This document shows positions 1 to 64,000 of a stretch of 64,000 bases of DNA, piece by piece. Below the pieces are notes generated by a model. It searched no databases, was not told the DNA's origin, and was given only the letters and a program-made list of their open reading frames with translations. The stretch lies in NCBI GenBank assembly GCA_002189035.1, contig NEEC01000020.1, forward strand, positions 558,001 to 622,000, written 5' to 3'. Position numbers and translations under genes: made by a program. The stretch is from Utricularia gibba. Lineage: Eukaryota > Streptophyta > Magnoliopsida > Lamiales > Lentibulariaceae. Each line of letters begins with the position of its first letter. The first letter of the stretch is position 1.

Positions 1-492
1 ACGATAAAACCCTTTTTTTCGATGTTCCATTCTGGCTTGTTTATGATGTTTCTCAAGTGTCAAGTGGCATCTTTTTCTATGGGAAGGCAGGGGGTATTGA
101 ATTGAGGGTAACAGAGATCTGAATACCTTTTCAAGGGAAGCAGGGTTTTTTGTTTTCGCATCCTGGTCAGTCAGTGTTTATGATCGACCTAGTCTTTCAT
201 CTTGGGCTGGTGAAAGTTTTTTGGAAACATTGGCACTGATTGAGTAACTTTTTAGCAAAACTTGTCTTCATATGTTGATTTTATGCGATTATCTTTTATC
301 ATGGTATAATTTTTTCACAGCCCTGTTATCACTCCTTGCATTGAACATTTCTGATTTCAGGTTTGGGTGCCACACCTGTCGTGCTTGTATGCCATATTCT
401 CTGAGTTCAACGGTCTGTGGTTATTATATGTAATGCCCTGAAAGGAGAATCTTGTTTCTGCCATTGAGTAGGAAAGATCAGGAGGCTGAACA
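1..492 (+). other. Upstream and 5' leader of the bZIP gene
   Basis: No ORF of note. A polypyrimidine stretch and AG at 359-360 look like the acceptor of a leader intron. The run from 361 to the ATG at 493 would then be the rest of the 5' UTR. It contains no frame that continues into the coding region. Confidence 0.45.
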
Positions 493-2474
493 ATGGGAAA
501 CAGTGGGGAAGAAGGAAAGAATGCCAAGAAGAATGATAAAACACCTCCACCTCCTGCTGTGAGCATATCTCCTACTTGTTATGTTTTATGATCTATGAAT
601 ATTAGCTACTTGTCTTTGTGATCAAGATGACTTTGCTCTGCTGACTCTTTGTTTCAGACCGTGATGAATAACTGCCACGCTTATCCTGATTGGTCAACTG
701 TTCAGGTGATCATCTTGCTACTCTGCCTCTGAAAAACTAGAGATGTCTTTGTGAATCATGCTTCGATATTCCTATCACTTTTAGGCGTTTTATGGTCCGT
801 GCCTTGCAATGCCACCGTACTCAAACTCACCTGTAACCTCATCTCCTGCAACACCCCCTTATATGTGGGGTCCCTCACAGGTTTCGACGACATTTACGCA
901 CTGTGAAATTCATGTAAACTGTGATAATGTATCATTGCTTAATTTGACAACATGGATCCCTTGTTTTTTCAGTCTATGATCGCTCATTATGGAGCTCCTT
1001 ACACTGCATTCTATGCTCCATTTGCACACCCTGGAGTTCCAGTGGTAACTTCCTCCAAGACATCAGCATCTTGAAAAAGGAATGCATTTTCCTCAATAGC
1101 TTATCATACAATTGTGTGTTTGTTTGCAGGCTGGGGGTGCTGCTCCTACCATGGAATCACCAGCCAAGTCAGCTGGGAATTCAGGTGAAAGAGTTCTGAA
1201 GAAGCATAAAGAGATCGACGGCCTTGCGATTTCGATAGGAAATGGAAGTGTTGATGACAATGATCCTCCAACTGAGCATCAATCATCTGACAGGTTTATC
1301 TCCTTTAATCCTTGCTTGGGGTGGCTTCTGTGTAGCCACTTCCTCTTTGCTCTGCTGCTGATTCACACTCCGGCATCCACAGTGAAGCAACTGATGGTTC
1401 TAGCCATGGAAGCAATGGCGGTTTAGCCAGAGTAAGCGTCTCTTCTGTAGCATAATGTTCGTTTTCATAGAATTGTTGCATTACTGTACTTGCATTCTAC
1501 ACAGACCGCCAAAGGTCACAGGAAGAGGAGCCATCAAACTTCTCCCACTAAAGGTATGAAGCCATAGACTGTAAATTCTCCATTTCCATGGTTTCTTATT
1601 CTTCGAAACACCGATAGAACCGCCAGTTTGATCTTGTCCTATTTATGTTTCAGAGCATGCGAAAGCTCAGAAGGAAAATGTGTTTCCCTCTACTGAAGCC
1701 GGCCGAGCATTCGACGCGGTTCCTTCGAATGCAACTGGAGAAAAATCAGGGAATGTATCTACTCCTTTGGACTTCAAGAGTATGAAGCCAACTCCAGTTG
1801 ATGCTTTGCAGCCAAGTCCTTCTGAGACATGGCTACAGGTTTGTTCTTAAGTGATCTATCAGTTTGATTTCACAACTTCTGTGCCTGATGTTTGCATCAA
1901 ACTGTAGAATGAGCAAGAACTGAAGCGGGAGAGACGAAAGCAATCGAACCGAGAATCGGCACGCAGATCACGATTGCGGAAGCAGGTAATGGATCCCATT
2001 TTAGACATTCCTGCTCTGGCTTCCTCCACAGAATAACTCTTTTCGATCCAGGCTGAGGCCGAGGAACTAGCTGGCAAGGTCCAAGCCCTGCTCTCTGACA
2101 ACATGAGCATGAAGTCCGAGATAAAGAGGATGATGGAACAGTGCAAAAAGCTGAAGCATGAAAATGGGGTCCTAATGGTAGCATTTCACTTGAATGATGC
2201 AACTACTCTCTGCCTGCTAACGTAGTGGCCTCTGCAGGGGAAGCTCAACGACACCCAGCTTCGACGAATCGACGACGATCATCGGTTAAAGCCAGGGGAA
2301 CCAGCGATCACCCGGCTCAAAACTGACCCCCCTTTAGCCACCGTGAACCTTCTAGCAAGGGTGAACAACTCCGATGGAGGCGGAGGCGGTCACTCGGAGA
2401 ACGACGGCCGGGAGGTATACGAGAGCCGGAGCGCTCCGGTGAAGCTTCATCAGCTCCTGGATGCTGGCCACTGA
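493..2474 (+). CDS. GBF1: G-box-binding factor type bZIP transcription factor (GBF1-like), 11 exons
   Basis: A nuclear transcription factor of the plant GBF group, which binds CACGTG G-boxes as dimers. My exons are 493-558, 658-705, 785-880, 973-1044, 1130-1293, 1383-1431, 1505-1553, 1654-1838, 1908-1985, 2052-2177 and 2238-2474. They sum to 1170 nt (389 aa) and all junctions are GT-AG in frame. Residues 1 to about 100 form the proline-rich MFMR region (YPDWSTVQAFYGP, MPPY, PYMWGPSQ). The basic region NRESARRSRLRKQ spans exon 9 and is followed by a zipper with heptad leucines (AEELAGKVQAL, then KKLKHENGVL). The C-terminal tail is variable. The ATG at 493 gives the expected MGNSGEEGK start. 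GBF1 is the nearest family member I recognise, but GBF2 and GBF3 are not excluded. The exon structure is unremarkable and the gene looks functional. Confidence 0.9.
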
Positions 2475-3079
2475 AAACAAGTAGCGCCATGACTGACATG
2501 GGATTGCACTTCAGTTATCATATTTGTAGTCCATGAGAGACTCTGCTGATTTTGGCGTAATGATAAGTCCAAAATTGCTGGTCATCCAAATCCAAATCCA
2601 AATTCACATTCAAATGTGGAAAAATTAGACTCAACCCTAAATTTTGAAAATTTCATATTTAATTCATATTAAACATTTTTTACTTCATATCAATTCACAA
2701 ACTTAAATGTTAATAAATTAATTTCTTATTATTATTAATATTATTATAAATGGTTACACATATTTAAATTTATTGAAATACGTTCTAAAATTCTTACAAT
2801 ATTGTTTCACTTCAAGTTAATAAATAGTTTAATCTCTAATTTTTTAAATTGTATTATAATTTTTTCAAATTGTTTTTTTGTAAACAATTTATTTCTAAAT
2901 TTATGAAATTATATATTTAAAACTTCATGTTATCAAAATTAATTGATTTGATCCTAGGTACATTATAACAATAATAAGATTTTTTTAATGAATAATAAGG
3001 TTTTTTTTCAAACTTGAATAATCTTATTAGGTTTCATCTGAGAAACTGGTTTATTCAGTGTAGATCACAAGCGCCGTGT
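2475..3079. other. AT-rich convergent spacer
   Basis: Lies between the 3' ends of the bZIP gene (+) and chitinase 1 (-). It must hold both polyadenylation regions. It is very AT-rich and I see no gene or structured repeat. Confidence 0.6.
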
Positions 3080-7150
<4,071 letters not shown>

Positions 7151-7162
7151 CCGGAGTTTCTC

Positions 7163-7168
7163 TATAAA
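7163..7168 (+). promoter_or_regulatory. TATA box of chitinase 2
   Basis: TATAAA in the context TCTATAAAGAG, 46 nt upstream of the ATG at 7214. The spacing matches that of the chitinase 1 TATA box. Confidence 0.6.
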
Positions 7169-7213
7169 GAGTCCTCACCGGCAAGCCTCTGTGCCGCAGA
7201 CACCGCTCGGAAA

Positions 7214-8650
<1,437 letters not shown>

Positions 8651-9540
8651 CACGTGGAGCTCGTAATAAAACTAATTTGAATTTTCGTGTATAAGAGATA
8701 TATTGTAAAACTGTTTTGTATAATAGTATATTATAAAATATGTATTAAAATTTTTAATATATTAAATTATTATAGAATTTTATTTTATGATATAAATATA
8801 ATTTTAGAATAAATAAAAAAATAGTATAGTTTTTTAAGTAACCTTTTATTTAACCAATAAAACAGAGATTTAAGAAATTTAATAATTTCTAAAATTAATA
8901 ATATAATCTAAATTTTTTTATTTTACTATAAAATGATAAAAAATTAAAAATTACGTCAGAAAATTATTGAAACAGATAAAGCCCTAACCTTGATAAACTA
9001 TTATTGAATAGATTTTTGCCATCTCTAAATACATTCAATCCAAAACATATTTGATGCAGATTGATATGTATATGTTATAATGTATATAAGATAATATATC
9101 AAATATTAATATTACATCTGAATAATATTCTGTATATTATATATCTTAGAGATTTATGAAAACTTCTTTATTTACAGAAGAGTCTTCTATGATTTGAAAC
9201 ATGATTGATAGATATTCACTAGGGTGTGCACATGGGGACATTACTAAGATACTATTGACGGTTTTTTGGAAAAAACATTGGAAGAAACTCTTTGAAATAT
9301 GAAAGTAAACTTTATCTTTCTATTCATACAAGATCTATGTGTAACATCATATTTAGTTATATGATGTTGTGTTGATGGTTTGTCATTTGTTACATTTATT
9401 CATTCAATAATAGTGAAATCAGTTTTTATTTTGTAGTTATAAAAGTGCTCATCTTTATTTTTCTATTTCTTTCGATCACAACCACCAACTATGGATGCAC
9501 GTAGATCATAGCATAATCCTTATTATCAAGCAGAAATGAA
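8651..9540. other. AT-rich spacer downstream of chitinase 2
   Basis: No ORF with family resemblance. The stretch at 9180-9530 is less AT-biased and could be an old transposon end, but I could not identify terminal repeats or coding remnants. Confidence 0.4.
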
Positions 9541-9890
9541 CATTTAATTATATTTGATATAATTGATTTTTATTTTTATATATTATTTAATTATAATAAT
9601 TTTTGTTACTTGGGGTTATAAAAGTGACTTAAAAATGGGTTAATTGATTTTTCGATTTATTTATAAATCTGAATTAATTTTTTTATAATAGATTGATGCT
9701 TTAAAATAATTCTTATTAAAATATTTAGAAGAATATAAATTATCTTTTAATCATAATCACATCATTTTTAGATTCTAATAATTAAATATATTTTTTATAT
9801 TTCTTTTATTTTATTTTAAACATTTTGAAAAACAAAAAAAACTATATTAGTATATTGAACAACAATAGCACAAATCTTCGAGTATAACAT
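9541..9890. repeat. Copy of the region that lies upstream of the YSL gene
   Basis: Matches 17040-17350 over about 320 bp with small indels; both share AAGTGACTTAAAAA, ATGCTTTAAAATAATT and ATTGAACAACA. At 17 kb this block precedes the YSL 5' region. Here it runs straight into the block that elsewhere follows the YSL stop codon, as if a YSL gene had been deleted between them. Confidence 0.6.
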
Positions 9891-10963
9891 TTTTGACCTT
9901 GGCTAATCCCTAAGGAAATCGAATCGATTAAACGATAATTAAATGTACTTACAAACTAATAATAGTTAATAAATATTACTCGAATATTCATATAATTTTC
10001 TATATATATATATATATATATTTGTTTATTATTAATATTTAGATTTGATTAAAATTACTCAATTAATATATAAATTAAATGATTAAATGTTTTATTAGAA
10101 AATATAAATACTTGTATTTTAGATGATCAAATGTGCATAATTGTGTTTTGATATATTTGTTATATTAAAGGGAATAAAGTATTTATAAAATCAATCGAAA
10201 GACTATTATTATAACTATTTCATTAAATACAAAATAAATGAAAGTAATCCAAAGGATCCGTGATGATATATCAAATGGGGGAATGAAAGTGTTTAAATAA
10301 AACTCTCATAATTTTATATGAGATATTTTTCTTAAACATCGTAAGTAGATCATATAATATCATATAAGACATGAGTAGATCTTTACATTTGATATCATAA
10401 TGGAATCTATGATTATCCTATTGGTGGGATGAGAGGGCAATCAATGAAGACGCTGAATATCTAATAAGAGTACAATGTAAGGATATAGGTCTAATAATGA
10501 AATTTCATATTAGTTACAGATGATAGAAGAGACGTGCTAAAATAAATAAATTTTTTTAATTTTGTATTAGATTTTTTTCTCAAAAGAGAATAATGTAAAA
10601 CCATAAATATTAGATGTCCGTAACGGACAATATCGTATAAAAGGAAGGTAGGTCGTGACATTTCGACACACCTATGCACCGGAAACATTGGAATCATCAA
10701 TTCCAACGAATTTCCAATTTCTAATATCTTTTATCTACATAATCGTAATAATTTATGATATGTTAAAATCACATTTCTCTGGAATAAACACTTCATAAGA
10801 TTACGTATTTAACAAATATACGAAACTCAATATCAAACTATGTCACATATAAATGCCCTTTAGGCGATTATTTACATAAACATGCACTATTAGTATTTCT
10901 CAAATCAAATCATCACTAATTGCAAAAGTTGAACACTTCTAGAAGGATCAATGTTTTATGAAT

Positions 10964-11086
10964 TTAACCCTCCTCTTGTCCCCCGCCTGATCTCTTTATA
11001 CACCAAGTCCCAATTACATAACTTAGGAAGCCAATAAAAAGACCACCTAAAACAATAAAGAATGACAAAAATATTATATTGTCCAT
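10964..11086 (-). CDS. Micropeptide gene copy A: 40-aa single-span membrane peptide
   Basis: I do not recognise this family. The ORF starts MDNIIFLSFF, runs through one hydrophobic helix (about residues 4-30) and ends with basic residues (CIKRS) and the acidic tail GGGQEEG, then TAA. The upstream gene structure is clear. TATAAATA is at 11544-11537, a leader exon of about 30 nt follows, the donor is GTAACT at 11483, the intron is 11097-11483, and the acceptor TTTTGCAG precedes the ATG by 10 nt. Six other copies share this arrangement. The conserved frame, the conserved C-terminus and the in-frame length differences between copies argue for translation. A single hydrophobic helix with a cytosolic-type basic-acidic tail suggests a membrane micropeptide. 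It shows no similarity that I can recall to OST4, RCI2 or CYSTM proteins. There is no expression evidence. Confidence 0.55.
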   Translation of the reverse strand: MDNIIFLSFFIVLGGLFIGFLSYVIGTWCIKRSGGGQEEG

Positions 11087-11536
11087 GATGACCAATCTGC
11101 AAAACAAATATAATAATTAATAAATAATTCAAATAATATTATCAAAAAATCAAAATATGAATAACATAGTTTGTCTATTGTAATGATTTTTTTATGCTAA
11201 TATTCGTATTTTGTTAATTATATTCAGTTATTTGATTAATTCAAATCCGAATTTCATATTTTTGCTAATATAAAATCTCAAATCAATTAAATACAAAATA
11301 CGATTGTGTTGAATATTCAATTTATATTTAAAAAAACTGATAAAATAAATTAAATCAATGATTTATATTTTAAAAATATGCAATAAATCGAACATTTGAA
11401 TAACTATAAGTCGAAAAATTGATTAAACTGATTATAATTTTTAGTATATTTTAAAAAACAAAATACAATAAAACATTAGTTACGTATTAACGGTGTCTTG
11501 AATGTTGAGTGACCCATTGCATTTGCATTGATAATA

Positions 11537-11544
11537 TATTTATA
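11537..11544 (-). promoter_or_regulatory. TATA box of micropeptide copy A (representative of the family)
   Basis: TATAAATA inside CCCTATAAATATAT. The equivalent positions are 25637-25630 (D), 28134-28127 (F) and 13189-13196 (G, plus strand). Copies B and C have TTTAAATA (15717-15710, 22753-22746) and E has CATAAATA (26821-26814). The next 30 bp (CAAATGCAATGGGTCACTC) are also conserved and would contain the transcription start. Confidence 0.55.
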
Positions 11545-12117
11545 GGGAAATAAATGAATTTTGTGAATTAAAATATAATTTTGATAATTTATTTTTAAGG
11601 GAAAATCATTATTATCTTGACAGAAAAGGTTTTTATTTTTCAAATAATATTTTTCTTTATTATTAACAACACAAGAAATGTGATATTGGATTATTTTGAT
11701 TTTGAAAATTTTTAAATTGATTTTGTTGTGTAAATTGAGAATCTATAATATGTAAAATTAAATTTGAAGAAAATGAATTGGATTCCACTTATATTATTTT
11801 TTAAAGCAATTGAATATTAAAAAAATTAGTTATAATTTTATTAAACTTATTTTGCTTTTAAAAATAAAAAATAAAAATCTATTTGAAAGATATTTTTCAA
11901 TTTAACATCAATAAATCTTATTTTAAAGACTACCAGAAATGAAAAATTATTCCTTCTATTATATAAACTATAATTATTTGATTATGGTGTTTGACTATTA
12001 AGAAATTATTTTAATAAAATATAAATTAGAGTTTACAATTTTAAGAAAAGTAAAAATGACTATATATTTATGTTAGAAAAGAAAGAAGAGCAATATATTT
12101 ATGTTAGAAAAGAAAGA

Positions 12118-12262
12118 AGAGCAGGAGAGACGTTGAGGTTTGGAACAATCCCCGTTGTAAGATTCATCTTCATCACTATTTTGTTATCTGTTTGCTGCAC
12201 CTCTTAAACCTATCCCACTGCTTCCCTCTACATTTCCATTTGTGTGGTCATCTTCAGATACC
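12118..12262 (-). pseudogene. Fragment of YSL exon 1, inverted
   Basis: The reverse complement matches the YSL start region at about 18244-18480. It covers the codons around the initiator (GGTATCT.AAGATG), the IPPW region and the segment for [15 protein letters not shown], but two internal stretches are deleted. It lies at the centre of the palindrome between peptide copies A and G. It is a relic of another YSL gene copy and cannot encode a transporter. Confidence 0.75.
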
Positions 12263-13608
12263 CAGTTAGGGTCCAAATTGAAAATAATTTTTCTGTAGTA
12301 CCTAAATTGCAAATATCAGTAAGATCATCCCTGAATTCAAATTTGTCAAGAGTTCAGACCTCCACAAAATAATTATATGTTCGACTAATATTTAATCAAT
12401 TATTAGTTTGTAATTATATTTAATCAGCGTTTAATCGATTTGATTTCTTTGTGGATTAGTCAAGGGAAAAATTACTACATTGTTTAATAAACAAAAATTT
12501 AGTATATTAAATTATAAAAATTGAAATATAAGATAATAATCTCTATTGATGGAATTATAGACATAGTATTTATTTTAAGTAATTTATTATAAAAATATTT
12601 TAAAATTAGTTAAAAAATAAATAAATTCTTCTCTAAAATAACATAAATATATAGTTATTTGTTATTTTTTCAAAATCACAAACTCTAATTTATATTTTAT
12701 TAAAATAATTTCTTAATAATCAAAGACCGTAATGAAATAAACTAATAGTTTTTATAAAGAACGAATATTTTTTTTATTTCTTTTATTCTTTAAAATAAGA
12801 TTTATTTATATTCAATTGAAAAATATCTCTCAAGTAGATTTTTATTTATTATAATATAATATTTTTTATTTTTTAAAAACAAAATAAATTTAACAAAATT
12901 TGAATAAATGTTTTTAATGTTCGATTGTGTTAACAAATTATGCAAGCGGAATCCAATTCACTTTCTTAGAATTCAATTTTTCAGATTATTGATTCTGAAT
13001 TTATACAATAAAATAAATTTAAAAATTTTTAAAATCAAAATCATCCACATATCACATTTCTTGTGTTTAATAATAAAGAAAAATATTATTTGAGAAATAA
13101 AATTTTTTCTATCAAAATAATAATGATTTTCCTTTGAAAATATATTAATAAAATTATATTTGTAATTCATAAAATTCATTTATTTCCCTATAAATATATC
13201 ATTAATACAAATGCTATGTATCACCGAACATCCAAGTCACCTTTGATAGGTAACTAATGATTTATTATCTTTTATTTTTAAAATATAATAAAAATTATAT
13301 TGCATTTAATTGATTTTTCCACATATAGTTATTAAAATGTTCAATTTTTAAAATATAAATTATCAATTCAGTCTATTTTATCATTTTTTAAGTATAAATC
13401 GAACATTCATTATAACTGTATTTTATATTAGTAAAAATATGAAATTCATATACTCAGTTAATCAATTAACTCAATATAACTAACAGAATACGGATATTAG
13501 AATCGAAAATCATTAAGCTACATAAATTATGTTATTCATATTTCGATTTTTTGATAACATTTTTGAATTATTTATTAATTATAATATTTGTTTTGCAAGT
13601 TGGATAGC

Positions 13609-13709
13609 ATGTACATATTTTTTTATGTTCTTTTCTTATTGCCATCATAGGTGATGTAATTCGGGATTGTTGGAAAAAGATAGTGAACATGGGACAAGCG
13701 GAGGGTAAA
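13609..13709 (+). pseudogene. Micropeptide gene copy G, degenerate
   Basis: The only plus-strand copy. The promoter (TATAAATA at 13189-13196), leader exon, donor (GTAACT at 13250) and acceptor (TTTTGCAAG ending 13599) are retained. The ORF lacks about 20 nt after the ATG at 13609, which shifts the frame. The C-terminal codons for MGQAEG are recognisable but the stop codon is lost (GGT AAA). Probably not functional. Confidence 0.65.
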
Positions 13710-15146
13710 TTTCGTAAAATATCGATTTTTCTAGAAGTATTCTGTTTTTGTGATTGGTGATGATTTAATATGGGAAATACTACTCATACATGTTTATGTA
13801 AATAATTAGCTGAGAAACATTTATATATGAGATAGTTAGATGCTAAGGTTCATGTGTTTAATAAATATGTAATAATATAAGATTATAATCTTATGAAGTG
13901 GTTATTCTAGAGAAATGTGATGTTAATACATTATAAATTATTAAAATTATGTAGATGAAAGATGTTGAAAACTCACAATTCATTGGAATTGGTGATTCTA
14001 CCACATTCAACATACGGGTGCGGTGAAATGTCGCGATATACACTTGTATTGCATTCAGACCCCTAATAATTATTAAATTTGTTAATCCATTTATTTTTGG
14101 ATTGTATTTTCAGTCTCCAATAAAAAATATCAAAAAAATTGTATCCAAGATATTTAGAAATTTAGGATAGATAAAAGATAAGAGTAACTATAAAATCAAT
14201 AAAATTACATGTTTAAAATAAATAATATCATGAGTATACAAGATATTTCATTTTTATATTCGTTTTTATTTAAAAAATAAATTTATATTTTATACAATAA
14301 CATTTAAAATATCTATTTTTTAACGAATAGATAAATCAATTGGATGAATAGATTCATTTGAAATCATTGCAAAAATGTCCAGATGATGCATTCGAGTTGA
14401 AAGCAAAGGTTTATTATTAGTATGTAGGTTTGATTAGAGTTACTCAATTAAGATGTAAATTAAATTATTAAAGGTTTTATTTGAAAATATCAATGTTTGT
14501 ATTTTAGATGATGAAATGCACATAACGTTGTGTTGATAAATTTGGGAAATTATACAGAATAAAGTATTTATAAAATTTATCAGAAGAGTTTAATTACAAT
14601 TGTTTTATTCAATATAAAATAAAAGAAATTAAGTCGAGGAGTCTAGTGATAATATTCTACATTAATTATTAATGGAAGAAGAGACATGTTTAAATAATAT
14701 CTTTCTAATTTTATATTCAAAACATATAATATAATGAAATACAAGTCTAAGTTGTGACATTTCAACATACCTATATGCGGGATGCACTGGAATCAACAAT
14801 TTCAATGAATTCTCAGTTTCTAACATCTTTCATTTACAAAATTATAATGTGTTAACATCGCATAAATCTAGAATAACCACTTCATAAAACTATCAATATT
14901 TATTACATATTTATCGATAAAATTATAATGTCATAAGCATGTACTAGTAGTATTTCCCAAATCCAAACATCACCAATCGCAAAAATCGAACACCTCTAAA
15001 AGTATCGGTATTACATATTACCAATCTTATATATAAATGCTCCTTGTCAATTAATTACATAAGCATGTAATAGTAGTATTTCTCAAATCAAATCATCACC
15101 AATCGTAAAAACTGAACACCTCTAAAAGTATGGGTATTTTATGAAT

Positions 15147-15272
15147 TTAACCCTCTGCTTGTCCCACGGGTGATCTCTTTCTGCAACAACAACAAATTAC
15201 ATAACATATGAAGGCAGTAAGAAGAAGTCAACTGAAAAAACTGCAGAATATGAAAAATATCATAATGTCCAT
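15147..15272 (-). pseudogene. Micropeptide gene copy B, one nonsense codon
   Basis: Starts MDIMIFFIFCSFFS, then has TGA at codon 15, then continues LLLTAFICYVICCCCRKRS and ends GQAEG, TAA. The rest of the frame is intact over 42 codons. Other copies have Cys or Gly codons near that site, so a single substitution could explain the stop. The intron is 15283-15656. The weak TATA (TTTAAATA) and the stop suggest a recent pseudogene; a sequencing error is possible. Confidence 0.6.
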
Positions 15273-16624
15273 GATACCCAATCTGCAAAACAAATATTAT
15301 AATTAATAAATAATTCAAAAATATTATCAAAATATCGAAATATGAATAACATAATTTATCTATTTTAATAATTTTTCGGTTTTAATATTTATATTTTATT
15401 AGTTATATTCAATTATTTCATTAATCAAGTATCCTAATTTGATATTTTTACTAATATAAAACCTCAAATCAATTTAACAAAAAATACAATTATGTTGGAA
15501 GTTTTATTTATATTTACAAAAATTGACAAATAAATTAAATCTATTATTTATATTTAAAATATACAATAAAATCGAACTATATGTTGAAAAATCGATTAAA
15601 CAGAATATAATTTTTTATTATATTTGAAAAACGAAATACTACAAAACATTAGTTACCTATCAAAACTTCGTTGGACGTTGAGTGACCCATTGCATTTGCA
15701 TTGATGATATATTTAAAGAGAAATAAATGAATTTTGTGAATTAAAAATATAACTTTCATAATTTATTTTTAAAGATTTTTATTTTTTAAATAATATTTTT
15801 CTTTATTATTAAAAACTCAATAAGTGTGATATATAGATGATTTTTTATTTTGAAAATTTTTTAAATTAATTTTTTTTGTGTAAATTCAGAATCAATAAAC
15901 CGAAAAATCAATTTGAAGAAAATAAATTTGATTATGCTTATATAATTTGTTAATGCAATTGAACATTAAAAACATTCGTTCAAATTTTATGAAACTTATT
16001 TTTCTTTTAAAATAAAAAATATTATATTATAAAAATTAAAAATCAATTTGAGAGATATTTTTCAATTAAACATGAATAAATCTTATTTTAAAGAATAATA
16101 GAAATAATTATTATTCCTTCCTTTATGTAAAGTCTTAGTTTATTTGATTATTAAGACATTATTTTAAAACATTATAAATTACAGTTTACGATTTAAAAAA
16201 AAATAAAACATGACTCGATATTTATGTTATTTTAGAGAAGAATTCATTTATTTTTTTAACTAATTTTTTAATATTTTTTTACATAATGAATTATTTAAAA
16301 TTAATATAATGTACCTATAACTTTTATTCTATCAATAGATATTATTAGCGTATATTTCAATTTTTTAAAATTTAATAAAGTAATTTTTTGTTTATTAAAA
16401 AATTTAATATTTTTTTCCTCTTGGGTATTTCCCTAGGAAATTGAATGGGTTAAATTGATTAATAAATATTACTTGAACATATGACAGTTATTTATTCGTC
16501 AATAAATTTAAATTGTAATATATTATATTGGTATTCGTATAATTTTATATATATTTCTTGTATTTTAATTTGGTTAGAATTGCACAATTAAGATTTAGAT
16601 TAAGAAATTAAGCATTTTATTAGA

Positions 16625-16820
16625 TACTATGCATCGCTATGGGGCATTCGGACGGATGGTCCCTAGACCAAAAGGTGCCCTCGCATACTATTAGCTTCAA
16701 ATGAGATATCAGTTTGTAATTTGTAATCCCCAAAATTAACAGTTTGTAATGTATCTTCACATTTTCCTTTAATATTGACTACCTCTAAATTTATTAAACA
16801 AACTAAATTCAACATTGTTG
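16625..16820. repeat. Dispersed repeat, partner at 27435-27645
   Basis: Both copies contain GGGGCATT, GATATCAGTTTGTAATTTGT, AACAGTTTGTAATGT and CTTCACATTTTCCTTTAATAT. At 27.6 kb the repeat merges into the 3' flank of peptide copy F. Here it follows block X after copy B. No coding potential is seen. Confidence 0.6.
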
Positions 16821-17349
16821 CCGTTAAACATCGGTCTTGTGAAGCGTGCTGATTTCGGGAATAAATGCAGGTTAGATACTAGTTTGTATTGATCTAAAGC
16901 CGGCCGATTTATGCTAAATATGGAAAAGGAGTTAGATATTTTTTACGTGGAAATATAGGTGGAAAAACTACGAAGTTGATGATAATTTCATTAATCATAT
17001 AATAATTAATGAGATTTTCCGCAAAATTTCATTAACCATATAATTTTATGTTAATAATAGTTTTTGTTACTCGGGTTAAGAGAAGTGACTTAAAAACCCT
17101 AAAAACGGGTTGATTAATTTTATTTATTTATTTATACATTTGAATTAATTTTTTATAATAGATGCTTTAAAATAATTTTTAAATATATTTTAAATATTTA
17201 GAAGAATATAAATTATTTTTAATTATCCTCACATCATTTTTAAATTCTATTAATTATAATTTATTTTTGACGTATTTATTTTATTTTATTAAAAACATTT
17301 TTAAAAACCAAAAAAATGCTATTTTAGTAAATTGAACAACAGTACAAAT

Positions 17350-18261
17350 CTTCTTCAAATATGCAGTCAAAATCATCAAAAGGAATTCAAACTTGGGTAA
17401 AGTGCCGTTTTGATCACGAAAGTCGGAATCTTTGTCCACTGTGAATCACGGGAGGAGAAGGGGTTGACGAGAAAGGCAAGTGATGACGACGGCAAGCTTC
17501 AGACTTCCATAAGCTTTTATTTTTTATTTTTTCGTATCGCCATGATCTATCGTTCCTTACTCATCTCAGTGTAAAGGGGGATCTTGAGCATTTTTGCCGG
17601 AAGGCTGTTAATGGGTCAATTGTTGACGTTATCTGATGCTGAGCGAATTTCCAGAAACTAACTATGCTAGCTGATCGCATCTCGAAAACACAAGATTTCG
17701 TCTCCCCATTTTCTCCAACGTTGTTGCAAACGCAGGGATTGTTGGGATCAGTTACGAGTCGTCTCCTGCTATATGCATCATGGTTGTTACTGAAGCCATA
17801 TTTAAAGCCCCAGAGTAGCGATCTGTTTCCTTAGCTTTTTTTCCGGAAGGCTGTTAATGGGTCAACGACGAAAAAGGTAGCGATTGTTTTGTTTTCTTCC
17901 CTCAGCACCCCATCTCTTACGCAAACGCTAGAATATGATTGGGTAGTACGAATTCTAAACTTGTACTGCTGCAGTACATCAAAAATTCTAAACATTCTTT
18001 AAGCAGTTGTCATCGTCTTCCAATTTGGAGGGCCGTCTGGCGTTGTTGGCTGATTTGGGTCTTTTTCCCTTTTTATACCTGGCTGATTATCGCCACCCGG
18101 GCGAAGTTGTGAAAGGACATCGAACTGGGGGTGGCGTTTTTTTCTTTCTCCAATTCGGTTTTGTTTGGTTTCCTCATCGAGAGGGAATTTGTCTTTATTA
18201 ATAACCAGTTCCTCATCCGGGTGCGTTGGGTTTTGCTAGACATCCAGGTGGGTATCTAAAG
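17350..18261 (+). other. YSL upstream region and 5' leader
   Basis: Moderate GC, no supported ORF. A 23-bp direct repeat (CCGGAAGGCTG, TTAATGGGTCAA) occurs near 17599 and 17847. Several short ATG-started frames before 18262 would be upstream ORFs if transcribed. I could not place the transcription start. Confidence 0.4.
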
Positions 18262-21140
18262 ATGGCCACAGAAATGGAGATTGAGAGGGAAGCAATGGGA
18301 GAGATTTCAGAGGTGCAGCAAGCAGCTATGAGTATTCCTCCGTGGAAACAGCAGATAACAATCAGAGGGATACTTGCCAGTATAGTTATCGGGATTATTT
18401 ACAGTATAATAGTGATGAAGCTGAATCTTACAACGGGGATTGTTCCAAACCTCAACGTCTCTGCTGCTCTTCTTGCTTTTGTTCTCATTGGAACATGGAC
18501 ACAGATTCTTGAAAAGGCCAATATTGTGACCACACCATTTACTAGACAAGAGAACACAGTTATTCAAACTTGTGCTGTTGCTTGCTATGCCTTAGCTTTG
18601 GGAGGTGATTCATTTTGAGCTCTGGATGCTTTTGTTTTGTGTTGCTTGGTTACCGAATAATCCAAATGTTAAGTTGTGTAACCAGGTGGCTTCGGTTCAT
18701 ATCTTCTGGGATTGAACAAGAGAACTTATGAGCAAGCAGGGGTTGATACAAAAGGGAATCCACCTGGGAGTTACAAAAATCCAGGGCTTAATTGGATGAT
18801 CCCCTTCCTTTTGGTTGTCAGCTTTGTTGGATTATTAGCCATGGTTCCCCTGAGAAAGGTGAAAGCACAGCCAAGAAGTTGAAATTGTATTCTACATGCG
18901 TGTTTTGTTTGGTTTCCTCATCCTCATTTTTTTTTTTTATTTGCAGATAATGATAATAGATTACAAGCTAGCATATCCAAGTGGAACAGCAACAGGTGTT
19001 CTTATCAATGGATTCCATACAAAGAAAGGAGACAAAGCAGCAAAGTATGGTCATCCTCTTTTAGCTGTTGAGATTAGAAAAGGAAATCAGTTACTAATGG
19101 CAATTAACCTGGCTTTCTAAATGAATCTTCAGGAAACAGGTGAATGGATTTCTAAGGTTCTTCTCCCTCAGTTTCATCTGGAGTTTCTTCCAATGGTTCT
19201 ATTCCGGTGGTGAGCAGTGTGGCTTCATACAGTTCCCAACATTCGGCTTGAAAGCATGGAGACAAACGTGCAGTCCATTATTCTCATTTTCTAACTATTG
19301 CTACTCTTTTCAATTGCAACCATTAACTAAAACAAAGTTGATTTCTGCAGATTTTATTTCGACTTCAGCATGACATATGTAGGAGCCGGCATGATCTGCT
19401 CCCATCTGGTGAATTTTTCTCTAGTTTTTGGAGCTGTACTTTCTTGGGGAATCATGTGGCCCCTAATACATGCTAACAAGGGGAGCTGGTTTCCAGCAGA
19501 TATTAGTGAGGGTAGCATGAAGAGTTTAAATGGCTACAAGGTTGGTCTAAGAACCTTCATCCTCCATGTGGAATTTCAAATTGGTGTTGTGCCTAAGCTT
19601 CATTCTTGATCATTATTTCCCTTATGTACACAGGTATTCATTTCAATCGCCCTTATTCTTGGTGATGGGCTCTACAATTTTGTCAAGACTCTCATCATCA
19701 CTATCAGAAACATGCATGCTACGTTCAGAAAGCATCATTTTGGAATAGGTGATCCCTAGTGCCATTTGACCTTAAATTTTCTTCTCAGATTACATAGAAG
19801 TTGATCTTGTGTGAAGTTTAAACAGTTATAATCACATCGTTTTAGCTTATTCGTACACATGCTTTCTCCTCTCCTCCATCTGTATGTGTTATGTTTCTGT
19901 ACAATTGTGTCAAGAGTCCCATCTTCACTATCAGAAACTTGCATGCTACATTCAGAAAGCATCATCTCGGAATAGGTGACCCATAGTGCCATTTTACCTT
20001 AAACTTTCTTCCCAGATTGCATAGCAGTTGATCTTGTGTGAAGTTTCAATGGTTACAGAAGAATTGTCTTCTTAGTTTATTGATGCACATGCTTACTCTT
20101 CTTCTCCCTGTGTGGAATATGTCTGCTGTGGTTTATTCTTTTGCACTTCCAACTGCATTCCATGGGAGACTTTTCTTATCTTGCTAACATGTATATCAAC
20201 AGTGAGACCAGAAGAAAAGGGGGAGAACTTGGATGACATCCAACAAAATGAAGCCTTCATGAGTGAAAGCATTCCTCTGTGGGTGGCTTGTGCAGGATAC
20301 ACATTCTTTGCCGTGATCTCCGTTGTCGTCATCCCGATTATGTTTCCTCAGCTCAAGTGGTACTACGTGCTCGTCGCATATATCATCGCCCCCACTCTGA
20401 GCTTCTGCAACGCCTATGGAGCTGGTCTCACTGATATAAACATGGCCTTCAACTACGGCAAAGTGGCTCTCTTCATCTTGGCTGCTCTTTCCGGGCAAGA
20501 AAATGGAGTCGTCGCCGGACTTGTTGGATGCGGTTTAGTCAAGTCCATGGTTTCCATCTCCTCAGACTTGATGCATGACTTCAAAACAGGGCATCTCACA
20601 CTCACATCTCCTAGAGCCATGCTCATCAGTCAGGCAATCGGCACTGCCCTCGGCTGCCTGATCGCCCCTCTCACATTCTTCCTCTTCTACAAGGCCTTCG
20701 ACGTCGGAAACCCGGAGGGCATCTACAAGGCGCCATACGCATTAATCTACCGGAACATGGCGATTTTGGGAGTTGAGGGCTTCTCAGCCTTGCCACTCCA
20801 CTGCCTGCAGCTGTGCTATGGCTTCTTTGCACTAGCAGTCCTGATAAACTTGGTTAGAGATGTGATCCCACAGAAGTTGGGCTTCTGGATCCCCCTTCCG
20901 ATGGCAATGGCCGTGCCATTTCTCGTCGGAGCCAACTTCGCCGTCGACATGGGGGTGGGGAGCTTGGTGGTTTATCTGTGGCATAAGATTGATAGCAAGC
21001 AGGCTGGTTTGATGGTTCCTGCGGTTGCTTCAGGGCTGATATGTGGAGATGGGCTCTGGATATTGCCTTCCTCCATTCTTGCCTTGGCGAAGATCAATCC
21101 CCCCATTTGTATGACATTTTTGCCCTCAACTAATTCCTAA
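18262..21140 (+). CDS. YSL: Yellow Stripe-Like oligopeptide-family transporter (metal-nicotianamine), 7 exons
   Basis: YSL proteins carry Fe, Cu, Zn or Mn chelated to nicotianamine or related ligands across membranes. My exons are 18262-18604, 18686-18858, 18947-19044, 19133-19267, 19351-19540, 19634-19748 and 20203-21140. They total 1992 nt (663 aa, close to the usual 670) with every junction in frame. Family blocks include [91 protein letters not shown] and [16 protein letters not shown]-like segments; there are many membrane spans. The ATG at 18262 ([10 protein letters not shown]) fits family N-termini better than the in-frame ATG at 18226. The last codons (after PPICMTFL) run into array block X. 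A 227-bp tandem duplication enlarges intron 6. It appears to be the only intact YSL gene of the cluster. Confidence 0.93.
19673..20127 (+). repeat. 227-bp tandem duplication of the end of YSL exon 6 plus intron
   Basis: 19673-19899 and 19900-20127 align throughout: both carry ACTATCAGAAAC.TGCATGCTAC-type exon sequence followed by GTGA.CC.TAGTGCCATTT. The second copy includes a complete pseudo-exon 3' end with its own GT donor, but it lies wholly inside intron 6. Divergence of roughly 15-20% by eye indicates it is not recent. Confidence 0.75.
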
Positions 21141-22178
21141 TGAAAATTGAATTGATTAAACGATAATTGAATATAGTTACAAACTAATATTAATTAAAAA
21201 TTATTAATCGAATACTTGTATAATTTTCTATATATTTTTGTTTATTATTAGTATTTAGGTTTGTTTAGAATTATTGAATTAAGATATAAATTAAATGATT
21301 AAAGGTTTTATTAGAAAATATAAATGTTTGTATTTTAGATGATGAAATGTGCATAATATTGTGTTGATATATTGAGAAATCAGACGGAATAAAGTATTTA
21401 TAAAATTCATCGAAAGAGTCTAATTATAATTGTTTCATCAAATACAAAATAAACGAAAGTAAATCTAGGAATCTAATGATGGTATACTACATTGATTATT
21501 GATAGAGAAGGGAGCGTGTTTAAATATGATCACCTTAATCTTATATGAGGTTTTTTATTAAGAAAATAATAACGTAAAATCGTGAGAATTGAATACATAA
21601 AATATATAATATCATGTAAGGCGAGCATGAATAGTAATGAGATGGTAAACAATCAACAGGGATGTTGAGTGTCTAAAAAGAAAAGAATATAAAGACACGG
21701 ATCTAGTGGCCATATCTCAAATTAGTTATGTATGGTGAGTAGACTTTTTGAAATAGATAAACTCTTTTAATTTTACATGAAATTGAGGATAACATAAAAC
21801 ATTGAAGATTGAATGTGTGAAACAGATAATATTGTGCCATATGAGCATAAGTCATGACATTTAACTACATCCATGTGCCGAATGCACTGGAATCATCAAT
21901 TCCAATGATTATCAGATTGTAACATCTTTCATCTACACAACTATAACAATTTATAATGTGTTAATATCACATTTCTCTATAATAACCATTTTATAAGATT
22001 ATCAATCTCATATTATTACATATTTATCGAACACACGAAACTTAACATCAAACTATGTCATATATAAACGTTACTTTGGCAATTATTTACATAAACATCT
22101 ATTAATAATATTTCTCAAATCAAATCATCACCAATCACAAAAACTGAACATTACTAGAAGCATCAGTATTTTATGAAT

Positions 22179-22310
22179 TTAACCCTCCTCCTGTCCCCCA
22201 TGTGATCTATTTCTCCAACAACCGCAAATTAAATAACCTATGAGGGTAATAAGAAAGGTACATAAAAAAATGGAGATTACAAAAAGTATCAGAATGTATA
22301 TGATGTCCAT
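22179..22310 (-). CDS. Micropeptide gene copy C: 43-aa membrane peptide
   Basis: Starts MDIIYILILFVISIFL, continues through a helix to LIGYLICGCWRNRS and ends HGGQEEG, TAA. It is three codons longer than copies A, D and F, an in-frame difference. Here the ATG begins directly at the first base after the acceptor TTTTGCAAG; the 10 nt seen elsewhere are missing. The intron is 22311-22692 and the TATA-like TTTAAATA is at 22753-22746. It lies 1.04 kb downstream of the intact YSL gene, tail to tail. Membrane localisation is inferred from hydrophobicity only. Confidence 0.55.
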   Translation of the reverse strand: MDIIYILILFVISIFLCTFLITLIGYLICGCWRNRSHGGQEEG

Positions 22311-23999
22311 CTTGCAAAAAAAATATTATAATTAATAAATAATTAAAAAAATACTTTCAAAAAATAGAAATATAAATAACATAATTTATCTAGTCTAATG
22401 ATTTTTCGATTCTAATATCCGTATTTTGTTAGTTATATTCGGTTATTTGATTAATTGAGTCTCCAAATTTCATATTTTTACTAATATAAAACCTCAAATC
22501 AATTCAATGAAAAATACAGTTATATTACATGTTTGATTTATATTTAACTGATAAAATACATTAAATCAATTATTTATATTTTTAAAAATATGCAATAAAA
22601 AACGAACATTTCAATAACTATATATCGAAAAATCGATTAAATGGAATACAATTTTTTCTTATATTTCAAAAACGAAATAGAACAAAAGTTACCTATCAAA
22701 TATGCTTTGGACTTTGAATGACCCATTACATTTGCATTGATAATATATTTAAAGGGAAATAAATGAATTTTGTGAATTCAAAATATAATTTTAATAATTT
22801 AATTTCAAGGGAATATTATTATTATTTTGACATAAAAAAATTATTTTTGAAATAATATTTTTTTTATTATTAACAACATACGAAATGTGATGTGTGGATG
22901 ATTTTGATTTCGAAAATTTTTAAAATTCGTTCAAATTTTACTTTTAAAAAATAAAAATATTATATTATAAAAAATAAAAATCTATTTGGGAGATATTTTT
23001 CTATTAAACATGAATAAATCTTATTTTAAAGAATAACAGAAATAAAAAATTGCTCCTTCTTTTATATAAACTATTATTTTATTTGATTACGGTCTTTGAT
23101 TATTAAGAAATTATTTTAATAAAATATAAATTAGAGTTTATGATTTTAAAAAAAATTGAAAATGACTTTATATTTATGTTATTTTTAGAGAATAATTCAT
23201 TTATTTTTTTAACTAATTTTATAATATTTTTTAATAATGAATTATTTAAAATAAATACGATGTATCTCCAACTATTATTATATCAGTAAAGATTATTATC
23301 TTATATTTCAATTTTTTAAAACCAATTATACTAAATTTTTGTTTATTAAAAAATGTAATAATGTTTTTTCCATTGGCTAATTCCCAAGGAAATCGAATCA
23401 GTTAAACGATGATTAAATATAATTACACACTAATAATTGATTAATAAATATTACTCGAACATACAACAATTATTTGCTCGTCAATAAATTTAAATAATAA
23501 TATATTATATTGGTATTCGTATAATTTTTATACATATATCTAGTATCTAAATTTGATTAGAATTTCATAATTAAGATTCAGATTAAGCAATTAAGCATTT
23601 TATTAGAAAATACAAGTATTTCTAGGTGAATTTTCGGGAAGCATTGTGGAAATAATTTTTTTGACCACAATAGTCTTACATTCTTGATTGTCGAATAGTA
23701 AACAACATTAGAAAATTATAATGATTTCTTAGATGAGTGTTATGAATTCTACCAGTTATTATTTTTATAATAGTTTATAGAGAAATAAGTAGTAATTTAT
23801 ATAATGATAAATATGTAATAAAATAAATTTCATTTTTATAAACATATTATTTCTTTAAAATGGATCGTGTAAGTTCTTTTTTTGTTTATTTATATTTCAA
23901 ATTTTTTTAATAATGCTATAAAAAAATTTTATTAAACACTTTATTGCAAATTTTAATGTGAATATCACCACTTTCGAATTCTAGAATATGTAAAAAATG

Positions 24000-24450
24000 A
24001 TGGAATAGGCATTGCCCTCGCCTGCCTAATTGCCCCTCTCATTCTTCCTCTTCTACAAGGCCTTCGACGTCGGAAACCTGGAGGGCATCTACAAGGCGCC
24101 ATATGCATTAATCTACCGGAACACGGCGGTTCTCGGAGTTGAAGTCTTCTCAACCTTGCCACTCCACTGCCTGTAGTTCTGATGAACATGATCAGAGATG
24201 TAATCTCACAAAAGTTGGGCTTCTGGATCCCTCTTCCGATGGTGATGGCCGTGCGGTTTCTCATCAGAGCAAACTTCGCCGTCGACATGGGGGTGGGGAG
24301 CTTGGTGGTTTACCTATGGCATAAGATTGATAGCAAGCAAGCTGGTTTGATAGTTCCTGTGGTTACTTCTGGGTTGATCTGTAGAGATGGACTTTAGATC
24401 CTACCTTCCTCTTATCTTGCTTTGGCGAAGATCAACCCCCAATTTGTATG
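24000..24450 (+). pseudogene. Truncated copy of the YSL 3' exon
   Basis: Corresponds to about 20630-21115 of the intact gene, starting at GGCA.TGCCCTCG. It carries a deletion of about 20 nt in the codons for [13 protein letters not shown], in-frame stops (CTGTAG and GACTTTAG) and small deletions near its start. The codons for [13 protein letters not shown] (here [13 protein letters not shown]) and [20 protein letters not shown] are still clear. It ends in the same array block as the intact gene, just before peptide copy D. No function is expected. Confidence 0.85.
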
Positions 24451-25102
24451 ATATTTTTTCCCTCATTTAATCCTTACTCGAACACATGACAATTATTTGT
24501 TAATCAATGAATTTAAATGATAATATATTATACGAATACTCGTATAATTATATGTCTTTTTATGTGTATTTTTTTTATTTAGATTTGATTAGAATTAACA
24601 AGGATGCTCTAAGAGGAGAGAATGTAAGGATAGAGGTCTACTAATGATCTTATATTGGCTATGTACAATAGATAGGATGTGTTTAAATATGGAGAATCTT
24701 CTAATCTTGTATAATACAATTTCTTTATAATTGGATAACGTAAAATCGTGAGAATTAGTTATATGAAATGGACAGTATCGTATAAGATGAAGATGAATCA
24801 TCACATTTCGTCAAACTGATTCGTTGGATGCACTGGAATCATCGATTCCAACGAATTCCCAGTTTCTACATCTTTCATCTACAGTAATAATTTATAATGT
24901 GTTAACATCACATTCTTTGGAATAATCAGTTCATAAGATTACCAATCTCGTATTATTACATATTTATCGAACAAATGGAACTCAACATCAAACTATGTCA
25001 TACATAAATGCTCCTTAGGCAATTATTTATATAAACATAGTAGTATTTTCCAAATCAATCGTAAAAACCGAACACTTCCAGAAGAATCGGTATTTTACGA
25101 GC

Positions 25103-25225
25103 TTAACCCTCCGCTTGTCCCCCAGACGATCTATTTCTCAAACAACCCCAAATTACATAACCTAGGAAGGCAATAAGAAGGCAACAGAAAAAAATGAAGA
25201 GTACGAAAAGTATCAGAATGTCCAT
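25103..25225 (-). CDS. Micropeptide gene copy D: 40-aa membrane peptide
   Basis: Starts MDILILFVLFIFFCCLLI, then AFLGYVIWGCLRNRSSGGQAEG (given here as two parts of one ORF), TAA. It has the best-preserved promoter (TATAAATA at 25637-25630) and splice sites (donor GTAACT at 25578, acceptor TTTTGCAG at 25236). Uniquely, an ATG in the leader exon (25610) is in frame with the main ORF after splicing. That would add about 14 residues (MDHSTLKSFDRSGI). This ATG sits about where transcription should begin, so it may not be used. It lies next to the YSL 3' fragment, as copy C lies next to YSL. Confidence 0.6.
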   Translation of the reverse strand: MDILILFVLFIFFCCLLIAFLGYVIWGCLRNRSSGGQAEG

Positions 25226-26136
25226 GATGCCCGACCTGCAAAACAAATATTATAATTAATTGATAATTCAAAAATATTGTCAAAAAATCGAAATAGAAAT
25301 AACATACTTTACCTAGTTTAATGATATTTCGGTTCTAATATCCATATTTTGTTAGTTATATTCACTTATTTGATTGATTGAATATACTAATTTCATATTT
25401 TTGCTAATATAAATACTCAAATCAATTAAATAAAAAAATATATTAAATTGATAATTTATATTTTTAAAAATATGCAATAAAACCAAACATTTTAATAACT
25501 ATAAGTTGAAAAATCGATTAGACGAAATATAATTTTTTATAATATTTCAAAAACGAAATAGAACAAAACATTAGTTACCTATCAAATGACTTCAACGTTG
25601 AGTGATCCATTGCATTTGGATTGATGATATATTTATAGAGAAATAAATGAATTATGTGAATAAAAAATATAATTTTAATAATTTAGTTTCAAGAGAAAAT
25701 TATTATTATTTTGAAAGAAAAGATTTTTACTTTTTAAATAATACTTTTCTTTATTATCAACGACACAAGAAATGTGATGTATGGATAATTTTGATTTTGA
25801 AAACTTTTAAATTACTGTTGTGTAAATTAAGAATCGATAAACCAAAAAATTGAATTTAAAGACAGTGAATTTGATTCCACTTATATAATTTTTTAATGCA
25901 ATTGAACATTAAAAACATTACTTCAAATTTTTTTAAATTGATTTTGTTTTTAAAAATTAAAAATATTATATTATAAAAATTAAAAGTATACTTAAGAGAT
26001 AATTTTCAATTAAACATGAATAAATATTATTTTAAAGAATAACAGAAATAAAAAGTTATTCTCTCTTTTATATAAAAAATTAATTTATTTGATTACGGTC
26101 TTTCTTTTATATTAGAAGGATTGATATTTTACAAAT

Positions 26137-26259
26137 TTAACCCTCAGCATGTCCCTCGTGCAATCTATTTCTCCAACAACCTCAAATTGCATAAATTAGG
26201 AAGGAAATAAGAAGGCCACCGAAAAAAATAAGGAGTATGAAAAATATCGTAGCGTCCAT
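26137..26259 (-). pseudogene. Micropeptide gene copy E, inactivated twice
   Basis: The frame is retained for 41 codons (starts MDATIFFILLIFFGG, ends GHAEG) but codon 26 is TGA where other copies have TGG. The acceptor AG is also lost: position 26270 is A where intact copies have C on the plus strand. The TATA is CATAAATA. Two independent defects make it a clear pseudogene. Confidence 0.7.
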
Positions 26260-26501
26260 GATGTGCAAAATGCAAAACAAAATTTTAGTTAATAAATAAT
26301 TCAAAAAATACTGACAAAAAATCGAAATACAAATAACATAATTTATCTTGTTTAATGATTTTTGATTCTAATGTATGTCGTTTGTTAACTATATTTAGTT
26401 ATTTGATTAATCGAGATTCTAATTTCATATTTTTACTAATATAAAACATCAAACTAATTAAACAAAAAATACAGTTATGTTGAATGTTCGATTTATATTT
26501 G

Positions 26502-26711
26502 AAATATTAATAAAATAAATTAAATCAATGATTTATATTTTTAAAAATATGCAATAAATCGTACATTTCAATAAATATAAGTCAAAAAATCGATCAAATT
26601 GACTATAAATATTAATAAAATAAATTAAATCAATGATTTATATTTTTAAAAATATGCAATAAATCGTACATTTCAATAAATATAAGTCAAAAAATCGATC
26701 AAATTGACTAT
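26502..26711. repeat. Exact 105-bp tandem duplication
   Basis: 26502-26606 and 26607-26711 appear identical by eye. They fall in the intron of peptide copy E. Perfect identity, in an array whose other copies differ widely, implies a very recent duplication or an assembly artefact. Confidence 0.85.
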
Positions 26712-27764
26712 AAATTTTTATTATATTTTTAAAAATGAAATAGAAAAAAATATTACTTACATGTAAAAGGTAACTTGGATATTAATTGACCCATTTCATT
26801 TGTAATGATGATATATTTATGGGGAAGTAAAAAAATTTTGTGATTTATTTTCATTTCTGTAAATTTGAAATATAATTTCAATAATATATTTTCAAGGGAA
26901 TAAAAACATTATGCTGACAGAAAATATTTTTATTTTTCAAATAATATTTTTCTTGATTATTAACAACACAAGAAATATGATATGAAGATAATTTTGATTT
27001 TAAAATTTTAAATTGATTTTGAAAATAAAAAATGATTCTACATTTATATTATTTTCAGATAAGAATTTATTTTTTATAATAAAATTAGTTTTATAGTATT
27101 GTTATATAATAAATTGTTTAAAATACATATTATGTTGTTATTCTAACCTAATAACAAATTATAACATAAGTATGAAATATAATAAATTGATATGATGTTG
27201 TTGAAAATAAATTGTAAAATTGATAGTTTAATTTCTATTTTTCGTTTCTATTATCTTTCAAAAAAAAATTATAAAATTATAAAAAAAATATTAAACACTT
27301 TAATGCAAATTTTTTAGTTGACTAGGGCATTGGGGATGATGCAATTCTAAACTCGAATTTTAACGTGTAAGTCATTTTCGGTTTCTGGAACATTTAAATA
27401 TGATGAAATAATGTAAAATTTCTTGTTTGTAGTGCAATCCTATGCATTACTGCGGGGCATTTGGACTCGTGGATGATCCCTAGACCAAAGGTGACTTCGC
27501 TCACTGTTCGCTTCGAATGTGATATCAGTTTGTAATTTGTGCGGAATTGCATTATTCCCAACCTTAACAGTTTGTAATGTGTCTTCACATTTTCCTTTAA
27601 TATCAACTACATCTAAATTTATTAAACAAACGAAATTCAACGTCAAACTATATCATATATCAACGTTCATTCGAATTTTTTACATGACCATATACTAGTA
27701 GTATTTCATAAATCAAACCATCATCCATCATAAACCCAGTTCGATGGATCGGTATTTTACGAAT

Positions 27765-27887
27765 TTATCCCTCAGCCTGGTCATTGCCTGACTTCCTACA
27801 CTCCCAAACTTCATAACCTATGAAGGTAACAAGAATGAAGGCAAAGATGCCCATAACTATATAAAATACAGTTAGTATCTCGATCAT
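27765..27887 (-). CDS. Micropeptide gene copy F: 40-aa membrane peptide
   Basis: Starts MIEILTVFYIVMGIFAFILV, continues TFIGYEVWECRKSGNDQAEG, TAA. It is the most divergent open copy: the second residue is Ile instead of Asp and the Cys pattern is reduced, but IGY, W.C, the basic residues and QAEG are kept. It has a strong TATAAATA (28134-28127). The intron is short (27895-28064, 170 nt), with donor GTAATT and acceptor TTTTGCAG. Survival of the frame despite this divergence is the best sign of selection in the family. Confidence 0.6.
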   Translation of the reverse strand: MIEILTVFYIVMGIFAFILVTFIGYEVWECRKSGNDQAEG

Positions 27888-28769
27888 GTCTAATCTGCAA
27901 AACAAACATTATAATCACAAGTTTAATAACTATAAAATCAAAAAGCCGATCAAAATGAATATAGCTTTTATTGAATTTGGGATTTATATTTTCAAAAAAC
28001 AATCGATAAAATTGAAAATTAACAATAAGATTAAAAAATTGAAGCAGAACAATACATTAATTACCTTTCAAATGATATGAGCTGGACTTAGGATATTGAG
28101 TACCCATTGTATTTGCATTCATGATATATTTATAGGAGAGTGAATGGATTTTGGTGATTTATTTTGCATTTTGTGAATTTACATACAATTTTAATAATAT
28201 TTTCAAATGCACCGAAATTATAAAGGCATTTCATTTTCCAATAATTTTAATAGAAAAAATTGCTAATTTTTTCAAATAAGATTTTCTTTATTATTAATGA
28301 TACAAGAAATGTTATAATTGATTTTATTAATTAAATTGATAATTGATTAATAGAAAAACCGAATTGAAAGAAAATGAATTTGCTTTTGTTTTTTTTTAAT
28401 TTTTGAAGAAAATGAAAAAATAGATATCCTATTGTTCAAATTTCATTTAACTCATTTTTAAATTAAACAAATTAAAATAATTTATTGGAAAAAAACAATT
28501 TGAAATCTCTTTGGGAGAGGTTTTTCTTCCAAAATAATATTCTTGGATTTTATTTTTAAATACAAACAATTTCTATTCTAAAAAATATCAGTAATTAAAA
28601 TTAAAAAATGATTAATTTTCATTTTTTGATATATTTTGAATTTCTCATTTTTTAAAATAAAAAAGAATATTAGTATGTACAAAATATAACATTAATTTTT
28701 AAAATTATGTGGAGGTGGTGGTATTTGGGCTTGGGCTTGTGCATGGTGACCAGAAAATGGGATGATAAT

Positions 28770-28847
28770 TGGGCCGAGTAAATGAGCCTATCTGAAGACG
28801 ATACGAGGCCCTTATTTATTTGTGAGGATGTTTTGCTGAAACCCTAA
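28770..28847 (+). promoter_or_regulatory. Site II and telo-box elements of the P1 gene
   Basis: TGGGCC at 28770-28775 and AAACCCTAA at 28839-28847, upstream of the ATG at 28899. This pair is the known signature of plant ribosomal protein promoters, linked to TCP factors and growth-dependent expression. Confidence 0.65.
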
Positions 28848-28898
28848 TTTCAATTGAAGCCGCGGTGGCAGCATTCACGTTTCTGGTTTCTATCGGAG

Positions 28899-29467
28899 AT
28901 GTCGATCGGAGAGACGGCTTGCACCTACGCTGCCCTGATTCTTCACGACGATGGGATCTCAGTGACCGTGAGCTACTTGTCTTATTTTCCGCTCCGTTTC
29001 ATACATTTATCGTTTTGGCATTCAGATTTCGGATCCTCTGTTTTGTAGGCCGAGAAAATTGCTACGCTCGTGAAGGCTGCGAATTTGACAGTGGAGTCGT
29101 ACTGGCCGAGCCTCTTCGCGAAGCTTTGCGAGAAGAAAAACATTGAGGATCTTATCTTGAACGTTGGTGCTGGTGGCGGCGGTGCTGCGCTGGCTGTTTC
29201 TGCTCCGGTGGGCGGCGCTGCCTCGGGCGGTGCTGCACCGGCGGCTGCTGCTACGGTGGAGGAGAAAAAGGTACTAGCTTTGCCCTTAAATGGCCTCTTC
29301 ATTACCTGAAGTGCTTGAAATGAAACCCTGTCAATGATGACCTGTCTTGTAGAAAGTAAAATTGGTTTCATGATTATTTATTTATGATCTGTGCTTTGCA
29401 ATATTTCTTCCAGGAGGAACCGAAAGAAGAGAGTGATGACGACATGGGTTTCAGCTTGTTTGATTAA
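28899..29467 (+). CDS. RPP1: 60S acidic ribosomal protein P1, 3 exons
   Basis: A component of the ribosomal P-stalk that recruits elongation factors. Exons 28899-28967, 29049-29270 and 29414-29467 give 114 aa, the normal size. The N-terminal domain reads [19 protein letters not shown], then [16 protein letters not shown]-like (here [14 protein letters not shown]). An Ala/Gly-rich hinge follows. The invariant acidic tail is [13 protein letters not shown]. All junctions are GT-AG and in phase. Its promoter has site II and telo-box elements. Confidence 0.97.
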
Positions 29468-30150
29468 AAGGTGCAATCTTGTTCTGGCGCAATTCGTTCA
29501 TCTCGAGTTTTTGAAGTTCATTAGACATTTTTCAAGTAGTTATTTTCCCTTGTAAGTTTCTCGGATCGTTTATATTTGATTTGTGTTAATCTGTTCGAAG
29601 AGCAACATTCGACCCTCTCTTCTGCCGAGATCAAAACCTCTCCTTTTCTACATCTGATGTGAAAATAGAACACCATTCCTGTTTCCCATAGTCCTCTTCC
29701 CTCTACACTACATTCAAGTGTTTCATCTCTCCTAATCAAGAATCAGCAGTAGCACAAGAAAAGAAGCCCGATTCAGTTTCCGGTATTGGAGTTTCTCCAA
29801 GAAGTGGAATTCCTGAAAGGGGAACCAGAGAATGTGGATTCCAGGCCAAGTCCCAGAGAAGAAAGATATGGGGTCCCTCCGTTCCCCATCAAGATCGTGC
29901 ATTTCCTCCCCCATCGGCGCCTGGCCGAGTGCCACCGGAGGAAATTGTCGGACAAGATGAAGAAAATCGTTAACACCCCCCCCCCCCCCCCCCCACCCCT
30001 GCCGGAACATGGAGGGGGAAGGGTACTGATAAAAATGCCCAGGTTGAAAATTCGAGGTTTTTTCTTGCTTCTGAAGAAATGAATCTGCACTATGAATTCT
30101 CTAAAGAGATGGTTCTGTTTACAATCCAAGGAGATGAAATCAATCAATCA
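29468..30150. other. Convergent spacer with a 19-C homopolymer
   Basis: Holds the 3' ends of P1 (+) and LSU (-). An uninterrupted run of 19 C occupies 29976-29994, flanked by otherwise ordinary sequence. An open frame crosses it at 29786-30082 but has no recognisable domain and its length depends on the C-run, so I do not call it a gene. Confidence 0.5.
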
Positions 30151-30151
30151 C

Positions 30152-30457
30152 TCAGTTGTTTCCAACTGTAAGAAGCTGCTGCGCCTGAGACAGGCGTTGG
30201 GTGAGCTCCACGATCCGGCCGTGGTAGTGACGAGCCTGGTCGACGGCGTCGGCCTCCAGCTCGCCGAGCTGGCTGCAGAGGCGCTCCTCCGCCTCCTCCG
30301 CCACCATCAGTCGTCTCCACAGCTTCTGCATCTCCTCCTTCATCCTCTCCTCCCTCACCAGACTATCCCTCAGCTCCTTCTCGAGCTCCTCGTTCTTTCG
30401 CCGGAGCTCCTCCGCCTCGTCCTGACGCAGCTCCGCCCTCCCAATTCTCTTCGCCAT
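30152..30457 (-). CDS. LSU: LSU (RESPONSE TO LOW SULFUR) family protein, 101 aa
   Basis: A short plant coiled-coil protein. Known LSU members are induced by sulfur deficiency and act as protein-interaction hubs in stress responses. Intronless. The coiled coil runs from about residue 10 to 90 (ELRRKNEELEKELRD, EEMQKLWRRL). The family block VAEEAEERLCSQLGELEAD is followed by QARHYHGRIVELTQ. Length and composition match LSU1-4. The ATG at 30457 is the first in frame, about 70 nt after a TATA box. The upstream region contains a duplicated motif block. Confidence 0.85.
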   Translation of the reverse strand: MAKRIGRAELRQDEAEELRRKNEELEKELRDSLVREERMKEEMQKLWRRLMVAEEAEERLCSQLGELEADAVDQARHYHGRIVELTQRLSQAQQLLTVGNN

Positions 30458-30524
30458 CGGAAAAAAATCAAACTTGAAAGAAGCTTCTTGGTGTTCGATG
30501 CTGCAAACGTAGTCGTGGGGGGTT

Positions 30525-30532
30525 TATTTATA
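30525..30532 (-). promoter_or_regulatory. TATA box of LSU
   Basis: TATAAATA on the minus strand (in GCTATAAATAAACC), 68 nt upstream of the ATG. Confidence 0.6.
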
Positions 30533-30599
30533 GCGATGCGGAAAGCGTGTAGTCTCTCTTTTGTTGTTTAGGATGAGAAACGTGTCATCTTGGACGACG

Positions 30600-30815
30600 T
30601 TTTTCGTTGACGGTGGGGTCCACTTTTGGCTTACACGAATCTGGACGCCTTCCGCGGCCACATTCTTGGAGGTCTGGAACTTGCGTGTCATCTCGGAAGT
30701 CGGTATGACGTTGAGGTGGGGTCCACTTCTCTTGGTAGGTTTGTTTGTGGCTGGGACGAATGTGGACGCCTTCCGTGGCAACGTTCCTGAAGTTCTGGAA
30801 TGTACGCGGCCTACT
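30600..30815 (-). repeat. Imperfect tandem duplication in the LSU promoter
   Basis: Two copies about 110-120 bp apart share GGTGGGGTCCACTT, ACGAAT.TGGACGCCTTCCG.GG and TTCTGGAA or TCTGGAA. Copy 1 is about 30610-30690 and copy 2 about 30712-30805. The GAATCTGGAC core in copy 1 recalls the sulfur-limitation UPE-box described for LSU promoters, but I am matching from memory and the fit is partial. Confidence 0.55.
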
Positions 30816-30879
30816 CTCCTCGCGTCGTCCATGACGCCATCCTCAGGGCCCGTAGAAAAAATATCGTTTTTCAAATATA

Positions 30880-32520
30880 TATTTTTCTTTTATTAAAAAA
30901 ATAACAATATTTAGTGTGGGATAGCTGATTTTATGCTTATATGTGTGGTTTTTAATAATTTCATAATTTAGACTATGTGTTTTGATATCCAGTACTGCAT
31001 AGTTCTAATCAATGTTTTAAATTTTACTAAAATTTTGTCGAAATTTTTTGGAACAAAATATTTTTGAAAATTATCATTTCCTTTGAAATTTGATAATAAT
31101 TATGGTTTTGGACTCAATTTGAATTTTTATTAAGAATTTGATTTTTTTTCTAAAGCTCTTAATTTAATTTTTTTTCTATTTATAATTATTATATTTCATT
31201 AATACATTAAACAATTCAAACAAAAAGTGAACATAAAAAGAGGCATTGTCAAGCGTTCCCATCTCATGAACTTATTTTTGGGTTTCAAGTCAAATATTGA
31301 AATAATCTTCCGGCGCGTGGGCCGGTCAACGAATCCGGTCCAGGTGCGCGTTTCTGAGGAATAGAATCATCTACTTTCTAGAACCTTCCATTAAGTACAC
31401 TTTATTTTTGGGTATTCAATTGAACTTTAGACTAAGATTGAAAAACAACTTTCAAAAAGTATTTCTTATAAAATTGAAGTTGGGTGTGCAGATATGTTTT
31501 CAAATTAGGGTTCAAAATCGGACTAGCTTTGCTCCGATTCGATTCATAACACAAGTTTATATGAGTTTTAAGATAAATTATATTTTTGAGTAAATTATAC
31601 TAAATATGAAATCTAACTTTTCAATTTTTTATGTATTCCTTTTTATTTTATTTTTTAAAACATTGAATTTTGAGTTTACAATATCAAATATAACAATTCA
31701 TTTTTTTCTTATATGATGTTATCCAATTCGAACATCAAATTTTTAAAATATTATGTTTTCTAGGAAAAGACCTCATATAAAATTAAGTAAATCACTCTAT
31801 TTTAACAAATTCTTACTCTCATTTATAATCAATGTGAGATACATTTATAAAGTTTCTGGTATTATATTATTTCCTTTAGATACATTATTCTTATTGAGTT
31901 TTCTCTTATCTTATCAATGCAAAATTTATGTGATCATTCTACTTAATTTCATTACTTCTCTTGTTCATAACAGATGTGGGAGATTGTTGCCAATCCCCAA
32001 AACTTTTAAATTCAAAACCAATAATCGAATACTCAATAATATAGTAATTACAACCAATTAACCGATTCGACTACCATTTAATCATGGATGAATTTGAGAA
32101 AAGATATAAAATGTATAAATCTTGCTATCATTCCTTTACACATGACATAAAATTTATATTGAAAATGATGAGTTTTTTCATGTGTAGAATACCATATGAT
32201 TTAGATTTCTAAATAATCGATATGGTAATACGGGATACATCATAGGTTATTCAACTTTTGGTTAGATGGGCTACTTTATATTAAACATATAAAAATTTAA
32301 TTGCATTAATTGAAGTTATTGTCATTGAAAAGTTTTTAAATTATTAAATTGTAAAAAGGCGAATATTGTTTTAGTCTGTATAAACAAAAAAAAATGAATC
32401 TGTAAAAAGTGGACCGAAACGGTGTCATTTTCCGTCTGATGTGGACGTATTGTACTTTATTCGGTACGGATGAATGGAAAGCAGAACCGCCATCCGCGAT
32501 TTAAATTCTGCTGTGCCTGA
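30880..32520. other. AT-rich spacer
   Basis: Between the divergent LSU and GNAT genes. A GC-richer patch at 31255-31385 is not coding. No repeats or genes recognised. The GNAT leader, with a probable leader intron, starts near 32520. Confidence 0.5.
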
Positions 32521-32684
32521 GTAGGAGTAGCAGTTCACCTTTCGACGCTTTCTTCTTCTTCTTGGTTATCTTGAGAAACGCAGGTGAGTAAAATGGTGTG
32601 ATTCATTCGCAATTTTTAGTTGAGTCGGTGCTGCGTGCGGATTTTGGATGTCGATTATTGCGTGGGCAGGTGAGGATCACCACA

Positions 32685-34878
32685 ATGGCGGCGGATGGAT
32701 GCTACCTGCCGTCGTCAAACCTTCCACAGGCGCAGGGTTCTGTTCATCGTAGGAAATACAATGCTCTTGCACCCGGCGGAAAGTTTCTAAGGTAATTCTG
32801 TAGTGAATGGCCGGAGTTTTTCCACTGTAGTGTTGAATTCGACCGGACTTGCATGTATGTCGTCTTCTTGATGGCGTACTTCGTTTCCTTTGCTTGATGC
32901 TTGGGAAAGATACGAGAGTTTTGGGGAGTTTCGATTTGCATTTCAGCAGAGTCATGTCTGTGTTTCGCGAACGGATTTGTTGCCAAGGCGAACTCCTATA
33001 AGTTACGTCAGGAGATGAACGGAGGTTCAGTAGCGAATTGCATGAGTTCGTTGTGCTCTTATCTGCTTTTGATCTTTGAAAACATTACCAGCATTCTGAT
33101 GCACATGATCCGGATTAACAATCTCACACTTGTTCCTGAATGTGTTGGAGAGGCTGCTTTTTGGGTACTTCACTCGTATGAGAGGCAATTTTTTTAAAAA
33201 AAGCTCTTGCAGGGTTAGGGAAACATTTTATACTCAGCAGTTTTACAAGCTGAAGAACATCAAACTTTGCCGCGGACATGATGCAAAGATCAGCATCAAC
33301 CAAATAATGCCTGAGTTATCCTTCGACCGGCTGCAGCCCACAGTTGAACAGTACGCTGGACAGCAGAGTAGGATGTTCGGTGCTTTTGTTGCTCGTTCGG
33401 CTATTGTGGATGAGGAATATTGGGTTAGTTTGATTTTCCTCCAAGTCTCTGCCATTGGTTATTCATTTCACCTGGTGCACATGCATGAGCGCAAGGCATA
33501 TGATCCTTGGTTATATTTCTCTGAAGGGGCTGCTTATTTCTATGACAAGGTTTTACTGTAACTATGGCAGGCTGCAGCATGGCTTCGAGCAGAAGCCCTT
33601 TGGGAATCTGAATCTCATACCAGGTACCTTTCTCTCCAACCTGCATTTTCTTGTTTAATGGCACGGATGCGTTACTATTGTTACATCTATGGTCGGTGTT
33701 GCGTCAGTCATGTTGATCTGTACAAGCTGAAGTATGCACAAGAGGTGAGTTTATGCTCCAAGCCATGCTTTCAGCCCCATTTTCACATTAACTTCTTCGT
33801 TGGTGGTCCGCGATTCTTCTACTCTAAACTCACCAATTCTTGACAGGAGTTCTACGCTTTGAAGCGGAGGTGCTCTGGGCAGGACGGGAACTCCCTGAAG
33901 TACTGTTGCATAGTTGCAGTAAGTGGATACGCCTTAAATTCTGCTCAATCAATCCCCATGTTACTCCAAGCCCGGGCTTATATTCTGTATCTCCTCCAGT
34001 ATCCAGTAACTGAAATCGCAGTTAGGCTTTTACCTTCTTGCAAGTCAATGGCTATAGGGTTTACTGATTATTTTAACACAACTCTTGCAGGTTAAAAAAG
34101 AAGATCCACGCTTCAGAAGAACAGTCATCAACAGCACAGTGGGTACTCTGGACCTGAGCATCAGGCAGTTCGTACCAGGGGAAGCTTATCCCGAGGTACA
34201 AGCAAGCAGACAGATGCTTATTGCGCTGTGCCCCCCAGTTCTTCAGACATCTCGTTTCCATCAATCACCCGCACACTGAATCCTAAATATTTGCCCACTT
34301 CCATATTCTTTCATCATTTTCTTAGGCCTCGCTCATTAACTTGTTCTTTATTGTTTTCCATTTGCCCCGCTGTGCAGCAGATCAGGAGGAGTTATTCTGT
34401 TCTTGCTAGCCAGGAGCCTTTTGACACACAAGAGCACGGTTACATTGCAAACGTCTCTGTAGCCAAGTTCGCTCGACGTCGAGGCATTGCTTCCAACATG
34501 CTACTCCTGGCAGCGGATGTTGCAACCAAAGCAGGTGTTGTTTTTCATCCAAATGATCACATCATTCTGGTTCATTTGCACCCCTCTTGGATCTGATAAT
34601 GCTCTCTTTTCATCTACTTCTATAGGGCTGAAGACCATATTTGTGCATGTAAATGCAGGCAACCATGGCGCCCGACATCTCTTTGAAAAAACCGGTTTCA
34701 AGGTTTCTGTACTAAACTTAACTTGCTTGAGTTCTGTGCCTGCAATATTTCTGGGGTTCATTTGAAAAAGTTGAGGTGGTTCTTCTTTTCTCTGACTGAA
34801 AAACCACAGGTCGTTGCTGGTGCAGCTTCACCACCTCCATCAAGGGATCGAAGAACACTCATGTCCATGGGCATATGA
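32685..34878 (+). CDS. GCN5-related N-acetyltransferase, plastid GNAT type, 9 exons
   Basis: Transfers acetyl from acetyl-CoA to protein N-termini and/or lysines; relatives of this layout are plastid enzymes. Exons: 32685-32791, 33213-33423, 33571-33623, 33708-33744, 33847-33918, 34091-34195, 34378-34534, 34626-34702 and 34810-34878 (888 nt, 295 aa). All junctions are in frame. Intron 1 (32792-33210) contains an unrelated open frame that I reject. The N-terminal about 60 residues are Ser/Arg/Lys-rich and could be a transit peptide. The GNAT core has VGTLDLSIRQ, ANVSVAKFARRRGIASNML (motif A, with RRxGIA binding acetyl-CoA) and VHVNAGNHGARHLFEKTGF (motif B). Exon 7 may begin at 34378 or 34381 (NAGNAG acceptor). 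Which GNAT subgroup it belongs to is not certain. Confidence 0.85.
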
Positions 34879-36579
34879 CAGCAGATGTCCCTTCCCCACC
34901 CACTCATTTTCAAACAGAGAACTTGCAGAGTTCCTCAAGAAGACACGCCTTTAGACCTCAACTGCATCACAGAAGGGCTGACAGGTACACAGGAACAAGC
35001 AAAAGGTACACAACAAGCATACCCCTCACTCTGTGTTCAGTGCAGCTTTCAGCCTCGTTGTTTTCTTGCACAGAAAACCAGATGTAACCACGAATTCACC
35101 CTATGAACACTGGTTTACAACATAAGCTGCTAAGCCAGCCCCCAAAGTTTACCCCTCCCCGTAGTGAATGAACCTCATGGTCACCAAAGTTTCCACGCAT
35201 CACATCCTGGTGTCTCCTTCTAAACCAACGGCTTCCAAATAGATGGGCACAAGTAAGTAGTAGTGAATTCAGGGCATTTGCATAGAGGTTTCAAAAACCA
35301 CACCAGTCGAGAATGACGACATGAAACTGGTTCATATGAGGGAGTGGGAATCCAGTGTTACTATTGCAGGTGCATCGACACTGTGGGAACAAGTAAGTTT
35401 CAGGTTCTAGCAAGGGGCTTATGCAACCACAACATCATCCACCGCAGATCGGCATAAGGATCAAGAAAATGCTTCCCAAATTTCAGCTATCGGAGGATTA
35501 AGTCAACAATGCAGGCGAGCATCAAGAGGTAAGCAGCCCCAAGACTACCACGGCATGCTCTCTACCATTCATTTCCCAGAACAGTAGAAACAACTGCAAC
35601 ACAGCTATTCCAAAAACAAAACACCATGATGCTTGTTAGTTTATAACCATCCCCGTGGCCTTGCACACCGAAAAAATCTTCCCTCACCGAAGGCCATTGT
35701 GGGAATGGCAAGTGCGAAAAAAAAAGGATTGTCATTATAAAACATCTGTTTTCCCAGAAAAAAAGCAAGAGGCTACATTTCAAGTTCCTCCATGTAATGA
35801 AAAGAAAAGGGTTGAGAAATTTAAAAAATCTAATGACAGCAACGTATTTAACCAAACTTTCCCAATGCTTTTAAGTCACTACTGAACGAAAAAAAAGACT
35901 TTCAGAAAATGCTGAGCATTAGTAGTAAGCGAAAAGCTGATACATGATTTTGTTTTTGTTAAAATGAAAGAAAGAGTGACTTTTTGCTACAAGGGAAAGG
36001 CTTCGTTTGCATGAATGCTGGACTCCGGAATCACCAGTGCCCAAAGGTAAAAGTTCGATGTGTTTTGAAGAATCTGCATGATGAATACGTAAAATATAAA
36101 ATGAAAATTTATTTAAAAAAAAAACTCAGAGAATCTGATAAACTGGGTTTGTGCCATTGGGCACAATCACCTGCATTTTTCATCAGCATCAAAACTTAGT
36201 TAGGTGACCTGCTCAACAATAAAAGCATGAAATGCAAAGAAGAGACTGCAGAAGCAGTGAAATTTATGGATCAGCAACACAAAAATATGTTTTCTAGCAG
36301 TACTTCATTATGGTTCATGCTCATTTCTCACTGGCTTCAAACAATCAAATTTGACAGCGTTGATATTCAGATTATGTGGAAAAATTTTCAACAAACTCAT
36401 AGGCATTCATCTCAAGGACATCAAACATAAAACTTGGGCGTTTTGGCTACTCTGCAAGGATGGAATCCAAGCACATATTAGAGCTATTCCAATTAAACTC
36501 ATACATGGACAGCCTCATGCGTTAGTTAGTCACTTGAAATGCAAAATGTTTGAGGAAACACCAATATACCTTCGGTCAC
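34879..36579. other. Convergent non-coding region (3' UTRs of GNAT and UBA2)
   Basis: 1.7 kb of moderate-GC sequence without a credible ORF. The UBA2 stop codon at 36580 is followed on the minus strand by GTGACCGAAG then GTATAT, which resembles a donor. A spliced 3' UTR for UBA2 extending into this region is plausible but not shown. Confidence 0.4.
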
Positions 36580-38040
36580 CTATTGACCATGACCCATGTA
36601 GGGTGGACCTCCGTGATGTGGCCTTGCAACCCCTGGGCCGATCTGTGGCTGGCTACTGAAGCCTCCTTGCATCCCCGTTTGCCCTGCATAGCCCCCAATG
36701 CCAACTTGACCACCATAACCAGGATTATTAATCATTGGTGGCATCCCCTGTGGAGCAACACCAGGTGGCATCCCTCCAAGCACATTTCCAATACCCAATC
36801 CAGCCCCTTGGGAAGCCAATAAAGCAGCCACAGCCTGCCCTATGGCCACAGGTGCAGCAGCAGGATTGAAACCCATGGGTGGAACTGCTGGCCCAGCACC
36901 TGGTGCCATCAAGTGGCCAACGTTGTGCCCTACGCCACTGCCTCCCGAGTATCTCCCCTTCTTTGCAGGATGATGATACCCTTGATGTCCCTGGTGTTGA
37001 AGTTGGTGATTGAAGTTCTCCCTGTTGTATTTCGGCCCATCTATGGCCCTTTGGCAATGAAGCATCTGACCCTCAAAATTTTTGTGTGGTTCCTCTAATG
37101 CTCTCTTGGCACTTTCAAATGTCTTGTACACAAATAAACAAAACCCTTTAGGTTTCCCAGTCTGTTTGTCTAAACCAAGAGGCCCCTCCTCAATCTCACC
37201 AAATCTTGAGAAGAACTCATATAGCTTGCTAGGATCCAGCTCCGCACACACATTGCTCACATAAATCTTCCTCTGAGTGTATTCGGAAACATTAGGTGAT
37301 GGAAATGCCGGCATCGGAGGCGGTGCCGAAGACTGAACAGGCCCAGCTGAGGCCAGCTGACATGAAGTCATTCGGCCTTCGATAAGCTTCTGCGGCTGCT
37401 TCAATGCACGCCTAGCACCATCCCGGTGTTTATAAAGGATGAAACCATACCCCTTAGACTTACCAGTACTTTTATCTCTTACCACCTTGCAATCTTCAAT
37501 CTCCCCATACTTCCCGAACACAGCGGTTATAGCCTCGGTGCTTGCATCCCAGCCAAGGCCATGGACAAAAACCTTGCAGTGCGCAGGATCGCTCCCAGCC
37601 AATTCAAGCAACTTCTCGGTTATGCCAGGATATTTCGCAGCAGCTTCCTTGAATAAAAGCACCAACTGGTCCTTAGAAAATGGCTCAAGCAGCTTCTCCA
37701 GCGGCTCTTCCTCCAATTCATCCTCGAATTCCACCTTCTGTACGCCATTTACCACCGGAGGATTCTCATCATTCCTTTCCTCCTCCTTCGAAATAGCATC
37801 ACCCCCTTCGCTATAACCCTCAGCACTCTCCGGAACAGCCTCTTCAGGCTCTTCTACATCTTCTTCCAACACTTGCTCCTCGGCCGCTGTGTCCTCTTCC
37901 ACAATCTCGCTATCTATGGCCGCTCCGGAAGCTGGCTCCAACAAGTCCCCATGCGCAAGTTCGGACTCATCGGGCTGTGCCGGTGAATGTTCGGGCTCGC
38001 CGGCAGCTTCGCCCGCCCTAGCTTTCCGCTTCCTCGGCAT
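36580..38040 (-). CDS. UBA2: UBP1-associated protein 2 (UBA2)-type RNA-binding protein, two RRMs
   Basis: A nuclear hnRNP-like protein; plant UBA2 proteins bind U-rich RNA, interact with UBP1 and move to speckles under ABA or wounding. Single coding exon, 486 aa. I chose ATG 38040 (MPRKRKARAGE), which gives the basic N-terminus of the family, rather than 38115. An acidic region (EEPEEAVPESAEG) precedes the conserved LEPFSKDQLVLLFKEAA. RRM1 has RNP2 VFVHGL and RNP1 KGYGFILY. RRM2 has RNP2 IYVSNV and RNP1 KGFCLFVY. The C-terminus is Gly/Pro/Met-rich. A telo-box-like AAAACCCTAA occurs in the leader (about 38065 on the complement strand). Only 248 bp separate its start from the end of the upstream UBA-domain gene on the same strand. 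Confidence 0.93.
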   Translation of the reverse strand: MPRKRKARAGEAAGEPEHSPAQPDESELAHGDLLEPASGAAIDSEIVEEDTAAEEQVLEEDVEEPEEAVPESAEGYSEGGDAISKEEERNDENPPVVNGVQKVEFEDELEEEPLEKLLEPFSKDQLVLLFKEAAAKYPGITEKLLELAGSDPAHCKVFVHGLGWDASTEAITAVFGKYGEIEDCKVVRDKSTGKSKGYGFILYKHRDGARRALKQPQKLIEGRMTSCQLASAGPVQSSAPPPMPAFPSPNVSEYTQRKIYVSNVCAELDPSKLYEFFSRFGEIEEGPLGLDKQTGKPKGFCLFVYKTFESAKRALEEPHKNFEGQMLHCQRAIDGPKYNRENFNHQLQHQGHQGYHHPAKKGRYSGGSGVGHNVGHLMAPGAGPAVPPMGFNPAAAPVAIGQAVAALLASQGAGLGIGNVLGGMPPGVAPQGMPPMINNPGYGGQVGIGGYAGQTGMQGGFSSQPQIGPGVARPHHGGPPYMGHGQ

Positions 38041-38288
38041 GGGAATTGCTGAAGATGAGAAATTAGGGTTTTTTTTCTTTTGATCGGGGATTGGGGAGAG
38101 CGCTGCACACTCCATGACACACCTCCTGTAATTTCTTAAAATTCTATTTTTTTAAAAAATAAAAATAATAATATTATGATAAAATTAATAGATTAATTTT
38201 AATTTTTTAAACGGATCGCCCATGGCACAGGAAACCTTCCTTTTGTCCACATCATGCTTATTCCAGGCAGGCTATGGCAAGCCATCTC

Positions 38289-40148
38289 TTACAAGGAAGG
38301 AAATGAAACAAACTGTCTGGGAAAGCTCAAGGCATTGTCCTCCAAGGGGGAGGCTCGCTGCTCCATCGAGCCAACCGGAATCTTGCCGGACGCTCCATGC
38401 TCCGGAAACGGCAAGAACGGCGTCGTTGGAACTGGTTTCATGGCGGATTTCATACCCACACCATAAGCAAATGTCTCCCCATTGCGGTTATTGCTCTGAG
38501 AAGAGTAGCTCGCGCCTGTCCACAATCCATTGCTCCTTGGTGCCAACAATCTCAGGTCCAGAGTCCAGTCGATGTTGGAGTAGTCAAACTGTGGAATGGA
38601 GCTGCCTGTGTTCCAGTCTACCAGAGAAGACGACCCTGATGCAGCACCATTGGCACCTTGCCTGGAATAAAGCCCCAGGGATGAAGACAATGCCGGTGAG
38701 GCACCCTCCCAGGCAGAGAAGGTATTGGACCGGCCGGAGACGTTGTTCGGAGTATTGTTGGAGAAGTGCTTCTGGTAGTGTTGATTGTAGGAAGGGGATG
38801 GATTACCATTACCCTGGCGAAGGCTTGCTGGGACGGTGGCAGGTGAAATCATCCCACTGAACTTCATCAAGTCCACGCTACTAGGATGCCGAGTCTCTGG
38901 AGGGGATGATCCTGCACTTGCGCTAGGAGACTGCTTTGCAGGGATAGATAGGGGTCGCTGCATAAGAAAGACTGGTTCTCCCAAAGACCCAAGCTGTAAG
39001 TTTTTCATATCATCTCCTAGTGTCAGGTGATGAGCTTGGATGCTGGATGGCGCAGGTGAAGAATGTAAAGAAGATGATACTGAAAAGGAAACAGGAGAAG
39101 ACCCTGAGCATGGCCATGTTCTGTCTGTGGAGACAGCGTTTGGATGCATCTTGCCAGAATCCATTTTAGGAAGTGGTTTTCTCAATGCCTTCAAACCACT
39201 CTTTGTACTATCATTAGTATAGTTGAAATCCTTTTCATCCCTTTTCTGTTGGACGCTGGTAGATGGTGCAACTTTTGGCTGTGCCTTTACCGCAGTCTGA
39301 TTTATTGAGGTCATCGACTTGGTATCAGCCACAGGTGGATGATGACCAGTTTCCTGGGATTTCGGAAGAGCAGCATTGTGCTCCTGCTTAGCTGCCTTCA
39401 ACATTTCTTCTGCCTTTCCGATATCACCCTCAGAAGCAACTACAGCTCTTTCAACTTCCTGCTTGCGAACTTTGTATCTTATTTCCAAATCTGTAATTTT
39501 TGCCAGCTCTTCTGATATATCTATTTTCAAATTCCCTGCATAATCTAGGTTATGTTCCAGGTGCTTGTCCTCTTCAGCACCTTCGAAAAGCCATGCTACT
39601 GATTCCTCTACCCTGCCCTCATTCATAATCAGCGCCATTGTTGCTCGTTCTAGAGGGAAGCCCATGGCCACAAGTTGTTGAGCTAATCCTTCAAGCTTCC
39701 TCGACATGAGATAGCCACTGCATCTCTCATGTAGTTCCTGAGCTCGTCGCTCCTTTTGCCTCTGATGCTTTCTCTCATTCTTAAGGCGTGTTTTCACTCT
39801 TTTGTCATTGTCAGCTCCTGGGATAGGCACCAGACGTGATGGTGGAGATGCTTTCTCTTTATTGTCTTTAGTGTCATCTGATTCTCCAGACCAACTGCCA
39901 GTGTTGGAAAGAGTATCATATTCAACCCCAGCTCCCAAGGGGTTCAAATTTTGATCTTCTGTATCATCTACGATATGGAATTGGCCATTCATATGAAAAG
40001 GTCTTGGAGTAGAGCCTGGTATGCTTTCAAATGTATGGGACGTTTCTGATAGAGGACTGTATCCATTTTCCAAGATCCCAAGAGTAGAATTCACAGAAAC
40101 TTTGGCAAGCTTTCTGTCTTTGGATTTAGAATTGGCTGCTGGAGACAT
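38289..40148 (-). CDS. UBA-domain protein, 619 aa
   Basis: Single coding exon. The ubiquitin-associated domain (about residues 155-195) reads KLEGLAQQLVAMGFPLERAT, then MALIMNEGRVEESVAWLFEG, with the canonical MGF loop. It is preceded by a Lys/Arg-rich helix (KNERKHQRQKERRAQ) and followed by a Ser/Pro-rich disordered half ending FPRQFVSFPSL. Plant proteins of this layout are annotated only as UBA or EF-Ts N-terminal domain proteins; a role in ubiquitin binding is inferred from the domain. The ATG at 40148 lies 27 nt downstream of a probable leader-intron acceptor (intron 40176-40721). The leader/promoter carries a 60-bp GA repeat. Confidence 0.85.
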   Translation of the reverse strand: MSPAANSKSKDRKLAKVSVNSTLGILENGYSPLSETSHTFESIPGSTPRPFHMNGQFHIVDDTEDQNLNPLGAGVEYDTLSNTGSWSGESDDTKDNKEKASPPSRLVPIPGADNDKRVKTRLKNERKHQRQKERRAQELHERCSGYLMSRKLEGLAQQLVAMGFPLERATMALIMNEGRVEESVAWLFEGAEEDKHLEHNLDYAGNLKIDISEELAKITDLEIRYKVRKQEVERAVVASEGDIGKAEEMLKAAKQEHNAALPKSQETGHHPPVADTKSMTSINQTAVKAQPKVAPSTSVQQKRDEKDFNYTNDSTKSGLKALRKPLPKMDSGKMHPNAVSTDRTWPCSGSSPVSFSVSSSLHSSPAPSSIQAHHLTLGDDMKNLQLGSLGEPVFLMQRPLSIPAKQSPSASAGSSPPETRHPSSVDLMKFSGMISPATVPASLRQGNGNPSPSYNQHYQKHFSNNTPNNVSGRSNTFSAWEGASPALSSSLGLYSRQGANGAASGSSSLVDWNTGSSIPQFDYSNIDWTLDLRLLAPRSNGLWTGASYSSQSNNRNGETFAYGVGMKSAMKPVPTTPFLPFPEHGASGKIPVGSMEQRASPLEDNALSFPRQFVSFPSL

Positions 40149-40175
40149 GATGCCTGACCCAAGTCACGATTCACA

Positions 40176-40721
40176 CTACAAAAAGAAAAGCGTGACTAGA
40201 AATGTTAGAATGAGTTCATAGGGACAATAAACCACTCATAGTTGAAAATGCATCAACTGTTCGAAAAATTGAGGTATCCAGGATTGAATCCTTGGCATCT
40301 CATCACACAAAATACCCATCTAACAAAAGACAATCTACATATAAAACGAGAACATGTTACTCTCGAAGCATCTATCCAAGATCAGCATTTCCAGCTGATC
40401 CTGCAACCCCGTGACATCAAATACCCAGTCCATCCCCCTATGTCTACCAAAAAATCATCAACCAGAGACCACGGGAAGAATACAGGCGTTGCTTTTTCAA
40501 ACGAAAATTTAACATGAATTACAAACCAGCGACCTTACAATACAAAAACCGCTCGAGGGATGCGCATCAGAAGATCAAAATAAATAGAAATCCCAAAAAT
40601 CCCCATCCAACTCTTTCCAATCCAAAACACCCACACAAACAATAATTCTTCGGTGCCCAGACAGTAATAGCCCTAGCTTCGATTGCACAAAAAAAAAAAA
40701 CAGAAATACACCACGGCTCAC
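40176..40721 (-). other. Leader intron of the UBA-domain gene
   Basis: On the minus strand the donor is GTTGTAG then GTGAGC at 40721 and the acceptor is CTTTTTGTAG at 40176. Leader introns just before an uninterrupted coding exon are common in plants. Predicted from splice consensus only. Confidence 0.5.
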
Positions 40722-40862
40722 CTACAACAGATCGACCGGCAGGAGATGAGCGTTTCCGATTAGGAATCGGTATGAGGTCGGATGGGGAGATCGCGCAAGA
40801 GAGAAAAACGTGGACAGGACACTAAAGCAATGGAAGTTCGTCAATGCCAACACGACATATAT

Positions 40863-40866
<4 letters not shown>

Positions 40867-40926
<60 letters not shown>
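40867..40926. repeat. (AG)30 microsatellite
   Basis: Sixty uninterrupted bases of AG. As (CT)30 on the minus strand it lies just upstream of a TATATA at about 40857 and of the UBA-domain leader. Such CT/GA tracts are frequent in plant promoters and 5' UTRs and bind GAGA-binding BPC proteins. Confidence 0.95.
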
Positions 40927-40927
<1 letters not shown>

Positions 40928-40984
40928 CTTCTTCCCCTTGGACCGGATTACAAATTACGTAAATAATATAAATAAACACAAAAA

Positions 40985-42720
40985 TAAATTATTCTATTTT
41001 ATTAAATTTAAAATAATATATCATTTTTAAAAAAATTAATTACACTCAAGTTTGAAACTTAATTTTTGTGTACAAAGATATTATCAACATACATCATTAT
41101 TTAATTATTTTAAAATTTACAACGTTATAATACATATTATTATTTTTAAAAAAAGTTTTCAGTTTTCATTATTATCTCTCATATATGTCGGGTCCAAAGG
41201 TCACCAGAACACTGCACAAGCATATCGAAAACCCGAATCAAAGATCATCCTAACCACTTTTTATATGTTTTAAATTTATTTAAAATTTTAATAATATTTT
41301 CAGATATATTTTAATGACATCATAAATATTTATATTATATAATACATATATTAAAAAAGTTATAGAATTTAATATTAGAACTCGTTTGATAAGATGGCTT
41401 ATCTTAATAATATTGAATATAAATAAAATTAATTTACATATTAATATAAAACTTAAAAAAATTGGATATTTTATAGAGAATGTTATTTAAAATACCCATG
41501 TGTATATAAATTTTTCAAATAATTAAAAATAAATAATATTATATATACCAAAAATAAAAAAATAATTTGACGCATATAAAATAATTGAAGTCATATATAC
41601 ATTTAGTAATAAATAAAAAATATTTATATTTTTTTATATGGCTGCATTACTGTGGGAACGAATGATACGACCCATCCATATCAAACTACCTTTGATCGCA
41701 TAATGTTGAATCACACCTTGTACGATAAAATCCAATTTCTGAATTTATTAAAATATAGATGCTATATTTACGTGTTATATAATAATATCTCTAAATTTTT
41801 GTTTAATTATTTTTAAAATATTTTAGATTATTTTAATTGAAATTTGTACATGTCTATTTTTTTTCTTATCTAAAATCCATTTCTATATCAGAAAAAGGAA
41901 GTTGAAATTTATTATTCCTTGTGTCAAGGTGAAATCATGAGGCTAGTGTTTTGGAGTAGGTGAAAAAAATTATTTTTTAAAATTAAAATAAAAGAATTTT
42001 TTTGATTAATTAGTACAATTTTATAGGAAAAACGCTAAAAACTTATTTGAGAGGATATTAAATATTATTTTAATTTTTATATATAATAAAATAAAAATTC
42101 ATATAATAGATAGGCTTTGTTAATTTTATTATAGTAAAATATGATATTTTCTTTTTTAAAAAATATATATGATAAATAATTATATATAAATATTTTTAAA
42201 ATAATACACAAATTCAATTATAAATTTTTTCTTAAAAAAACTTGATAATTATAAAACAAATTTATATTTTTTAAAATAATTCATTATTGGCAAAAATTAA
42301 TTTTATCTATATTTAATACCTCATAAATTAAAACATATTATCGAACGAGTAAAGAAATTATATACTAACTACATTTTAAAGAATTAAGGATAGTATTTGA
42401 TTTTAATTAAATTGTATTTTAATATTCTCATATCGTATTATAACTATCAAATGCCCATTAATTTCTCATATAGTTCTTTTGACAATGTCCATCTACCGAT
42501 TTTGATTCCAATTTATTCCTTTTTTTATTTTTAGTGAATAAAAATAGTTTTTAAAGTATTTTTTTCAACAGCATTTATACCAAACAAATTTACGCAATCC
42601 TAGCATTATTCAAAAAATAAAAATACACATGAGAAAAAACAAAAATAGCCTGAAGGACGTGTGCGGTGATGGTGCACCGTATCAATGGTATAGACGCGCT
42701 AGGAATGGAGACAAACACAG
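40985..42720. other. AT-rich spacer
   Basis: About 1.7 kb between the divergent-side UBA-domain promoter and the 3' end of NHL. Low complexity, no gene or repeat seen. Confidence 0.5.
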
Positions 42721-42721
42721 C

Positions 42722-43513
42722 CTACCAAAACCACCACTTGACTCTGTAGCCGCAGTCATTGGCAAGAACCCGTGCACCGCTGCTCAGCGAATCCACCGCC
42801 ACGGTGCAGTCAACTTTAACTACGATTCTCCAAGTATTAGCAGATCCGACCCGAATCTTAACCGGAGCCCTAACCCGGACCTCGAAGGCGACTATCCCCA
42901 CCCTCTGTGAGCTGGCCAATAGGCTCCAAAGTCCGCTCCCCAAAACGACGTCGGTTCCGGTCAAGTTCGTCTGGATTAGGGTAACGTTGCGCGGTGGCTG
43001 GTAGAAGACCGGGAGAGCGCCGCTGCTGAGCAACTCGTCCTCGAAGTAAACGTTGGCGGTGCCGTCGTCCAAGTAATAGATTCCGACTTTTCCGTTCGGG
43101 TTATCGGCTCTGACGGTGACGTTGAACACGGGAGAAATTGGAGCGGTCGAGTTACCGTTGAGGTTGATTCCGCTGATCGCGACGTCGGTCACGCTGTAAT
43201 TGGGGGATTTGAAGCGGAACACGAGGTAGAGCACTCCGGCGGCGATTCCGAGCGCGATGATGAAGGAGATGATTAGGCAGAGGAAACAGCAGCAGCAGCG
43301 GCGGCAGCATCCACCGCCGCCGGATCCCCTGTGGCTGAGCGCTTCGAACCTCCTGACGTTCTCCGGCGGAGGTCGTCGGAGGATCTGATCCCTAGGAATC
43401 TGGACGACGTATGCCTCCCCGGTCACCGGCTGTGACTGCTTGGACGAGGAATCGAAGGATGGAGGCTGAGATGATGAGTCAACGGCGGAGGGATGGACTC
43501 TCGGAGTCGCCAT
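42722..43513 (-). CDS. NHL: NDR1/HIN1-like (NHL) protein, LEA_2 domain
   Basis: A 263-aa plasma-membrane protein of the NHL family, linked to defence and abscission or senescence responses. Intronless. The cytosolic N-terminus (VVQIPRDQILRRPPPENVRR) is followed by a Cys-rich juxtamembrane cluster (CCRRCCCCFLCLI) and one transmembrane helix (about residues 75-100). The extracellular LEA_2 domain has FNVTVRADNPNGKVGIYY (the NPN.K/Y motif of the family) and potential N-glycosylation sites. It ends GYRVKWWFW. It resembles the NHL3/NHL6/NHL13 group; the exact ortholog is unclear. Confidence 0.92.
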   Translation of the reverse strand: MATPRVHPSAVDSSSQPPSFDSSSKQSQPVTGEAYVVQIPRDQILRRPPPENVRRFEALSHRGSGGGGCCRRCCCCFLCLIISFIIALGIAAGVLYLVFRFKSPNYSVTDVAISGINLNGNSTAPISPVFNVTVRADNPNGKVGIYYLDDGTANVYFEDELLSSGALPVFYQPPRNVTLIQTNLTGTDVVLGSGLWSLLASSQRVGIVAFEVRVRAPVKIRVGSANTWRIVVKVDCTVAVDSLSSGARVLANDCGYRVKWWFW

Positions 43514-43639
43514 TTTCCCAGCACAAAAGAAGCTTAGCTCTGAGGGCGTCGTACGTCACACAATTTAAACGGAAACTAAAGCGCGTCGCGGGCTGGGGAA
43601 AACGCGTACCTCAGGTGCTACGCCTAAGAGGCGCGTCAG

Positions 43640-44390
43640 TTTAGTAGAGTAGACATTTTCTACGAAAAAAAGATACATATTAAATTTTGGTTGAAAAATT
43701 CCAGATGTTACTTCTTTACCATCTCAAACATTTATTTATGATAAAATTATAATAACATTTTAAACATTTTAAAGAGTATATGATGTACGATTGTAATCAG
43801 AACAATGTCATGATTTAAGGGACAAATTGTTATAAAATAAAAAATTGAGAAATATATAATTTAATTTTGAAACCTGAAAATTAAATTGTTTATACTGATT
43901 ATAATTTAGAAAATTTTCCTCAAACTCTACCCATTTATTTATATAAAATATTATTTCAATTCATTAAAAATAGAATAAAATAATAAAAAAACTAAAAAAG
44001 CCTCAATTCAATGCGAGATTCTTTTGAATCTTGCTCCAATTTTGACATACTTTTTCAACTTGTAGGCATAAATCTGACTGTTTTTTCACACTGTTTATTA
44101 AAAATATATATTTTTTAAATATTCGATATATGAATATATTATAAAAATAAAATTTGAAATAAATTCAACAGAAAATAACCATAATAAAATAAAATGATAA
44201 AAAATAGTGAGGTACAAACTCTTTCACAATCCACTACCTAAGAGTTGGCATCGTGTATCAGGGATTATGCTACTGGAAGCAAAATGCGTTATGCGATGTA
44301 GGTTGGGGGAGGAGCTTGCAGCCGTTATTCTTGCTCAGGCAACTTTCTCCCTCTGCTTTGAAAATCCTTGCTTCAGCTCTTCCAGTATTG
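43640..44390. other. AT-rich spacer upstream of NHL
   Basis: No gene recognised before the kinase relic at 44395. Low complexity. Confidence 0.5.
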
Positions 44391-44394
44391 AACC

Positions 44395-44600
44395 GCGAAA
44401 AATTCTCTGGTTTCAGATCCCGATGAATCACGCCCATGGAACGGCGCGATCTGAAGGATCGTGCGCAGCCGCGATGCGGCGGCGTGTTCCGCGTAACGTC
44501 TGAGGGCGATTATCCGATCGCAAGATTCGCCGCCGGCGCAGAGGTCCACATGTTCGGCGGCTTGTCAGATTATGCGTGATGGGAGCCTCTATGCGAAAGT
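44395..44600 (-). pseudogene. Calcium-dependent protein kinase (CDPK) fragment
   Basis: On the minus strand 44556-44440 encodes VDLCAGGESCDRII, then RRYAEHAAASRLRTILQI, the hinge and helix D-E region of CDPKs. After a short deletion and frame change it encodes MGVIHRDLKPENF, the catalytic loop (near 44440-44398). Both flanks are unrelated AT-rich sequence. It is too short to be a gene, probably an old insertion or the remnant of a deleted CDPK gene. Confidence 0.8.
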
Positions 44601-44922
44601 CTTCGGTATCTTATTTTTGGAGCAATTTTATTCATGTCAAATTCTGAATAATTAAATTATTAAATACTATACGACATAATTAAAAATTTAAAAAATAGAA
44701 GGTATTTGCATCAACACAATAAAATCACGTGGATCGAAACGAGTGGGGGCGGGAAAGCAGGGGGCGGTTACGGGATCAGGTTTTCTCACTGGAGAAGAAG
44801 ACCATCTCTCATCAACAAGAACGAGAACCAGAAGCAGAGGAAGCGGAGGAAGACACGAAAAAGAACCCATTGAATCTGACCGGAAAACCGATCGGGATGA
44901 GCAGGCGGCATCGACGGAGAGA

Positions 44923-46923
44923 ATGAAACCCAGAATCCCGAATTCGATCAACTCTGGTGCGATCTGGGGCCATTGCAGAGCTCCACTGATATTCGCCTTA
45001 ACCCTCTACTTCCTCTTCACCGTCTCCGATTTCTTCTCCTTCTCCGCCAGCGAGAACCCACAATTCGATTCCCCGACGAATCTCAACCATCTGCTCTTCG
45101 GCCTCCTTGGAACCGACCAGGCCTGGCAATTCCGCCGGAACTACATCGAGTCGTGGTGGCGCCCGAAGGTAACTCGGGGATTCCTCTTCCTCGACAAGTC
45201 TCCTAACCCGTCGCTCCTCCCATGGTCGGAATCCTCTCCCCCGTACCGAATTTCTTCGGATCTACGGGAGTTTCTCAACAGATCAGATGTCAAGGCACAG
45301 AGGATGGTGAATGGGATCATGGAGGTAGTGCGGGAGGTTGAAAATTCGAATTCGTTTTCCAATCTGAGATGGCTGGTGATGGGCGACGACGATTCGATTT
45401 TCTTCGTGGATAACCTTGTGGATGTGCTCTCGAAATACGATCACCGGAAGTATCAGTACCTGGGGGCGCAGTCGGAGTTCATCTTCTCCAACTACTGGTT
45501 CTCCTTCAATCAGGCGTTCGGCGGCGGAGGGATTATCCTCAGCTTCCCGTTGGCCAGAGCTCTGGCCAGAGACATGAGGAACTGCTTGAAACGATACGTC
45601 TATCTCAACTCCGCCGACAACACCACCAGGGCTTGCATTTCCGATATCGGATCGGAGCTCTCTCCTCACCGGGGAACCCATCAGGTACTCGGAAGCTTAA
45701 AATAGAAACCTTTCTATTTCTGAATTTCTGAAATAAAATGTTATTTTTAAAAATGGGTGTAGTTTGTTAGTATAACTATAAATTATCATAAGTATAAATA
45801 GTTTAATTCTTCAATTTTCAAAATTGTATTATCTGCCCTTCAGTTTAACTTTTGTGTAAATAGTTTATTTTTAAACTTATAAAATTATATATTTAACCTT
45901 TTATATTTAAAGTTTGTTGTACGATTTTAATAATTGTTTGGATCTTTATTGTATATTTAATCATTTCATGTTTAATTTTTAATATTTTGGTCTTAGTTGT
46001 TTGATTTATTTTTTAAAAAATTATTGAAATCTTCATTGTATAATTTTGATAAATTAAAGTATTTTTATATAATTTTAAAAATTACGAAATTAAAACATTT
46101 ATATTGATCTTAATTTGAAATATTATTATTGTAATTTTATTACTAAAAAATGTAAAATAGAATAATAGGAGTGATCGAATCTACTGTCCCCATGCAGCTC
46201 GACTTTCGCGGGGACATTTCCGGCCTGCTGTCAGCCCATCCGCTGTCCCCCGTGCTCTCCCTTCACCATTTCGAGTTCGTGGAGCCAATATTTCCGGCGA
46301 TGGACCGGTACAGTGGCGCGCGCCACCTGATGAAGGCGGCGGCCGCCGACCAGTCACGGATGCTGCAGCAGACCATCTGCCACCACCGGGGAACCGGTGG
46401 TCGGTGTCGATCTCGTGGGGGTACGCGGCGTACATCTACGAGAGCATTCTGCCGCGGAGCCATCTGCAGGCTCCGATAGAGACGTTCCAGAAATGGATCG
46501 ACACGCCGGGGCCGCCGCACTACATGTTCAACACGCGCCTCCCGCCCACGGAGCCCTGCCTGACCCCCCACACCTTCCATCTCGAGTCGGTGCGGAAGGC
46601 TCCCATGGGCCACGAAGTACGGACCACGTACTCCCGCTCCGCCGCGCGCGGGAGGTCGCCGTGCGATCCCAGAAACGGGCGATCGGCGGACTTCGTCCGT
46701 GTGATTCAGGTCCTTTCTCCGGCGACGAAGAGGACCGAGGTCAGTGCCTCCTCCTTCCTCCTCCTACCTCCCAACTCTGTACGCCTTACAGATAATGCAT
46801 TTCTCTTTCTCTTTCTCTTTGGTGCAGACCGATCGGTGCGAGTGCTGCGATGTGATCAGAGTGGGAGCTGAGAATTTGCAGGTGAGGATCAGAAGGTGCG
46901 TTACAGGCGAAGTCATAGCTTAG
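44923..46923 (+). CDS. DUF604 / fringe-like glycosyltransferase (GT31-type), 3 exons, one frame break
   Basis: A Golgi type II membrane protein of a plant family related to fringe-type beta-1,3-glycosyltransferases; the acceptor is unknown. Exons are 44923-45684, 46198-46739 and 46828-46923. A signal anchor lies at about residues 20-37. The metal-binding DxD motif is in LRWLVMGDDDSIFF. YQYLGAQSE and FGGGGIILSFPLARAL follow, and then LDFRGDISGLLSAHP opens exon 2. Within exon 2 the frame shifts at 46388-46392: CACCGGGGAACCGG reads correctly only with one more G (HRGNRWSVSISWGY). Adding one base gives 1401 nt (466 aa) with all later junctions in phase, ending RRCVTGEVIA. Conservation on both sides suggests a missing base in the assembly rather than a dead gene. 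Confidence 0.85.
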
Positions 46924-46989
46924 GTTTGCGGCCAAAGGAAATTTTGTTGGATCCCACGGTGGGACCCACTTCTATAGTGGGCCCATTCT

Positions 46990-47650
46990 GTTTTTTTTTT
47001 TTTTTAATTTTATAATTAACAAATTTCATTTTGCTTTACATTATATAATATAAAATTTAAATTTAAATATGTTTTGATAAAACATGAAAATTTATTTTAT
47101 ATTAAATAATATATATTATATATATATGATTAATTAATAATATATATTAATATAATATGTCATTTATGTCGTACTCGATATAAGATATCTTTTGAAAATC
47201 AACATAATATCATTTTTCAAATCTCAAGATTTCATTGTACGACTTGGCTCTCATGGGTCAATACGATCGATTCGGAATAAGCTTCTAAAAAGTATGTTGT
47301 GTGTATCTTAAACTATCATGATTTATAAAATATAGTAAGATTTCTATCATATGTTTCATGGAAAAAAAAGCATAGACTTAAAATTAACATAATACCATAT
47401 TTCAAGTTCCAGCCTTCATCGGCCGATCACTCTGTTATGGTTCAATGCGACCATTTTGAATTGTGCTTAGAAATGGTATATTGTGTGTAGTAAAAATCAT
47501 CAGGTTTGTAATCATAAAGTAGTCTAATTTATATTTAATAACGAATTAAAGCATTTTAAATTCATTAAGACGGGTCGGTACTCTGGATTCAACCCGCATA
47601 TCCAACGAATCGGATTCGGATCATCGGATTCGGGTGATCCGAATCCACGA
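46990..47650. repeat. AT-rich spacer with a diverged tandem repeat
   Basis: About 47195-47345 and 47380-47530 resemble each other (AAAAT.AACATAATA.CAT, ATGG.TCAAT.CGA, GTAT.TTGTGTGTA). Divergence is high. No coding potential; the repeat ends before the TRAUCO promoter, which has TGGGCC and GGCCCA near 47669 and 47697. Confidence 0.45.
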
Positions 47651-47791
47651 ACTAGCTCTAGCATGATGGGCCTTGTAGCCCAATTACATGTACGCCGGCC
47701 CAACCCGAAAAAACAAGTAATTAAAAAAGAAAATAGTTTTCTTCATTCCCCCGTTTGCGTTTTGAACGATTACGGTTTGTCTGTGTGCCCG

Positions 47792-49713
47792 ATGGAGGAT
47801 TTACAGGCAGCTTGCGGGGACGTTGCCGGCAACAATGGAGAGGGAGGATCCAACTCTACTCTGCCGCAGGATGCCAGCGTTTCCTGTGGAGTGGAACCGC
47901 ATCAGCTGACTTCAGTGACGGCGGAAGTGGAAAACGAACTTGGGCTGTCGGAGAGGCGAGCAGGAGGTGTTGAGGAAGAGGGGAATAATGATGACCTTGG
48001 AGGTGCCGTGATGGAAGAAGTTTCAAATCTTGGATCATCTGATGGCCGAGAGAGGGAAAAAATTGATAGTGATGGCGGCGACGATTCTCGAAATGAAGTG
48101 GTGGGAGAGGAAGAGGAAGCAGTGGAGGAGCCTTTGTTGAAGAAGCAAAAGCGGGTATTGGATTTACCGAATTCGGATGGATTCGAGCCGGAGAAGAGTG
48201 TTGTAGGTATTGAAGAAGAGGACAATAACGGTACTACTAGGGATTTTCTGATGGAAGGAGTTTCAAATCCTGGCCAGAAAACGCTTAAAATTGGACATGA
48301 TAGCGAGGAAGATTCTCGAAATGAAGTATTGAAAGAGGAAGGAGAAGCAGAGGAGGAACCTGACTTGAAGAAACCAAAGCAGCTCCCGGATTTACCGCGT
48401 TCCGTTGAATTCGAACAGGACGTAACAGAAACGCCGCCGCCGGGGGCAGCGGCTGAGATAATTCCGGAGCAAACGGGAAGAGGAAAACAACCAAGCGGAA
48501 AAACATGGAAGAAATCGAAGAAAAGTAAGGATGTGTGGACAACAACAACTCGGAAGGGAAAGAAAAAGCTGAAGAACTTTACAAAGGCTAATCAAACCTC
48601 GCAGAATCCCTCTATTGACGATGCTGCAGCAGAAGAGAAGCTGTTCATTACCCCAATCCCTAGATTTCCTGATCGAAGCGATGATGGCCCAGAAATGAAA
48701 ATCAGCCTTTCTAAGGTTTACAAGGCAGAAAAAGTTGAACTGAGTGATGATAGGCTATCTGCAAGCAGCACAAAGGGGTATAGAATGGTGAGAGCAACTC
48801 GTGGGGTGAGTGAAGGTGCTTGGTACTTTGAGATTACAGTTACACATTTGGGGGAATCCGGACATACGAGGTTAGGTTGGTCGACTGAGAAGGCGGATTT
48901 GCAGGCACCGGTAGGATATGATGAGAATAGTTATGGTTATAGAGATGTTGATGGGAGTAAAGTCCATAAGGCATTGAGAGAGAAGTATGGAGCTGAAGGC
49001 TACAAAGAAGGTGATGTACTAGGATTTTACATAAATTTGCCTGATGGTGAGTCCTATGCTCCGGCACCTCGACGACTCGTTTGGCACAAGGGCAACGTTA
49101 TGTTTGTGCTACTGAAGACAAGGAAGATGCCCCCAAAAAGGTTCCAGGTAATTTCTTTGAGCTTGTGATGATGATATCGTATTCTGTTTTGAGGTGTTAG
49201 ATTACTTCATACGGTATTTGCCATTTCTTTTCAGCTGAGGTGAATTTTCTGTTAGCCTTTTACAAGAAAATGAATATCATTAATACTTGTACATTAAGTT
49301 CGGTACTTGGCATATGCATACAATGGTCTAGCAATTTTGGAGTGTTCCATAATCAGTAGTAGTTATTTATTTGATTCTCTATTCTAACTCTTGGAAAATT
49401 TTCTATTCTAATGATTTTATATATATATATATATATCAGGAAGTGAGATATCCTACTTCAAAAACGGACTTTTCCAGGGTGCTGCATTCACAGAAATTTA
49501 TGGTGGTCGGTACTACCCGCAGCTTCAATGTACACGCTTCCAAATCAGCCAGCTTGTGTCGTTAAGTTTAACTTTGGTCCTGACTTTGAAAGCTTCCCTG
49601 AAGACTTTGGTGGATCACCTGCACCAAGGCCAATGAGTGAAGTCCCATACCAAAGTTATGATGACAGAGTTGTTGAAAACGGTGTGTCCAGTTACCAACA
49701 CAGTAATAGTTAA
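47792..49713 (+). CDS. TRO: TRAUCO, plant Ash2 homolog (SPRY domain), two frame breaks
   Basis: Ash2-type subunit of COMPASS-like H3K4 methyltransferase complexes, nuclear. Exons are 47792-49147 and 49440-49713. The N-terminal half is acidic and disordered, with lysine clusters ([10 protein letters not shown]). The SPRY domain runs from [20 protein letters not shown] through [32 protein letters not shown] and [11 protein letters not shown]. Two single-base losses break it. At 49097-49099 (AACGTTATG) the frame should change to give [17 protein letters not shown]. At 49516-49518 (TACCCGCAG) it should give [15 protein letters not shown]. With both bases restored the two exons total 1632 nt (543 aa), in phase. 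Both sites are short homopolymers, so assembly error is likely. An alternative last intron (49682-50076) would give a different tail ending near 50149. ATG 47792 (MEDLQAAC) is preferred over 47663. Confidence 0.85.
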
Positions 49714-50500
49714 CCAGTTTCCATAGTACCAAGTAATCTGACTTGAGGCATTGTTTCCTTTCGTTGCGTTCTAATATTGTCATAATTTCTACATGGTAAT
49801 CCACTGGTGGCTGATGCAGAATTTCTACAGTAACAATATAGAATTCTTGATACGTTTTGAATATGATACAGGCTATTCTCTCTATATATGCCGCTATTGG
49901 AGATGCTCCTTGAATTTTTTATTTGGAGAGCAATTTCTATCTTTTCATTCCTTGCCTTTTTTGATATATTGTGATTGCTGCGAAGGTTCAATGCTTTTCG
50001 TGCTTTTTGTTGGTTGGAAAGTGGGAAGTGGGAGTTTCAGAATGCTGAACTCTGAAATATTGTATCTGATGACAGGGAATTCATGGAATAGTTCCAAAAT
50101 GTGCCATATGGTCAACGAGGGAAACACTGAGATCGTGAAAGCTGGTTAAGAATAGCCAGGCGGGCCGTGTTCTGTAAGTAGAATGAGCTGTTTGACTGTG
50201 TACATGCGGATCATGCTCTTGTCTCTCGCATGCTACCAGCTAGTGGAAACATGCTGAATCTATGCTTGTAGTATCAATGAAAGCCTTGTTTTTTTTTTTT
50301 TTCCATAGCCCCTCTTTAGCTATAAACTTTTTTATTTTTCTTATATTTGGGGACATCGGATAAATAGGAGCATTGCAGAAAAGATTACTATTCAATACCT
50401 AAACATTTCCCTTGTAACAAAGGCACCATGACAAGTGATGTGTACAGAAAAATGGCAGAGTTCTTGACATTCTGGACAGTGACAGCCATGGAAGAGGTAT

Positions 50501-53500
50501 CTAGGGGATGGGAGAGTTCAGCCCTTCTTGAGAAGATAAAGGGTGGAGGTTGTGGTACCTTCTGGAGGAAACTGATGGCCGTCTCCTGAATGAAGGTTGC
50601 TGCTTGAATCGGTGCAGCACTTGTTTGGCGTATAGCGACTGGAAAACAGGGCCGGCCTTCTCCCGGAGCTTGAGAGTGATGAAGAACACAAGGCGGTAGC
50701 ATATGATCAGTGCATACAACGCAGACAGATCCCACCATTTGGAATGATCAATGGGTAGCTTGAACGTCTTTGTGACCACATCCTCGCCAGTTATTTTCGG
50801 ATTCCCAGGCACCAAAGGATCGAAAACCAGTCCAAGCATGTCATTTTTGAATCCTCCCTATGGAAACCAGATTGAAAGCAATCAGGATGGACCATGGCGA
50901 CAACAAGGGCGGCCATAAACTTACCTGCAGTGCCCATGAACCGAAGCCGATATACGACATGGGGTAGCGCCAGAACAGCTTTGGGAGGTCGGAGAGGAAC
51001 CGGTAGTAACCGGCTGTCAGCATCATGATCCCCTTGTGTTGCATCATGCAATAAGATGAGGTAAGGGACTCTGCTGATTCTCAGTTTATTAACAGATGGT
51101 GCATTGAAATTTACTTACAAGAACTCCAGCCCCAGCTATGATTCCCATCAGGAAGTTAGGGACAAGTGAAGCCACGATCATCATCACACTCTCCACCATA
51201 GCAATGCATCCGAACAGATTCAGGCAAAAGAAGATGTAGTGTGAGAACTCAGTTCGGAATTTCACCATGTAGAATGTTATGGTTCCAGCCAGCATCGCCA
51301 CGGCAACCAAAAATGGAAAAGAAGAGAGGAAGTTTGAGATGATAAAGGTGGAAACACCATAGTATCCATTGTGTCTCTCCCGGTAAAACACCTGCTTTCC
51401 ACAAAATGAAGGTTAGTCTTCCATCATCATAACACAAGTCACTTGTTCCTTTGCAGTGTCCTTGTTACCTTCATCTCTTCGATGAAAGATGGAAACCCTC
51501 CAATCGACATGAAGGTCATGAAGCCTGTAACAAAACCAGCACAAGCTCCCCTAGCCAGAATTGAGGAGTAACTGGTTCCAACATCATAGAACAGTGTTCC
51601 AACGCATATGGCTACCATGATGTATATGACTACTCTGGACCAGTAGTATCCAACATCCCTATTCATATTTATGAATGATCTTTGTGTTAATGTCACTAGC
51701 TGCTGCGGCCAACTTGCTCGGCTCCCCTTGATCCAATCTAGGTCCAGCATCCGCTGCACAATTCGCTTATACTTCAGAGAGAAGTTGAATTGATCCGAAC
51801 AAATTGTTTGATTTGACTTACAACTTCAGATGCTTCTTTCATCTTCAATCTTCTGTTTCTAGCATAATCTGAGTGCCTGTAGCTATCAACAAGAATAGAC
51901 TTGATATTTGTTGTGTTTAAACTCATTACAGGATCAACAGTTTCTTCTTTGTCCTGTCATGAATCACATGTCAAAGCCCATGGAGACTTACTTCTTCATG
52001 CCCTGGTGAAGAAAACACAAACATTGCAAGTATTCGTTCATACATGGAGCCTTAGGGAGCCTTTCAATGTGGCCGTCACGATATCGAAGTCCAAGTTGAT
52101 GCAGCGGAGGAAATGATCTGACGGGTTTCTTCTACTTGAGCATGGAAACCCTGCTTCTGCAAAAAACTAAAGATTTTGCATAGTCAGTGGATTTTCGTTA
52201 GAACAAGGTCTCCAAGGTAACTAAGTTCAGACATTGCCTTTGTTGCTTGTTTGGCTTCACCAAAGTATACTGTTTCACCCCCAGACAGCAAACACAGGTC
52301 ATCAAACAAAGCAAAAACTTCACTACTCGGCTGATGGATGGAGGAGATGACAGTTCTTCCATCTCGTGCAAGATTCTTAATAGACTGGACAACAAAGAAT
52401 GCTGATGCACTATCAAGTCCGCTGGTAGGCTCATCCAGAAACATCAGGTGAGGCCGTGTTAGAATCTCAAGAGCAATGCTCAATCTCTTCTTTTCTCCAC
52501 CACTGATACCTCTACGCTGCCAGTTTCCCACCAGGCGATCGGCGCAATCAAGAAGCCCCATCTCCATGATGGATCCCTCGACAATGCTATTTATCCCCAT
52601 TTTGGTCATGGAACGAGGAAGCCTCAGATGAGCAGAGTATGTCAAGGTTTCTCTGATGGTAAGAGTTCCCAATAGTACATCCTCTTGTGTCACATATGCC
52701 TGAACACATCATTCACATTGCCCATGTCAACCAATAGATGAAATGAAACACTCTGATCCAACAACGGTCTGAAGTGATTCAGGTTTGAAGCGAATGAACT
52801 TGTGACATATCTTGGAACATCATCACAAGGAGCATAACTGAAATGTAGTGAGTTACTTACAACAACACCGTAGTCCAAACTCTGCTTCCTCCCATTGAGA
52901 AGAACATTCCCAGTCATGACAGTGTTTCTTGATAATCTACCTGCAGAAATCAATGAGAAATAATCGACAATGATCTTCCTAAGAACATCATGTTTACACT
53001 TTCTCTTTTAACCTTGGTTTGGTTGTTCATACACTCCCCACACATCATACCTCCATATTTCAACCATTTGATTAGACTGTGATCCATTGGGTTCCCAGTA
53101 AATGCATAGTATCAACTTCAGTGGCGACCAATTTAGAGCACTTCCACTGAGAACCAGAAACCTCACAAATTTTGGTAGCTATTCTACCACCTTACACGGA
53201 TTAGAAAAGAGCAGAGTGAGGTCACCAAGCCCTACATGCAATTCAATAACCCCAGTATTATGGGCATCTCCATGTTCGGTATCACTATCCCCACTAGCCA
53301 CTAGCCTTGATAACAAGGCACTGAAATCCATTAATCTTTTGAATGAAATAACCACCACCCCAAATAACCCCACAGCAACTAGAATATCAATCTGTGTACG
53401 TAGAGCTTTTGTACTTAAAAGAATGAATAATCATACAGCCGTAAAAGTTGCATTCTGGTAGTTCTTTTTAATAGACTCGAGGATGACATTAAAAACAGTG

Positions 53501-53870
53501 AAGCCAAGCCAACATATTTCATCAAGTGTTAGGGAGGCGACATTAAAGGGTGAGGTTCAAAACGAGTTCAAGTGGCCGAGACACTAGGAAAGGAAGAAAA
53601 ACCTGCCAAAGCATCAAGAAGGGTTGATTTCCCTGACCCGGATGGACCCATCACAGCCATGATCCGACCCGGTTCGGCATACCCGTTTAGCCCATTCAGC
53701 AGCTTCCTTGCCGGCCCATGCCCGAAATTGGGCAGCACCACCGTCAATTCCTCCCACACCAGATACGCCTCCCCGCTTCTTCTATCCTCAAACCCCACCG
53801 CCGCCCCATCCCGACTTCCTGTAGCCGCCGCCAACACCGAGCTACTCCCTCCTGCAACCTCGATTTCCAT
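50501..53870 (-). CDS. ABCG: ABCG (white-brown complex) half-size transporter, 9 exons
   Basis: Half-size ABC transporter of the ABCG11/ABCG12 cuticular-lipid type; works as a dimer at the plasma membrane. Minus-strand exons: 53870-53603, 52940-52861, 52699-52238, 52166-52044, 51953-51822, 51753-51469, 51391-51119, 51032-50925 and 50857-50501 (2088 nt, 695 aa). The nucleotide-binding domain has Walker [10 protein letters not shown], the signature [15 protein letters not shown], Walker [19 protein letters not shown] and H-loop [20 protein letters not shown] links to six membrane spans ([72 protein letters not shown]). Intron 3 (52167-52237) has a GC donor (AAG then GCAATG), the only non-GT donor here. 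Start is ATG 53870 (MEIEVAGG). No frame breaks. Confidence 0.9.
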
Positions 53871-54848
53871 TCGATTCAAAAAAAAAACTCGACTCGAAGT
53901 GAAGAAGGCAATGGAGAAGAAATCGAGTAAAGATGAGGAAGAACTAAATGAAGGCGACTTGGGGGGTCCAGGAAATGGTTTGCCGTAGCACTCATGCTGT
54001 AACTGATTCTCTTAGATTTCAGGGAAGCTCCTAAAATGGAGAAAGGGACAGAACTTACCGTCGGCATCAAAGCGGAGAAAGCATCAATCGACGTCCAGCC
54101 TCCATATCCACGACTGTACACAATTAATTGGCGATTGCGCCATTTTCTTTTCTTCACGCAGAAACTGCCGGTGAAGCCGACACATCCGCCGTCCTGTTAA
54201 CCGCCGCCTCGATAAACTGCCATTTCATACCTTTTGTTGCTTCTGATACGTCCGTGAGCAGCCTCTGCAATTGCCCCATTACCCTTTTTTATTTTATTTT
54301 AGACTTTATACCAGAACAAAACAATATTATAGAACGAATAAAAATATATTTAAATAAAAGAATCATTTTAATTTTTTAAATATCTATTTTTTTGAAAGAG
54401 AAAGAATTAAATGATTGAAAATGCAATGCACCCGTAACAAATCGCAACCTTTGTGTCTCGATAATGACAAAATGTCATTTTATGGAACGATTGTCTTTTC
54501 ATGATTCAACATGTTAGACTTGTAATGAGTTTTTAAAAAATATTCGATACATAACATATATCAAAACTGTTTGAAAATTATGCTTCTTGAATATAAAAAT
54601 ATTGAGTATATATCATGAATTACACTCTATTTATACCATATTGTAAAGTAATCATCATAATGATATTATTTTACTATTAAAAAAGAATTGTTTTTCTATG
54701 TACAAAAAACTATTCTAAATTTCTGTTTTTTATTCAAAAATTTAGATTTAATTTTGCATAAAAAGAAATTATTCCAAACAAACCCACAGAAAATATGATA
54801 TTTTTCATATTTTATCATTTAAATAGAACGATGAACGCTCCTAGATTA

Positions 54849-54901
54849 GAAATTCGTAACAACCATTTGGGTTAGGAAAATCAAGCCCTCTAACGAAAGA
54901 A
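54849..54901. repeat. 53-bp direct repeat, copy 1 (copy 2 at 58025-58077)
   Basis: Both begin GAAATTCGTAACAACCA and end TAACGAAAGAA, with AAATCAAGCCCT inside; about 6 differences. They bracket 3.1 kb of gene-poor DNA. Compatible with an old tandem duplication with later replacement, or with insertion of the segment between duplicated ends. Confidence 0.7.
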
Positions 54902-55230
54902 GTCAAATCATTTAAGTGTGAAGGGAGCGCTTGATTTTTTTAGATTGTTTTTGTACCTTTTAAAGATTTTTTACATTGTTTTTGTACATTTCAAAGAAAA
55001 AAATTTCGATTTGGAATAATTTTGAATTTAAATTTTTTTTTACAACGATCATGAAATTTCCATTTATCAAATTGACACCATTTCGATGATGATATTTAAT
55101 TGTTTTGTGTTTTTAAGGTATGTATTTGTGTTCTTATGATGCAAAGATCTCCAATTCACTCATGAGGTCAAGAGAGCTATTAAGAAAAATCGAAGAAAAG
55201 TAATGAAATATACACAACACCTAACATCTA

Positions 55231-55460
55231 CTTCTCACTTGTAGTGTAATTCCTTTGAATACTATCCAATGTTTTGGATGCATATCTTATAGCTGTATCT
55301 TTTCTACAAAGTTTCTAACCCAGCATAGCTTCTACTGCTTAATTGGAAGTATCAATCATAACATGGAATGAAGCATTCCAATTCGGCGCTTGTATGATAG
55401 GAGCTGAAGTGGTGGCCATTTTGAGAGTATCAAAAATGTGTTTACATTCATCTGCAAAAA
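55231..55460 (-). mobile_element. Ty3/gypsy retrotransposon RNase H relic
   Basis: Minus-strand codons recall the gypsy RT/RNase H junction: FDTLKMATTSAPIIQAPNW, then a segment equivalent to the catalytic MCDASDYAVGAVLG region (here with the catalytic Asp context changed and an in-frame stop), then RYASKTLDSIQRNYTTSEK. Several stops and small frame changes. No LTRs found nearby. An old dead fragment. Confidence 0.75.
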
Positions 55461-56176
55461 CTAACTAAAATCATCTAAAACACTGAGTATTTGCTTATGC
55501 TCCTATGCATATTTAAGTGAGCCAACAATATCTTCAGTTAAAACCACTTTTAGGTTTAAAATTAAATTAGTTTAATATAAAACTCTTTACAAAAATAAAG
55601 AAATTAAAATCATCTAAAACTTCATTTATTTAAGTAATCGAACATAAATTTTGTTAGTATTCTCAATTATACTATCTAAGCGAACATAAACGATTTTAAT
55701 TGAATCTAACACAATTTGAACATGAATTATTTGTTTGCTATAACATCCCTATTCTCAACACATTGGACAATAAAAAATTTCGGCATGAACCCTAAAAAAT
55801 TCGTCTTCTACCATTTGCTTTGTGACAATGTTTATTGATAGTAGGTAATTTTTATTTCTATCTCTTTTTTTAAATTGCATTTTTTTATGGAGTGTGCAAG
55901 ATATTTATTCAAATATGTGATACCAGTCCAAAAGATTAGGTAGCCATCCCTTCACTTCATTCTTTGCCCCTAACTTTTCAAATATTATATAGAAATTTTT
56001 CTAAAATTTTTTGACATTTCGTAGTGAATTTTTCAAAAAAAAAAAAGATGCTATAGAAAATCACATATTACAAAATTTTTCAGAATTATTTACACGACAT
56101 AGCAAATTTTGTTAAAGTGAAATTACAAAATACATATTACAATATTTTTCTAGAATTATTCGCACAATATTATGAG

Positions 56177-56905
56177 TTTTGTAATGTGCCTCGTTAAAGT
56201 ATAATTTTGTTGAAAAAAACATAAACTTTTCATAATATAGATTTTGGTCCTTAACACTATATAAGAAGATGGGGTGATGAAATTAAACCTTGTATCACAA
56301 AATGGCAGAAAGTCAAAGCTATACGGTGCCCGGAGAGTTCTTCAACTGCCCCATATGATGCGAGGGCCCCATGAGGGGCCGGGCCATCTTCTCGGTCAGA
56401 AATTTATATTTTTTTAATATTTTTTTTGAAAGTGTGGTGAGGGTCATATACTGTGTGAGGCCTACTCCACATCTTGTGGTAAGCGGCCCACGGCAAAATG
56501 GGCACGCGTTGATTCTGTGTGAGCAGGCCTCACACAAGAAATATACTCACCCTGTGTGCAATTTTTTGTGCTTGGTGTGTGAGAGATAAATGGACAGTGG
56601 GTATTTTTAAAAATGACTCGATCCTCGTCACACTTTCAAAAAAAAAAATTGATAATTTATAATAATATTAAATAAAAAAATGTAAATTTCTTACTGAGAT
56701 AGTGACCCCCTCATGGGGCCCTCCCAGCAGATAGGACAATTGAATAATTCTGCTGGTACTAGATAATTTTCACGCCATTTTGTGATATATGATTTAATTT
56801 CATCACCCCATTTTTTATATAAAGTTGAGGAGCAAAATATATATTATGAAAAGTTTATGTTTTTTGAACAACATTACACTTTAGTCATGCATATTACAAA
56901 GTGCA
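56177..56905 (-). pseudogene. Fold-back (inverted) duplication of a SINA-like RING E3 ligase fragment
   Basis: Left arm about 56177-56447, right arm about 56613-56905, inverted relative to each other; loop about 165 nt. Shared strings include AAACATAAACTTTTCATAATATA and TGGGGTGATGAAATTAAA. The right arm, read on the minus strand, encodes ELFNCPICWEGPMRGSL followed by a GTAAG donor. The left arm, on the plus strand, encodes SYTVPGEFFNCPI, a stop in place of Cys/Trp, then CEGPMRG. The loop, on the minus strand, encodes VCEACSHRINACPFCRGPL, the second half of a C3HC4-type RING. Together these are exon 1, a duplicate of exon 1 and exon 2 of a SINA/SIAH-like gene. Not a functional ligase: one arm lacks a usable start and the other has a stop. 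If transcribed, the RNA would form a long hairpin. Confidence 0.75.
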
Positions 56906-58185
56906 TAATTAGTTGACTGCTACAGTGAAATTAGATTAGTAATTTGTATGTGAATTATGTATATATTTTTTATTTTTTAGTAAAATTTATTACTAAATAT
57001 TGCATCCGTTTCCACAATTTAAGGATATGGAAAAAAAATATATACACAACAATAAATACGCATACGACACTCGACACAATCCTAACCATCCATCATTATT
57101 TTTTTGACTAGGAAATATATATTTTATAAATATAAAAGATTATTACAAGTGGTAAAAACATACTATGTGCAGAACACTTAGAATTAATAAATATATATGT
57201 GACGAACAAAATAATAAATATGAAAAAAATTAAGTAATTGCTAACAGTCAAATTGTAATAATCAGAATGCAATAATTTGGGAAATGTACATCTATCTCCA
57301 CTCAAATTTGAGAGATTCCTGTCTCCTAAAAACACTTTGTCATTTGGTCATCTCAAAAATATCCAATTAAAAAAATCATTATTCATTTAATTACTTTGAC
57401 ATGTCACCATATTTAGGACATTTCCAGAAATGCAGTTATCTAGGAGAGTCAAGCAGTTTCTACATAGAAACTAACTCAATAAACTAAGGGTTTGTATGTT
57501 GCTTACTTACCTAAGTAGCACCCAAAAAATAAAAAGGATACCTATTATTATTTTCATTTTTGCATTCTTTAAGAACTACTATAATTTCAAAGAGTGATAC
57601 AATTTCAAGATAAAAGAAAATATTTACTAATCAAGTATTAATTCGATTGAAATCATAGATAATACAAGAATATCTACACTCAACATATCGTGCATAATTT
57701 CACACATCATTTCAACCAAACTAAGGTAAAGAAGATGTGCTACTGAACTTATCCATACATTGTCCAACGACACAATGAGATTATATTAGCTATGAGACCA
57801 ATTTCTCTACCGTACTAATTGAACGAGGTAAATAATCTAGCGTATAAAGTTTTCTCAAAACATTTAAAATGAGCATCCTTGTGTGTAAACTTATATGCGC
57901 GATAATCATTACATGCTCGAGCCCTATATTTTCAAATGGGATATTGAATGTTAAAGCATAGCCACCATTGAGTGGTAAATATAAAATATTATTATAATTT
58001 ATAATAGCATGCAGCATACATTATGAAATTCGTAACAACCAGTTGGGCCGGGGAAATCAAGCCCTGTAACGAAAGAAAATTATTCTAATAACATATCCTG
58101 CCCATTATTTACCCACCAGACATTTAGGCAATCGTCTCTGGCGGAGTGGATAAATCGGCGGCCGGTGAGATCCTCTTACCGGAAA

Positions 58186-59083
58186 ATGCGTCTCCATGAG
58201 GCCATGTTGCTGCTCGGATTCCCCGGAGAATGCGTTCCCACTCGATCGGAGGTGTTCCTTTTTTTCTTCGCCCTGTTCTCCCCTTTTCTCCGTTCGTGGC
58301 CGATTCACCGAACTAGATTGGGCAATTGTTGCAGCTGAAAGCTGCGTACCGGAGGCTGGCTGGCGAAACGCATCCCGATAGGTTTCCTGCTCACCAGAAG
58401 GCGGCGGCGGAACGCAAATTCAAATTGGTAAGCCCTAGCGGAAGCTGCTAGAAGTTCCTTTATTATGAAATGCGAGAATTCATTGTGTCGGCTGAGCTTT
58501 CTCTGTGCTTTCTCGTGTAGATTTCTGAAGCTTACACTTTGTTGTGCTCTGGTGAGTGATCAATTGATGTGTTTCTTCTTCTGTAATCATCAATCCCTAG
58601 AATTGATTCATCGTCCTCTTGGGGTGCATCAATATGGTAGAGTTCTAAGCCAAAACCAGGGAGCAGTCCTTAAAACTGGTGTTCCTGCTCTAGTCATTAG
58701 CTTTCAGTTCGTATCTGCAGTACTCAGGGTGTGTGTCCATTGCAGGAGCAAGGGTGAGAGTTGTCCCACATATGGGTAAGTGTTTCTTCAACCGGGCTGC
58801 CAAATAAAGGCAATCATCTGAATCCACATGAAACCTGGACTTGCAGTTCCGGGGAGACGAAGACTCTTCGTGATGAGTGGGAGTATGGTCAAAGCCTCAG
58901 TTCCTTTTATTTTCCTGGTCATGGGCGCAGTTACACTGGGTGGGTCGACTGCAGCTAGGTCCGTATGCTCCAATCCAAGTGTGCTTTATGTTATGGGTCA
59001 TCTCTCATTGCTTCACTTCATGGAACAGGGCTTATGCGAAGCAGAAGGAAGCAAACTCTTCTTACAATCCCTTTCTTCCTTGA
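58186..59083 (+). CDS. Small J-domain membrane protein, 6 exons
   Basis: DnaJ-type co-chaperone of 128 aa, presumed to stimulate an Hsp70 at a membrane. Exons: 58186-58251, 58335-58427, 58520-58550, 58746-58775, 58847-58958 and 59029-59083, all GT-AG and in phase (387 nt). The N-terminal J-like domain starts MRLHEAMLLLGFPGECVPTR and has LKAAYRRLAGETHPDRF with the diagnostic HPD, then AERKFKLISEAYTLLCSG. A transmembrane helix follows (VPFIFLVMGAVTLGG). The C-terminus is AYAKQKEANSSYNPFLP. I recall similar small plant DnaJ-related proteins ending NPFLP, but not a specific name. The HPD is intact, so it is probably active. Confidence 0.85.
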
Positions 59084-59706
59084 CTTCATGGAAGCCAGAA
59101 AAGGCATGCCAGGTATCATATGTACTGACTGATACACAAACAAAAGATGCCTCTTGACCCTCGTGGTGCTTCTGAACACACGAGCGTTGGATGTGCATCC
59201 TTTGACAACAAACACTTGTTACCTGTTCTTGAGAGTGCATTTATTTAACAATGCTTATAATGTTGGTGCTTTCTGTTGGTAGTGGCATTGCCTTCACTTA
59301 CTTTAGGGATCCCTTTGATGAACAACGCGAACTCGCCATTGAATATTTAGACTTCCAGTACCTGAAAGTTTAAAAGAGTAAAAAAAATATGGAAATATTC
59401 CCGGTGCTTGATCTTCCAGTGTCCCCCTGAAGGACGCAAGGAACGACAGTGATACGCCATTTACGTGTATAATCAAGGAAAGTGGCGAATTAAAAGAAAG
59501 GTGATATGAGCCACATGAGGATCGCCGTTCCTCTTAGTATCAAGAGAAACGGACTTGGAAGACTAAGCGGCTGGGTTCTCTGTAGCTTATGAATTTAGTT
59601 AAGTGCAGCGCATAGGAAACAACAGCACTGGACCGTCCATAAGCACAAAAATGAAGCTAAAACAAAAAGAAAAGCCTCAGAATTGCAGAATTATCATCAC
59701 TGGGAT

Positions 59707-59847
59707 TCAGTCCCGAAAGATGGTGTAATTTATACAGATTTCCTCATCGGCCGGCAGAAACGAAGAATCGAAAAGAAAATTACTGCGAGAAGACAACCCT
59801 AACCTCGGCGACGACGATCGGAGTGAAACTGAAAAACGAGTCGCCAT
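59707..59847 (-). CDS. Possible first exon or short ORF divergent from RPS27a
   Basis: An ATG at 59847 follows TATAAATA (59906-59899, minus) and starts MATRFSVSLRSSSPRLGLSS, which looks like a mitochondrial or plastid targeting sequence. The frame is open for 46 codons to a stop at 59707. A donor-like AG/GTTAGG after SSSPR suggests it could instead be exon 1 of a small spliced gene extending to about 59390. I could not find a continuation that matches a known protein. It shares its promoter region with RPS27a. Confidence 0.35.
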   Translation of the reverse strand: MATRFSVSLRSSSPRLGLSSRSNFLFDSSFLPADEEICINYTIFRD

Positions 59848-59898
59848 CGACCTTTCAGTATTTTTCTAGGGTTTACGAGATTCTTTGTAGCGAGCGAG

Positions 59899-60567
<669 letters not shown>

Positions 60568-60900
60568 GGTCTGCAACTGGTTTCCCTTCTGAGAATTTCC
60601 AATGACTTTAAGCTTATTGTCAGTTTGCACATCTGGATTTTGATTGCTGTATGGTTCTTATGCATCTATATTTCGGATTTCCGGTTATTGATTCAGTCTG
60701 ATTACAATAACAGCGTAAGAGTGCATCATCTGTCTTCAAATGGTTAGAGGGGTTAAGTTATCAGTAGGAATTCATCTACTAGCTCTGTTTATTGAGCAAC
60801 TCCTGCAACACTTTCTGTTACTCCACTTTGCCTCTGCACAAATTCACAAGCGTAAGCTTCATTAAATGTCATGAACCATCCTGGGGAAGATGGCTGGTTC

Positions 60901-62470
60901 TTACCTCACAACTGCGATTGGAAACATCCTGGGGAAGGCTTTGTACTTAGCTCTGGTGAGACATACATAAGCCCCATAGCATGGGAAATGAATCAAAACC
61001 ATTGCCAGGTACCTGATAATCCCCACAAAGTTGCTTTTTTTAAAGTGATATTCGATTCATCCGTGTTTAAAAATGGTGTACTCGAAGCTTACCATAGGGG
61101 TGCCCATGGGGTAGAAAGTTTGAGAAAAGGATATGGCCACCTGCAGTATGGGCAAATTCTGTATATGAGCACTCTAGCTTGTTTGAAGTTCAATTTGCAG
61201 GTGGTAAGCCATGAACCAACCATGTCATGCAACAAGCATGAAGAATCCATTGGAAGATGACGTAGGTAAAGCCCCATACAAGGAAGTATGTTACTCCGAA
61301 CCAGTCACAAGGCTGCAAGGTATGCAAGGGCAAGTAGTCACTTGTGCATAGAAGGCAAGAAACTTGATGATATTCAGATGGAAATATGCACCCTACCAGG
61401 CAATTCAGTGCCGAGTCGATTATGAGAACAACAGCGTTGATGGAGTGCATGTATTTCATCATCTGCAAGTGGAAAAATAGAAGATTGTTTGTACTGACTT
61501 GGGAAGTTTTCTCTGAACTGGATGTGAATGTGAGCTAACCGGTGTTAGCTCGTAGGTTTCATCGACCATGAATGGAAGCAAGAGGCCCCAGAACACAATG
61601 TCAGTGAGCATCACAGCTCCTGCGCAGGTCTACACAACAAAGACAATGAAGAAACAGACGGTCCCCAGTTCCTACACACTAGACTTCAACCATTCTGCAC
61701 CAGTAAATGAACTAGTAGCTAACCTGATAAACTGGCAGCATCACATTATCCAGAAACCCTAGCTGCTGAGCTGCGTTGGCGTCGTGGAGAAGATCCAGCT
61801 TGACAAAACCGTTTCGTTTTTCCCCTCCGAGAGCCATAGCTGAGCCATTGTAATGCTCACCGAGGCGCCGATCATGGATCCTGCAGCCTCCTGCTGATGC
61901 AATGGTTGCAAGCTGAACAGCAGGACAGCATTAGCATAAAGAAACACCCCTCCGTTGCGTGCAAATACTGCCACATTTACCAGGAAATAGAATGTGACCA
62001 GCAAGAAAGTCCACCTGGAGTACAGGATGCAGGCAGGCTAAGCATTACAGAACACAAGTGCATCCTGATCTACTGGTTGACTTGTTCGAAGAGCAATCGG
62101 ATCGCAGTAGAATCATCAAGCGATGGTGAAATTGAAGCGCTACTAGGTTTAATCGAACGTACTGCGTGTAGAAGAAGAAGGCGATCAATCCGTAGAAGGC
62201 TGAAATACGGTACATCGAGTAAGCCATCAGGAGGAACGCGGAAGCGCGATAGAACAGAAGCCATCGCGGATGGAGATTTTTCCAACACGTTGCCCAGAGA
62301 TCGGAGGTCCTGCGAGGCCTGTGTCCGCCGCCGCCACTGCTACTCTTCTTGCTGAGAACAGAAACGGCTATCGCCGCCGGGAGTGCGATAATGAGAGCGC
62401 AGAGGAGCACCTGCCACTGCAACCAGTAACCTAATCCCTGCGGCGGCGCGTGAGCTTGGGGATTGGGCAT
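60901..62470 (-). CDS. Plant multi-span membrane protein of unknown function, 9 exons
   Basis: Minus-strand exons: 62470-62163, 62014-61981, 61912-61861, 61839-61724, 61629-61540, 61462-61397, 61312-61221, 61140-61093 and 61012-60901. They total 918 nt (305 aa), every junction GT-AG and in phase. It starts MPNPQAHAPPQGLGYWLQWQ, then has membrane spans including LLCALIIALPAAIAVSVL, WTFLLVTFYFL, CAGAVMLTDIVFWGLLLPF, INAVVLIIDSALNCL, YFLVWGFTYVIFQWILHACC and YLAMVLIHFPCYGAYVCL. The pattern matches a plant-wide family of uncharacterised transmembrane proteins (the At1g10660 type, from memory). It converges with RPS27a, leaving 333 bp between stops. Several introns are very short (21-26 nt for introns 3 and possibly others by my boundaries), which deserves checking against transcripts. 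Confidence 0.8.
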
Positions 62471-62539
62471 TCTGAACCAAGCCCCCACGCTACCAGCCTG
62501 GGTCAATGCCCAACAGACACCTCACGAACGTGACGTTGT

Positions 62540-63388
62540 GCATGGTGAATAGCTGGCTTTAAATACAATATGAAATCATTACTTTTTTATTTTATTTTTA
62601 TTATTTTAAAAAGGTCAACAAGCATGAAAAGTTTCTTTTTTTAATCAATTGAAAATAATCTTTTCAAGGAAAATGCATGAGTTGTGCCAAAAAAAAAATT
62701 CTATATTTATTAAATATAATATTTTTTTGCAAAAAAAAATAATTATTTTTGACATTAAAAAATAAAAAATACATAATTTTGAATATAAAAATTAAATGAA
62801 ATCTAGATCCAAAAATCTAAGATTCCACAAAACAACTCAAAAATAATGTATCATTAATTTCTTCATGCTCATACAATTAATAATGAATAAAATATTCATT
62901 CATATCAATTTAAATAATAAATGTATAGATATTTTTTATTAATAATGATTGGAATTCATAAATTATATATTTTTTAATAATTCTAGTGATAAACATTTGA
63001 TTTATTTAATTGTTTAGTAGTTACTCAATTGCAAATAATCTATAATGCAGCGTATTAAATACAATAATATTTTATTATAACAACATAATATAAATTTATA
63101 TAAATATAAATAATTAAAATATGTTATTACTGAAACAATTTATTCAGAAACTATTATCACCTCTATAAAACTCAAATAATTTTCAAGGTGGGGGTAAGCT
63201 ATGCAATGCACCCCTATGAACTCAAATTTATATATTATATTTTAAATTAAAAAATTAATACTTAAAATAACCAATTTTCTGACACAAATATCACATGACC
63301 TCAACTTTTCTAAATCATCCCAAGTTTCTACACATGGCTTGGTTATTACAACACCTCAAAAAAGTCGTGTCACCCCCACGCGCCACCG
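62540..63388. other. AT-rich spacer
   Basis: Between the start of the membrane-protein gene and the 3' end of BOR. No gene or repeat recognised. Confidence 0.5.
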
Positions 63389-63971
63389 TCAAATACTGCT
63401 CCCACCACCAGTCACGCCGGCGCCGGACGTCGAGGGCCCATCGCCTCTCCGTTCACCCAATCTCGGGCTGCCGTACGCCATCTCCGGGAACCGGAGCACG
63501 TCTTTGCTGGGGGTGTTGGAGGAGCTCGTCACCCGAGGACTGGAAAGGTGCTTCACCTCGCCACGGCTTCTGGTGATCATCCCATCCAGCACCTCAGCGT
63601 CGTGCGCGAACCTTTCCATGACTGCAACTCCCATGTCCTGAATCGGATTCAAAATCAAGTCAGTGGAGAGGGAGATGGCGGTTTCTTCCACAGTTTGTCG
63701 TACCATGGCGTTGCTGTAAGCCACTGCTGGTGCTTCTTCGTATTCTGCTGCATCCAGCTCCTGGAGATGGACTCCTTTGAAGAACTTGGGCAGAATGTAT
63801 TGCCTGACCGGAACTAGAAGCATGATGAGAAGAGGGAAGAGGACTCCGGCGATCGGAATCCAGGTTATCCCGAAGCAAAGAAGCAGATACACTGTCTGGA
63901 ACAAGGTGAACAATGCGATTGTCTTGAAGGGCACTGTCTCGATGAAGGTGGCGTGGTACTCTTCCAATACC
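63389..63971 (-). CDS. BOR: BOR-type borate exporter, last exon only (cut by window end)
   Basis: C-terminal about 193 residues of an SLC4-like boron efflux transporter. The exon begins at 63971 after the acceptor TCTTGCAG and reads [20 protein letters not shown], then [20 protein letters not shown] and [23 protein letters not shown] (last membrane spans), then the cytosolic tail with [10 protein letters not shown] and [10 protein letters not shown]. The tail ends Gly/Ser-rich ([11 protein letters not shown]). The rest of the gene lies beyond position 64000. Which BOR class cannot be told from this part alone. Confidence 0.92.
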
Positions 63972-64000
63972 CTGCAAGATAAAGGATGAAGGAGATGAGT

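Follow-up and report, generated by a model that had tools for sequence, protein, structure and literature searches.

The window, a stretch of 64,000 nucleotides of Utricularia gibba DNA, corresponds to positions 558001 to 622000 of contig C317 in an assembly of 100 Mb and 516 contigs. Its genes are of flowering-plant type and include two GH18 chitinase genes, an OPT/YSL transporter gene, an ABC transporter gene and a ubiquitin-S27a fusion gene. The chitinase genes are placed divergently (window positions 3080-8650); their assignment to the class III type and the identification of an RPP1-like gene were made by eye. A piece of an intron of the second chitinase gene recurs in inverted orientation at 14054-14402 (77%), and the YSL gene carries an internal tandem duplication at 19670-20113 (82% identical). 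The only Rfam match in the window is a SNORD96 snoRNA on the minus strand at 59672-59753. Far from it, between the two chitinase genes and the RPP1-like gene and around the YSL/OPT transporter gene, sits a cluster of short ORFs encoding putative micropeptides.

The first-pass annotation had placed seven copies of such a gene here, four of them open, and all seven (7/7) are present (Table 1). Alignment of the seven copies supports a single homologous family, and the four ORFs described as open are so: A (40 aa), C (43 aa), D (40 aa) and F (40 aa). The remaining three of the seven (B, E and G) are dead, B and E by one in-frame TGA each; in copy G the terminal stop has in addition changed from TAA to AAA. 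The family had been called multi-copy, and protein and DNA searches of the assembly recovered all copies within this one stretch. No further copy was detected outside the cluster in the 100-Mb assembly by a search that skips very common words. A transposable element was considered and rejected, because the copies detected by this search are not dispersed and all lie in one 17-kb stretch of the contig. Pfam, NCBIfam and the PDB contained no relative, in agreement with the earlier description of the family as one without a match.

Table 1. Peptide-gene copies, the repeat units that carry them and YSL sequences in the cluster (window positions)
Feature	Position	Strand	Description or basis
Copy A	10964..11086	-	open 40-aa ORF; TATA from 11543 downward; intron 11483-11097
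Copy B	15147..15272	-	one in-frame TGA, one extra codon; intron 15656-15283; pseudogene as assembled
Copy C	22179..22310	-	open 43-aa ORF, displaced in-frame ATG; intron 22692-22311
Copy D	25103..25225	-	open 40-aa ORF; nearest to family consensus; intron 25578-25236
Copy E	26137..26259	-	in-frame TGA; acceptor AG missing; pseudogene as assembled
Copy F	27765..27887	-	open 40-aa ORF; most diverged copy; intron 28064-27895
Copy G	13609..13709	+	inverted; 22-nt frame-shifting deletion, stop lost; pseudogene; intron 13250-13599
Unit carrying A	9882..12075	-	repeat comparison
Unit carrying G, inverted	12367..14032	+	repeat comparison
Unit carrying B	14409..16630	-	repeat comparison
Unit carrying C, directly after intact YSL gene	21109..23607	-	repeat comparison
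Unit carrying D, directly after dead YSL fragment	24437..26103	-	repeat comparison
Unit carrying E, shorter	26110..27135	-	repeat comparison
Unit carrying F, diverged	27617..28527	-	repeat comparison
OPT/YSL-type transporter gene, intact	18205..21140	+	span of recognised exons
Dead duplicate of last YSL exon	24004..24471	+	3 frame-breaking indels, 2 stops; copied with peptide unit

Homology extends past the parts of the gene into duplicated units of about 1 to 2.4 kb including flanks, and as copies of a duplicated unit the seven exceed chance. The flanks resemble each other about as much as the ORFs do, or more. Six units are oriented one way and one (G) is inverted; units A and G lie head-to-head as a long inverted repeat. 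Several units have the 3' end of the YSL gene at their edge, and the D unit adjoins a dead duplicate of the final YSL exon, which shows that the end of the transporter gene and the peptide gene were copied together. Positions 12108-12376, between the A and G units, are pieced together from two inverted fragments, one of a YSL exon (85-96% identical) and one of a chitinase intron (92%), and resemble filler DNA from template switching.

We identified a homoeologous segment on contig C1 (780.7-797.0 kb), in which a YSL paralogue and an RPP1-like gene keep their order and are separated by a cytochrome b5 gene (L001 7500-8550). No copy of the peptide gene was detected in this segment; it may equally well have been lost there or gained at the locus studied here. 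No trace of the cytochrome b5 gene was found in the window, in which units C to F occupy the corresponding place. Derivation of the peptide from the cytochrome b5 tail anchor was rejected, given that the peptide produces no alignment to the anchor and its orientation is opposite.

In the alignment, the copies show the same order of a TATA-like element, a donor GT 58 to 69 nt downstream, an intron, an acceptor and the ORF. This architecture had been called fixed; a TATA-like box, a leader, an intron and an ORF do recur, but there are exceptions in E, C, F and G. The TATA-like element, described earlier as shared, is found in all seven copies, although its sequence varies: TATAAATA in A, D, F and G, TTTAAATA in B and C, and CATAAATA in E. 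The proposed leader of about 30 nt takes its length solely from the usual TATA-to-start distance. A donor GT is present in 7/7 copies and the acceptor reads TTTTGCAG or TTTTGCAAG; introns of 170 to 387 nt in six copies agree with the earlier description, but E is without an acceptor AG and its intron would be 490 nt long. That intron also contains a perfect 105-nt tandem duplication (window 26502-26711), which is far younger than the copies. In copy C the ancestral ATG is now ATA and the ORF begins instead at an in-frame ATG three codons further upstream, and in copy F the start ATG lies one codon upstream of the family position, also in frame. In the intact copies, the AUG of the ORF is the first AUG past the expected transcription start. 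Conservation of the promoter and leader does not exceed that of the intron or the flanks. The TATA/leader block of copy F reached a somewhat higher likeness (0.81) than the average of 0.68, but the scan for a conserved promoter was not significant, with its best window (P = 0.135) located elsewhere.

The peptides had been assigned one hydrophobic helix, and we indeed found a single, strongly hydrophobic one in each of the A, C, D and F peptides. Among the ATG-initiated ORFs of 35 to 50 aa in the first 31 kb, these four are the most hydrophobic; random sequence with a matching dinucleotide composition yields 0.2 such hydrophobic ORFs per 18.6 kb. An AlphaFold2 model consists of one helix spanning residues 2 to 36 (mean pLDDT, 88). 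The tail of the peptide is short and carries Arg/Lys beside the membrane, and the N-terminal residue is acidic in most copies; given this basic tail, the positive-inside rule predicts an outside N-terminus and a cytosolic C-terminus. Transmembrane (TM) positions of copies A to E change frequently, with one change to a polar or charged residue or to Pro, versus 5 to 6 expected (P = 0.02 to 0.05). A helix of free sequence and fixed hydrophobicity fits a peptide that would act by its presence in the membrane or by loose pairing with a larger membrane protein.

It had further been stated that length differences keep the reading frame. This is true of copies A to F, in which the ORF indels measure 3, 3 and 6 nt, but not of G, where the 22-nt deletion shifts the frame. 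By comparison, approximately 85% of the indels in noncoding parts would break a frame, and the ORFs of A to F contain no frame-breaking indel, versus a mean of 6.8 (minimum, 2) in 123-nt noncoding windows. Since the low GC content of the flanks could inflate the indel rate, we used the dead YSL fragment (GC 0.48, higher than the flanks, and of similar divergence) as a control. Over 499 nt, this fragment acquired 3 frame-breaking indels in one lineage, a rate that predicts about 3.7 frame-breaking indels in five dead copies of the ORF. For the distant pair F and D, the neutral probability that both are stop-free with the terminal stop kept is 0.06, that of no frameshift is about 0.07 to 0.09, and that of both together is about 0.005. 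The tests of indels, of joint intactness and of hydrophobicity are modest and partly overlap, the indel counts are small, the alignment of F is uncertain in the TM core, and the probabilities are optimistic because the ORFs were noticed for being open. Based on these small numbers, the reading frame is preserved beyond chance in A to F.

We looked for purifying selection on amino acids among A to E and found it absent. Pairwise dN/dS was 1.2 to 3 among these copies and 0.4 to 1 against F. Similarity between ORFs does not exceed that between flanks or between introns, which base composition explains: the rate of change at G and C sites here is about 3 to 4 times that at A and T sites, and given their composition the ORFs change at about the rate of the flanks. 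The first-pass annotation had named a dN/dS near 1 across many copies and equal decay of coding and noncoding parts in all relatives as findings that would refute a gene family, and the data come close to both, with dN/dS not below 1 among A to E and the same composition-corrected rate in the two kinds of sequence. Premature stops in A to E (2 seen versus 5 to 5.5 expected; P = 0.07 to 0.11) are not significantly rare. Another reading frame or the other strand was also considered as coding; frame +1 has an excess of change at third positions, yet it contains 4 to 5 stops in A, C and D. For genes such as these, indel-based and dN/dS-based tests of ORF preservation can disagree.

These results leave room for a decaying local repeat, unselected since the duplications whether or not its ancestor was a gene, whose open frames are neutral survivors in a T-rich, stop-poor stretch that happens to encode hydrophobic residues. 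The composition-corrected divergence, the dN/dS values and the frequency of stops all agree with it, and in one neutral star-tree simulation at least three of the five copies A to E were stop-free in 30% of runs. However, such a repeat accounts poorly for the lack of frame-breaking indels in the ORFs of A to F, for the in-frame position of the relocated starts of C and F, for the joint intactness of F and D, and for the scarcity of polar changes in the TM segment. We consider this explanation possible but rather doubtful.

It is improbable that the RNA product is what matters, as a spliced noncoding or siRNA-producing transcript aided by the head-to-head A/G inverted repeat, with the ORF incidental. 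The promoter, splice sites and flanks have persisted alongside the ORF, and this and the long inverted repeat speak for such a product. Nevertheless, frame-specific retention would be left without a reason, Rfam offers nothing in the window except the remote SNORD96, and the A and G genes diverge from a shared centre, such that only antisense read-through would produce a hairpin RNA. Diversifying selection of an arms-race type in the membrane helix is more improbable still: a codon-model dN/dS of 2.4 among A to E (2dlnL, 7.0) and 47 TM replacements versus 29 to 32 expected (P = 0.0003 to 0.003) point toward it, but the signal counts the dead copies B and E and is not frame specific, an equal excess appearing in the wrong frame +2 (P = 0.007) and an excess in 2 of 18 noncoding windows (P = 0.01 and 0.023), and positive selection is therefore not claimed.

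To the reading that the cluster is a young, lineage-specific orphan family of single-pass membrane micropeptides undergoing birth and death, we give even chances of being correct. As a working gene family, it is only partly supported: by the frame kept in A to F and by the open frame of the distant copy F, but not by the dN/dS among A to E, by the decay of coding sequence at the pace of noncoding sequence, or by a cluster that is small, local and partly dead. Such a family would have originated once and then spread by local segmental duplication around the YSL transporter gene. An intact copy would be a complete small gene with a TATA-like box, a short untranslated leader, one intron and an ORF beginning at the first AUG, and its product of about 40 residues would comprise an N-terminus beginning MD or MI, a single membrane helix and a short basic tail facing the cytosol. 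Most likely, the peptide would reside in the membrane and pair its helix with a larger membrane protein, as other membrane micropeptides do. Selection, where it acts, may retain the frame and a helix that is hydrophobic, whatever its exact sequence; the four open and three dead copies would represent birth and death in progress. A narrower version, in which a newborn family keeps its frame and hydrophobicity as the helix diversifies from one tandem copy to the next, being selected as a membrane helix and not for its sequence, appears unlikely. Transcription, splicing, translation, topology and function of the family are predictions from the DNA sequence, from which a new species-specific gene family is plausible.

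Micropeptides of the phospholamban/sarcolipin type are single-helix regulators of membrane pumps. The U. gibba peptides are like them in size, in their one helix and in their short charged tail, but show no sequence relation, and we do not claim membership. In yeast, thymine-rich DNA has been described as a source of short membrane ORFs that emerge de novo (Vakirlis et al. 2020, PMC7005711). Like those ORFs, the peptide family combines a short single-helix ORF, T-rich intergenic DNA of low GC content, no relatives detected (here in its own assembly, Pfam, NCBIfam and the PDB) and weak or no purifying selection, and it fits this kind in composition and behaviour; unlike them, it occurs as seven local copies with a recurring promoter-leader-intron anatomy. 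With plant small-ORF (non-canonical) peptides (reviewed in PMC12983248), it shares a length of about 40 codons, a size usually skipped by gene finders, but no sequence relative was found and it is not of the secreted Cys-rich or hormone type. We place the family, with a putative function, as a candidate among the orphan membrane micropeptides, an already known kind. If it is not translated, the cluster would be an ordinary decaying local duplication. If it is translated, it would be an example from a plant of a membrane micropeptide that is young and has a promoter and an intron of its own, and its adjacent live and dead copies would allow a test of whether hydrophobicity is selected before sequence in new membrane peptides.
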